Assembly (NCBI GenBank): GCA_016839515.1
Contig: JAEOUE010000163.1
Span: 1 to 47,684, forward strand
Source: Candidatus Hodarchaeum mangrovi
GTDB lineage: Archaea; Asgardarchaeota; Heimdallarchaeia; Hodarchaeales; Hodarchaeaceae
Direction of reading: 5' to 3'
DNA: 47,684 bases
Shown piece after piece: positions 1-47,684 of the stretch. The notes beneath the pieces are model-generated. The model did not search any database, was not told where the DNA came from, and was given only the letters and a program-made list of their open reading frames with translations. The position numbers and the translations under genes are program-made. The stretch's first letter is position 1. Each line of letters begins with the position of its first letter.

Positions 1-1405
1 AAGAATCATTAGGGAGATAACTAAATCGCTTCTGAGTCATCAATAAAGTTTTTCCTTGCTTTTTTGCTTCAATAACTGGATATCCAAGCTGATAAACCCA
101 AGTTTTCATCATATCTCCAATAGGTTCCTTGGTAGCTTCCTCAATACCTTCCCAATATGCAGTACTTTCTGCACACTCAAAACTATATTTCTCTAAGAAA
201 TAATTAATTCCTTTTTTAAATTTTTCTTCACCTAAATATCCATTTATCATTTGAAGAATTGCTCCACCTTTAGAATAAATGATGGGGGCTGTAGCAGCTG
301 TTATTTTTGTTTTTTCACCTTTTCCTGGCAATTCAATAGGGAAAGTTTCAATTAATGAATCGCGCTCAAAAGCACTATCAACCTCACCTGCTAGAAATTC
401 TTCCCAAATTTCCCATTCTGGATAATAATGATCCGTGATAGCATAACCAAATAATGTGGCAAAAGATTCATTGAGCCAGATATATTTCCAATCAGCGGGA
501 CTTACAAGATTTCCAAACCACTGATGAGCTACTTCATGTGCAATTACTTCAGCTATTCGTTCTAATCCAGCTTTGGAAGTAATTCCAGGATAAACTAAGA
601 GGAGATTTTCTCTATAGGTTATAGCAGCATAATTCTCCATTGCACCAAAAGCAAAATCGCTGATAGCAATTTGATCCAATTTATCAATAGGATACTCTAT
701 TCCTGTGTATTTTTCTCCAAATTCAATACTTTTTTGTCCAAAATCGAGTGCAAAAGAAGCATATTGGGTTTTTCCTGGGGTTGTTGCAATCCGATAATGT
801 ATTCTATCAGAAAAAGATTCGATATACTCGAATTTCCCAACCCCGAAAAATAATAAATAAGTGGACATTTTTGGAGTAGTCTTGAATTTAATTAATTTCT
901 TTCCTTCCTTAAAATCCTCTTCTGATTCTATTTTGGTGTTTGATATCCCTGATAGTCCATTCTCAATGATAAATTCAATATCAAAAGTTGCCTTCTTTGA
1001 TGGATGGTCAAAACAAGGGAATGCCTGTCTTGCATGTTCTTCTTCAAACTGTGTCACAGCAACATATTTTTCCACCCCATCTTCTTCATATTTACTTCGA
1101 TAAAAGCCTACTAATTGATCATTTATTAAGCCAGTATATTCAATTTGTACATTAATATCGGTTAACGCTTCTGGGAAATTAATTATAAGTTCCTGTTTGT
1201 TTGGATCTATTTGAAATGGGCAATCAACTAATTTTCCTTGATAGTTCACTTTGCATTTCCATATTGCTAATTCAAAAGAGTTTAAAACAACAGCTATTGT
1301 TGGATCATTGGATGTTATAGTAATCTCTATTCTTCCATCAAATCTAAAAGTTTCTAAATTTGGCTCTAAACGCACTTTATAATGCTGGGGTATTAAATTC
1401 GTCAT
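1..1405 (-). CDS. M1-family metallo-aminopeptidase, truncated at its C-terminus by the window edge
   Basis: This is a zinc aminopeptidase of the M1 (gluzincin) family, which removes N-terminal residues from peptides, probably in the cytoplasm. I translated it from an ATG at 1405. It stays open for 468 codons to position 1, so the helical C-terminal domain lies outside the window. The exopeptidase motif GAMEN is at residues 254-258. The zinc site HEVAH is at 290-294 with E291 catalytic, and the third ligand is E313 in WLNESFA. The N-terminal 200 residues match the usual beta-sandwich domain, with the early motif P.HY.V.L.P. There is no signal peptide. The reading frame, motif order and spacing are those of a functional enzyme. 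The substrate cannot be told from sequence. Confidence 0.95.
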   Translation of the reverse strand, partial: MTNLIPQHYKVRLEPNLETFRFDGRIEITITSNDPTIAVVLNSFELAIWKCKVNYQGKLVDCPFQIDPNKQELIINFPEALTDINVQIEYTGLINDQLVGFYRSKYEEDGVEKYVAVTQFEEEHARQAFPCFDHPSKKATFDIEFIIENGLSGISNTKIESEEDFKEGKKLIKFKTTPKMSTYLLFFGVGKFEYIESFSDRIHYRIATTPGKTQYASFALDFGQKSIEFGEKYTGIEYPIDKLDQIAISDFAFGAMENYAAITYRENLLLVYPGITSKAGLERIAEVIAHEVAHQWFGNLVSPADWKYIWLNESFATLFGYAITDHYYPEWEIWEEFLAGEVDSAFERDSLIETFPIELPGKGEKTKITAATAPIIYSKGGAILQMINGYLGEEKFKKGINYFLEKYSFECAESTAYWEGIEEATKEPIGDMMKTWVYQLGYPVIEAKKQGKTLLMTQKRFSYLPNDS

Positions 1406-1670
1406 TATAAATCACCATATATGATAAACGAATAAAAACTCAGTATATCAAACCTCTCAAAGTGATTTTTAAATCAATCTATCTTGCCACATAATGTGAA
1501 TGGCAGCTAAACAATCTTTATGTATTTTCATGATTAAATATTTAATTTCAAAATCATTAAATTTCCATTTAGATCGTGTTTAATAGGAAGAAAAGCACAT
1601 AATCCTTATTTAGGACAAACGGATATCTGATCAGCATTAGAATTACCCTCTCATAAGAAAAAAGAAGGAT

Positions 1671-2681
1671 TTATTTCCTCTTTGTTTTAATCATATTTTG
1701 ACTCCTCATCCAGTTTATTGTTCTTTCAACTCCTTCTTCAAAAGTGACCTTTGGGTGGAAACCAATATCTCTTTTTGCTTTTAAATTTAAATAATTTCGA
1801 TTTGTTTGCAATTTATAGAGACCATTAGGAACATATGGATATCCAAATCCTTTCTTTCGATAAAATTTCACTATTAGTGGCCAGAAAGGCTTTATAAATA
1901 TTAATGGAAAATACGGTATAAAAATTGGACGCCTACGACCAATTTTGTCTGCTATTGTACAAAAAATTTGTCGATAGCTTTGGGGATTATCAGAAACCAA
2001 ATGATATATTTGTCCCTTAGTTATCTTTGGATTTTGAATTATCCGGATAAGTCCTCTAACCACATCATCGACATAAGTAAATTGAACATTATTCATAGCT
2101 TTTGTGGGAATAAATTTATTGAGAATGGTCCGATCTATTGAATCAATTATTTCTTTAAATACATAATTTTCTCCTGGACCAAAAACTCCACTGGGCCTTA
2201 CTATCGTAACTGGAAAATTGTTTTCATGATACATTTGAAGAAGGATTTTTTCTGCTTCCATTTTGCTTTTGCCATATACCTCATCAGGATGGTATTCAGA
2301 TTCCTCTGTTCCATCAATGACAACTCCTAGGGCTTCTGTACTTGAACAATATATAAAGTGGTTAGTATTTAACGAGAGACACGTCTCAGCAAGTTTCTTT
2401 GTTGCCTCAACATTCTCCTTGAATAAAGATTCCTCTGATGCTAAAAAGTTAAAATTTGCTGCTAGATGAACTACAACATCCTTGTCTTGAACAGCACGTT
2501 TAAAGGTAGTATAATCATTTAAATCAAAATTTTCTAGTTTAACTCCCAATTCCTCCAGTTTAGTGATGTAAGAAGTCTTTCTAACTGCCCCAAAAATGTT
2601 GTAATCAGGTTTTTCAGTAACTAAATGATGAATTAGGGTGGTACCAATAAATCCACTAGCTCCAGTAATGAGGATTTTCAT
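1671..2681 (-). CDS. NAD-dependent epimerase/dehydratase (extended SDR)
   Basis: This is an extended short-chain dehydrogenase/reductase of about 336 residues. The N-terminal Rossmann motif is G.SGFIG, directly after the start MKILITG. A conserved SSTEALG serine strand follows at the middle, then the catalytic Y...K pair in VYGKSK, and a VRPSGVFGPG segment. These are typical of NAD(P)-dependent sugar-nucleotide epimerases, dihydroflavonol reductases and 3-beta-hydroxysteroid-type enzymes. The ATG at 2681 fits the Rossmann start better than the TTG three codons upstream at 2690. It is transcribed towards the aminopeptidase gene and is divergent from the kinase-like gene at 2828. The substrate is unknown; nucleotide-sugar or isoprenoid/lipid intermediates are both possible. 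Confidence 0.9.
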   Translation of the reverse strand: MKILITGASGFIGTTLIHHLVTEKPDYNIFGAVRKTSYITKLEELGVKLENFDLNDYTTFKRAVQDKDVVVHLAANFNFLASEESLFKENVEATKKLAETCLSLNTNHFIYCSSTEALGVVIDGTEESEYHPDEVYGKSKMEAEKILLQMYHENNFPVTIVRPSGVFGPGENYVFKEIIDSIDRTILNKFIPTKAMNNVQFTYVDDVVRGLIRIIQNPKITKGQIYHLVSDNPQSYRQIFCTIADKIGRRRPIFIPYFPLIFIKPFWPLIVKFYRKKGFGYPYVPNGLYKLQTNRNYLNLKAKRDIGFHPKVTFEEGVERTINWMRSQNMIKTKRK

Positions 2682-2827
2682 TTGAATCAAACTTCGATCA
2701 GATAAATAGAAGTACGTAAAATTTTCCTACATATTTCAAAATATTAAGGTTTTAAGACATACCATTTTTATAGATAAAAATGATCTGTATTTTTAAAATA
2801 TTTCATGAAATCTAATATTTCTATAAT

Positions 2828-4012
2828 TTGAGAACAAAGGATTCATCTGAATTGAAAAAGATTGGTTTTATAGTTAATCCTATTGCTGGAATTGGAGGTA
2901 GAGTGGGATTAAAGGGAACTGATTCAATAGAAATCCAAAATGAAGCTCTAAAAAGAGGTGCTATTCCAATAGCTGCAGATCGAACACGTCGATTTCTTAG
3001 TCATTTTTCCAAATTCCCTGAAGTGAAAAATGTTGAATTTTTTATTCCTAAAGGAAAAATGGGAGAAGAAATTTTCCATTCATTTCAACAAACCAAATTT
3101 GTAATAAAATATTTCGTTTTGGATGAGATAATTATCCCTGATTTAACTACTTCAAGAGAAACGATACTATGTGTAAAAAAACTCGTCTCTCTGAATGTCG
3201 ATCTCATAATTTTTGTAGGAGGAGATGGTACTGCACGTGACCTACATCAAGCTTTAAAATCACAAACTCCAATTCTTGGTATCCCTTCGGGAGTAAAAAT
3301 GCATTCAGGAGTTTTTGCTCAAAGTCCGGAAAAAGGAGCTGAAATTTTACGTAAATTCGTTATGGATGAAGTATACTTTATGGAATCAGAAATAATAGAT
3401 TTAAATGAAGAAAAATTTCGCAAGGACTCTATTCAAACAGAATTATATGGATTAGGAATTATTCCCTATGTACCAACTCTTATGCAATCCACAAAATTAA
3501 TGACAAAGATAGAAGATACTGAGCTTGAAAATATTGAGGGAATAGTTAAAACATTGAAAAATTTAATAAAACAAGATGTTATTTATATTTTAGGGGCGGG
3601 ATCAACTATAAAACAAGTATCAAAAGCATTTGGATCTCATATCTCTACTAATAAAACAGTTTTAGGAATTGATGCTGTAATAAATGGAACCTTCCTTGGA
3701 AAAGATCTTTCAGAATATGGGTTACTTGAAATACTTAATAAAAATAAAGAGAGGGAAGTTATAATCTTATTAACACCAATTGGAGGACAGGGTTTCATCT
3801 TAGGAAGAGGAAATCAACAAATTAGTCCTAATGTCTTACAAATTGTTGGAATAAATAACATTCTAATAATAGCATCAAAAAATAAATTAAACAAGATCGA
3901 AAGAAAGACTTTGCATGTTGATACAGGGGACTTACAGCTCGATGAAGCATTAATTGGGTATGTTAAAGTCCTAGTAGACTTTGAAGAATATATGATGGTA
4001 AAAATTAGCTAA
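2828..4012 (+). CDS. ATP-NAD kinase-like protein (COG3199/AcoX-type)
   Basis: This 394-residue protein opens with K.GFIVNPIAG at about residue 11 and carries the phosphate-binding GGDGTARD motif at 131-138. It also has an IPSGVKMHSG segment and a later GAGST motif (about 256-260). This is the layout of the COG3199 branch of the NAD kinase/diacylglycerol kinase superfamily, which includes AcoX-like proteins annotated as predicted polyphosphate/ATP-NAD kinases. A kinase role is inferred from the family. The start is a TTG, because an in-frame stop lies only five codons upstream and no ATG falls between. An AT-rich TTTAAAATA element sits about 30 bases upstream, which would give a very short leader. 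It is convergent with the PP-loop gene, with an 18-base gap. Confidence 0.85.
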   Translation: MRTKDSSELKKIGFIVNPIAGIGGRVGLKGTDSIEIQNEALKRGAIPIAADRTRRFLSHFSKFPEVKNVEFFIPKGKMGEEIFHSFQQTKFVIKYFVLDEIIIPDLTTSRETILCVKKLVSLNVDLIIFVGGDGTARDLHQALKSQTPILGIPSGVKMHSGVFAQSPEKGAEILRKFVMDEVYFMESEIIDLNEEKFRKDSIQTELYGLGIIPYVPTLMQSTKLMTKIEDTELENIEGIVKTLKNLIKQDVIYILGAGSTIKQVSKAFGSHISTNKTVLGIDAVINGTFLGKDLSEYGLLEILNKNKEREVIILLTPIGGQGFILGRGNQQISPNVLQIVGINNILIIASKNKLNKIERKTLHVDTGDLQLDEALIGYVKVLVDFEEYMMVKIS

Positions 4013-4030
4013 TTTATTCAGAAAAAGAGA

Positions 4031-4717
4031 TTAGACCCTAATCGATTCGAGAATTTGATTTGCTTCTCCAGGTAAACTAAATTCTAATAATTGAGATAAT
4101 TCTTCCTTCATACTATTGTTTAAATTTAATACTATTCTTTCAAAGATAGTGTCCACAGTTTTTTTATTACCTTGAGTTTCAGGAAACCTAGGATTCACAC
4201 TACAACACCCTCCTGGAAGAATTGAAGCGTGATAATATCCATACTTCTTTGATAATTCCACAACTTCTTTTTTATTATATCCAATCAATGGTCTAACCAC
4301 AGGGATATCAATCTCAGCATTAACTAAAGGGAGATTACTAAGAGTTTGACTAGCCTGTTCTCCCAAGATCTCACCTGTGACTATAATATCAGCAGAAACT
4401 TTTTTAGCATAATATTCAGCTTTTCTAAACATTTGGATCCTACAGAAAAGACAAGTTTGCCTTATTTCTTTGTCATGAAGCTGATTAAGTATAATTTCTT
4501 GGGATTTACCGTGTGGTATTATGATTAGACTAATATTTTCGTCTAGATTATTTAAAGCAATTTTATTTGAGATTTCAATAACTTTTTCAAGAGTACCAAG
4601 AGAATGAAAGGGGTAATTGTGATAATGTAACAAATATGGTTGGAAACCAAGATTTATCGCTATCTGAACAGCAACAGGACTATCGATCCCACCAGATAAT
4701 AAACAAACAGCTTTCAT
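4031..4717 (-). CDS. ThiI-type PP-loop (AANH) protein lacking a THUMP domain
   Basis: This 228-residue protein has the ATP-pyrophosphatase P-loop LLSGGIDSPVA at residues 6-16. It also has CLFCR near residue 90, the TGE.LG.QASQTL.NL signature, PV.RPLIG, and a C-terminal cysteine pair in GGCCSV. These are hallmarks of the catalytic domain of tRNA 4-thiouridine synthetase ThiI, which adenylates U8 of tRNA before sulfur transfer. Full ThiI has N-terminal ferredoxin-like and THUMP RNA-binding domains; here the protein begins directly at the PP-loop. It is therefore a stand-alone catalytic subunit or a relative with a different target. The ATG at 4717 is a clean start. A tRNA-sulfurating role is family inference. 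Confidence 0.85.
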   Translation of the reverse strand: MKAVCLLSGGIDSPVAVQIAINLGFQPYLLHYHNYPFHSLGTLEKVIEISNKIALNNLDENISLIIIPHGKSQEIILNQLHDKEIRQTCLFCRIQMFRKAEYYAKKVSADIIVTGEILGEQASQTLSNLPLVNAEIDIPVVRPLIGYNKKEVVELSKKYGYYHASILPGGCCSVNPRFPETQGNKKTVDTIFERIVLNLNNSMKEELSQLLEFSLPGEANQILESIRV

Positions 4718-4926
4718 GACGCATTTTTCCCCTTACTGACTAATATGCCTTCATTTTTTTATTTTAGAGTCAAATTATAGTTTTTCGTTTCTGATTTTAG
4801 AAGCTACTTCTTTTCAAACCTAAGAAAATTTCCCTTAAAATTAACTTAGATTAACGTTATTTGAAAGAGTATGATTCTTAAGATAATTTACAATCTCGAA
4901 TTAAAAATTGAATATGGGTTTATTGA

Positions 4927-5232
4927 ATGGGTGCTCTAAGCTTTTCTATCAGTCCTTGTACATCTAACCCTAGGCGATGGTATGTATATTTCTCAATTAA
5001 AAGTCCTTTTAACATGGAACAAGTGAAAAAGTCTATGAGTGGGAAAAATTTTACGATCTTAGCAGATACACCTAGTGTAGTAGTATTTCGTTCCTCACTC
5101 CATCGTTTAACATGGCATCGACAAGGTATGATTCAGATTGATATTTATGCATCAAATGGAACCAAAAAAGATAATATCGAACAGCTTATTAACCACATTT
5201 TGGAAGATAATTCGATTGAAATATTTGGGTGA
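4927..5232 (+). CDS. Small protein of unknown function, coupled to a GcvH-like gene
   Basis: I do not recognise this 101-residue protein. The start MGALSFSISPCTSNPRR is followed by a beta-rich core with WYVYFSIKSPF and later VVVFRSSLHRLTWHRQGMIQIDIY, then a C-terminal helix ending in NSIEIFG. There is no signal peptide, membrane segment or cysteine cluster. The ATG at 4927 is preceded by AT-rich sequence without a clear Shine-Dalgarno site. Its stop codon overlaps the GTG start of the next gene by four bases (GTGA), which indicates translational coupling. The product therefore probably works with, or on, the GcvH-like lipoyl protein encoded next. This reading comes from context only. Confidence 0.7.
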   Translation: MGALSFSISPCTSNPRRWYVYFSIKSPFNMEQVKKSMSGKNFTILADTPSVVVFRSSLHRLTWHRQGMIQIDIYASNGTKKDNIEQLINHILEDNSIEIFG

Positions 5233-5714
5233 TTTTTTTGGATGATGCCCGTTTAGAAATATCTACTAAAAAGTTTACTTATTATTTCCCTTTAGATAGA
5301 TACTATTACTCTAATGATCCAGGCCATATTTGGTTTAAGAAAATAGATACTTTAATTGAAATTGGATTTGATGATTTCGGGCAAAAGCAAGCAGGGCATC
5401 TTCATCATATTCGAACACGGCGGATAGATGACGAATATCAACAAGGACGAGCTTTTGGAACTGTTGAGAGTGATAAATGGATGGGGCAACTTCGATTACC
5501 CCTTTCAGGCATTCTAAAGGAAGTAAATGAAAAAGTTATTAAAAATCCATCCTTGGTGAATACAGATTGTTATTCTAATTGGATTGTTCGGATCGAACCA
5601 ACGAATTTCAAAGAGGAAATCAAATCTCCAGATATTATTAAACAAGGAGAATGTGATAAGTTAAGGGATTATATAACCTCTGATTTGCAGAAATATGATG
5701 AGCCCCCTATCTAA
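5229..5714 (+). CDS. Divergent GcvH-like (lipoyl-domain) protein
   Basis: This 161-residue protein aligns along its length with glycine cleavage H protein. GFDDFGQKQ matches GVTDYAQ. FGTVESDKW aligns with FGSIESVKA, so K83 sits where the lipoyl lysine belongs. PLSGILKEVNEKVIKNPSLVN matches the conserved PV.GEVVE.NE......LVN stretch, and CYSNWIVRIEP replaces PYG.GWLIKI. It is much more divergent than the canonical gcvH at 17995-18381 and carries an N-terminal extension of about 20 residues plus a charged C-terminal tail. It starts with GTG, overlapping the upstream small gene by four bases. It could carry lipoyl groups for another lipoate-dependent system, or act in lipoyl relay. The fold assignment is good; the role is unknown. 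Confidence 0.8.
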   Translation: MIFLDDARLEISTKKFTYYFPLDRYYYSNDPGHIWFKKIDTLIEIGFDDFGQKQAGHLHHIRTRRIDDEYQQGRAFGTVESDKWMGQLRLPLSGILKEVNEKVIKNPSLVNTDCYSNWIVRIEPTNFKEEIKSPDIIKQGECDKLRDYITSDLQKYDEPPI

Positions 5715-5724
5715 CAGTTAATGG

Positions 5725-5734
5725 TTTATATAAT
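5725..5734 (+). promoter_or_regulatory. Candidate TATA box upstream of the 41-residue membrane peptide
   Basis: The AT element TTTATATAAT is followed about 23 bases later by a second one, TTTAAATAG near 5758. They are the only obvious archaeal promoter-like elements between the GcvH-like stop and the small membrane peptide. Which of the two is used cannot be decided from sequence alone. Confidence 0.3.
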
Positions 5735-5851
5735 ATGGGATGTCTTTCTAGTTAGGTTTAAATAGTGGAATTTTGATTAAACAAAAATGATTGATGAATA
5801 AAGAAGATATTCTGAACAATAAAAAAAAGAAAAGTAAGGGGATTATTCAAT

Positions 5852-5977
5852 TTGGATATTTGGTCACTCATAACAACATTAATAATAATTGGTGTCATTA
5901 GTCTTCTGGGGATTTTTCTTATTGTTGGGATAATAATTCTTGCATATCTAGCATTGACAGGTAACCGTTGGGATTAG
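5852..5977 (+). CDS. 41-residue single-pass membrane peptide
   Basis: This short open frame has a TTG start preceded at suitable spacing by an AAGGGGAT Shine-Dalgarno-like stretch (5836-5843). It encodes a peptide beginning MDIWSL. A continuous hydrophobic segment of about 30 residues follows, rich in Ile, Leu, Gly and Val, and the peptide ends LTGNRWD. Such a composition is unlikely by chance in non-coding DNA, and the frame has an in-frame stop 13 codons upstream of the TTG. It would be a minimal one-helix membrane protein with a short polar C-terminus. It lies between the GcvH-like gene and the convergent PTPS gene, with its stop only nine bases from the PTPS stop. Function unknown. Confidence 0.5.
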   Translation: MDIWSLITTLIIIGVISLLGIFLIVGIIILAYLALTGNRWD

Positions 5978-5986
5978 ACTCCCATA

Positions 5987-6502
5987 CTATTTTTGAAAGA
6001 TTTTATCTGAAAATAACGCTTTATTACCATAATTTTCTTCGATAATAATTTTGAGCCATTTAAAAGTATTAGGATACATTTCATTGATTGCTTTAGAGAT
6101 TTCTAGATGAAGATATTTAGCTAGATTTTCGGAAGTGATTGCAGAAAATCCTTCTAATATTATAACATCTTTCTTTGGAAAGGAATATCTTTTTTCACCA
6201 GTTGTCACAATCCAATTAGAAATATTTAATGCAGATTCAATTAAGACTTCAGAATTAGAGCCAGCAAGTAAAATTTTTTGATCAAGAACTTTTACTTTTG
6301 ATCTTATCAGTAGATTTATTTCTGAAAAATTTACAGCAGGGACATTTTTCTTGTATTCAAGACGGACCTCCACTATATAGTTATGACCATGTAATCGTTC
6401 ACATTTTCCAAATCCTAATAAAAAATGGCTTGCACAAAAAGAATTTTGGGGGTGGGAAAAGACTAATTGAAGTGATGACATATATTTCAGCAATTTATTC
6501 AT
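5987..6502 (-). CDS. 6-pyruvoyltetrahydropterin synthase/QueD family protein
   Basis: This 171-residue member of the PTPS/QueD family has zinc ligands in ASH (H26) and HGH (H38, H40) and the nucleophilic cysteine in CERLHGHNY (C34). A C-terminal acidic motif, IIEENYG, corresponds to the conserved substrate-binding glutamate. The spacing C-x3-HGH is that of QueD and PTPS-I rather than of PTPS-III. This makes 6-carboxytetrahydropterin synthase, the preQ0 branch that leads to archaeosine in tRNA, the best guess. A role in pterin cofactor synthesis remains possible. The protein is slightly longer than bacterial QueD. It starts at the ATG at 6502 and is convergent with the small membrane peptide gene. 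Confidence 0.85.
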   Translation of the reverse strand: MNKLLKYMSSLQLVFSHPQNSFCASHFLLGFGKCERLHGHNYIVEVRLEYKKNVPAVNFSEINLLIRSKVKVLDQKILLAGSNSEVLIESALNISNWIVTTGEKRYSFPKKDVIILEGFSAITSENLAKYLHLEISKAINEMYPNTFKWLKIIIEENYGNKALFSDKIFQK

Positions 6503-6671
6503 CTAATTTCAGTAATAAATTATTTTTCTATTATCAATTGGGTTAACTTGTGGAATACTCTATCTCCCATAATATGTTAATATCATGTTTTCTTTAATTT
6601 TTATTTGAGACTTATTCATTCATATACTGCTTGGAGATAAGAAGCTGGCTACAGAAGTAATTGCTAGTAAA

Positions 6672-7169
6672 TTGATCTTGATCGGTGATGGAAAGGTTGG
6701 TAAGACTTCATTATGCTCAAACCTTCGAACAAAAAGAATTCCAGGTACTTATGAACTAACAGTTGGCTTAAATATTGAAGTTCATGAAACCCTGTTCAAT
6801 AACAGATCTATAAAACTTGTATTATGGGATTTAGCTGGTCAAGAACGATTTGGTTGTATAAGGGGTGATTTCTATTATGGGGCTTGTGTAGCAATCATTG
6901 TTTTCGACCTTCAGAATCGTGGTTCCTTTTTTGATATTAAACATTGGGTTAGAGAACTTCGATTATATGCTAAGAATACACCTATAATTCTTGTTGGTAA
7001 CAAAAACGATGTGTTTAAACGAGAAGTTACAAGAGAAGAAGGAGAACTTCTTGCTAGAGAATTAAACGCTCCTTATTTTGAAACAAGCGCTCTAAAGGGT
7101 AACAACGTGGAAGAATTATTTAAAACAGCTGCAAAGATTGCTTTACAAGGAACCGCTGTAGCATATTAA
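6672..7169 (+). CDS. Ras/Rab-like small GTPase (eukaryote-type)
   Basis: This is a complete small GTPase core of 165 residues. From the TTG at 6672, G1 is GDGKVGKT (5-12), a G2 threonine lies near residue 30 (TVGLNI), G3 is DLAGQE (53-58, Q57 equivalent to Ras Q61), G4 is NKND (110-113) and G5 is ETSAL (137-141). The WDLAGQERF context is Rab/Ras-like. The start is uncertain. The frame stays open back to 6609 and encodes a natural-looking preceding ...IASKL, but contains no ATG or GTG. A GGAGAT motif at 6633-6638 lies 8 bases before a CTG at 6645. There is no C-terminal cysteine, so prenylation is not expected. Such GTPases are plentiful in Asgard archaea; the cellular role is unknown. Confidence 0.93.
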   Translation: MILIGDGKVGKTSLCSNLRTKRIPGTYELTVGLNIEVHETLFNNRSIKLVLWDLAGQERFGCIRGDFYYGACVAIIVFDLQNRGSFFDIKHWVRELRLYAKNTPIILVGNKNDVFKREVTREEGELLARELNAPYFETSALKGNNVEELFKTAAKIALQGTAVAY

Positions 7170-7424
7170 AATAAAATACAGCACTATATTAGAAACAAAC
7201 CTATTCAATCTGGATTGGAAAATTACTTCATAAACTCATCTTTTTTAATTTTTTCAAAGGAGAAACAATGAATTGATCCATCTTATTACTTCTCGAAACT
7301 TACTAAAGTAGTTACATATTTCCGGAATATCGATGTGTTTTTCAGCATATATACTTTTACAACCACAAAAAGCTTTGTATTGTTACATTGATTCCCCCTT
7401 AGTAAAATACAGGTGACACACTTA

Positions 7425-8051
7425 ATGAAACAATTATATAAGAGGATTTTCATTTTATTCATAATTTTAGGAATGATAAACTTAGCTAATTCAGTTACAA
7501 ATGGTCAAAAAATATCGATTGATGCATCTCCTCTTATAGTTTATCAAGTTGCTGACCCTATTACTGTTTATCAGACTGAACAATTCAACTTAAGTATTTC
7601 CGTCACTAATATTTATTTTGAAGATTTTTACAATGTATCTCTTAAAATTATAGTACCATCTCAAATTGAATTTTTAAATAGTTCAAAAACTGGAACCGAA
7701 TTTAACAATGAAACCGATGAAATCCTCTATCATATTGGTAATTTATCTGTTAGTTATAATTTTCAACTTACTATTATTTATAATGTCACTTCAGATAATA
7801 TTGAAACACTTGTCCTACCAGAGGTTGAAGTAACATTTTACTTTGAAAATGGCATCTCTGGAAGCATTAAATCATCAAGCAATATAGAAATCTCTTTTAG
7901 AGGAAAGAAAATCACAACAACAACCACTAGTTTACGACCCATTCCAACAGGAACAATTGATCCTCCTCCATTCATAGAATTACTAATATTTATCATTCCA
8001 TTAGCAGCATTTACCTTTGTTGTTTTTGCTCTCAGAAAGTTGAAGCTCTAG
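7425..8051 (+). CDS. Secreted, C-terminally anchored protein of unknown function
   Basis: The protein has an N-terminal signal sequence (basic MKQLYKR, then a hydrophobic stretch). An ectodomain of about 150 residues contains many N-x-S/T sequons and beta-strand-like alternation. A Thr-rich and Pro-rich linker (KKITTTTTS, then PIPTGTIDPPP) leads to one membrane helix near the end, closed by a short basic tail, LRKLKL. This is a type I-like topology with the ectodomain outside the cell, resembling DUF11-like or immunoglobulin-like surface domains. The ATG at 7425 is preferred over the in-frame GTG at 7413, because AGGTGA at 7411-7416 makes a good ribosome binding site for it. It stands alone, upstream of gcvPA. 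Confidence 0.75.
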   Translation: MKQLYKRIFILFIILGMINLANSVTNGQKISIDASPLIVYQVADPITVYQTEQFNLSISVTNIYFEDFYNVSLKIIVPSQIEFLNSSKTGTEFNNETDEILYHIGNLSVSYNFQLTIIYNVTSDNIETLVLPEVEVTFYFENGISGSIKSSSNIEISFRGKKITTTTTSLRPIPTGTIDPPPFIELLIFIIPLAAFTFVVFALRKLKL

Positions 8052-8202
8052 AAGAATAATAAATTTTTCAAATTGCTAAAAAACTTCTATTTTTCCATCT
8101 CCACAGTCTCTAAGTTCCTATTATTTAATCCGAACAGTTTTAAAAATAACTAGCTTCACTGGGATTTGTATCTTCTTGTATAAATTCATGGTGAAATTGT
8201 CT

Positions 8203-9621
8203 ATGACATTTACTCAACGATTCATTCACCCATATCTACCTCAAACTGATGCTCAAATTAAGAGTATGCTTGATGAAATCGGTATCTCATCTATTGAAGA
8301 ATTATTTTCAGATATCCCCATAAATATTAGGTTTTCAAAAGAGCTTGATCTTCCTAACATGCATTCCGAACAAGAAACCATCAATAGAATACGAAAAATA
8401 CTTTCCAAAAATATAGAAGTATCAAAAGTCTCATCATTCCTAGGAGCAGGAATTTATTATCAAGCAATTCCAACCATAATAAATGCTATACTTAGTAGAT
8501 CAGAATTCTATACAGCATATACCCCTTACGCTCCAGAAATTTCCCAAGGTATGCTACAAGGGCTGTGGGAATATCAATCGATGATTGCTGAATTAACCCA
8601 ACTGGATTTTGTAAATTCATCGATGTATGACATGGCTACAGCATTAGGGGAAGCTGCCTTAATGTGTACAAGAACAAATGGAAAGAATGTTTTTCTTGTT
8701 CCTTCTGCAATTCAACCTGAGCGATATCAGACTCTTGAAACCTATGCTTCTGGAGCAAACATTTCTGTTATTAAATATCCATTTAATTCAAATACAGGGG
8801 CTACAGATATTTCTGCTCTAGAAGAGCTTTTAAAAATGTATAAAGGAAAAATTTCAGGTGTATATACTGAACATCCTAATTTCTTTGGCGTGATAGAGAC
8901 AAAAATTAATGAAATCAGTAAAATTGTTCATCAAAACGATGCTCTTTTTGTTGTAGGAATAGATCCAATCTCACTAGGAATTTTAAAATCCCCTGGAGAA
9001 TATGAAGCAGATATCGCAATTGGAGAAGGACAATCTTTGGGATTACCAATGAACTTTGGTGGACCTTTACTTGGGCTTTTTGCTGTGAAAAATGATATAA
9101 AATTATCAAGAACAATGCCAGGCCGAATTATTGGGTTGACTACTGAAAAAAAATCAGAGAAACGAGCATTTATTATGACTTTGCAAACCAGAGAGCAACA
9201 TATTCGTAGAGAAAAGGCAACATCAAATATTTGTACTAATAATGCTCTTTGTGCCTTAGCATCGGCAGTTTATCTTAGTACTATTGGAATGAACGGTTTA
9301 AAACAGCTTGCGAGGATAAATATATCAAAAACAAATTATTTGATTCAACAAATGAAAAAGATAAAAATTCTTAGTGTGCCTGTTTTTTCAAATCCTCACT
9401 TTCGAGAATTTGTTTTCCAACTTAATAATGAAAATTTACAAACAGATTTTGAAAATCATATGTTTAAAAACGACATTTATCTAGGATATTCACTCAAAAA
9501 GTTTTATCCAAATCTTGGAACATCTTATTTATCTTCTGCAACTGAAATGACACAATTATTTGATATTCAACATTTTATATCACAATTGAATAACTTTCAA
9601 AATATTACTAGAGGTGCCTGA
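8203..9621 (+). CDS. gcvPA: Glycine dehydrogenase (decarboxylating) subunit 1
   Basis: This is the N-terminal half (P1) of the split glycine cleavage P protein, about 472 residues. It begins with F.HPYLPQTDAQIKSML, equivalent to the family start YIPNT...ML, and has SSFLGAGIYYQAIP, YTPYAPEISQG, EHPNFFGV and a C-terminal E.HIRREKATSNICTN segment. P1 and P2 together form the PLP enzyme that decarboxylates glycine and passes aminomethyl to the lipoyl H protein. In-frame starts exist at 8176 (TTG) and 8188 (ATG). I prefer the ATG at 8203 because GGTGA at 8190-8194 is well spaced and the homologous region starts here. Its stop abuts the ATG of gcvPB directly, so the two are co-translated. Confidence 0.95.
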   Translation: MTFTQRFIHPYLPQTDAQIKSMLDEIGISSIEELFSDIPINIRFSKELDLPNMHSEQETINRIRKILSKNIEVSKVSSFLGAGIYYQAIPTIINAILSRSEFYTAYTPYAPEISQGMLQGLWEYQSMIAELTQLDFVNSSMYDMATALGEAALMCTRTNGKNVFLVPSAIQPERYQTLETYASGANISVIKYPFNSNTGATDISALEELLKMYKGKISGVYTEHPNFFGVIETKINEISKIVHQNDALFVVGIDPISLGILKSPGEYEADIAIGEGQSLGLPMNFGGPLLGLFAVKNDIKLSRTMPGRIIGLTTEKKSEKRAFIMTLQTREQHIRREKATSNICTNNALCALASAVYLSTIGMNGLKQLARINISKTNYLIQQMKKIKILSVPVFSNPHFREFVFQLNNENLQTDFENHMFKNDIYLGYSLKKFYPNLGTSYLSSATEMTQLFDIQHFISQLNNFQNITRGA

Positions 9622-11145
9622 ATGTATCGCCAAACTACTTGGGAAAAGGAACTTATTTTTGAGAAATCAAAACAAGGACGTATTGGATTCCTTGAAACTG
9701 ATCTTTCGGAGGAAGAAAATGAAATTTTTGACCAAGTCATTCAAACAATCCCTACAGACCTTATTAGAAATAAACCATTAGAACTCCCTGAATTGAGTGA
9801 ACTGGATGTTGTACGACATTATACTAGACTTTCTCAAATGAATTATGGGGTTGATTCTGGATTTTATCCTTTGGGTAGTTGCACAATGAAGTATAATCCT
9901 AAAATTTGTGATTTAGTTACCTCTTATCCGGAGGTTCAAAACATCCATCCTTATCAAGATCAAAATAGCATCCAAGGATGTCTCCAAATTATCTATGAAC
10001 TATCAAAATGGTTAGCAGAGCTTTCTGGGATGAATAAAGTAACTCTACAACCAGCTGCAGGAGCTCATGGAGAATATACTGGAGTTATGATTATTCGTAA
10101 ATATCATGAGATTAAAAAGAATCTATCTAAAAAGCTTGAAATAATAGTTCCTGATAGCGCTCACGGCACAAATCCTGCTACAGCCACCATGTGTGGATTT
10201 AAAACGGTTGTTATCCCTTCAAACGAAAAAGGCTGTGTTGATTTAGAAGCTTTACAATCGGCAGTGTCAGATCAGACAGCTGGTATGATGTTAACCAACC
10301 CAAATACTCTAGGAGTTTTTGAGTCCAACATAAAAGAGATTATTGATATAATACATGAAGTGGATGGATTAGCATATTACGATGGTGCCAATTTCAATGC
10401 GATCATGGGGAAGGTAAGACCAGGAGATATGGGGTTTGATATTGTTCATTTTAACCTTCATAAAACCTTTGCAACACCTCATGGAGGAGGTGGGCCAGGA
10501 GCGGGACCAGTGGGAGTAGTTGAACGTTTAAAACATTATTTACCAGTTCCTACAGTTGATTATAGTCCAGAGAAGGATGAATATTTTTTCCAATATGATC
10601 ATCCTTATTCAATTGGTAAAGTACGTAGCTATTTTGGTAATTTTTCTATCATCCTTAGAGCTTATGCCTACATTTTAAGATTAGGTAAGGAGGGATTACA
10701 ATCTGTTTCAGAAATGGCTGTTCTTAACGCTAATTACCTGAAAAGTATTACTCAAAAGATAAGAGGATTTTCTGTTCCCTATAGAGAAAATTCCTTTTGT
10801 ATGCACGAATTTGTTCTATCAGCCCGAACTTTAGGGAAAGAAACTGATATTTGTGCAAATGATATAGCTAAATTTCTACTCGATCATGGTTATCATCCTC
10901 CCACTATATATTTCCCTTTAATCATTCCTGAGGCTTTAATGATAGAGCCTACTGAAACAGAGCCAAAGGAAATGCTTGATGGTTACAAAGAGATATTAAA
11001 AAAAGTTTCTGATTACGCTTATTCTGGAAAACGGGATATTATCTTAGAATCGCCGAAAAATACTTCAGTTGGACTAATAGATGATGTCAAAGCAGCACGA
11101 AATCCAATACTTAGCTATCGGATGCTAAAAAAAAATAGAAGTTAA
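9622..11145 (+). CDS. gcvPB: Glycine dehydrogenase (decarboxylating) subunit 2
   Basis: This is the C-terminal, PLP-binding half (P2) of the P protein, 507 residues, the usual size. The Schiff-base lysine is K281 in NLHKTFATPHGGGGPG. Other family signatures are FYPLGSCTMKYNPK, HPYQ near 110-113, QPAAGAHGEY and the SAHGTNPA loop. The ATG follows the gcvPA stop without a gap, and GAGGTG at 9611-9616, inside the end of gcvPA, supplies the ribosome binding site. With GcvH (17995-18381) and GcvT (30108-31253) it can form a glycine cleavage complex. A run of nine T residues follows shortly after the stop. Confidence 0.97.
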   Translation: MYRQTTWEKELIFEKSKQGRIGFLETDLSEEENEIFDQVIQTIPTDLIRNKPLELPELSELDVVRHYTRLSQMNYGVDSGFYPLGSCTMKYNPKICDLVTSYPEVQNIHPYQDQNSIQGCLQIIYELSKWLAELSGMNKVTLQPAAGAHGEYTGVMIIRKYHEIKKNLSKKLEIIVPDSAHGTNPATATMCGFKTVVIPSNEKGCVDLEALQSAVSDQTAGMMLTNPNTLGVFESNIKEIIDIIHEVDGLAYYDGANFNAIMGKVRPGDMGFDIVHFNLHKTFATPHGGGGPGAGPVGVVERLKHYLPVPTVDYSPEKDEYFFQYDHPYSIGKVRSYFGNFSIILRAYAYILRLGKEGLQSVSEMAVLNANYLKSITQKIRGFSVPYRENSFCMHEFVLSARTLGKETDICANDIAKFLLDHGYHPPTIYFPLIIPEALMIEPTETEPKEMLDGYKEILKKVSDYAYSGKRDIILESPKNTSVGLIDDVKAARNPILSYRMLKKNRS

Positions 11146-11154
11146 AAAAATCTT

Positions 11155-11793
11155 TCAATTTTTTTTTCGATAATCTTCAAGTAGTTCATTTATTGTTTCT
11201 ACCAAATTCTCACGATTTAATGCTAATACAACATCTCCACGAGTTTTTTCGGTTAAATTACGCACAAAATCTGTTTTCTTGCGTAAGTTGTAAGTTAGTC
11301 CATCAGGAAAATCAAGTGTAATTAATAAGGAATAGAGGTCATCCATAAAATCTAATGTTTCTAAAGCAAATGCTATGCTTTTTTGCTTTCGGAGAGCGTC
11401 AAGAATTACTCTCCTTAATTCTCCAATATAATCTGTAATTCCATGTAAATAAGCTAAATATGGTATGTTTAAATCTTTATAAGTCAGAAAAGGCTTTTGG
11501 TTAAGAAAAGAGTATAAAAACATCGATTCAGCGTATTCCTGATAAGCACCAAGTAATATACCAAAGGGGGAGGGATCTAATTTCTCAGATAACTCATTAA
11601 GATTGGAAATTAGTTCTTTATTCTCTTGAATCAATAATTCAGCTTTTTCAATCTCTCTCCTGTGGAGATGACGAATAATAACTGAGGAAGTACGTATTGA
11701 TTTTCTAGAAATTTTTAGAATTTCCTCACGAATCTCATTATCCTTCTCTAATTTCTCACGAATTTCAGAAAAAATGTCTTCAATATAATTCAT
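11155..11793 (-). CDS. Translin-family RNA/ssDNA-binding protein (archaeal C3PO-like)
   Basis: This 212-residue, almost wholly helical protein carries the translin/TRAX signatures. They include ISRKSIRTSS near residue 30, a LHR at about 44, GAYQEYAESMF near 103, and YLHGITDYIGELRR near 135. The glutamates in YAES and GELRR correspond to the acidic residues that build the RNase site in TRAX and in archaeal C3PO. Known archaeal relatives form octameric barrels that bind or cleave RNA. It is convergent with gcvPB (nine bases apart) and its start lies close to the 3' end of tRNA-Leu, so it may be expressed with the tRNA. A role in tRNA or small RNA processing is inference. Confidence 0.85.
   Translation of the reverse strand: MNYIEDIFSEIREKLEKDNEIREEILKISRKSIRTSSVIIRHLHRREIEKAELLIQENKELISNLNELSEKLDPSPFGILLGAYQEYAESMFLYSFLNQKPFLTYKDLNIPYLAYLHGITDYIGELRRVILDALRKQKSIAFALETLDFMDDLYSLLITLDFPDGLTYNLRKKTDFVRNLTEKTRGDVVLALNRENLVETINELLEDYRKKN
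11158..11167 (+). terminator. T-tract terminator after gcvPB
   Basis: A run of nine T residues (11159-11167) lies 13 bases after the gcvPB stop codon. Archaeal RNA polymerase terminates at such oligo-T tracts, helped by FttA, which is itself encoded in this window. The tract overlaps the 3' end of the convergent translin-family gene. Confidence 0.4.
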
Positions 11794-11861
11794 TTTAGTT
11801 TTTCCTTTTTAGGATGTATTTAATATAATATTAATCGGAAAATAACGCTCTAAATTAAAAA

Positions 11862-11949
11862 TGGTGCGGGAGGTGAGATTTGAACTCACGAACGCCTATG
11901 CGACTGGATCCTAAGTCCAGCTCCTTTGACCTGGCTGGGAAACCCCCGC
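11862..11949 (-). tRNA. tRNA-Leu (anticodon TAG), with encoded CCA
   Basis: This class II tRNA folds on the minus strand. The acceptor GCGGGGG pairs with CTCCCGC, including one G-U pair. The anticodon stem CTGGA/TCCAG carries loop CTTAGGA with anticodon TAG (complement of 11911-11913). There is a long variable arm, and the T arm GTGAG TTCAAAT CTCAC precedes discriminator A. The 3' CCA is encoded at 11862-11864, unlike the neighbouring tRNA-Val and tRNA-Lys. No intron is seen. It reads codon CTA and, by wobble, other CTN codons. Confidence 0.93.
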
Positions 11950-12114
11950 AATATTTATGTGTCTTCTTTAACAACAACAACTTGAATAACAATATTTTTC
12001 TCAAGTTTTCTATTTATTATTTTATTATCAGATCTTTTCTAAAGCATTTTGGTTAGATAGTAAATTTTCTCCTATCCTTCTAAAAAACCATTTTTGAGTT
12101 TAATTGTATACTAG

Positions 12115-12189
12115 TGGGCCGGACCAGATTTGAACTGGCGACCCATTGCGTGTAAGGCAATTGTCATAACCGAGCTAGACCACCGGCCC
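12115..12189 (-). tRNA. tRNA-Val (anticodon TAC)
   Basis: The minus strand folds as a class I tRNA of 75 bases including the discriminator A. The acceptor GGGCCGG pairs with CCGGCCC. Anticodon stem ATTGC/GCAAT holds loop CTTACAC with anticodon TAC (complement of 12152-12154). The T arm is GCCAG TTCAAAT CTGGT. No CCA is encoded (the next bases read CT) and no intron is present. A strong TATA element lies 32 bases upstream of the mature 5' end. Confidence 0.93.
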
Positions 12190-12220
12190 TATTTTTTGGT
12201 AACAATAGATAAGTTATTGG

Positions 12221-12230
12221 TTATATATAA
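12221..12230 (-). promoter_or_regulatory. TATA box of tRNA-Val
   Basis: The element reads TTATATATAA on either strand-facing orientation, 32 bases upstream of the first base of tRNA-Val. This is a distance that fits an archaeal TATA box with a short 5' leader. It is the clearest TATA-like motif in the 267-base stretch before fen1. Confidence 0.5.
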
Positions 12231-12456
12231 TTTAACACTTATATCATTCAAATAATCATAGCAGGATGCTAAATTATACAACGAATCTTCATTTAGAAGA
12301 TATATTTTCTTCTTCCCTGCACTTTTATATATGATTAGCATCTATTCTATTAACGAAAAGCTTTCATTAAATTCCTTAATAGAATTAAAAAACACACACA
12401 GTTCAATAAATGATTTCATAATGATACTGATTTTTTAGATAATAGGAAGTAGCCTA

Positions 12457-13524
12457 ATGGGAACGCAAATTGGAGTCCTTATCTCAAGTTGTCGGGTAGA
12501 AATTTCAAAAGAAGCACTAACTGGTAAAAAGGTTGGATTTGACGCATACAACCTTTTATACGCACTTCTCTCTTCAATTAGACATACTGAATCCTGGGGT
12601 GGTCATTTAACAGACTCAAAAGGTAATGTAACAAGCCATCTTCAAGGACTGTTCTACCGTCTTACAGACCTCTTAACTTATCAAATCTCTCCTGTGTTTG
12701 TATTCGATGGAAAACCTCCAAAATTTAAACAAGAAGAGGTGGCAATTCGAAAAGAAAAGAAAAAACGGGCAGAAATTAAACATTTAGAAGCGATTGAGCT
12801 TGGATTAAAAGAAGAAGCATTAAAATATGCCCCATTGACAACAAAAATTACTCCTCAAATAGTTAAAGACACAATGACTTTATTGGAAGGTTTTGGCATT
12901 CCTTATATTTTAGCAGAAGAAGAAGCTGAAGCACAGGGTGCATATATGGTCAAAAGAGGCATTATTAATGCAATGGCATCCCAAGATTATGACACATTTC
13001 TTTTTGGATGTGAGACCGTTATAAGAAACCTGATCGTTACACGAAGGAGAAGGATCACTGATCAATCCGTTCCTCCTGATTTGCCGATTGAAGAAATTAA
13101 ATTGCCTAATTTGTTAAAAGATCTAAATTTAGAAACACAAGATCAATTAATTTTACTAGCTCTATTAATAGGTACTGATTATAACCCTGGAGTAAAGGGA
13201 ATTGGTCCAAAAACCGCGCTTAAAATACTTCAAAAATATAAAACTGTTGAAAATACTTTAGATCACATAAAATTAAATTATGATATGAAAGAAGCATTCC
13301 CTTATGAACCTGAAATATTAATAGAATATTTTAGAAAGCCTATAATTAATCCTGTTATTGATATTTCTTTTAAAAGTCCAGACTTTTCAAAAATCAGTGA
13401 TTTTCTCATTAAAGAACGAGGATTTGATGCAACTCGTATCAATCGACGACTATCTGCAATGGAAAAACAACAAAAACAGATTTCACGTAAAAGAAATCAA
13501 CGTGCCTTGGATAGTTTTTTTTAA
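12457..13524 (+). CDS. fen: Flap endonuclease 1
   Basis: This is the structure-specific 5' flap nuclease of replication and repair, 355 residues, close to the usual archaeal length. The N-block has VGFDAYNLLY (metal-binding D29) and the VFVFDGKPP motif. The I-block has ILAEEEAEAQGAYM and ASQDYDTFLFG, which supply the acidic metal ligands. The helix-hairpin-helix is at GTDYNPGVKGIGPKTALKI. The extreme C-terminus, QRALDSFF, is a textbook PIP box for binding PCNA. The N-terminus, MGTQIGVLI, resembles the family MGV.IG.L, so the ATG at 12457 is right. It is convergent with pcm, three bases apart. No other replication genes are nearby. Confidence 0.97.
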   Translation: MGTQIGVLISSCRVEISKEALTGKKVGFDAYNLLYALLSSIRHTESWGGHLTDSKGNVTSHLQGLFYRLTDLLTYQISPVFVFDGKPPKFKQEEVAIRKEKKKRAEIKHLEAIELGLKEEALKYAPLTTKITPQIVKDTMTLLEGFGIPYILAEEEAEAQGAYMVKRGIINAMASQDYDTFLFGCETVIRNLIVTRRRRITDQSVPPDLPIEEIKLPNLLKDLNLETQDQLILLALLIGTDYNPGVKGIGPKTALKILQKYKTVENTLDHIKLNYDMKEAFPYEPEILIEYFRKPIINPVIDISFKSPDFSKISDFLIKERGFDATRINRRLSAMEKQQKQISRKRNQRALDSFF

Positions 13525-13527
13525 TTA

Positions 13528-14199
13528 TTAATATCCATATTTTCCTCGTAGAGGAACAAAAGCTACAGAAGAAAGCAATTCTTCTTTTATTTTGTTCTCA
13601 TCTAATTTTCGAATCCTTGTCATTTGTTGCCATAATCCAGGACGTCCTAGGGGAATGACCAATATTCCTCCAATTTTTAGTTGTTCCATTAGAGGTGGAG
13701 GCACCTGAGGTCCAGCTGCGGTGAGGATTATGCGATCATAAGGAGCTTGTTCAGGATAACCCAAGGTTCCATCCCCACTGATAACTGTAACGTCTTCATT
13801 TAACCCAGATTTCTTCAAATTATTTTGTGCAAATTTTATTAATTCAGGAACAATTTCAACGGTATATACATGCCCCTTATTTAATGGATCAGAGCATATT
13901 GCTGATGCAATTAACGCTGCTTGATATCCTGAACCAGCTCCTACTTCAAGAATTTTCAATCCTGCTTTTAATTCTAAATAATCTAATATCATGACTGTCA
14001 TATGTGGAGCAGAAATTGTCTGACCAGTATTCATTAAACTTAGTGGTCGATCAATGTAAGCTAACGAAATCTGATTAGGTGGAACAAAATTCTCACGAGG
14101 AACACAACGAAAAGCCTCAATTGAACTTTGATCCTTTACATAACCCATTTGACAATAATACTCAATCAACCGTTCTTTCTGTTCAGTAAAGTCAATCAT
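13528..14199 (-). CDS. pcm: Protein-L-isoaspartate O-methyltransferase
   Basis: This is a SAM-dependent methyltransferase that repairs isoaspartyl damage in proteins, 223 residues, normal length. It has the family-specific substrate loop ISAPHMTVMILDYL near residue 63. The SAM motif LEVGAGSGYQAAL is next, then VYTVEIVPEL and SGDGTLGYPEQAPYDRIILTAAG, a segment strongly conserved in Pcm. It starts at the ATG at 14199 and lies 20 bases downstream of the trm5 stop on the same strand. The two may therefore be co-transcribed. Confidence 0.95.
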   Translation of the reverse strand: MIDFTEQKERLIEYYCQMGYVKDQSSIEAFRCVPRENFVPPNQISLAYIDRPLSLMNTGQTISAPHMTVMILDYLELKAGLKILEVGAGSGYQAALIASAICSDPLNKGHVYTVEIVPELIKFAQNNLKKSGLNEDVTVISGDGTLGYPEQAPYDRIILTAAGPQVPPPLMEQLKIGGILVIPLGRPGLWQQMTRIRKLDENKIKEELLSSVAFVPLRGKYGY

Positions 14200-14219
14200 C
14201 GTATCTACTCTACTTTTTA

Positions 14220-15272
14220 TTAAAGAATTTGAATATCAAAATTCAATTGAATCTTAGACGGAGAAATTTCTCTTCCTATTTTATGGTATATTACCTTATA
14301 TGATTTAAGACCTTTCAATGTTCTTTCTAATATATATGGGATTCCAGCTTCTGGTAAATCTTTTTTTGACATGAATTGATAAAAAGTGATAATCCCACCC
14401 TTCTTTAAAAATTTACTTGCTAGTAAGACGTATTCCCATGAATTTTGGGGAAAATTAATTATTATTCTATTAAAAGATTGTTTTTTGTTTAAAAAAAGAG
14501 TTGAGTCACTTATAACGGGATTTATTTTTCCTTTTAATTTGTTTTTAGAAATACTTTTTTTAAGTGACTCTATTGCGTGTTTATTTATATCAACCGAGAT
14601 TACGTTACAAAATGAGTTTGCTGCACAATGAAGAGCAAAAGATCCTACTCCAGTAAACATATCAAGAATTAAGTCTCCATCAAATACGGATTTACCTACA
14701 CGATAATGTTCTTCTGCTAATCGAGGGTTGAAATAAGCATTTTCTAAATCACAAAAGATACGCAAGCCATATTCACGATGCCAAGTCGTAGTTTGAGTTT
14801 TACCAGCAAGAATTTCAATAGGATAGAGTCTATTTTGTCCTTCGATGCTATCAATTTTGTTTAGTACAGTCTGAACTGTTGGATAATAACTTAAAATTAA
14901 TTCCCCTATAAATTTTCTTAATTTAATCTCAGTTTTTGTAGGATCCAATTTAAGTACGATTAATTCTCCAATCTGGTCATATTTTAATGATATATCATTG
15001 TTAACTAGATTTGGATGATTAGTTTTTATTAGATCATCTAGAGGTATTTTTCTAGACCGATTTCTAAATTGATAGGTTCCTACAATCACATCTGGGCTTC
15101 GGATTACCTCTTTAATATCCATTGCATCAGTAATCGGAAAAAATACAAGATTATCCTTTCTAAATGGTTTAATTCCTGAAACTAATCTATTGGCCTTTAA
15201 CAATCGAATTCGAGCAGATTCAGCATTTTCTATTGGGACTCCGACGCCAATATTCCATCGATCATTAGTCAC
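14220..15272 (-). CDS. trm5: tRNA (guanine37-N1)-methyltransferase, Trm5/Tyw2 family
   Basis: This class I SAM methyltransferase of 350 residues has the Trm5 arrangement. An N-terminal domain (D1/D2-like) runs to about residue 160. The family motif FNPRLAEEHYRV is at 181-192, SAM motif I LDMFTGVGSFA at 203-213, then ISVDIN. Motif IV is NFP (in RIIINFPQ), where most Trm5 proteins have NLP or NPP. The enzyme would methylate G37 of tRNAs, preventing frameshifting. A Tyw2-like aminocarboxypropyl transferase is the main alternative within the family. The start ATG at 15272 is about 40 bases from the 3' end of tRNA-Lys, which is upstream on the same strand. Confidence 0.88.
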   Translation of the reverse strand: MTNDRWNIGVGVPIENAESARIRLLKANRLVSGIKPFRKDNLVFFPITDAMDIKEVIRSPDVIVGTYQFRNRSRKIPLDDLIKTNHPNLVNNDISLKYDQIGELIVLKLDPTKTEIKLRKFIGELILSYYPTVQTVLNKIDSIEGQNRLYPIEILAGKTQTTTWHREYGLRIFCDLENAYFNPRLAEEHYRVGKSVFDGDLILDMFTGVGSFALHCAANSFCNVISVDINKHAIESLKKSISKNKLKGKINPVISDSTLFLNKKQSFNRIIINFPQNSWEYVLLASKFLKKGGIITFYQFMSKKDLPEAGIPYILERTLKGLKSYKVIYHKIGREISPSKIQLNFDIQIL

Positions 15273-15313
15273 TGCTTAATGCCTCTTTAAATCACCCCTT
15301 AAGGGAAATTAAA

Positions 15314-15417
15314 CGGGCGTAGAGGGACTTGAACCCCCATTTGGGTGAGTAATGACAAATTACCGACTGACCAACGGGTTAAGAGCCCGTCGCTCTACCT
15401 TGCTGAGCTACACGCCC
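15314..15417 (-). tRNA. tRNA-Lys (anticodon CTT) with an intron in the variable region
   Basis: On the minus strand the acceptor GGGCGTG pairs with TACGCCC. The D arm is GCTC...GAGC. Anticodon stem ACGGG/CCCGT has loop CTCTTAA with anticodon CTT (complement of 15381-15383). The T arm is GGGGG TTCAAGT CCCTC. The discriminator is G, as is usual for archaeal tRNA-Lys. Between the anticodon stem and the T stem there are 35 bases instead of about five, so an intron of about 30 bases must interrupt the variable region, a non-canonical site. This insert contains a GTAAT/ATTAC hairpin flanked by TTGG and CCAA that could pair. No CCA is encoded. Confidence 0.88.
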
Positions 15418-15720
15418 ATCTAATACAATTTAAAATTGTCAAATTTAAGATCTATTATAATGAAAGTGGTAGAAGGAAAATAGATCATATTCTATGTGAG
15501 GCTGAATGTCTTCATAAGCGTTTTCTTCTGACTTTATCCCTCCAATTAAAAATAAAAGGGAAGGCCTCAATACTGAACTAAGAATCAACCACAAACTAAA
15601 TCATGTACTCATGTCCTATTTTATTAATGAAGAATTCTCTATTTAATAATATAAATAAATCCTTAGAAAGGGATTTTTATGCCAAATCTTCAAGAGTTAT
15701 TTGTTTTAAGGTGATCATTC
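15418..15720. other. Intergenic region between tRNA-Lys and ribK
   Basis: This AT-rich spacer of 303 bases must hold the tRNA-Lys promoter; a candidate element, AAATTTAAGAT, lies about 30 bases from the tRNA 5' end. It also holds the ribK promoter; TAATATAAATAAAT near 15645-15660 is a candidate. Short frames here overlap the tRNA and show no protein-like composition. I see no further gene. Confidence 0.5.
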
Positions 15721-16419
15721 TTGAAAGATTATGTTGATAATGCAGATTTGATTGGCTTACTTATTCATATTGGCAAAATGGGAGGGATTAGGCGTCCTAT
15801 CTCTTGTACGACAAGTGAACTTGGAAAAATCATGGGGATATCTCAACAAAGTGCGTCACGTAAACTTAATCGAATGGAAAATGCGAATTTAATTGTTAGA
15901 CAATATTTACAGAGAGGAAATCAAATTAAAATTACCCCAGAGGGAAATGCACTTCTAGAAAGGATATTCAAAGATCTTTGGATGATTTTAAATGTTGAAG
16001 GTCGTGAAGCTGAGGAAAAAATAACTTTAAGAGGAAAAGTGATCAAAGGTATGGGAGAAGGGGCCTACTATATGAGTCAAGAAGGTTACAAACAACAGTT
16101 CGCTGTGATGTTAGGTTATACTCCTTTTCCAGGAACCTTAAATTTGCAACTTCTTGAAGAGAAGAGTATACGTGATTTCGAGCAACTTATTAGAAGTCCA
16201 ACTAAATTTATTCCTGAATTTCAGAAGGAGAATAGAAGATTTGGTAAAGTTTTTGTCTGGCCTACCTATCTTATTATAGGTAATGAAAAAATTGATTCAG
16301 CAATCATCCGACCAGATCGTACACATCATAATAATCAAGTAGAATTAATTGCAGAAGTAAGTATTAAGAAAACTTATCGAATTCAAGACGGTGAGGAATT
16401 AGAAATCATCGTTAAATAA
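15721..16419 (+). CDS. ribK: CTP-dependent riboflavin kinase with N-terminal winged helix
   Basis: The enzyme phosphorylates riboflavin to FMN using CTP, the archaeal route. The protein has 232 residues. Residues 1-85 form a MarR-like winged helix (TTSELGKIMGISQQSASRK is the recognition region). Residues 95-232 form the kinase, with LRGKVIKGMGEGAYYMS, GYTPFPGTLNLQL and a C-terminal RPDRTHH motif followed by VELIAEV, all family hallmarks. HTH-RibK fusions are known in archaea and can act as transcription factors as well as enzymes. The start is TTG, eight bases after GGTGAT. It is convergent with ribL, three bases apart, the gene for the next step. Confidence 0.95.
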   Translation: MKDYVDNADLIGLLIHIGKMGGIRRPISCTTSELGKIMGISQQSASRKLNRMENANLIVRQYLQRGNQIKITPEGNALLERIFKDLWMILNVEGREAEEKITLRGKVIKGMGEGAYYMSQEGYKQQFAVMLGYTPFPGTLNLQLLEEKSIRDFEQLIRSPTKFIPEFQKENRRFGKVFVWPTYLIIGNEKIDSAIIRPDRTHHNNQVELIAEVSIKKTYRIQDGEELEIIVK

Positions 16420-16422
16420 TGA

Positions 16423-17094
16423 TTATTCAAATGAATGCTCATCAAGATTTTTTATCTTAATTGAACTCTTTTCATTAGGAATAAATGATCCCAACCGAAT
16501 TATTTCGATCCCTTCGAGGCCTTTATCAGCTAAAAACTCCTGCAATTTATCTTCGGTTAAAGATTGATCATAACCTAAAGCAATCACATCAGGTTTATAT
16601 TTTATAACTATATCCATGAATTTAGTGGGATCAGAGGTCCCCTTTTCAACTAAATCTACAATTTTGAGTTGTTTCAAAAGTTCCATACGATTCTCTTGGT
16701 TATTTAACGGTAACCTACCTTTACTTCTTTCAACAGTTTCATCGGAAGCCACAACTACCAATAAAAGATCTCCTTCTTTTGCTGCTTCTTCTAACGTTTT
16801 AATATGACCTAGGTGCAAAATATCAAACACACCTCCGGTCAATATTAGATTCAAATTTTTCCTTCCTCCTTCAGTGATTAAATAGTGTTGTGGATCATTT
16901 TTGACAGTATTTACCATGTAAATGCTCTTTAAAACTTTTAGAAGACTTATTGACTCTTCATTTGTTCGCATAAGGGCTTTTGAATAATCCTCAACGCTAA
17001 AACCTCCCTTTCCTACAGTCAATAAAAAAGCTATTTTTAAAAATTCTTTTAATAATGCTTGAAAACTATCTGTAGAATTTTCAGTAGATTTCAT
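16423..17094 (-). CDS. ribL: FAD synthetase (FMN adenylyltransferase), RibL type, with an N-terminal extension
   Basis: This is an archaeal nucleotidyltransferase of the cytidylyltransferase fold that adenylates FMN to FAD. The catalytic domain starts near residue 83 with LILTGGVFDILHLGHI. The HLGH nucleotide motif is at 94-97, and NNQENRMELLKQL and ALGYDQ follow. RibL proteins are usually about 150 residues. Here the first 80 residues add a small helical domain that ends YLITEGGRKNL, resembling a winged-helix module. It may mirror the HTH on RibK, the convergent neighbour. A glycerol-3-phosphate or other cytidylyltransferase is possible, but the ribK context favours RibL. Downstream of dph5 on the same strand (71-base gap). 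Confidence 0.88.
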   Translation of the reverse strand: MKSTENSTDSFQALLKEFLKIAFLLTVGKGGFSVEDYSKALMRTNEESISLLKVLKSIYMVNTVKNDPQHYLITEGGRKNLNLILTGGVFDILHLGHIKTLEEAAKEGDLLLVVVASDETVERSKGRLPLNNQENRMELLKQLKIVDLVEKGTSDPTKFMDIVIKYKPDVIALGYDQSLTEDKLQEFLADKGLEGIEIIRLGSFIPNEKSSIKIKNLDEHSFE

Positions 17095-17165
17095 TGGTTT
17101 TCAGCTCGATAAAAACAATTTATTAATAATTTTGTCAAATATTCATCCCTTTCTTGATTATTACC

Positions 17166-17957
17166 CTAATTTTCTATACCCCATAATTCTTTCAAAGATT
17201 CTTCTTCGGTAAAATGGAGGTTTTCAGCACAAACAATAAGGGCTTGAGGTGGACCAATTTCTCTCCAATGAATCTTTTTTATTTTAAGTACCGTTCCAGC
17301 GTGTATAAATTCATATTTATGACCTAATTGAGCTATTCCAATAACTTTACTCTCATTAATGAAGACATTTTCACTTTTCTTACGTTCAATTTCTAATAAT
17401 TGATCTATTGCTTCATTAATTGCTAAAAAACGATTAGAAAAAGGGTCAATATCTAAAAGAACAAGGGTATGAGCATTTATAAGCTTATTTGCCTTGATAA
17501 TTTCGTAGGGGATGTCACTATAATTTTCAGAAAAAGGAAAGGTTACTGTCTTTCCAAACTTATATCCTGATAACCCAGATGCCGATGCAGCGGCAGATAC
17601 AATTGATGTATTATGTACAACCTGACATTTAAAACCCTTCTTCTTAGCTGTAATTCTTAATGAAATATGGGTAGTAGCAATAAAAGGGTCACCAGGTATC
17701 AATAAAGCAATGGTTTTATTTCTATTTTTTTCTAAAAATATAGAATCTTTTTCTTCAAGTTCTTCTCTAGTGACAAATTTAAATTTAAAACTCATTTTTT
17801 GCATTAAAGGAGGGAGTTCCTCTAAAATAAAGTTGGTATATTTCTCAATGTAGATTATATCGGCTTTTTGGAGGATATCAAGACATTCCAACGAACAGGT
17901 GTAAAATCCTCTTAAACCCATTCCAATAAAATATAGTGTAGATTCTTGTTTTTCCAC
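17166..17957 (-). CDS. dphB: Diphthine synthase
   Basis: This is the SAM-dependent methyltransferase of diphthamide synthesis that trimethylates the modified histidine of elongation factor 2. It has 263 residues, the usual size. The start LYFIGMGLRGFYTCSLECL matches the LYFIGLGLGD...LT...L signature of the tetrapyrrole methylase fold. IYIEKYTNF follows. The GDPFIATTH loop is the conserved SAM loop, and NTSIVSAAASASGLSGYKFGK is a second Dph5 hallmark. The GDPF region and C-terminus look intact. The usual GLGD is GMGLRG here, a mild divergence. It lies 37 bases downstream of gcvH on the same strand and may be part of a gcvH-dph5-ribL transcript. Confidence 0.92.
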   Translation of the reverse strand: MEKQESTLYFIGMGLRGFYTCSLECLDILQKADIIYIEKYTNFILEELPPLMQKMSFKFKFVTREELEEKDSIFLEKNRNKTIALLIPGDPFIATTHISLRITAKKKGFKCQVVHNTSIVSAAASASGLSGYKFGKTVTFPFSENYSDIPYEIIKANKLINAHTLVLLDIDPFSNRFLAINEAIDQLLEIERKKSENVFINESKVIGIAQLGHKYEFIHAGTVLKIKKIHWREIGPPQALIVCAENLHFTEEESLKELWGIEN

Positions 17958-17994
17958 AGTTTTTCATCTATATAAAAATAGAGATTAAAATTGA

Positions 17995-18381
17995 TTAATC
18001 TAATAAGTTAGAATACGCTTCTGGAGTAAGCAATCGATCCCAATCCATTTCAAGATTAGATGGATTTATTTTTATTAACCAAGTTCCATAAGGGTCATTA
18101 TTAACTCTCTCTGGTTCAGATGCTAGAATTTCATTTATAGCAACAACCTCACCAGCTACGGGACAAAAAAGATCGGAAACGGCTTTTACACTCTCAATTG
18201 AACCAAAAATTCCTTTGAAATCAAAATTATCTCCAATATTAGGTAATTCTACATAAACTACATCTTTTAAAGTTTTTTGGGCATAATCTGTGACCCCAAC
18301 CAGAACCAAGTCGCCTTCAACCTTGGCCCAATCATGTTCTGCCAAATACTTCATATTTGGATCAACTTTATATTCTGTCAT
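17995..18381 (-). CDS. gcvH: Glycine cleavage system H protein
   Basis: This is a canonical lipoyl carrier of 128 residues. It has the beta start KYLAEHDWAKVEGD, then GVTDYAQ, and the lipoylation site FGSIESVKAVSDL with K66. Next come PVAGEVVAINE and the final NDPYGTWLIKI. It shuttles the aminomethyl group between P, T and L proteins. All residues expected of a functional H protein are present, unlike the divergent paralogue at 5229-5714. It is isolated from gcvPA/gcvPB and gcvT and stands in front of dph5. The ATG at 18381 is the only sensible start. Confidence 0.97.
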   Translation of the reverse strand: MTEYKVDPNMKYLAEHDWAKVEGDLVLVGVTDYAQKTLKDVVYVELPNIGDNFDFKGIFGSIESVKAVSDLFCPVAGEVVAINEILASEPERVNNDPYGTWLIKINPSNLEMDWDRLLTPEAYSNLLD

Positions 18382-18497
18382 ACTAAATCGTCCAATAATC
18401 TATGATAAATTGAAAAATCTACTGAATTATCGATCTAATTTTTTTGATTTATTTTTTTTTCCACTAAGTTTCATACGATGATTACATTTATTTCGTT

Positions 18498-19016
18498 TTA
18501 ACTATCATTTTTCACATTCCAGATACGATCGCCTAAATAGTGGATATTTAAAATCCCCTTAATCCTTGAAGTGAGTAACTCAGTAGAATTCAAAATTGCT
18601 TTTCCCAAAGCGAGTATAGAATCTTGAGGGTTAACAATTATAACGATTTCATTTTCATTAAACTCTTCAAGAATAGAAACAATACCTTGGGTATAAATAT
18701 CTGCACCATTTAAGATATAAGGAACTGCACCTTGATCCACTTTAACTTTAGGAATTTTAATTGACGGATTACTTCTAATAAATTGTATACTGGGAAGGTA
18801 TTTACCTTCATAAAGGAAAAATTGTAAACGTTGTTCAGGATCATAAAGAAAACTATTAATTCCATCTTCAGAATTTGAAATAAATTGAATTTTTTTCTTT
18901 AAAAGATTGTTAGGTATCCCAGGGGCGAAAACTTTAGAAAAAATATTTTTTTTTTCTTTTGAGCGGATTTCTTTTAGTAAAACCAATTGAAAATCTCCAG
19001 AAGAGGGTCTAGGCAA
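18498..19016 (-). CDS. PUA-domain RNA-binding protein (Tma20/MCT-1-like)
   Basis: The 172-residue protein ends in a PUA domain (about residues 93-165). It has VDQGAVPYILNGADIYTQGI, then VIIVNPQDSILALGKAI and a terminal HYLGDRIW. This pattern is that of archaeal COG2016 proteins, relatives of eukaryotic MCT-1/Tma20, which act on ribosomes and initiation. The N-terminal half, with KKKIQFI, is typical of the pre-PUA domain. Its first codons overlap the end of fttA by eight bases, so it is translated from the same mRNA as the termination factor. That links a ribosome-associated protein to FttA expression. Function beyond RNA binding is inferred from the family. Confidence 0.85.
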   Translation of the reverse strand: MPRPSSGDFQLVLLKEIRSKEKKNIFSKVFAPGIPNNLLKKKIQFISNSEDGINSFLYDPEQRLQFFLYEGKYLPSIQFIRSNPSIKIPKVKVDQGAVPYILNGADIYTQGIVSILEEFNENEIVIIVNPQDSILALGKAILNSTELLTSRIKGILNIHYLGDRIWNVKNDS

Positions 19017-20949
19017 AACGAATTGTTTCTAAATTCATAGGTATGTCTATTTTCGCATGATAACGTTTTGATATTGCTTGAGCAAGAGATTGAGATTTAT
19101 TTCGTTGTCCATGAACAAGAACAACTCTTTCTGGTTTGGGTGATAACTCCCGGAAAAAATTCATAATTTCACCACGATCAGAATGACCTGTAAAGCCATC
19201 AATCTGATGAATATCCATATTAACTCTTAGAAGTTTTGCTTTACCATCTTCATAACTTCTGATTTCCTTCACCCCTGATGAGATCCTATTTCCTAGAGTA
19301 CCTTCAGCTTGATAGGAAACAAAAACAAGAGAATTCCTTGAATCTTGGGCTAATTTCCTGAAATATTCAACAGAGGTACCACCAGTTAGCATACCAGAGG
19401 TTGCCATAATCACAGCTGATTTTCCTTTACTTAACGGTTCTCGTTCATTTTGCTTATCTAACCGTATGAAAATTTCACTAAGGAAAGGATTTTTTCCTTC
19501 ATTGAAAATTTGATCTTGAAGAAATTGTGATAAGTACTCAGGGTGACAGGAATGGATAGCTGCCGCTTCTGCAATTAATGAATCCAGATATACTGGAACT
19601 TCTACCATTTGGTTCTTTTGATACGCATTTGTAAGAACAATCATTAATTCTTGAGCTCTACCTACAGCTAAAGTTGGAATAAGGACTTTTCCACCTCGTT
19701 TAGCAGTCTGATTGATAATTTTAACAAGTTGGATTTCAGCATCATCTCTTCTTGGCATTGCATCTCTTGGTCCACCATATGTTGATTCCATAATAATCGC
19801 TTCAAGACGGGGAAAACGACTATTTGCTTTGTCAAGTAAACTATTACGACTTCTTCTAGCTTTAAAATCATTCATAACAGCTAGATTGTATTTTCCATCC
19901 CCAATATGCATATGCATAATAGATGAACCTAATATATGACCAGCTGGGGTCATTGTTAAACGGATGTCATTACTTAAGTCTGTAACTTCTCCAAAACGAC
20001 GAGTTATTGTATGAAGGATCATATTTTTGATGTCCCCTGTGCTATAGGGGGTTATTTTGCCTTCACGAGCAGCTACCTCTATAAAATCCTTTTGAAGTAG
20101 TGTCATTAATGATAAGGTGGCGTCATTCGAATAAACTGGCCCACGATATCCCCATTTATACAGAAAAGGAATTGAACCACTATGATCCAAATGTGCATGG
20201 GTCACAATAACAGCATCTAAGTCGGCGATATCAAATTCTGGACTATTGAAATGAGGAAACATTTGATTTGGCTCCCTAGAACCGACATTCATTCCAGCAT
20301 CAATGAGAATTTTCGATTCAGCAGTTTCCAATAGGAAACAAGATCTTCCAACCTCTGAAAACCCTCCAAGACCCGTTAGACGGATAAAATCGTCTTCTTT
20401 TACTCGAGGACGATGAATTCGTAGTCCAATGTTTAATAAAGCCCGTTTTCTAAGTTCAGATTCAGCAGTTAAGGTATACCTAATCGAATTAATTAATTGA
20501 GACTGAATTGGAGGAGATCGGACTACACGAGGACGCCATGAAATTTCACGGGCAATTTCACGAAGTGTAGCTCCATTTCTACCGATTACTGCACCAGGTT
20601 TCTTAGCCTCGATAATTACTTCCCCAAGTTCATCATCGAAAATGGTATTAGTGATTTCAGCAGTATCAGGAACAATTTCAAGAATCCTAGCCTGCGCTTC
20701 ATCTTTAGCACGTCTTACAGAGACATCAGATCTAATAACTATCCTTTTTCTTAAAGATTTAGCTAATCCCTTAACTATATCACCATTTTCCATCAAAACA
20801 GTTGGATTTAATGAATATAATACAACAAAAGGTCCTTCGAACACAACTTTAGATACTTGTGCATTAGGTGGTAATTCACTTATAAGATCAGCTTTAAGTT
20901 CTTCTATAGCTGTTTCTCGACTATAGCGTTTTCCCTTTTCTTCAGTCAT
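19009..20949 (-). CDS. fttA: Transcription termination factor FttA (aCPSF1), KH-beta-CASP ribonuclease
   Basis: This is the archaeal homologue of CPSF73, 646 residues, full length. It terminates transcription by cleaving nascent RNA. Two N-terminal KH domains occupy about residues 1-145, with the GxxG loop in GAVIGRNGATLREI. The metallo-beta-lactamase domain carries HAHLDHSG at 251-258 for the zinc pair. The beta-CASP domain follows, with MESTYGG, LIPTLAVGRAQE and the C-terminal GFTGHSDRGE and VHGQ motifs. The start at 20949 gives MTEEKGKRYSRE, as expected. A 415-base AT-rich stretch separates it from the divergent G1PDH gene. All catalytic residues seem present. Confidence 0.97.
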   Translation of the reverse strand: MTEEKGKRYSRETAIEELKADLISELPPNAQVSKVVFEGPFVVLYSLNPTVLMENGDIVKGLAKSLRKRIVIRSDVSVRRAKDEAQARILEIVPDTAEITNTIFDDELGEVIIEAKKPGAVIGRNGATLREIAREISWRPRVVRSPPIQSQLINSIRYTLTAESELRKRALLNIGLRIHRPRVKEDDFIRLTGLGGFSEVGRSCFLLETAESKILIDAGMNVGSREPNQMFPHFNSPEFDIADLDAVIVTHAHLDHSGSIPFLYKWGYRGPVYSNDATLSLMTLLQKDFIEVAAREGKITPYSTGDIKNMILHTITRRFGEVTDLSNDIRLTMTPAGHILGSSIMHMHIGDGKYNLAVMNDFKARRSRNSLLDKANSRFPRLEAIIMESTYGGPRDAMPRRDDAEIQLVKIINQTAKRGGKVLIPTLAVGRAQELMIVLTNAYQKNQMVEVPVYLDSLIAEAAAIHSCHPEYLSQFLQDQIFNEGKNPFLSEIFIRLDKQNEREPLSKGKSAVIMATSGMLTGGTSVEYFRKLAQDSRNSLVFVSYQAEGTLGNRISSGVKEIRSYEDGKAKLLRVNMDIHQIDGFTGHSDRGEIMNFFRELSPKPERVVLVHGQRNKSQSLAQAISKRYHAKIDIPMNLETIRFA

Positions 20950-21364
20950 AGTTAAACCTCGATAATAATTAGATTTTATTTTATTTTTAATGAAAATAGG
21001 GATTTATATTGAATCAAATTATCAATTGTTTTGTTCCAATTCCCACAGATTAAATTTTGTTGTAAAATCTTGAGTTAGCTTTTTCTAATCGCTCTTAGGA
21101 ATGATTATAATCTTATATTCATGAATAAAAGTTTAATTTGTGTTGTCTATTTTATAATTTGAATTATATTAATATGCAATTAAAGGCTAATACTCTCATA
21201 AGTAATAAAGAAATAATAACAAAATCTTACAAAACATAATTAAAACTATTATGCAAGATGAACTTTTTCTTATAAAAATTCCCGCATGTTGTTATAAACA
21301 CACAGTATTTATAAATTTTTTTGGATTGTTCTCAAATGGGCGTAAGTAAAAGGACTACAACAAA
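20950..21364. other. Divergent promoter region between fttA and G1PDH
   Basis: 415 bases of very AT-rich sequence lie between two divergent genes. It should contain the fttA promoter (candidate AT element near 20975-20990 on the minus strand) and the G1PDH promoter. No frame of protein-like composition or structured RNA was recognised by eye. The length is greater than most spacers in the window. Confidence 0.5.
21308..21316 (+). promoter_or_regulatory. TATA box of the G1PDH gene
   Basis: TTTATAAAT lies about 49 bases upstream of the ATG at 21365. A transcription start about 25 bases downstream would leave a leader of around 25 bases. It is the best TATA match in this spacer. Confidence 0.45.
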
Positions 21365-22447
21365 ATGCCTAGATCAGAGATTCTTGAATCAGTTGTACCA
21401 AGATCGATTATTATTGGGGAATCAATTTTAGAGAAAATCCCATCGGTCGTGAAAAATTTACGGATACCACCGAAAGTGGTTATTTTCACTGGACCAAAAA
21501 CTCGAAAAATAGCAGGGGAAGAGGTTTACGATATTTTGACAAGAAATGATATAGATTCAGAACTCATCCTTGTCGAGGACTCCAGTTTAGAATCTGCAAT
21601 TGCAGTTAAAGAACAAAGTTTTTCTTATAATCCAAATGTGCTTATTGGGGTAGGAGGAGGCAAAGTAATTGATGTTACAAAATATTGTTTATTAGGTGGA
21701 TCGAAAAAACAAGAGATGATTTCAGTTCCTACATCAACTCCTCATGATGGAATTGCTTCTCCCTATATTTTTTTGAAAAATCCCACTGAAACTTATATCG
21801 GTGAATGTCGTCCGCCATTAGCTGTTATTGCTGATATCAATAAAATCCTTCTACACCCCAATTTAACAAGATATTTAATTGCTGGGGTTGGAGATACCGT
21901 AGGAAAGATAACAGCAATTTGGGATTGGAGACATGCTTGGAGAATCAAATCAGAAAGATTTTCTCGTTTTGTTGGTGGAGTATTAGAAAATTCAGAAAGC
22001 TTATTACGAAATCAAGTCTCTGAGGTATTAAAAGATTTAAACCATGCAGTCAAAGTAGTCTTAAAAGCATTACTCATTGCTGGAGTCTTAATGGGCACAT
22101 CAAATGATATCCGAGTTGGATACGGATCAGAGCATATGTTTTCTGCAGCACTTGATGCTGAAATTCCTAATTCAAATATTCTTCATGGAGAACGAATCGC
22201 TCTTGGAGCCATCATGATTGCAAGACTTCAAGGACAAGATGATTATCGTATAAAAGAATTATTAGAAAATGCTGGATGTCCAACAAGTATCGATGACTTA
22301 GAAGAAGAAATCCCTCCAGAGGCAATTGTACAGGCATTAACTAAAGCACATAAAATAAATTCAATGTATACTATCCTAGGTACCTCTGGATTAACAGAAA
22401 GTGCAGCATTGAATCTTGCAAAAAATACTGGAGTAATAAGGTCTTAG
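21365..22447 (+). CDS. egsA: sn-glycerol-1-phosphate dehydrogenase
   Basis: This enzyme makes sn-glycerol-1-phosphate, the backbone of archaeal membrane lipids, from dihydroxyacetone phosphate. The 360-residue protein belongs to the iron-containing alcohol dehydrogenase superfamily. It has IGVGGGKVIDVTKY (cofactor binding), SVPTSTPHDGIASP, GVGDTVGKITAIWDW (D of the metal site) and GSEHMFSAALD with the histidine ligand, then HGERIALG. These are G1PDH-specific rather than AraM- or glycerol dehydrogenase-like. It stands alone with its own TATA element. Its presence marks this genome as having archaeal-type lipids. Confidence 0.95.
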   Translation: MPRSEILESVVPRSIIIGESILEKIPSVVKNLRIPPKVVIFTGPKTRKIAGEEVYDILTRNDIDSELILVEDSSLESAIAVKEQSFSYNPNVLIGVGGGKVIDVTKYCLLGGSKKQEMISVPTSTPHDGIASPYIFLKNPTETYIGECRPPLAVIADINKILLHPNLTRYLIAGVGDTVGKITAIWDWRHAWRIKSERFSRFVGGVLENSESLLRNQVSEVLKDLNHAVKVVLKALLIAGVLMGTSNDIRVGYGSEHMFSAALDAEIPNSNILHGERIALGAIMIARLQGQDDYRIKELLENAGCPTSIDDLEEEIPPEAIVQALTKAHKINSMYTILGTSGLTESAALNLAKNTGVIRS

Positions 22448-22643
22448 CTTATTCTTACATGGAAGTTTTTCTGGTTTGATTTTTATTAATAAAAAATAGT
22501 TCTTGTTAAATTGGAAATAACTTGTCAATTATTTTGGATAGTACAGTAATGGGAGCCATTTACAGGTTATTCTCAAAGACAGAAATGATCTAAAAGTGGA
22601 AAGGATGATAAATATAAACAAAAGAGTTTCAGGGATAACAACA

Positions 22644-22811
22644 ATGACTTCATTTCGTATTTATAGGGCTGTTAATAATAAAAACATTGAGTATTTAGAG
22701 GATATCTGTATTCTTTTAGACATTTATGTAATTGCTGATCCTAGAAAAAAGACTTTATTTGTTATATTCGATTTTCATCTTCGTCACTCAGTAAACATCA
22801 AGTTGGGATAA
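22644..22811 (+). CDS. Doubtful 55-residue hypothetical protein
   Basis: A short frame starts MTSFRIYRAVNN and continues with alternating hydrophobic strands (ICILLDIYVIADP, TLFVIFDFHL) to a stop at 22811. It can be extended upstream to a GTG at 22596. The composition is loosely protein-like, but there is no ribosome binding site of note and I do not recognise the sequence. It may be chance or a gene fragment. Confidence 0.2.
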   Translation: MTSFRIYRAVNNKNIEYLEDICILLDIYVIADPRKKTLFVIFDFHLRHSVNIKLG

Positions 22812-22822
22812 TTATTGACTCC

Positions 22823-22924
22823 ATGGAGAATAAAAGACGTAGAGGATTCAATAAACGAAGTGTTGATTCCCCTAAAGAATTCGATCATCAAATGCATTTC
22901 TTTGGATTAAAAAATGGATCTTAA
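22823..22924 (+). CDS. Doubtful 33-residue basic peptide
   Basis: The ATG frame encodes a highly basic N-terminus (MENKRRRGFNKRS) and ends FFGLKNGS. It follows the preceding doubtful frame by 11 bases. It could be a small nucleic-acid-binding peptide or a remnant of a decayed gene. No homologue is known to me. Confidence 0.2.
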   Translation: MENKRRRGFNKRSVDSPKEFDHQMHFFGLKNGS

Positions 22925-23099
22925 ATAATGATTTTATCAATAGTATTCAATGATTTTATTTACACTTATTAGGGAATTTTTGAGTTGTAAAAGTAAAAAA
23001 AGACTTAAGCAATAATCAAAATGGATTAATTATGTTCATACGTAATATTAATTTTAAACACCCTCCAGAGAGATTTTTATGAAAAAGGAAGTCTAAAAA

Positions 23100-23888
23100 A
23101 TGCTCAAGGAAGGAGATCCAGTTAAAATTGCCGATTTTTCAACACGATATGTAAAATCGTGGATTCTATTCCTTAAAAAAGACTCAGAATTTTCAACACA
23201 TAGGGGAAAAATACTTCATAATGATATTATTGGGCATAAATATGGAGAAATTATTCCAAATCTTAAAGGCCAATTTGTAATTTTAAAACCAACACCTAGA
23301 GATTTCCTTCGCAAATTTAAATTAAAAACACAAATTATGTATGAAGATGATTCAGCAATTGCTTGTAATATAGCTGGTATAACTAATGGAATGGTTGTTG
23401 GGGAAGCAGGAACAGGTTCGGGCGCTTTAACACTTATTCTAGCAAGTTTAGTTGCTCCAAGTGGTCATATCTATTCATTTGATATTAATGAAGAACACCA
23501 AGAAAATGCAAAAAAGAATCTTGAAATGACTGGATTTAGAAAATATGTTTCTTTTACTATTCAAGATATTCGAACTTCAATAGAATTAAAGGATCTAGAC
23601 GCTTTTTTCCTTGATTTTTCTACTCCTTACGAAGCAATTAAATCTGTAGAACTTGCTCTAAAAGGAGGAGGTCATCTTATATGCTTCATCCCTAACTGGG
23701 GACAGGTTGAAGATACAGTTTATGAAATCCAAGAAAACCCTAATTTAATTCTTCAAGAATGCTTTGAATTAACTCGTAGGAACTTTATAATTGATCCAAG
23801 AAAGCATATCATGCGTCCAGTCTTTCGGGATCTTGTCTATTCCGGTATTCTCGTTCATGCAATTAAGATTTTAAGACCTTTGAGATGA
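23100..23888 (+). CDS. trmI: tRNA (adenine57/58-N1)-methyltransferase
   Basis: The enzyme makes m1A in the T loop of tRNA. The 262-residue protein has an N-terminal beta domain of about 70 residues. Next is a class I SAM fold with motif GEAGTGSGALTLIL (101-114), IYSFDINEEHQENAKKN, then DAFFLDFSTPYEAI, and C-terminal RRNFIIDPRKHIMRP, typical of the TrmI/Trm61 family. The length matches archaeal TrmI (about 255). The JAMM gene starts four bases after its stop, so they form one transcript. In the three tRNAs of this window the T loops have the target A. Confidence 0.93.
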   Translation: MLKEGDPVKIADFSTRYVKSWILFLKKDSEFSTHRGKILHNDIIGHKYGEIIPNLKGQFVILKPTPRDFLRKFKLKTQIMYEDDSAIACNIAGITNGMVVGEAGTGSGALTLILASLVAPSGHIYSFDINEEHQENAKKNLEMTGFRKYVSFTIQDIRTSIELKDLDAFFLDFSTPYEAIKSVELALKGGGHLICFIPNWGQVEDTVYEIQENPNLILQECFELTRRNFIIDPRKHIMRPVFRDLVYSGILVHAIKILRPLR

Positions 23889-23892
23889 ATAT

Positions 23893-24795
23893 ATGATAAT
23901 AATCCCAGATACAGTCTATAAAAGATTTTTGCAATTTGCACTGGAAAATGCACCACCTCATGACCGATCTAATTGGAAAGAATGTATCGGACTTGTTTTA
24001 GGTAAAATAGATAATGAATTAATGAGAGTCACGGATATTATCCCAATTGGATCTGGCACTTCTGTATTTGTAGATATAACTGACTATGAAAAAGTATTCT
24101 CTCTAATACCACCAAGTAAATTTGAACAAGGAGAAGTCATTATTGGATGGGCGCATACACATCCAGGTTTGGGCCTTTTTTTTTCTGGAACAGATAGCAA
24201 AACCCAACTCCTCTACCAAAGAATGCATCCAAAAGCATTTGGATTAGTATTGGATCCAACTGCAATATCATCTACAAAATCTGGTTTCAAAATATTTCGT
24301 GTTGATGATTTGGGAAGAGATTACTATGCTGTTGACTATCAGATGGATCCTATCTTCGATTTTCAAGAAGTAAAAAGAGAAATTATTTCACAATTAGCCT
24401 TATTTCCTGCATTACCCCCTAGTCCACAACGTATATCAAATACAGAAATCTCTTGGAAGAATATCAGAGTGATGGTTAGGGGCCCAACATTAATTCGAAA
24501 AAATCAATTATTTAAAGCCGCTTTAGTTTTAAAAACTACTTTAAATCAATTTATTCGGCTTCAATATCGGATAAAAATTACTGGAAAGATACAATCAATA
24601 GTTCCATTAAAGGATTATAATCAAAACCAAATTGTTCACGAAACTATTTCTCAAGGAACTCTTGCTATAATTCAATTTATAGCTAAGGATAGTGGTTTTT
24701 CTAGCATTATATTAACCGATGTAAAGATAACTGATTATACTCAAGAACTTCAAAAATCACCTGATTTGGTTTTAAATCTAGAGGTCCAAGAGTAG
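23893..24795 (+). CDS. JAMM/MPN metalloprotease, Rpn11/Csn5-like
   Basis: The 300-residue protein contains a complete JAMM zinc site: the catalytic E30 in WKECIGLVLGK, H88 and H90 in HTHPGLG, S98, and D101 in FFSGTD, followed by SKTQ. The HTHPG.G...SG.D...TQ form is that of eukaryotic proteasome lid Rpn11 and signalosome Csn5, which remove ubiquitin or Nedd8, rather than bacterial RadC or CysO-type proteins. Residues 165-300 form an additional domain that I do not recognise. No ubiquitin-like, E1 or E2 gene lies in the window. It shares a transcript with trmI (four-base gap) and is convergent with the next gene. Confidence 0.9.
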   Translation: MIIIPDTVYKRFLQFALENAPPHDRSNWKECIGLVLGKIDNELMRVTDIIPIGSGTSVFVDITDYEKVFSLIPPSKFEQGEVIIGWAHTHPGLGLFFSGTDSKTQLLYQRMHPKAFGLVLDPTAISSTKSGFKIFRVDDLGRDYYAVDYQMDPIFDFQEVKREIISQLALFPALPPSPQRISNTEISWKNIRVMVRGPTLIRKNQLFKAALVLKTTLNQFIRLQYRIKITGKIQSIVPLKDYNQNQIVHETISQGTLAIIQFIAKDSGFSSIILTDVKITDYTQELQKSPDLVLNLEVQE

Positions 24796-24802
24796 CTTAT
24801 AA

Positions 24803-25513
24803 TTAGAGATCTTCTCTATATTTACGGTCACCATAAATCCCTATAACAATGACACCAATGAATAATATACTTACAAAGTAGAAAACGTATAAAATTATAT
24901 ATGGAGGGGAGGCATATCCTTTTACAAGGTCAAAAGTATAATTTTCAGGGTAAAAACTTGATTTAGGTAACTCATCACCATTATAAATGTGGAATTCTAC
25001 TCTAAAAACAAATTTATATGTACCAATTTCTACTAGGGTTAAAGCTGGTATTTCTACAATATCTGACCTAGTAGAATTTGGAGGAAGTATTATTTCTGCT
25101 GGATCTAAGTACCTAAAATTACTAATCCCTGTATAGCTTTTGTTCAGTTGATCTGCTTCTCCAGTGATATCTTTATAAATATCAACTGAAAATTTTCGAA
25201 TAACTAATGACTCTGATCTTCCGATTGGAAGGGAATAGGTTACCTGGACTCGGACAGAAGATCCATTAGCAATCTTAGGATTAGGATCTTTTTCTTCTAC
25301 TTTTTGCGATTCTTCAATTAAATCTTCTAATTTAACATAGGTGTTTCCTTTTTTAACCTCTAGATGTAATAAATTGACTTCTAGGAGATTAGAAGACTCC
25401 TGAAGGGAGTGAGGAATGGCTTCGGCCCGTAAATCATGGTTTAAACCATTTATTTGTGTTGGAATGGAAATCAGAAACAGAATTATCAACAATAGGGCGA
25501 ATATTTTTCTCAT
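24803..25513 (-). CDS. Secreted, C-terminally anchored protein of unknown function
   Basis: The start at 25513 gives a classic signal peptide: MRK, then a hydrophobic stretch FALLLIILFLIS, and a polar region. An upstream in-frame ATG at 25552 would bury the signal and is less likely. An ectodomain of about 175 residues has several N-x-S/T sites (NGSS, NKS, NST, NYT) and beta-strand character. A single membrane helix, YIILYVFYFVSILFIGVIVI, precedes a short charged tail. The topology resembles the protein at 7425-8051, but I see no clear sequence similarity. It probably faces the cell exterior. Convergent with the JAMM gene, seven bases apart. Confidence 0.75.
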   Translation of the reverse strand: MRKIFALLLIILFLISIPTQINGLNHDLRAEAIPHSLQESSNLLEVNLLHLEVKKGNTYVKLEDLIEESQKVEEKDPNPKIANGSSVRVQVTYSLPIGRSESLVIRKFSVDIYKDITGEADQLNKSYTGISNFRYLDPAEIILPPNSTRSDIVEIPALTLVEIGTYKFVFRVEFHIYNGDELPKSSFYPENYTFDLVKGYASPPYIILYVFYFVSILFIGVIVIGIYGDRKYREDL

Positions 25514-25890
25514 TTGATGTATCAACCTGTTTACGTTATTAAATATGTTCAATCATCGATTTAAGGTTCAATTGTATTTTTTTTTAACCTAACTATATTT
25601 TTTGTGATCTATACAGGTCAAGTGAGCAAAGTCTCTTATTCTTTAAAAATAAATTTCACTCAATTTATCTATTTTATAGTTCTTCATGGAATACTAGGTT
25701 GTGTATTCCATTGTAAAAAAACTCCTCATTTCTGTTTAGTCTTTTATCAAAGAAGTTTTCTAGAACTAATGCATCCCATTAAATGAAATTCCTCCAATGA
25801 GTGTCTCAGGCCAAGTAATATGTAATATCGAGTTATGTAAATTACTAATTCTATGTCTATCCTTCAAATTTATCAAAATCACCAGGTTTA
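25514..25890. other. Spacer without recognised gene
   Basis: About 377 bases between the start of the anchored protein gene and the stop of the next minus-strand gene. A 60-codon plus-strand frame at 25604-25786 has no ribosome binding site and an unlikely composition. I see no RNA or repeat. Confidence 0.4.
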
Positions 25891-26925
25891 CTATTCTAAC
25901 TCCATTATAGAAGTCTCCTCAGCAAGTAAAACTTTAACAACACTCTTAATTTTTGACTGTGACTCCTTAATTTCATTTAAATCATAGAACTTACTCATTT
26001 CCTTTTCAACGAGAAATTCAGGGTTATTTTTATTTTCTTCCGATAGGATAAGAAATATTTCTCTTTCGACAATACCTCGTGAAAATTTTCCTTTCAAAAG
26101 ATCAAAAATTATCTCATGAGCAATTAGAATCTCAAGATCCTTTGGAGTAATTCGTTTAATTACTTCTTTATTAATCATTAGGAGAGAAAAAAGTTCACTA
26201 GATTGACTAGATGACGTCATAGTGACTATTGGGAGAATAATAGGGTTAAATCGATTCTCTAAAGAGGTTTGGAATAAGAAGGGGACAACATTAATTCGAT
26301 AACGCTTAGCAATTTTTTGGGAATACTCTTTAAGATTTGATTGAATGCTTACCAGAGCTCGTTTTGCAACTCCTAATTCTTCAAAGAACTCAATCCTTTC
26401 TTTCTTGAAATCTTCATAGATTGTAGAAACAGGATGGATAGGAATACCCATTCGGACTTTCATTTTAAGTTGTATCTCAATTTTTTCAGCAAAATCCTTA
26501 TATGGAATAATTTCTCGTTTCTGAACCTGTATTGGGGATAATCGCTTAATATCATTGAATGCCTCAACTTCAGCCTCAGAGAGAGATAATTTTTTTTCAC
26601 ACATAACATGTCTTAAAATCGCTGCTAGGTATTCCATAGAAGTAGTAAGTGCAATGTTATCTAAAGATTGAAAGATAGGAATTGAGAAGGCAATTATTAG
26701 GAACATTTGATCATTTGAATTGAATAAATGAAAACAAAAGGGGCTTATCTTTTTATTTTCTCTTTGAATTAAACCATTAACTCCAAAAAAACGGACTCTA
26801 TCGACTACATCCATTAGACCTGCATATTGAAGAGTTACTTGTTCAAATTCAGTAGCCATCCATTCTTCTATAGTCAAACGATATTGAAATGATCGCGAAG
26901 GTATCTCATCAGTTCTGGGAATCAT
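25891..26925 (-). CDS. Protein of unknown function with a partial HExxH-like motif
   Basis: The frame is open from 27036, but an ATG at 26925 (MIPRTDEIPSR) is a more natural start; the 37 residues upstream are hydrophobic and Lys/Phe-rich and could be a chance extension or a membrane anchor. From there it has about 344 residues and looks cytoplasmic. Its C-terminal part reads DLEILIAHEIIFDLLKGK, which resembles the HExxH helix of zinc proteases (M48-type), but the second histidine is replaced by F. Helices rich in charged residues fill the middle. I do not recognise the family. It is 54 bases from the polytopic protein gene upstream on the same strand. Confidence 0.6.
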   Translation of the reverse strand: MIPRTDEIPSRSFQYRLTIEEWMATEFEQVTLQYAGLMDVVDRVRFFGVNGLIQRENKKISPFCFHLFNSNDQMFLIIAFSIPIFQSLDNIALTTSMEYLAAILRHVMCEKKLSLSEAEVEAFNDIKRLSPIQVQKREIIPYKDFAEKIEIQLKMKVRMGIPIHPVSTIYEDFKKERIEFFEELGVAKRALVSIQSNLKEYSQKIAKRYRINVVPFLFQTSLENRFNPIILPIVTMTSSSQSSELFSLLMINKEVIKRITPKDLEILIAHEIIFDLLKGKFSRGIVEREIFLILSEENKNNPEFLVEKEMSKFYDLNEIKESQSKIKSVVKVLLAEETSIMELE

Positions 26926-27073
26926 TTGAATAGCTTCTGTTTTATTATAATAAAAAAAATTTGGTAAAAAGAATTTCAAATGGATTAAAAGTAAATTAAT
27001 ATTTTTTTTTGCTACAAATCGCCAATATTTATACAATTAAGTAATTTTTTTTTGTTAAAATGTCCATTGAGAT

Positions 27074-27080
27074 AAAAAAA
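27074..27080 (-). terminator. T-tract after the polytopic membrane protein gene
   Basis: Seven A residues on the plus strand (seven T on the coding strand) lie 10 bases beyond the stop of the gene at 27091. This is a plausible archaeal oligo-T terminator, although the next gene on the strand follows soon. Confidence 0.25.
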
Positions 27081-27090
27081 GCTTGAATCC

Positions 27091-28113
27091 TCAAAATCGC
27101 TTTCCAGCTCTCTGATAAGCTATCCAAAATATTATGAGAAATATTGAAAACGCAAATATTATTGCAGTTGAACGACTAATCGTTTCTAGAGACCCTGAAG
27201 CGAAGTTAACAAGTTGGAAAAGGACTAGTGTTAACCACCCAGTAATACTAGTATCCTTAGTGCTAAGTAAACCCTTCCAATACCTAATAACAAGCATTAT
27301 CACACCTAATATGACTGCACCAACATGAATCCAACTAAGAAAAATTCCAAAAGTGTCAGTGAAAGATAAAAATAATGTTTCTAATACAAGAAAACATGAA
27401 ATAGAAATAATATTGATTATTAGGATTGGAACTTTCACAGTATAGTCTACCTGTTGAGCACCCTCATATACTAAGTAAAGAATCCCTCCAATTGTAACTG
27501 AATCAGCTAGTATTAATGCAGAAGTATATAAAATATCAATATTTTGGATCCAGAGATCTATTATATGGAAGAAAAAGCCTAAAATACCAGATCCAGTACC
27601 AAAGAGGTTATATCCAAAAAAAAATCCAATAACGACTAATAAGGGTAAAGGAAGGTATATCAGAGTCAATAAAATTGTTTTTCGTTGGGTGGTTATGACT
27701 TTACCCTCATCTCTCCACTTAAAAAGATAGATAGCGATGAAATATCCTCCGAATAGAGAGATAAAAGGTGTAATAATGGGAAATAAATAAATCATGCCAA
27801 TAACAAAGTTAAATCCATAAAATGCCTTGATAGTGGTAGGAAGACGCCAGACTTCATGCCCAAAAGTCTCATATGCATCTCCTATTTGATATCTTTTACC
27901 ATATGTCCAGAATAGGAATGGAAAGGCCATTATAAGGGGCCCGATTCCATAAACCAGAATATCAGAAATCAAGCGTAAATCTGAAGTATCTAAAAACCAA
28001 ATTACTCCATCTACAAAAATAAATGAAAGAACGTAGAAATAAATAGGAATTAAAATAGCTTGAAGAACAACTACTAATCTTCCATAATGAATGTAGGTGT
28101 CATAATCACTCAA
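27091..28113 (-). CDS. Polytopic membrane protein of unknown function
   Basis: This 340-residue protein has roughly nine hydrophobic segments spread along its length. Loops include a basic KWRDEGKVITTQRKT stretch that probably faces the cytoplasm and a C-terminal YQRAGKRF tail. Charged residues are scarce within the helices, so no transport site stands out. No transporter or enzyme signature is visible to me. It begins at the ATG at 28113, divergent from the small Trp-rich gene, and lies upstream of the HExxH-like gene on the same strand, possibly in one transcript. Confidence 0.75.
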   Translation of the reverse strand: MSDYDTYIHYGRLVVVLQAILIPIYFYVLSFIFVDGVIWFLDTSDLRLISDILVYGIGPLIMAFPFLFWTYGKRYQIGDAYETFGHEVWRLPTTIKAFYGFNFVIGMIYLFPIITPFISLFGGYFIAIYLFKWRDEGKVITTQRKTILLTLIYLPLPLLVVIGFFFGYNLFGTGSGILGFFFHIIDLWIQNIDILYTSALILADSVTIGGILYLVYEGAQQVDYTVKVPILIINIISISCFLVLETLFLSFTDTFGIFLSWIHVGAVILGVIMLVIRYWKGLLSTKDTSITGWLTLVLFQLVNFASGSLETISRSTAIIFAFSIFLIIFWIAYQRAGKRF

Positions 28114-28271
28114 GTTTTATATACTCCTAAAAAATGAATACTCTTAATTAGAAATAACTATTATTTCTTTAAAAGGATACCTAATCTGGCTTTATAAATT
28201 TTCCAAAGAGCATGCATTTTAAGAGGGGATTCAATTTTCAGCCCCTTTAACCCAAATGGGAGAAATGATAT

Positions 28272-28586
28272 ATGCCTAGAAACAAAAAAGAAATAGAGAA
28301 TTTCCCTTATCAGTCAGATTATTACCATTTAATAAAGGGAAAGACAATCTCAAAAAGAGGAAGATGGTGGACAGCAGTTTTATTAGTCCAAAGTATAAAT
28401 GACGCTAATAAAAGAGTTGTTTCAATAGAAAGATGGCAAAAAAGAAATAGAGCCGACCCTGACGCTGAAGGTAAGATGTCCAGCTATTGGGCCAGAGCAA
28501 AAAGCTTTACATTTACATCTAAGAATTCCTGGCAAATTTTGAAAGATAGTATAGAAGAGTGGATTTCAACAAATGACTGGGATTAA
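28272..28586 (+). CDS. Small tryptophan-rich basic protein of unknown function
   Basis: The 104-residue protein is rich in Trp (seven) and Lys/Arg. It starts MPRNKKEIENFPYQ and has a beta-rich middle (GRWWTAVLLVQSI, RVVSIERWQKR) and a conserved-looking end, YWARAKSFTFTSKNSWQILKD, followed by EEWI. Aromatic and basic surfaces of this kind are common in single-stranded nucleic-acid-binding proteins, so such a role is a guess. An ATG is at 28272 after a GGGAGAA ribosome binding site (28258-28264), well spaced. It is convergent with glyA, 22 bases apart. I do not recognise a named family with confidence. Confidence 0.7.
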   Translation: MPRNKKEIENFPYQSDYYHLIKGKTISKRGRWWTAVLLVQSINDANKRVVSIERWQKRNRADPDAEGKMSSYWARAKSFTFTSKNSWQILKDSIEEWISTNDWD

Positions 28587-28608
28587 ACAAGTCATTTTCT
28601 TTTAGTTC

Positions 28609-29940
28609 TTAAATAATCTCGATAAAATCATAAGCTTGATGTAGAGAATCGAAGGCATAATGTAACTTTTGGAAGTCTGAACGAAAATCAGTGACTTCCT
28701 GAGCTATTTTGTCAGGATTAATTCTTTTTATTAAGAGCTTATGGAAGAACTCTGCTATTATAACCATATCACTTTCTTTCATTCCTAATCGTGTAATTTC
28801 CTGCGATCCAATACGGATTCCTCCTGGATTTCGATAATTACGCTTTTCAAGAATATCCCAAGGAAGAAGATTCCGATTTGCTACAATATGAGCTTTTTCC
28901 AATAACTGTTCAACTTCTGCACCTAATCCAATCGAATTCTGAAAGTTAGTTATATCTACCAATATTGTATGAGACTCTGTGAAATCTTTTTCGGGACACA
29001 CAACATGAATTCCCCGCTCATATAATGCCTGACCTAATGCTTTTGCATTTTTAATCACCTGTTTTGAATACTCTTTACCAAATTTTTTGAATTCTGCAGC
29101 TGCTATTGCTAAACCAGCAACATGCATTAGGTGATGATTTGACGTCATTCCTGGGAAAGCGGCTGTTTTAATCTTTTCTGCAAAATTATCATGAGCAGCA
29201 ACTACTATACCTTTTTGAGGTCCAGGAAACGTCTTGTGTGTCGATAATGTCATTGTGTCAGTTCCTTCTCTGATTGGATCCTGAAATTGACTACCAGCAA
29301 TCAATCCAGCAACATGTGCAGCATCATAATTGACATGAGTTCCAACCTCATGTGCGACAGGAGCTAATTCTTTTACCGGATGAGGAAATAGAAATACACT
29401 AGCACCAAATTGAAGTATTTTGGGTTTTATCTTACGTATTGCCTTAATTGACTCATCTACATCTATATTCAATCCATATCGATCGAAAGGTAAATAATCT
29501 ACATCAAGTCTGGAAACAGCTCCAGCAGTTCCACCAATGAAAGCACCAGTTTTAGCTTTATTTGGTCCAAAACTAATATGTCCTCCAACTGGAATAGATA
29601 TGGCAAGCATCTTATCATGGGCTTGAGCAAAGGCAGTATAAATGGTTAAATTTGCTACTACTCCAGAAATTGGCCGAGTATCAATGAAAGGTGCATCAAA
29701 AAGATCTTTCAATAATTTAATGCATAGATCTTCAATATCATCAAAATATTGATTACCTGGATATACACGTTCACCAATCCACCCTTCAGCATACCGATGT
29801 GATAGGTCAGTAATTGCTGCTTCCCTTACAGAAGGACTTGTTAAATTTTCACTTGCAATTAAAGGAATAGAGTTTTTCCAATATTCATGATGGGCTTTCA
29901 GAATATCTCGGATTTTTTGATGGTCAGGATCAATAGCCAT
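28609..29940 (-). CDS. glyA: Serine hydroxymethyltransferase
   Basis: The PLP enzyme interconverts serine and glycine with a one-carbon unit on a pterin carrier. Its 443 residues are typical for archaea. PLP lysine is K236 in LSTHKTFPGPQKG. Other signatures are LIASENLTS, RYAEG, ERVYPGNQYFDDIE (substrate loop), VNYDAAHVAGLI and a C-terminal RIGSQEITRLGM. It is divergent from gcvT, so SHMT and the T protein share the same promoter region. Together they link serine, glycine and one-carbon metabolism. The pterin may be tetrahydrofolate or a methanopterin; this cannot be told here. Confidence 0.97.
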   Translation of the reverse strand: MAIDPDHQKIRDILKAHHEYWKNSIPLIASENLTSPSVREAAITDLSHRYAEGWIGERVYPGNQYFDDIEDLCIKLLKDLFDAPFIDTRPISGVVANLTIYTAFAQAHDKMLAISIPVGGHISFGPNKAKTGAFIGGTAGAVSRLDVDYLPFDRYGLNIDVDESIKAIRKIKPKILQFGASVFLFPHPVKELAPVAHEVGTHVNYDAAHVAGLIAGSQFQDPIREGTDTMTLSTHKTFPGPQKGIVVAAHDNFAEKIKTAAFPGMTSNHHLMHVAGLAIAAAEFKKFGKEYSKQVIKNAKALGQALYERGIHVVCPEKDFTESHTILVDITNFQNSIGLGAEVEQLLEKAHIVANRNLLPWDILEKRNYRNPGGIRIGSQEITRLGMKESDMVIIAEFFHKLLIKRINPDKIAQEVTDFRSDFQKLHYAFDSLHQAYDFIEII

Positions 29941-29987
29941 TGCTTTATCACCTTCTTTTCCTACTGACTAATTAGGAACTGCTAAAA

Positions 29988-30000
29988 TTTTAAATAAATT
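29988..30000 (-). promoter_or_regulatory. Candidate TATA element of glyA
   Basis: An AT-only stretch (TTTATTTAAAATT on the minus strand) lies roughly 50 bases upstream of the glyA ATG at 29940. It is the strongest such element on that side of the 167-base divergent region. Confidence 0.35.
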
Positions 30001-30072
30001 CGCAAGAATCTTTTAAATGTATTATCCTGGGTATTTTTAACTAAAATAGTCTAAATCATTCTAGTTAATGCA

Positions 30073-30084
30073 ATTATAAAAATA
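30073..30084 (+). promoter_or_regulatory. Candidate TATA element of gcvT
   Basis: ATTATAAAAATA lies 24-35 bases before the gcvT ATG at 30108. This distance would give a leaderless or nearly leaderless mRNA, common in archaea. No ribosome binding site is visible before the ATG, which agrees. Confidence 0.4.
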
Positions 30085-30107
30085 ATGGTAATATGTTGTG
30101 ATAGACA

Positions 30108-31253
30108 ATGAGAACTCAATTGTATAATTGGCATTCAAAACATGGAGATTTGATAGAATTCGCTGGATTTGAAATGCCAGTAATGTTCTCCTCTATTAAG
30201 GAAGAGCATCTAGCAGTAAGAAATTCAGTAGGATTATTCGATGTTTCTCATATGGGAAGGATGTGGATTAGAGGTAAAGATGCAGAAAAGTTTCTAAATT
30301 TTTTAGTCCCTAGGGATCTTACAAAAACAAAAGTTGGAAGAGCATCTTATACCTTTATGCTAAACGAACAGGCTGGTTTCAAAGATGATCTTGTTTTTGA
30401 ACGAATCGAACAAAATAATTGGCTGATGGTCTGGAATGCAGGAAATTTAATGAAAATTAAGCACTGGATCAAAACTCAATATGAATTTGTAAATATATTT
30501 TGTCAGATAGATGTTAATCTAGTAGATATATCGACAACATCAGCTATGTTTGCTTTACAAGGACCAAAAGCCATTGATGTTCTGAAAAGAGTGTTTAATA
30601 ATTCAATCAATCTTCCTAACTCTTGGGGAGTAATTAGTATTACTTTTAATAACATAGATCTCATTATTTCTGGAACTGGATATACTGGAGAAGCAGGATA
30701 TGAAATAATTGTATTGAATACAACAAACAAAGATCCTTCAGCAGCTGAAATTATTTGGGAGCTCCTCCTAAATAATGGAGAGGAATTCAATATAAAACCA
30801 TGTGGATTAGGAGCACGAGATTCACTCCGCTTAGAAGCTGGATATCATCTATATGGTAACGATTTAAATGAGAGTCTTGATCCTATTACAGCAGGATTAT
30901 ATTTTCCCCCTTTTATACATATTTTGAAAGAAAATTTTGTCGGAAAAGCCGTGCTAGAGATTCTTGAAAAGAATAAACCAAAGAAAAAACGAATTGGGTT
31001 AATTGCGATTAAGAAAGGACCAAGTCCTAGAGGAGGACAAAAATTATATTATGAAGGAAATGAAATAGGGCAAGTATCTTCTGGTGGATTTTCACCATTA
31101 CTGGAATTGGGGATTGGGATGGGGTATATTGATGCTTCTGTTCCATCGGACTCTGGAATTGTTCAGTTTGAAGTTAGAGGAAAAATGCACGACGCACAAA
31201 TTAGGAATTTTCCCTTGTTTGACCAAAAAAAGTATGGAAAAAATAGAGGATAA
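30108..31253 (+). CDS. gcvT: Glycine cleavage system T protein (aminomethyltransferase)
   Basis: GcvT releases ammonia from aminomethyl-H protein and passes the one-carbon unit to a tetrahydropterin. The protein has 381 residues, near the normal length. Family motifs are the start HGDLIEFAGFEMPVMF, VGLFDVSHMGR, GTGYTGEAGYE (pterin-binding loop) and CGLGARDSLRLEAGYHLYGND; the acidic residue of this last motif is the catalytic aspartate of T proteins. The C-terminal barrel (FEVRGK near the end) is intact. It is divergent from glyA and convergent with the giant gene, with a 12-base gap. Confidence 0.96.
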   Translation: MRTQLYNWHSKHGDLIEFAGFEMPVMFSSIKEEHLAVRNSVGLFDVSHMGRMWIRGKDAEKFLNFLVPRDLTKTKVGRASYTFMLNEQAGFKDDLVFERIEQNNWLMVWNAGNLMKIKHWIKTQYEFVNIFCQIDVNLVDISTTSAMFALQGPKAIDVLKRVFNNSINLPNSWGVISITFNNIDLIISGTGYTGEAGYEIIVLNTTNKDPSAAEIIWELLLNNGEEFNIKPCGLGARDSLRLEAGYHLYGNDLNESLDPITAGLYFPPFIHILKENFVGKAVLEILEKNKPKKKRIGLIAIKKGPSPRGGQKLYYEGNEIGQVSSGGFSPLLELGIGMGYIDASVPSDSGIVQFEVRGKMHDAQIRNFPLFDQKKYGKNRG

Positions 31254-31265
31254 ATTTTCTTTCCT

Positions 31266-34200
31266 CTATCTCTTTCGTTTCTTTTCTTCTTTACCCGATT
31301 CACCCCCGATTGAACTTAATTCTGATAATGCATCAGAAAAAAGTTCAGCTAAATCAGGAGGTTTGACCTTTGTTTCTTTTGATAACTCCTTAGATTCCTC
31401 TTTAACTTCTCCATATGCTACTTTTGGAATATTCAATTCTTCAGAGCTTAAATATTGTTCATCCTCAGAAATTGCTCTGACTATTGAAGACAGAGAATCG
31501 GGAACTTCCTTTTTAAAGAGTGAATCTGCTGAAATCTTAGAACTTTCATCTTTTCTGGATTTAGAGATAATATTTTGTGTATCTGCAATTGCCTTTTCAA
31601 GAATTGCTATTTCAGGAATTGAATCGTCTCTTTCCTGATACTCACGTGGCTCTTCCACTTTTTCAGCTCCGAAAATCGGTTTAGAACTCTCCTCTTGAAC
31701 CATTCTTTCTAAGGGTGATAAATCTGGTGTATCTTTTTGTGTAATCTTCTTGGTTTCTGGAGAGAGAATTTCCTCTTCCTGTCCAGATTCTTTTCGCCAT
31801 AGCCGGCCAAATGAATCAACCTCCCATTCTCCTTCGTCAGGGTAATCCTGTAAAATTTCTTTTGGTTCACTTGGAGTTTGACTAGAGAATAATTCGGAGA
31901 TTTCGGAATCGCTTAATCCAGCTTTCATTTTCTTTTGAATAGGCTTAATTTCAGATTTCTTCACTTTTTCTTCAAATTGAGGTGAAAAAAGCTCACTAAT
32001 TTCGTCATCTGATAAACTTGCATCACTCACATCTTTCGATTTACTTATTGGGAGTTCAAGGATTTCATCATCGATTTTTGGACTTTTAACAACAGGTTTT
32101 TCAGTTGGAATCCCTTTCAATTCTTGAGTAGCTTCAAAAAAAGCTTTTTCTACTGAATCAAGAGAAGGAATTTTATCTTTCTCATATACTGGTTTTGAAT
32201 CAGTTGCTTGAGTTCCAATTTCATAACCTTTTATCACTTTTACAAATTCCTCATCTATCTTTTCCTCACTTAAATCTTCCGTCATATCAATCTTAGGGCT
32301 AACATCGGGTATAATAATTTGAGAAGTATCTACAATAATTGGTTTGGGTTTAACTCCAGATGAAGGTTCATCAGCTATCTGAGTTTCTATTTTTAAATCT
32401 GTTTCTACATCAATAATTAGTTCCTCTGGTTTTAGGACTCCTAACTGGCTCGCTCGTTTATCTAAAAGTGCTTTGAACTCTTTTTTATACTTTTTAGGAC
32501 TAATTCCGAGATTTTCAAGATATTTTTGAACTAAATCTGCCTTAATTTTATCTCTTTTTTCTTTTGCATCATTAAGAAGGTAAACTAAAATACCTGCCAC
32601 CTTTACATTTTGATTGATCATTGCACTGAGACGACAAATATAATCTAAATATGAATACGCAATTTTAAGATTATCATATTCAATAGCTGTTTCTATTAAA
32701 ATGTGAACAGTATTAAACAATGCATCTAGGTCTTCTAAACTTTCTAATTTTTCTAGGGTTTGTTGAAATGATCCAAGGGCTGTTGAATGATTATAGCGAA
32801 TTAGGTAACTTGTTAAGGCAGCAAGCAATTGAGCTTCATATTTTTCAGCGTTAAATTTCTTGCAAATTTGGATACCCCGTTTATAAGTTCGAATAGCTCT
32901 TTTAGGAGAGGGGTATTTGTCACCTAAATTAGTATAAACATTTACGATGCCTTCAAAATTATTTAATCGTCGATAAAATTCTGCAGATTGGTATGCGTAT
33001 TCAGATGCTAAATCTGGATTTTCAAATGCAACAAAAAGGGCAAATTTTTCTGTAATCTTCGCAGCTAGAAGATTACCCTCACTACCAAATCTTTTTGTAT
33101 CAGAAACCATTTGAAGAATTCGATCGGTATACTCTCGTGCAATTTCGAGTAATGAACCTGAAATTAATTCTTTTATAAATTGAAAAGCGTGAGGTAAAAC
33201 TTCAGAAATTGGCTTAGTGGTCTTTTCTAATAATGTAGCCATTAAACGGGAGGATGACGAAAATTGATTGACCCTAAAAAATTTGGGGGAATATTTTAAT
33301 ACCAATTCATCTCCAAAATTATTTTTTCCCTCTTCATATGGATCAAGGAGTTGATTTACAATAAGATCAGCATTTTCTTTTGATAAATTTTCGCTCTGAA
33401 GCATTAAATCATAGATCGGTTCTGCAAATTCAAAAAATTCTTCGATTTCTGGTTTCATAACTCTCTTGATAGTAAGCAATAATTCAGTATCAGGATATTT
33501 TTGGAGAATTGAAGAAAAATGCTTTTTTGTGACTTTTTTAAAATCTCCTTCCTGATGTCGGGTTGTAACAATTCGTTCAAATACTCTTATTGCAGCTTCT
33601 TTATTTGTTTCATAGGTCGTATTGAATATCATTTGGAGAAATTCAAGAGCTTTATCAGCTTTACTATCTTCTTCAAGAAGTTTTGCCATTTCAATGGCAA
33701 AGGTTGACGCAGACTCAGCATCTCCACGATCTAATGCATTTTTTGCGTAATTCTTGACAGCATTGATTGCTAATTTATACTCAGAATGACTTCTACCAAA
33801 ACGTATTATTAGATCGGTCATACGATTTGCATCTTCGTATTGACCATGTTCTAAAAATATATCACGATTCTTTTCTAAATATTTAATCACTTGAGATATA
33901 TCACCAAGTCGTTCATAATACCGAGCTGTCTGAACAATAAATAGATATGCATCTTGATACCTTTTCATTTCAAATTGTTTCTCTATCAAACGTGAGACAA
34001 TAGTTATACTCTTCTTAAAGTCCTGACGTGGTTCTAATTGTTTTAGGATCATATCAGTGATTTTTTGCGCCAAAATAACTGAGGACTTCAAAGATTCCTT
34101 TTGATAATCTATTAAACTTTCAATAGCTCCTTCCAAATCTCCCATATTATTATATGTTTCAGCTATTTTTTGAATAACCGCATAGAGAAGATCATAACGA

Positions 34201-36848
34201 TTTGAATTTTCAAATAAATGAGTTACAAATCTTCCCATATAATCTATTGCCCGAGTTTGGTCTTTATTTTTTATTTGAAGAGCAGTAAGCTGATCTAATA
34301 AGAAAGCTGCTCTATCTAGCTGATTTCCAAGAAGAAGTTCTTTTATATAATCCATTAATAGATCATAATCTGTTTCATCAGTCTGAAGCATCAGACTAGC
34401 ACTGTATTTCATATACTCAAAAATCATATCGAATTGTTTATGTTCTTTTAACTTATCAATAAAATTACGACAGAACTTAAGAACATCAGATATCTTTTTT
34501 TCTGTTAATAACTTACCAAGTTCAAGATTTATCATTTCTTGAGCAGTTAGAACAGCTTGACTTTGCAATAATTCATCTACATACTGAAGAACTATTTTTT
34601 CTCTCTTTTTTTGATCTTTAATAGTATCAAGAGCTGTTTGAATATAAACTTTTGAATGATCCTTCATTCCTAATTTTCCAAATAAATCTCCTAGAGCTAA
34701 TTGTTTTTCAATTCTCCTAGATTCATTCGAAGCATAAGCCTGATCTATTAAATTTACAACAAATTTTAAATAATCTCGTGCTGCATTCGATTCTTTTAGT
34801 TCTAAAAGTCCTTTTACAATCTCTAGGCTAAAATCAACAGCCTCTTCTATTTTGTTAAGTTCATAAAAGTATTTTATAGTCTTATTGCCATACTCACATG
34901 CTTTAATATGATTATCAGAATCCATTAAATAAGAAGAACCATCTTTTGCATATTCAAGAGCAATATCTTTTTTATTTTGGGTTTCAGAGATCAGAATTAA
35001 ACGATCAGCATATTTCGCAAATAATGGCTTATAATTATAAGTTTTAATTAACTTTAGAGTAGTTTCTAAGGATTCCATAAGCTCAAAATGAGCCTTTTTC
35101 TCATCTTGAGCATTAAACGCTTTATCCAAAAATTCACAAGCTATTTCTTGAAATTTTTCTATCTCTCTTGAAGATAATCCGATTTCTTCAGATTTACTAA
35201 GATATCGTATCAAGAAATGACCATATCGTAAAGAGTTTTCCCACATTACTACAGGTAGTCTTGCTTTTTCAAAAGAATCAACCTGCTTTTGAGCAAGATC
35301 AATTACCTTTTTTACATCTGAAATCTTAGTTTCATCTGCTAAAAAGAAATCCAAGGCTAATCCAATTAAATTAGCCGCACTCAAATTATTTTCCTGTTCT
35401 ATTAGAATTTTTATTGATTCATCCACGAATTCTAACGCATAGCTCGGTTCTAACTCTAATAATTCTTCAATTATTTCATCACGGAGCTTCCCTGCGTCGG
35501 AGGATTTTTTCTGTTCATCATAATAATAAACTAATTTTTTGCCAAATTGTAAAATTCCTTTAGCATTTCTTTCTTTTTGAAAACGTTTGTAGAGTACTTG
35601 AGTTACTTTAGTAGCTCCTTTCATATCTTTTTTGGATTCAAATTGTTCAATTACTTCAAGATAATGCCCAACCGCAACATTTATTATGATTTCTTCCATG
35701 GGCTTTTGAGAAAGTAACTCTATTGTCTGTAAGACTTTTTCAGAAGCATCATATAAATAACTAAATGAAATCTGGGGTATATCTTTATTGATTACCTTTG
35801 CGATTTCATCTTGATTAATCTTTACTTCGGTTAAAGGAGTTAATGAACCTGAAGGCAACCGAAATCGTAGATACCATTTTTCCATTTTTCTTAGAATAAT
35901 GCACACTGAGCCACCTGATTGTTCTATTTTCATTTCTTTCACAGGTAGAGGCTGCCCTTGACTTACAAATTCCTTAACTTTGACCAAGAATTTATCAAAA
36001 TCTTCAGCTTTTGTGTATTCTGAAGTATCTAATTCGGATAAATCTATAATAGATAAGTCATCTTCAACTATACTGCTCTCAACTTCTTGTTCTTCTTCTA
36101 TATAACTCTCAACTTTTTGTTCTTTCTGGATAGTATCTTCAGACATTGTAAATTCTTCAGGGTGTAGAATAATTTTCTCTATCTGTTCAGCAGAGTCATA
36201 AATGGCAGAAAAAGAGAGAAAATCGACCCCTGATTCAGTTATTAAAGTAACGATTTTATCTTGATTAATATTTTCCTTTGTAAAACTTTTTTTAATTAAT
36301 GGAGTGCTCCCTCTGAAAATAATTATTGCATATTTCCCTTCAACAGTGTAATAAATCTCGGCAAATCCCCCTTGGGAGTATGGCATCGTAAATTTACTAA
36401 GGAGTTTGTCAGTAACATCTATTTTGACTTTAGGTTCTAGTTTACTCTCTTCAACTATTTCAGTGGGTGTATCGCTTACCTCTTTATCCTTGTATTTATC
36501 CGATATTTTTCGTGATATTTCGTCCTTTGTAATTTTTGTCTCAACAGGATAAAATTCTTCCTCTACATGTAGTTTTGATGTCATTGATTTAATAGTTGAT
36601 AATAATAAATCAGCCACATCAAAAATTGCCGAAAAACTAAAAAATTCTACTCCTGCATCACTTAAAAGGTCAACCATTTTATCCTGATTTACTTGTGTGA
36701 CTGATATTGCGGTTGATTTTAGCTTTCTTTCATTCTGAAAGAACGTAAAAACATATTCATCTCGATTTAAATCCTTACGTACTTCACATTCGACTCCACT
36801 TGTTGAAGGAAGCTCTAAACGTACTGAATTTTCTTCTCGTGTAGCCAT
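31266..36848 (-). CDS. Giant 1860-residue alpha-solenoid protein with a triplicated N-terminal module
   Basis: This is a single uninterrupted frame. Residues 10-90, 150-228 and 303-380 are three copies of one module. Each copy has beta strands, then NQD (54-56, 195-197, 345-347), and then an SFSAIYD-like core followed by a short helix. Residues 385-1480 are uniformly helical with TPR-like alternation of 30-40-residue helix pairs. Residues 1490-1860 are acidic and low in complexity, with LSDDEISELFSPQ, LSDSEISELFSSQ and a related PDLAELFSDALSEL, then a basic KKRKR tail. No signal or membrane segment is present. It looks like a cytoplasmic scaffold. An AT element ATTATATAAGG at 36892-36902 and AGGGAT just before the ATG fit a normal start. 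Confidence 0.85.
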   Translation of the reverse strand: MATREENSVRLELPSTSGVECEVRKDLNRDEYVFTFFQNERKLKSTAISVTQVNQDKMVDLLSDAGVEFFSFSAIFDVADLLLSTIKSMTSKLHVEEEFYPVETKITKDEISRKISDKYKDKEVSDTPTEIVEESKLEPKVKIDVTDKLLSKFTMPYSQGGFAEIYYTVEGKYAIIIFRGSTPLIKKSFTKENINQDKIVTLITESGVDFLSFSAIYDSAEQIEKIILHPEEFTMSEDTIQKEQKVESYIEEEQEVESSIVEDDLSIIDLSELDTSEYTKAEDFDKFLVKVKEFVSQGQPLPVKEMKIEQSGGSVCIILRKMEKWYLRFRLPSGSLTPLTEVKINQDEIAKVINKDIPQISFSYLYDASEKVLQTIELLSQKPMEEIIINVAVGHYLEVIEQFESKKDMKGATKVTQVLYKRFQKERNAKGILQFGKKLVYYYDEQKKSSDAGKLRDEIIEELLELEPSYALEFVDESIKILIEQENNLSAANLIGLALDFFLADETKISDVKKVIDLAQKQVDSFEKARLPVVMWENSLRYGHFLIRYLSKSEEIGLSSREIEKFQEIACEFLDKAFNAQDEKKAHFELMESLETTLKLIKTYNYKPLFAKYADRLILISETQNKKDIALEYAKDGSSYLMDSDNHIKACEYGNKTIKYFYELNKIEEAVDFSLEIVKGLLELKESNAARDYLKFVVNLIDQAYASNESRRIEKQLALGDLFGKLGMKDHSKVYIQTALDTIKDQKKREKIVLQYVDELLQSQAVLTAQEMINLELGKLLTEKKISDVLKFCRNFIDKLKEHKQFDMIFEYMKYSASLMLQTDETDYDLLMDYIKELLLGNQLDRAAFLLDQLTALQIKNKDQTRAIDYMGRFVTHLFENSNRYDLLYAVIQKIAETYNNMGDLEGAIESLIDYQKESLKSSVILAQKITDMILKQLEPRQDFKKSITIVSRLIEKQFEMKRYQDAYLFIVQTARYYERLGDISQVIKYLEKNRDIFLEHGQYEDANRMTDLIIRFGRSHSEYKLAINAVKNYAKNALDRGDAESASTFAIEMAKLLEEDSKADKALEFLQMIFNTTYETNKEAAIRVFERIVTTRHQEGDFKKVTKKHFSSILQKYPDTELLLTIKRVMKPEIEEFFEFAEPIYDLMLQSENLSKENADLIVNQLLDPYEEGKNNFGDELVLKYSPKFFRVNQFSSSSRLMATLLEKTTKPISEVLPHAFQFIKELISGSLLEIAREYTDRILQMVSDTKRFGSEGNLLAAKITEKFALFVAFENPDLASEYAYQSAEFYRRLNNFEGIVNVYTNLGDKYPSPKRAIRTYKRGIQICKKFNAEKYEAQLLAALTSYLIRYNHSTALGSFQQTLEKLESLEDLDALFNTVHILIETAIEYDNLKIAYSYLDYICRLSAMINQNVKVAGILVYLLNDAKEKRDKIKADLVQKYLENLGISPKKYKKEFKALLDKRASQLGVLKPEELIIDVETDLKIETQIADEPSSGVKPKPIIVDTSQIIIPDVSPKIDMTEDLSEEKIDEEFVKVIKGYEIGTQATDSKPVYEKDKIPSLDSVEKAFFEATQELKGIPTEKPVVKSPKIDDEILELPISKSKDVSDASLSDDEISELFSPQFEEKVKKSEIKPIQKKMKAGLSDSEISELFSSQTPSEPKEILQDYPDEGEWEVDSFGRLWRKESGQEEEILSPETKKITQKDTPDLSPLERMVQEESSKPIFGAEKVEEPREYQERDDSIPEIAILEKAIADTQNIISKSRKDESSKISADSLFKKEVPDSLSSIVRAISEDEQYLSSEELNIPKVAYGEVKEESKELSKETKVKPPDLAELFSDALSELSSIGGESGKEEKKRKR

Positions 36849-37182
36849 CTAATATCCCTATAGCTATTTACCTTAATAATAAGGAAAGTCAATTATATAA
36901 GGAAATTGGAAAATTTAAAATAATTCTTATTTCTGTAATTTTTTCCTCTATTTTTGTATATCAAGTGTAGCTTTTAGCCCTTTCCAATTTCATGATTTTC
37001 TAATAGAAAAATAAAACTAAATTTTGCTTTAAACATTTAGATTAATAATTATCTTTTTAGATGAGGCATTTATTATATCTTTATTTTTGTTTAAGCGTCT
37101 TCTAATCCTCAATATAATCCAAATAATCGGTTTTAGTCTATCTAATGTGAAGGTATAATAGTTTCTTACGTTATTCTATAAG
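36849..37182. other. Spacer between the giant gene and pepT
   Basis: 334 AT-rich bases. The right place for the giant gene promoter is near 36892-36902 (ATTATATAAGG read on either side of the TATA-like core). No coding or RNA signal was recognised in the rest. Confidence 0.4.
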
Positions 37183-38430
37183 TTACTCTGATCTTTCACG
37201 AAAAATCTGAATCAGATTTAGTATTGTTTCCACTGATTTTTCTAAGGCTAATAAAGGAACAAACTCCTTTTTACTGTGGAAGTTCATGGCTCCAGAAAAA
37301 ATATTAGGTGTAGGAAGTCCTTTATAACTTAATCTTGCCCCATCAGTTCCACCACGAACAGGTTTCTTTATAACATCTATCCCAGAACGTTTAATGGCTT
37401 CCTCAGCATATTGAATGGTATAAGGGACTTTTTCAAGCTGATACTTCATATTTTTATATTGTTCTTTGATAGATAGATGAATCTTAGCTTTGGGATATTT
37501 GTCTTGAATATTCCCCACTATCTTTTCAATCCTACTAATCTTGTTCTTAAGCTCTACATAATCAAAATCACGAAGAATAAACCGAATTTTGGATTCATTA
37601 ACAGATCCTTCAGCCTCATAAACATGAAAAAAACCTTCCATCCCTTCAGTTGTTTCTGGAGCTTGGTTTAAAGGAAATTGATTAATAATCTCTCCCATTA
37701 TTCGAAGAGAATTGACCAATTTATCTTTTGCATAACCAGGGTGAAAATTAAATCCCTTAATCGTGATGGTTCCTCCTGCTGCATTGAAAGTTTCAAATTC
37801 TAAGACTCCCATTTCATCACCATCAATTGTATAACCAACATCTGCACCCAATGCTTTTACATCAAGTGCATCAACTCCATGACCTACTTCTTCGTCAGGA
37901 GTAAAGACTATTTTAATAGTTCCATGTTTAATGTGGGGATTTTTATGTAATGTCTCGACTGCTGTCATGATAGCAGCAATTCCTGCTTTATTATCACCCC
38001 CTAATAGAGTAGTTCCATCCGTAGTGACAATATCACTCCCAATAAAGCGCTTTAATGCAGGAGTTTCAAATGGAGAGATGAAGATTTCGGAATTATTTGG
38101 TAATAGGATATTTCCTCCATCATAATTCGTGATTATTTGAGGATTAACATTTTCTCCAGGTTCTTCAGGAGAGGTATCCATATGGGCTAAAAAACATATT
38201 ACTGGAATCTTGCTAGACTGTTCTTCAGGTAAATTAGAGGGGATTGAACCAATAACATAACAGTGATCATCTACAACAGCATCAAAAACCCCAATCTCTT
38301 TTAATTCCTTTACAAGAACTTTTGCAAGATTAAATTGTCTAATAGTACTTGGGATATTGTCGATATCCTCTTGGCTAGTGGTATGGATTTTCACATATCT
38401 TAAAAAGCGTTCTAAAATAGGTGTGGTCAT
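37183..38430 (-). CDS. pepT: Peptidase T (tripeptide aminopeptidase)
   Basis: This is an M20-family dizinc peptidase that removes N-terminal residues from tripeptides, 415 residues, the usual length. Metal ligands are visible in FLAHMDTSPE (His and catalytic Asp), LLGGDNKAGIA (bridging Asp), TPDEEVGHGVD (catalytic Glu, Glu ligand), YTIDGDEMG and the C-terminal MNFHSKKEF (His). The PepT-specific PV.RGGTDGARLSYKGLPTPNI motif is also present. PepT is most common in bacteria, and this may be a transferred gene. The ATG at 38430 is preceded by AGGAG some 30 bases away, too far to act, so leaderless initiation is possible. Confidence 0.95.
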   Translation of the reverse strand: MTTPILERFLRYVKIHTTSQEDIDNIPSTIRQFNLAKVLVKELKEIGVFDAVVDDHCYVIGSIPSNLPEEQSSKIPVICFLAHMDTSPEEPGENVNPQIITNYDGGNILLPNNSEIFISPFETPALKRFIGSDIVTTDGTTLLGGDNKAGIAAIMTAVETLHKNPHIKHGTIKIVFTPDEEVGHGVDALDVKALGADVGYTIDGDEMGVLEFETFNAAGGTITIKGFNFHPGYAKDKLVNSLRIMGEIINQFPLNQAPETTEGMEGFFHVYEAEGSVNESKIRFILRDFDYVELKNKISRIEKIVGNIQDKYPKAKIHLSIKEQYKNMKYQLEKVPYTIQYAEEAIKRSGIDVIKKPVRGGTDGARLSYKGLPTPNIFSGAMNFHSKKEFVPLLALEKSVETILNLIQIFRERSE

Positions 38431-38766
38431 CTTAACATCATAAGATTTTTGTAAAACTCCTTGATATAGTTGTTTTGATTTGTTGAATACACTTGTTCAA
38501 TGTTTATCTTTTCAAAAAAAGATAAGGAAAAAAAAGGCCCACTCCTATTTTTAAATCACCAATTCTGTTATTATTTAATCTTAAATCTAGCTAGTATCTT
38601 CAACAGCTCTTCCCCTAATTTAGTTAATGACCAGTATCGCTGTCTACAATTTGTAAAATAATTATTTTATATAAAAAATAGATTTTGAATTAAAACTATT
38701 AATATTTGATAAATGATAGCTATATTTAACTTTATATATTTAAAAAAAAGAGAAAATGAAGGTGTT
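38431..38766. other. Spacer between pepT and the AIM24-family gene
   Basis: 336 AT-rich bases. It contains the T-tract terminator of the AIM24-family gene (38742-38749) and must contain the pepT promoter; CTATATC near 38463-38469 is a candidate. No further gene or fold was recognised. Confidence 0.4.
38742..38749 (-). terminator. T-tract terminator of the AIM24-family gene
   Basis: Eight A residues on the plus strand (eight T on the coding strand) start 17 bases past the stop of the AIM24-family gene. The following TTAAATAT context is also AT-only. This matches an archaeal oligo-T terminator. Confidence 0.4.
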
Positions 38767-39477
38767 TTACCTAGAAACAGGGAGATGAGGAATTAATAAT
38801 GCTGCTAACAACCCTATTTCACGATTTTGAGTATAAACGACTCCTGGACCACGATATCGAATCACAATACCTTCCCCACCGAGTATGAAACTCTTTCTTC
38901 CACCTACCTTCGAGACAGTATGGTTCATATGCGTTTGAAATGCCATCATCACGCCATTGTCGACCACTAGCTCTTCATCATCCTTAAGGTCATGGCGTTC
39001 AACAAAACCATAACCTCCAATCCAGACATCTCCTTCTGCTTCAGCATACAATTTTGTTAAAACAAGTCCTTCTCCACCAAGGACACTTTTAAATCCTCCT
39101 AACTGAGATGTAACTTCAATACTTGGAGTTCCACAGATATATGCATCTCTACTTAATGTCCATTCTTCGCCCTGATTAAGATGCAAATGTACAATGTCTC
39201 CAGGGGCACCATGGGCAAAAGCAACCATACCAGGAGGTGAACCATCAGGAAGAGTAAAGAAATTCTGAAACATTGATTCACCTGAAAATTTACGTTGTAG
39301 GCCCTTCATAAGGCCGCCAGCGGATTTTGTTTCCATAGAAATATGTCCTGACATATAAACCATAGCACCACCCTCGGCTCTAACCTGTTGTCCAGGCTGT
39401 TCAAGATGGATTCGGACTAAAGAAAACGCTGGTTTACCTGTTATTTCATATTTTAAAAAAGACTTATCTTTATTCAT
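38767..39477 (-). CDS. AIM24/TIGR00266-family protein
   Basis: The 236-residue beta-rich protein matches the AIM24 (TIGR00266) family. It has YEITGKPAFSLVRIHLEQPGQ near the start, then AEGGAMVYMSGHISMET, SGESMFQNFFT, PGDIVHL and a run of glycine-rich turns: GGEGLVLTK and GGEGIVIRYRGPGVVYTQ. The family is widespread in bacteria, archaea and, as AIM24, in mitochondria. Its biochemical activity is not established; trimeric beta-helical folds are known. It lies 129 bases downstream of the VWA gene on the same strand, so it may belong to that transcript or be independent. A T tract follows. Confidence 0.85.
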   Translation of the reverse strand: MNKDKSFLKYEITGKPAFSLVRIHLEQPGQQVRAEGGAMVYMSGHISMETKSAGGLMKGLQRKFSGESMFQNFFTLPDGSPPGMVAFAHGAPGDIVHLHLNQGEEWTLSRDAYICGTPSIEVTSQLGGFKSVLGGEGLVLTKLYAEAEGDVWIGGYGFVERHDLKDDEELVVDNGVMMAFQTHMNHTVSKVGGRKSFILGGEGIVIRYRGPGVVYTQNREIGLLAALLIPHLPVSR

Positions 39478-39606
39478 GTTACCACCAAAATTAAATCTAT
39501 ATTCAAGGTAAAAATATTGAAGTATTAATAAGTAAGTAAACCAAAATTAGTAAAATTATGAAAGGAGAACCTCTATCAGCTAAAAAAAAGGGAGGTGAAA
39601 AAAAAA

Positions 39607-40890
39607 TTAGGGGGATAGATTTTGTTTTCTTAATGAATACATTGTTGCGGTCATTTTCTTCCGATTTACCTTTGAATAACTTTCTTGATCCAACATATCA
39701 GACAAAATGCTAGTATTTGTACTTTGGAGCTTTTCTAATATTTGCGAACCCCCTGTTTTCTCTATTCTTTCCTTGAGCTTCTGTTGAAACTCATTCATTG
39801 TCCTTTGAGCATTTGAAAATTGTCCCTGATCTGCAAAATTAATCACTTCTTGGTGAATAAAAACTGCTTCAAGCAAATGAGCATTTTCGATGATCTCATC
39901 ATCTTCCTGTGCTAGATAATCTTCATTTTCAGTGTAGATAATTTCACAACTAGAATGTGTTTTATCCTCTTTTGGTATTCCACTTCCAGGAATCCAACAT
40001 ACTGTAAAATCTAGGATTTTTTGCTTAGAACCTCCTAGAGATTTTGGCGGAACTACAACATCGAGGATTAGAATGATTTCTTTTTCACTTCGTAAATCAC
40101 CGAGCTTAGTTGAATTGGAAAAACGGGATTCATAGGGAACTCCCAGGACTCTATTAATTTTTAAGCCTTCAATTCCCTTCCATTGTACTTCTAAATTATA
40201 AGCAACTGTTTCAAGTAATCCTTCAAACTCTTGTGCAATATATTTCGGTATATCATCTGCTGTCTCTATAAAATAGAATGTACCACCTGCAGAATCAGCA
40301 ATAGTAACAAGAAGATCCTCATCAAAATCTTCTCCAACCCCAAATGTGCTAATGCATATTCCTTTATTATAGATCCCTTCTACTCCAGATTTTATCGTTC
40401 CTTTATCAGTTATACCTTCATTCGCTAATCCATCTGACAAAAGCAAGATCATATTTCTAAACTCCTTATTTTTCCCCATTTCAACTTGCTTTACTCCTTC
40501 CAAGATTCCTCCATATAAATTAGTTCGACCACGATCACAAACATTCCTTATTTTGTTGATTGTTGATGTTTGTGATATTAAAACTCCAGAGGGTATCAAA
40601 TTCTCAATTAAGTGGTCATAAACTGTAAAAGAAAATATATCTGTGTTTGTAAGATTATTGACTATAAATTCCACAGCTTCTTTAGCTTTTTGGAGTTTTT
40701 TTCCTCTCATACTTCCTGATCGATCAAGTACAATACCTAAATTCAAAAAATTTCGTTGTTTAACAGGATTAAAGTTAATTCCGGTTATTTTAAGCTGAAC
40801 AAAAAGGTGTGTATTTCCCGATGCTAGAGCATAGGGGGAACTTAGAGTAACTTCTAACTTAAAAGGTTTTTTATGTTTCATACCATTCAT
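39607..40890 (-). CDS. VWA-domain protein
   Basis: The 427-residue protein has a von Willebrand factor A domain at about residues 48-215. Its MIDAS motif is LDRSGS (D56, S58, S60), with a later threonine in DRGRTNLYGG and the aspartate in LLSDGLANEG. The N-terminal 47 residues form a short beta region typical of VIT/VWA proteins. The C-terminal 200 residues add a beta-sandwich and helices. There is no signal peptide or membrane helix, so it should bind metal and protein partners in the cytoplasm. The start may be codon 4 (MKHKK). It lies 12 bases after the wHTH gene upstream on the same strand and clearly belongs to that operon. Confidence 0.9.
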   Translation of the reverse strand: MNGMKHKKPFKLEVTLSSPYALASGNTHLFVQLKITGINFNPVKQRNFLNLGIVLDRSGSMRGKKLQKAKEAVEFIVNNLTNTDIFSFTVYDHLIENLIPSGVLISQTSTINKIRNVCDRGRTNLYGGILEGVKQVEMGKNKEFRNMILLLSDGLANEGITDKGTIKSGVEGIYNKGICISTFGVGEDFDEDLLVTIADSAGGTFYFIETADDIPKYIAQEFEGLLETVAYNLEVQWKGIEGLKINRVLGVPYESRFSNSTKLGDLRSEKEIILILDVVVPPKSLGGSKQKILDFTVCWIPGSGIPKEDKTHSSCEIIYTENEDYLAQEDDEIIENAHLLEAVFIHQEVINFADQGQFSNAQRTMNEFQQKLKERIEKTGGSQILEKLQSTNTSILSDMLDQESYSKVNRKKMTATMYSLRKQNLSP

Positions 40891-40902
40891 TTTATTTCTT
40901 CC

Positions 40903-41487
40903 TTATTTTGATCGCCTTTCAATTGATTTTTGTTCGTCATAAACTTTTTTACCCTTTTTTGTAGGCTTTATTTTTTTATTTGGCCTTCCAGGTTTGTTTT
41001 TTTTATAAATTTCTTTTTGATCACGGCTTCTTGTTGTTTTTGAATAATAATTTGTTTCTTCTATTAAATCTAATCTGTTCAACTCCCGTAAGCCTTGAAC
41101 AACTGTATTGGGGGATAATTGAGTGGAATCTTGAAGAGCTATAACGTTAATCCCCTCATTCAAGTTTATTTCTTCAAGTAAAATTCGTTGTGATCTTGAG
41201 AGCTGTGAAAACTCAGGATGAGACACCAGTTCCTTCTCTAAAATATTAAATCCCTCAGGGGTTAATGAGTATGATTTAGAATTTGGAGGATCTCTTGATA
41301 TCAGGCCTGCTAACTCCATTTCTTTAATTCTTCTATAAACGGTCGCAGTTGTTACCTTTCCCCTAAAAGAGTAAAAAGAACTCTCATTTATTTCTTGATT
41401 TATATCTGGGGCAGTTTTCTGAGGATTAGATTTAAGATAATTCAAAATTTCAAGCGTTCCTTTAGCAGACAATAAATCCAACATCAT
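40903..41487 (-). CDS. Winged-helix DNA-binding protein with basic tail
   Basis: The 194-residue protein has a winged helix in residues 8-75, with KVTTATVYRRIKEMELAGLI as helix 3 and the wing KSYSLTPEG. A second one follows at about 95-145 (RILLEEINLNEG, STQLSPNTVVQGLREL). A strongly basic tail, KKNKPGRPNKKIKPTKKGKK, contains the AT-hook-like GRP. It is an archaeal transcription regulator type. The first domain is similar to the N-terminus of the next protein (ARPP-1-like). The gaps of 12 bases to the VWA gene and 9 bases to the upstream gene show one operon, so it may regulate it. Confidence 0.85.
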   Translation of the reverse strand: MMLDLLSAKGTLEILNYLKSNPQKTAPDINQEINESSFYSFRGKVTTATVYRRIKEMELAGLISRDPPNSKSYSLTPEGFNILEKELVSHPEFSQLSRSQRILLEEINLNEGINVIALQDSTQLSPNTVVQGLRELNRLDLIEETNYYSKTTRSRDQKEIYKKNKPGRPNKKIKPTKKGKKVYDEQKSIERRSK

Positions 41488-41496
41488 AAATCATCC

Positions 41497-42831
41497 TTAG
41501 GTTTTTTGAGTGGGGTGAATTACCTCAGGAGGGGCTTGATTTATTATTTCTTGTCTTTGTATTAAATTTCGAATCTGATAACCACGAGGTATAGTTCTTG
41601 GAGATTTTCTCTCTTTTAAGATATCAATGTGTTTCTTAGAGGCATAGAAATGAGCTGGAAAATCATCAAACATAACACAGATACCCTCCCATTTGTTATC
41701 ATTGAATTTATACAGTGATCCACCTCCAGTTGCTTTGAGTGGTTTAACTTCTAAATCTTGAAACTCCTTCTTTAATATGTTATTTATATCTCCAGAAAAA
41801 CCTTTAGATATCTTTTCATGGAAAAAAACTTTATCAGTAAGAAATCCCTTCAATACTACTTCATTAAATTGAAGCCAAAGAGAATTAGACCCATAAATCT
41901 CTATTCCGAGTAATTTATCGTTATAGAAACATAACAAACCTACCTGATTGGGAATCATTAAATCAGGCTTTAACTTTTGAAATATTTCCGACATTTTTTG
42001 GCTTTTTTCTATCGATTTCTGTTGAATTTCGCGGTAGCTACTAGTAGGGGCTTCATCGATTCCAAGATTGAGAGCATCTGCAACCACTTCTATGGCATTC
42101 CAGACTGTTGACTGATCAGCTCCCATTGAAGCAACGTATCCCATTTGAGGGGTCATTCTTGTATCTGCAGATTTAAATTTAAATGTGGTTGCTTCGCCAT
42201 GTGAACTTTCGTAATTCCATCGCGATCGTTCAATACATCGCGCAGGTATTTTCAAGGGATTGTCCTTTGTACGACCTGATGGAATAATAATAGGTTCAAA
42301 AATGGTTCTGTCCTGTTTTCCTCCTTCAACCTGATGAAGGTAGGGTATGAGAATAGGTAATTCACTTAGATTTATTGCTTCCAACCATTCTACCGACTCA
42401 GCCCTCTCATTTTCTTGGATCCAACCCAATTCACGTTTCTCAGCTTCAGTAATTCCTAGCATTGAGAGGCTAGATTTTTGGATTATTGGATAAATTGTAA
42501 AACCTTCACAATATTTAGAGGATTCAAATTCATAGATTTCTGTAAAATTATATAAAATCTTCTTAAAACTCGCTTCTGTCATTTTATAATCACCATCTGG
42601 CTTAATATTCAATTTTTCTTTTAAATAAATTATAGATTTTTTATTATTAAATCGGACATACTTAATTAATTCTCTTTGTTCTAGAATATTTATAATTTGA
42701 AAGATTTTTGCAGTAGTTACTTTTTTATGCATCTTAAGAATAAGATATTCATTTAAATCATCAATAGATACTCTAGGATTTCCATTAAGGAATTCTAAAA
42801 TATCTAATGTGAGTTTTCCTTTTTGATTCAT
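41497..42831 (-). CDS. Winged helix fused to an ARPP-1-like (DUF6569-type) domain
   Basis: Numbering from a TTG at 42840 gives 447 residues; an ATG at 42831 (MNQKGKL) is as likely. Residues 10-75 form a winged helix with KVTTAKIFQIINILEQRELI, clearly related to the next gene. The rest matches the ARPP-1 pattern. It has PILIPYLHQVEGGKQDR at about 162-178, IIIPSG, then IPARCIERSRWNY (198-210), where the family has IPVSCVEQGRW. DQSTVWNAI (242-250) matches SDQ..VW, and LLGIEIYG matches its C-terminal strand. ARPP-1 has been described in ADP-ribose and rhodanese-phosphatase contexts, but its activity is unknown. It is the first gene of a three-gene operon. Assignment by motif memory. Confidence 0.7.
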   Translation of the reverse strand: MNQKGKLTLDILEFLNGNPRVSIDDLNEYLILKMHKKVTTAKIFQIINILEQRELIKYVRFNNKKSIIYLKEKLNIKPDGDYKMTEASFKKILYNFTEIYEFESSKYCEGFTIYPIIQKSSLSMLGITEAEKRELGWIQENERAESVEWLEAINLSELPILIPYLHQVEGGKQDRTIFEPIIIPSGRTKDNPLKIPARCIERSRWNYESSHGEATTFKFKSADTRMTPQMGYVASMGADQSTVWNAIEVVADALNLGIDEAPTSSYREIQQKSIEKSQKMSEIFQKLKPDLMIPNQVGLLCFYNDKLLGIEIYGSNSLWLQFNEVVLKGFLTDKVFFHEKISKGFSGDINNILKKEFQDLEVKPLKATGGGSLYKFNDNKWEGICVMFDDFPAHFYASKKHIDILKERKSPRTIPRGYQIRNLIQRQEIINQAPPEVIHPTQKT

Positions 42832-42840
42832 TTGGCTCAA

Positions 42841-43142
42841 AACAGGTTTTAATTAATTATACTTTTTGATAATTTATAAATTTAACTATTTCTATCAAAA
42901 AATATAATAAAAATTTAATGACTTTGTTTTAACAATTTCAAATCATATTCGATTAATTATCAAAAAAATTATTCTAGAAGATATAATTTAAGCCATAATT
43001 TAAAATTCTTTTATAAAATCCTTATAAAAAATACGTGAAAATGATATTCCTTATATTATGAAATTAAGATAAATTAGAATGATAAATTTCCTAAGTAAAA
43101 CATATAATCAAAGAAAAAAGGAAAGAAGTTCTATTCTCTCAA
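42841..43142. other. AT-only spacer with operon promoter
   Basis: 302 bases, among the most AT-rich of the window, between the wHTH-ARPP-1-like gene and the MFS gene. Both flanking genes are on the minus strand. The core ATTTATAAAT at 42872-42882, some 41-51 bases from the ATG at 42831, is the best promoter candidate for the operon. No coding potential was seen. Confidence 0.45.
42872..42882 (-). promoter_or_regulatory. Candidate TATA box of the wHTH-ARPP-1/wHTH/VWA operon
   Basis: ATTTATAAAT is a near-palindromic TATA element upstream of the operon. It lies 32-42 bases from the TTG at 42840 and 41-51 from the ATG at 42831. It would give a very short leader. Confidence 0.4.
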
Positions 43143-44600
43143 TTAACTATATGGAGCACGTTTTCCTGCTAAAAATTTTTTGTGATAACTTGTTACACGA
43201 GTAAAGAAGGAAAATCCGATGAAGAATAGGATAAAGAGAATAGCTATCCCAATTTTAAATGCAATCGCATTGGATCCAAACCCTTGACTAGATGAAAAAA
43301 AGCTAATTACCGCTCCAAAGGCTAAAGAACCAATAGCACTACTACCCTTACCAGCAAGCTTACTAAAACCAAAATATTGACCAATTTTATCTGGAGGGGC
43401 TAATTCAATCGTCATTGTACGCTGAACTACCCATATTGAACCCATACCAAACCCAACTAAAAGTGCCATCAAAAAAATTGTGTAATTGGGTAAAAAACTC
43501 AGAAAGAAAGGTAATTCAACTGTAGGATCAAAGGAATCTGCAAAGATGGGAATTGAGAGAGCGACTAACCAAACAATAGAAACAATTACAGCAAGAACTT
43601 TTGGGCCATATCTATCAGATACAGGACCAGCGATACCAGTAAGAACCACAGCACAAACCACTCCGATTAAAAGGAGAATAGATGCGGTAAAATCCTCCAT
43701 TCCAAAACCTAAAACTGCAGCAGGTTTCATAATATTTATAACTGTCTGAACGACATCTACAGTAAAAAACCATCCGATGACAAACCATCTCATATCTTTA
43801 TAATTCCAAATTTCTTTAGCTGTTACAATTGTATCATTTAATGCACTTTTAACTAATTTCCCAACTCCCTCTTCTTTTATTCGATTTCTATCTGGGTATT
43901 CTCTTGTCCAAAGAAATGGAATAGCTATTAATAGGAATCCTAAAGCACATAACCACCACATTTCATCAAAATAACCAAACCAAGTTGATTGAGACCCTAA
44001 AATGGATGAATATTGATTTGGATCAATTTCACCAATATTATCGGGTAAATCTATGACGTCTCCGAAAAATGATGGGGCAATAAAACTGAATGCTACTGCA
44101 AAGAAGGAACCAAAATATCCTAAAGCCACTCCAACTGCTGAAACCCAACCCAGATCTTTATCTTTTGCTATTCGAGGAATCATGGTATCATAAAACAGAT
44201 TACCCCATTGATAAAATACATTAGCCGCAATAAACATAAACATGGCGATAAAAACGTTATCAAATAGAAAGACAATACCTGTGAATAAGATTGTTAACGA
44301 GCCGAACAGAATTGTCCCAGGTTTCCCCTTTCCGTTATTATCAGCAAAAGTTCCCATCACAGGGATAGTAATTGCAACAAATAATGTACTTATTGATACT
44401 GCTATATTAGCAATAAAAAAACTTAGGCTGTACCCTAAACCATTCATCATTCCTAATAACGTGCCATATTGTAGCACAGTCATGCTGACAATACCCATAC
44501 TAAAAACCGTATTAGCAATGTCATAAGTTGTCCAGAGAAGAACGTTTACTATTGACGTTTTAACTGTGTCATGTGTCATAATACTTTCCTCTTTTGACAA
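43143..44600 (-). CDS. MFS transporter, UMF1/Atg22-like family
   Basis: The 485-residue protein has about twelve membrane helices. Its start carries LLWTTYDIANTVFSMGI, the W.xYDxANS-like signature of UMF1 (vacuole effluxer Atg22-like) transporters. GTFADNNGKGKPGTIL matches the MFS loop between helices 2 and 3. The central cytoplasmic loop near residue 245 has EYPDRNRIKEEG. The family exports amino acids or other small molecules in its few studied members. The substrate here is unknown. The first 20 residues are polar, as usual for the family. The upstream gene is divergent (132-base spacer). It is not part of the operon before it; the gap there is 302 bases. Confidence 0.88.
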   Translation of the reverse strand: MSKEESIMTHDTVKTSIVNVLLWTTYDIANTVFSMGIVSMTVLQYGTLLGMMNGLGYSLSFFIANIAVSISTLFVAITIPVMGTFADNNGKGKPGTILFGSLTILFTGIVFLFDNVFIAMFMFIAANVFYQWGNLFYDTMIPRIAKDKDLGWVSAVGVALGYFGSFFAVAFSFIAPSFFGDVIDLPDNIGEIDPNQYSSILGSQSTWFGYFDEMWWLCALGFLLIAIPFLWTREYPDRNRIKEEGVGKLVKSALNDTIVTAKEIWNYKDMRWFVIGWFFTVDVVQTVINIMKPAAVLGFGMEDFTASILLLIGVVCAVVLTGIAGPVSDRYGPKVLAVIVSIVWLVALSIPIFADSFDPTVELPFFLSFLPNYTIFLMALLVGFGMGSIWVVQRTMTIELAPPDKIGQYFGFSKLAGKGSSAIGSLAFGAVISFFSSSQGFGSNAIAFKIGIAILFILFFIGFSFFTRVTSYHKKFLAGKRAPYS

Positions 44601-44732
44601 AAATAATCATTTTTACAACTGAATCATTTTCAGAAATAAGAATTTTTCCTATTAATTTTAGCTAGATAAGCATAAAATTATTATTTAAAATGAAATAGGA
44701 ATAAACAATTCCATTGTTATTGATTTTGTGAA

Positions 44733-46529
44733 ATGATCATGGGAACTCTCACATATCAAAGTCTAGGAAGGCCAACTGACACAAGTCTCCCATTAATGGG
44801 TCATCGCCCAATGTATCTTATGCATAAATTTTTTGCCAGAAAACAGGCAAATGTTATCCGAAAGTACATAAAATTGCATTCTTCTGAACAAGATGTTGTT
44901 TTAGATCCATTTTGCGGTAGCGGAGTAATGATTGGCGAAAGTCTTCGTTTAAAACGGCACGCTATAGGCATTGACATTAATCCAGTTTCAATCTTTATAT
45001 CAAAAAATACTTTAACTTTTGTTTCACCTGATTTAATATTAGATGAGTTCAATCGCGTAAGATTTGAGGTTGCAAAGGAAATTGAATCCTTATATAGATC
45101 TACATGTCGTATATGTGAATTACCTATAAATGCTATTTGTTTGACATGGAATCACTCTGAATTAGTTGATATACGCTATAATTGTCCTAAAGATGGAAAG
45201 CGAATAGACCTAGTAAATGATTATGATTTACAACTTATTGATTTTATTGCTAATAACAAAGATTCACGGTTTTTTAAAAAAAATGGAGAATCAAAATTTT
45301 GGTTCCCAAAATTGCCTTTGGTTTATCCTGATGGAACTCCCTTTCTTAAAAGGGAGCATTATAACAATATTCCAGAGTTATTTACTCCTAGAAACTTAAT
45401 ATCCTTGGCAAAATTATTCTCAAGTATCCAAAAGTGTTCCAATCCACAATTGAAAGAATCACTTTTGTTTGGCTTCTCATCGATTGTTCATTTAGCGTCA
45501 AAAATGGTTCCTGTTCGCCCCTCAAGACCCTTTAGTTCAGCTTGGGTACAACAGAGTTATTGGTCGGTTCCAAATTTTATGGAATCTAATGTATGGAGTC
45601 TCTTCGATCGAGCAATAACAGGAAAACAAGGACTCCTAAATGCAAAAATAGATTTAAAACAATCTATAGATAAAATCCAGTATAAATCTGACATTAACGA
45701 ACTATTTCAAAAGCAGAATTCTCAAATTCCAATCTATACCTTGATAAATTCATCCCTTGAAAAGCTTAAGAATATCCCTGATGAATCCATTGATTATGTT
45801 ATTACTGATCCTCCTTACGGACATTCAATACAATATGGAGAACTATTGTTTTTGTGGGGGGCATGGTTAAACTTAGTTGATGAATATACAACAGCTCTAT
45901 CTCAAGAACTAATTGAAAACTCTCGTCAGAATAAAACAATAGCAGATTATGAAAATCATCTCTTTATTATTTTTAAAGAAATTTTCCGTGTATTAAAACC
46001 ATCAAAATGGCTTACAGTAACCTTTCATAATCCTCAATTAAAATATCGTACCATCTTATATCGTTGTGCAATTTTATCAGGTTTTTCTCTCGAGGAAATC
46101 CATTATCAACCACCAGCTCGACCATCAGCCAAAAGTTTGCTTCAACCATTTGGATCATTAAGTGGAGATTATATTTTTCGCTTTAAGAAGCCTAAAAATG
46201 CAATAAATAAGGATTTTCAACTAATTTCTGAAGATCAATTTGAGAAAATTGTAGTGAATTTGGTTTATAAAATTATAAAGGAATACAAAACTCCGATTCC
46301 TTTTACTTTAATCCAAAATTCTTTGGACCCAAAGCTTTATAAGAAGCTCTATGAACATGATATGCTTCTAACATTTCATCCTAAGAAGATAGAAAGTATT
46401 TTATCTAAACATCTAGGGAATCTATTTGTTTTGAGTGATATCAAGTGGAAAATTACTGCAAATAAGGAAGTTTCCATGAAAGGGTGGTTTATAACAGAAA
46501 ACAAACATCCCAAGAGACCTGTTTCCTAA
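44733..46529 (+). CDS. DNA methyltransferase of COG1743 type with embedded zinc-ribbon-like cysteines
   Basis: The 598-residue protein has SAM motif I DPFCGSGVMIGES at 58-70, followed by GIDINP, and the catalytic DPPYG at 359-363. The order is I then IV, with the MHKFFARK motif before motif I, as in COG1743-like adenine-specific or cytosine-N4 methylases. Between the two lie cysteines at 125, 128, 136 and 151 (CRICEL, CPKDG), probably a zinc ribbon. There is no restriction endonuclease, specificity subunit or phage-defence cassette next to it, so it may be an orphan modification enzyme. RNA substrates cannot be ruled out. The NYN-domain gene follows 217 bases later on the same strand. Confidence 0.85.
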   Translation: MIMGTLTYQSLGRPTDTSLPLMGHRPMYLMHKFFARKQANVIRKYIKLHSSEQDVVLDPFCGSGVMIGESLRLKRHAIGIDINPVSIFISKNTLTFVSPDLILDEFNRVRFEVAKEIESLYRSTCRICELPINAICLTWNHSELVDIRYNCPKDGKRIDLVNDYDLQLIDFIANNKDSRFFKKNGESKFWFPKLPLVYPDGTPFLKREHYNNIPELFTPRNLISLAKLFSSIQKCSNPQLKESLLFGFSSIVHLASKMVPVRPSRPFSSAWVQQSYWSVPNFMESNVWSLFDRAITGKQGLLNAKIDLKQSIDKIQYKSDINELFQKQNSQIPIYTLINSSLEKLKNIPDESIDYVITDPPYGHSIQYGELLFLWGAWLNLVDEYTTALSQELIENSRQNKTIADYENHLFIIFKEIFRVLKPSKWLTVTFHNPQLKYRTILYRCAILSGFSLEEIHYQPPARPSAKSLLQPFGSLSGDYIFRFKKPKNAINKDFQLISEDQFEKIVVNLVYKIIKEYKTPIPFTLIQNSLDPKLYKKLYEHDMLLTFHPKKIESILSKHLGNLFVLSDIKWKITANKEVSMKGWFITENKHPKRPVS

Positions 46530-46746
46530 AAATGATTTTTGTTTGAAATGATTATTTCTCTTAACATTAAAACTCAAAATATTTAAAAATGATATAATCT
46601 AGCGTTACATGCCCTATAATTTCGAGAATGAACCACGATCTACAAGAAATAATCTGAAAATCTAGGATCTTCCTAGCTTTCGAATTATTCTTCAATCGTA
46701 TCATTCACGGGATTATAGGCAATAATAAACCGAGAGGGATAAATAT

Positions 46747-47684
46747 TTGAAAATTAATAAGTTTTATAATGATAATCGCGCTAATTTCCCAAGGACTGCA
46801 GCAGTAATTTTTGACGGAAGCTATTGGAATACTATTCGACGGGAATTAGGGATGCTTGAGGTCGATTTAACCCTATTAAGTGAAGCACTTTGCAGTCCTT
46901 CTTATCGCTTAAGATCTTATTACTTTGATGGAAAAGATAATCAAAGACAAAGCTTCCATGATGGATTACAGTTTCTACCACGTTTTGAAGTAATTCTTGG
47001 CGATGTAGTTGAACGACAATCGGAATGTCCTCATTGTCATAAAGAAATAGTCTCACGAGAGCAAAAGCGAGTAGATGTACAACTTGCAGTGCAAATGGTT
47101 CATCTTGCTACATCACGTCAAGTAGACATGATAGTTTTAGTAGCAGGAGATCGAGATTTTATTCCATCATTGGAGATAGCAAAATATGCTGGTGTTGTAG
47201 TAAGACTGGTTCATGGACCAAAAATCACCACATCAACTGACTTGAGATTTCATGCAGATGAAACCTTTGAATTAACACAAAATTATCTTTCAGAATTCAT
47301 TCGTTCTAATAAAAAGCAAAAAACTAAGAAATCATCTGTGAAAAAAATTACAAAAATTCCATCCGTCCAAGAAGAATCTATAACTAAAGAATTAAAGGTT
47401 GAAGCGAAAAATCTTCTTATTAGTGCCCTAAGTGAGCTACAGGAATCATCTGATGAAGATATATTAGCAAGTCAACTAGGAATTGTTCTTACCAAAATTA
47501 AACCAAAATGGAAGGATTATTTTAGGGTAAAAAAACTCATAAATTTTGTTCAGTTAACAAATGACAGTATTCTAGTTCCTAGATTTAAAGGTAAAGTTTT
47601 AATATTTAAACAAAAGATTGATATTCCCCCAGCAGCTAAAAAAATTGGAAAAAAAGAAAATTTGGGATCAGAATTCCTCATAAA
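46747..47684 (+). CDS. NYN-domain (LabA/PIN-like) ribonuclease with a LOTUS-like C-terminal domain, truncated at the window edge
   Basis: I translated this from a TTG at 46747, which follows GAGAGGGA (46730-46737). It is open to the end, 312 codons, without a stop. Residues 17-185 form a NYN domain. Acidic residues are D23 in IFDGSYW, D110 in KRVDVQLAV, and D135/D137 in LVAGDRDF. A CPHC pair at 94-97 may bind zinc. A Lys-rich linker (about 188-210) leads to an OST-HTH/LOTUS-like segment at roughly 218-290 (LLISALSELQ, GIVLTKIKP, VPRFKGKVLIFK). NYN-LOTUS proteins are RNA-processing or RNA-silencing nucleases in other lineages. The C-terminal part assignment is weaker. Confidence 0.8.
   Translation, partial: MKINKFYNDNRANFPRTAAVIFDGSYWNTIRRELGMLEVDLTLLSEALCSPSYRLRSYYFDGKDNQRQSFHDGLQFLPRFEVILGDVVERQSECPHCHKEIVSREQKRVDVQLAVQMVHLATSRQVDMIVLVAGDRDFIPSLEIAKYAGVVVRLVHGPKITTSTDLRFHADETFELTQNYLSEFIRSNKKQKTKKSSVKKITKIPSVQEESITKELKVEAKNLLISALSELQESSDEDILASQLGIVLTKIKPKWKDYFRVKKLINFVQLTNDSILVPRFKGKVLIFKQKIDIPPAAKKIGKKENLGSEFLI

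What the first reader, a model, noticed from the sequence alone, without database searches (positions are those of the whole stretch)
39607..42840. Uncharacterised operon: wHTH-ARPP-1-like, wHTH and VWA proteins, with AIM24 family gene downstream
Three genes with gaps of 9 and 12 bases must be transcribed together. The first fuses a winged helix to a domain with the ARPP-1 signatures GGKQDR, IPARCIERSRW and DQSTVW. The second is a winged helix with a basic AT-hook-like tail. The third carries an intact MIDAS VWA domain. An AIM24 family gene follows 129 bases on. ARPP-1 has been noted in ADP-ribose and rhodanese-phosphatase contexts but its biochemistry is open. A DNA-binding form together with a VWA partner looks like a sensor-regulator or conflict-type module.
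Basis: partly seen in the sequence, partly recalled or inferred. Interest (0 to 1): 0.75.

Follow-up and report, generated by a model that had tools for sequence, protein, structure and literature searches.

The report
Self-regulating Asgard operon with ArnB-like protein
Three co-transcribed genes in a Hodarchaeal (Asgard) genome encode two winged-helix DNA-binding proteins, one fused to the poorly understood ARPP-1 domain, plus a relative of the Sulfolobus signalling protein ArnB; a DNA motif almost confined to the operon's own promoter suggests a self-controlled signalling switch, not an antiviral system.

Summary
Three minus-strand genes (gaps 9 and 12 nt) encode wHTH-ARPP-1 (PF20208, E=8.5e-33, conserved C and Q intact), a protein with two winged helices, and a VWA protein with intact MIDAS. 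New points: (1) The "AT-hook tail" is the wing of a second wHTH. (2) The VWA protein models (pLDDT 87) as the three-domain ArnB/ArnE fold (PDB 8s05, TM 0.80). (3) The conserved core is wHTH2+VWA, adjacent in 13 genomes of two families; ARPP-1 is fused to the first wHTH in one lineage, while sister species keep a three-gene operon without ARPP-1. (4) An 18-bp motif, AATTAyACTTTTTGATAA, flanks the TATA element; in 12 genomes of the genus it occurs 8 times (<=1 mismatch), 7 of them upstream of this operon's orthologues. (5) AIM24 is not linked; no ADP-ribosylglycohydrolase was found in this genome and no FHA (ArnA) protein in the genus. (6) Independently, Loki-type genomes pair ARPP-1 with a different wHTH gene (32 loci). 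Best reading: an autoregulated ArnB-type signalling/transcription switch with ARPP-1 as added sensor or enzyme. Protein-DNA binding, protein contacts and ligand are inferred. "Sensor-regulator" is supported; "conflict module" is not.

The parts
41497..42840 (-). Gene 1: wHTH-ARPP-1 fusion protein (447 aa; possible ATG start at 42831)
   Evidence: PF20208 8.5e-33; model pLDDT 86
42571..42840 (-). N-terminal winged helix, residues about 1-90, paralogous to the first wHTH of gene 2
   Evidence: 32% over 71 residues in the window; profile of three fused N-termini hits protein 2 at 2e-22
41647..42531 (-). ARPP-1 domain; invariant Q176, R178, C202, Q243, W247, G386
40903..41487 (-). Gene 2: tandem winged-helix protein (194 aa); invariant T49, YRR 51-53, GRP 167-169 in the second wing
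39607..40890 (-). Gene 3: ArnB/ArnE-type VWA protein (427 aa): VWA domain inserted in a beta-sandwich, then helix bundle; intact MIDAS
42855..42872 (+). Operator-like site 1, AATTATACTTTTTGATAA, between TATA-like element and gene start
   Evidence: top hit of the whole window with a matrix built without the window (20.3 bits)
42892..42909 (-). Operator-like site 2, TATTATATTTTTTGATAG, upstream of the TATA-like element
   Evidence: second hit of the whole window, 14.0 bits
42873..42881 (-). TATA-like element (ATTTATAAA in gene orientation) between the two sites
   Evidence: read from sequence; not tested statistically
39582..39606 (-). Two oligo-T tracts after the VWA stop codon, possible archaeal terminator before AIM24
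   Evidence: read from sequence

Best explanation
An autoregulated signalling and transcription switch. The tandem-wHTH protein binds asymmetric 18-bp sites flanking the TATA element of its own operon and limits its transcription. The ArnB-type VWA protein is its partner and sets its activity through the MIDAS face or the C-terminal helix bundle, in the way ArnB works with ArnA in Sulfolobus, but with a wHTH DNA-binding partner in place of the FHA/zinc-finger protein. In this lineage a third component, a wHTH paralogue, carries an ARPP-1 domain that senses or processes a sugar- or nucleotide-type ligand and feeds that signal in. Shown by sequence: the domains, the conserved wHTH2-VWA adjacency, the ARPP-1 fusion, the motif and its near-exclusive location. 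Inferred: that these proteins bind the motif, repression, VWA-wHTH contact, any phosphorylation, and ligand sensing.
For: wHTH2 directly upstream of VWA in all 13 genomes of two families where both flanks could be read, down to about 28% identity. Motif discovery 54.6 against 40.8 +/- 1.5 in shuffles; the leave-one-out matrix ranks the two promoter sites first and second in the whole window; 7 of 8 near-exact copies in 12 genomes lie upstream of this operon's orthologues, control 0. The motif is shared by ARPP-bearing and ARPP-less operons, so wHTH2 (or the first wHTH), not ARPP-1, is the likely reader. ArnB fold. No FHA match in the genus while ArnB's known partner is an FHA protein. ARPP-1 is repeatedly next to winged-helix genes.
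Against: No experiment. No direct evidence of VWA-wHTH contact or phosphorylation; ArnE, the ArnB paralogue, is said to lack the C-terminal phosphosites of ArnB, and our protein could be like it. G009 has lost VWA and most of the N-terminal wHTH but kept ARPP-1, wHTH2 and the motif, so VWA is not indispensable. The motif is weak in three of the four f6 genomes. Several genus members are incomplete MAGs, so absences (FHA, ARG) are not proof.
Confidence: 0.55

Rival explanations
1. ARPP-1 is the working enzyme (cysteine chemistry on ribose or another sugar) and the winged helices only control its dose; VWA is an assembly or chaperone factor.
For: Invariant C202 and Q residues; the published proposal that ARPP acts on ribose moieties, perhaps by covalent cross-link; in Loki-type genomes wHTH and ARPP-1 are separate genes, so ARPP-1 need not be part of the DNA-binding protein.
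Against: Here ARPP-1 is fused to a winged helix, and sister species keep the wHTH-wHTH2-VWA operon without ARPP-1 in it, so the operon does not exist for ARPP-1 alone.
Confidence: 0.25
2. A biological-conflict (antiviral) module centred on ADP-ribose, as in published ARG-ARPP systems.
For: ARPP-1 was defined in such systems; autoregulated small operon with patchy distribution (7 of 14 genomes of the order have the ARPP protein).
Against: No ARG match in this genome; where relatives have ARG it is far from ARPP-1. No effector, nuclease, or phosphatase domain in the operon; no PADLOC hit for ARPP or VWA proteins; neighbours are housekeeping genes.
Confidence: 0.08
3. The AIM24 gene belongs to the operon and the unit works in membrane or mitochondrial-type biogenesis.
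For: AIM24 adjacent in the window, L010 and L011.
Against: Not adjacent in L009 or L013 nor in the ARPP-less operons L124-L128; oligo-T tracts between VWA and AIM24.
Confidence: 0.04

Closest known systems
ArnB and ArnE (vWA2) of Sulfolobales, PDB 8s05 and 5a8j
   Same: Same three-domain architecture over nearly the whole protein (residues 10-394; TMt 0.80 and 0.74), intact MIDAS, encoded beside its presumed regulatory partner.
   Different: Partner genes encode winged helices, not the FHA/zinc-finger ArnA; no FHA match in the genus. About 18% identity. Heimdallarchaeota were already said to hold ArnB-like products, but not this operon.
ARPP-1 in ARG/rhodanese-phosphatase systems and in ARPP+WYL, ARPP+HIRAN and ARPP+deacetylase pairs (PMC9503650)
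   Same: Same domain with the conserved cysteine and glutamine; like the ARPP+WYL pair, linked to a transcription factor.
   Different: Fused to a winged helix and in one operon with tandem wHTH and VWA; no ARG. The paper's text does not mention a wHTH fusion or a VWA partner (its figures and supplements could not be read).
Bacterial VWA of the same fold (PDB 4fx5, E. coli YfbK) and eukaryotic Sec23/Sec24 core
   Same: VWA plus beta-sandwich plus helix bundle (4fx5 TM 0.73; Sec24 TMq 0.58-0.60).
   Different: No coat or vesicle context; likeness of fold only.

Membership tests
ARPP-1 (PF20208) | Profile match over the curated cut-off and the whole domain | tested here: met
   114 bits against 27, profile 3-294 of 297
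ARPP-1 (PF20208) | Absolutely conserved cysteine and glutamine | tested here: met
   C202, Q176 and Q243 present and invariant in 32 sequences
ARG-centred ADP-ribose conflict system | ADP-ribosylglycohydrolase coupled to ARPP | tested here: not met
   No PF03747 match in the genome (91% complete); distant from ARPP-1 in G008 and G010
ARG-centred ADP-ribose conflict system | Rhodanese-phosphatase, NADAR, Macro or REase partners in the operon | tested here: not met
   Pfam of operon and flanking genes
ArnB/ArnE-type VWA proteins | VWA inserted in beta-sandwich, then helix bundle | tested here: met
   Model pLDDT 87, full-length match to 8s05
ArnB/ArnE-type VWA proteins | Intact MIDAS | tested here: met
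   D56, S58, S60, T123, D153 invariant
ArnAB system | FHA/zinc-finger partner ArnA | tested here: not met
   No PF00498 match in any of 12 genus genomes; S. acidocaldarius control positive
ArnAB system | Multi-site phosphorylation of the C-terminal helix bundle | not testable with these tools
   Needs phosphoproteomics
VWA-MoxR or TerY-type systems | MoxR AAA ATPase or TerY partner genes beside VWA | tested here: inconclusive
   None among the Pfam-scanned genes around the window operon; neighbours in relatives were not all scanned

The most novel reading that the evidence does not exclude
Hodarchaeales and a related family use an ArnB-type (Sec23/24-core-like) VWA protein to gate winged-helix transcription factors directly, and one lineage has added ARPP-1 as a covalent or ligand sensor: an undescribed archaeal signalling architecture.
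Probability: 0.35. Interest if true: 0.7.

Novelty: new variant of a known kind. Interest (0 to 1): 0.55.

Why it matters
How ArnB-type VWA proteins reach transcription is open: S. islandicus work reports promoter binding by ArnA-ArnB (PMC10470591), while the 2026 structural work found none and suggested other DNA-binding proteins (PMC12852372). Here such a VWA protein is locked by gene order to a DNA-binding protein, with a defined and nearly unique DNA motif, so the question can be tested with three recombinant proteins and one 80-bp DNA. It also gives the biochemically open ARPP-1 domain a possible DNA read-out.

Tried and rejected
ARPP-1 model against PDB and BFVD: no match at E<=0.001, so no fold-based guess of activity. 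First ARPP alignment too diverse for a collection scan; a narrower one worked. Viral contigs and phages: no ARPP relatives (the viral scan needs conserved peptide patterns, so distant ones could be missed). AIM24 as a member: rejected. AT-hook reading: rejected. Common origin of the Hodarchaeal and Loki-type wHTH partners: not supported (profile comparison 11% probability). Two-mismatch motif hits as a wider regulon in this genome: 8 against 4 in the reversed control, so no regulon claimed. Earlier papers on a wHTH-VWA unit in Asgard archaea: none found in the held library.

Full report
Observation. Pfam confirms ARPP-1 (8.5e-33), VWA (1.4e-16) and AIM24 (4.3e-57). One ARPP-1 copy was found in the genome. 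Same-genus contigs match records titled Heimdallarchaeota or Hodarchaeota in length and position (CP070760, CP070695, CP070665 and JAEOT records), so the window is taken to be Hodarchaeal.

Anatomy. Protein 1 starts with a winged helix homologous to the first winged helix of protein 2 (32% over 71 residues in the window; profile E=2e-22) and not clearly related to the Loki-type partner. ARPP-1 follows, with Q176, R178, C202, Q243, W247 and G386 invariant in 32 Asgard sequences; the published family analysis stresses an absolutely conserved cysteine and glutamine. The AlphaFold model is good (pLDDT 86) but finds no significant relative in PDB or BFVD. Protein 2 has two winged helices; T49, YRR 51-53 and GRP 167-169 are invariant among 14 relatives, and GRP lies in the wing of the second domain. 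Protein 3 models at pLDDT 87 as the ArnB/ArnE fold: 8s05 E=1.3e-26, TMt 0.80; then 4fx5, 5a8j and Sec24/Sec23. The family profile aligns to ArnB over residues 10-394.

Comparative anatomy. The order wHTH-ARPP, wHTH2, VWA is kept in G008 and G010, and in G003 where the contig ends inside ARPP. Five sister species (G001, G004-G007) have instead wHTH (122-133 aa, no ARPP-1), wHTH2, VWA at another place, and two of them (G004, G006) carry a lone ARPP-1 elsewhere. Four genomes of another family (f6) have wHTH2, VWA. So wHTH2-VWA is the core, adjacent in 13 genomes, and ARPP-1 was fused to, or lost from, the first gene. The VWA tree separates ARPP-bearing operons (100/99) from ARPP-less ones (94/97); the window's own ARPP-1 is a long branch whose place within the genus is unsure. 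G009 kept ARPP-1, wHTH2 and the DNA motif but has no VWA beside them, and only a remnant of the N-terminal wHTH is readable upstream of its ARPP-1. The ARPP protein is present in 7 of 14 genomes of the order, so the unit is patchy; several genomes are incomplete.

DNA motif. Upstream regions share AATTAyACTTTTTGATAA (score 54.6 against 40.8 +/- 1.5 for 12 dinucleotide shuffles of 8 regions). A matrix built without the window puts its first (20.3 bits) and second (14.0) hits in the whole window at 42855 and 42892, flanking a TATA-like element. In 12 genomes of the genus the pattern with at most one mismatch occurs 8 times: 7 upstream of the operon's orthologues, 1 inside an unrelated ORF, reversed control 0. 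L009, L010 and L132 have two sites 35-36 bp apart in the same orientation; the window has two in opposite orientation. In f6 the motif is clear in L132 and weak in L129-L131. The site is not a palindrome, which would fit one protein reading it with two different winged helices; that step is inference.

ARPP-1 elsewhere. Of 84 non-redundant Asgard ARPP-1 loci, 32 have a homologous wHTH gene directly upstream on the same strand (gap -4 to +93 nt), and this gene family was seen at no other offset. Many of these promoters carry two or three TTTTTA(C/T)(A/T)GTAAAAA repeats after a TATA-like element. In ten Loki-type genomes the perfect palindrome TTTTTAC(A/T)GTAAAAA was found at five places, four of them at the ARPP operon. 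So ARPP-1 is tied to winged-helix partners in at least two unrelated-looking ways.

Function. ARG, the defining partner in the published ARPP conflict systems, has no match in this genome and lies far from ARPP-1 in G008 and G010. No ARPP relatives turned up in viral contigs or phages. FHA proteins, ArnB's partners in Sulfolobus, were not found in the genus. PMC10470591 reports promoter binding by S. islandicus ArnA-ArnB; PMC12852372 reports none and suggests other DNA-binding proteins. The most economical account is an autoregulated ArnB-type switch with wHTH2 as DNA-binding partner and ARPP-1 as an added sensor or enzyme. Binding, repression, protein contact and ligand are untested.

Noticed in passing
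L045, L048, L051, L052, L054-L056, L085, L087, L090, L091, L104 and others: Two-gene wHTH-ARPP-1 operons in Loki-type genomes with repeated palindromic operator-like sites TTTTTACAGTAAAAA after the TATA-like element.
   Followed up: partly
L230:1501 (G118:C39:7830): The same perfect palindrome stands before a gene for a 499+ aa protein away from any ARPP-1; possible regulon member.
   Followed up: no
L011:8885-10376: G009: VWA gone from the operon and the wHTH part of ARPP reduced to a remnant, yet ARPP-1, wHTH2 and the motif remain; a run of N lies nearby.
   Followed up: partly
L067-L070, L073: Short 272-aa ARPP-1 proteins directly downstream of an alanine-racemase/D-serine-dehydratase-like gene.
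   Followed up: no
L181, L188, L191, L196, L207: Bacterial ARPP-1 genes with a response-regulator-like gene (249 aa) directly upstream on the same strand (domain read by eye).
   Followed up: no
window 31266-36848: A very large (1860 aa) repeat-rich protein, conserved at 52% identity in G003 (L013); function not examined.
   Followed up: no
window 8176-11145 and 28609-31253: Glycine cleavage P-protein in two genes, and SHMT beside a T-protein gene in opposite orientation.
   Followed up: no
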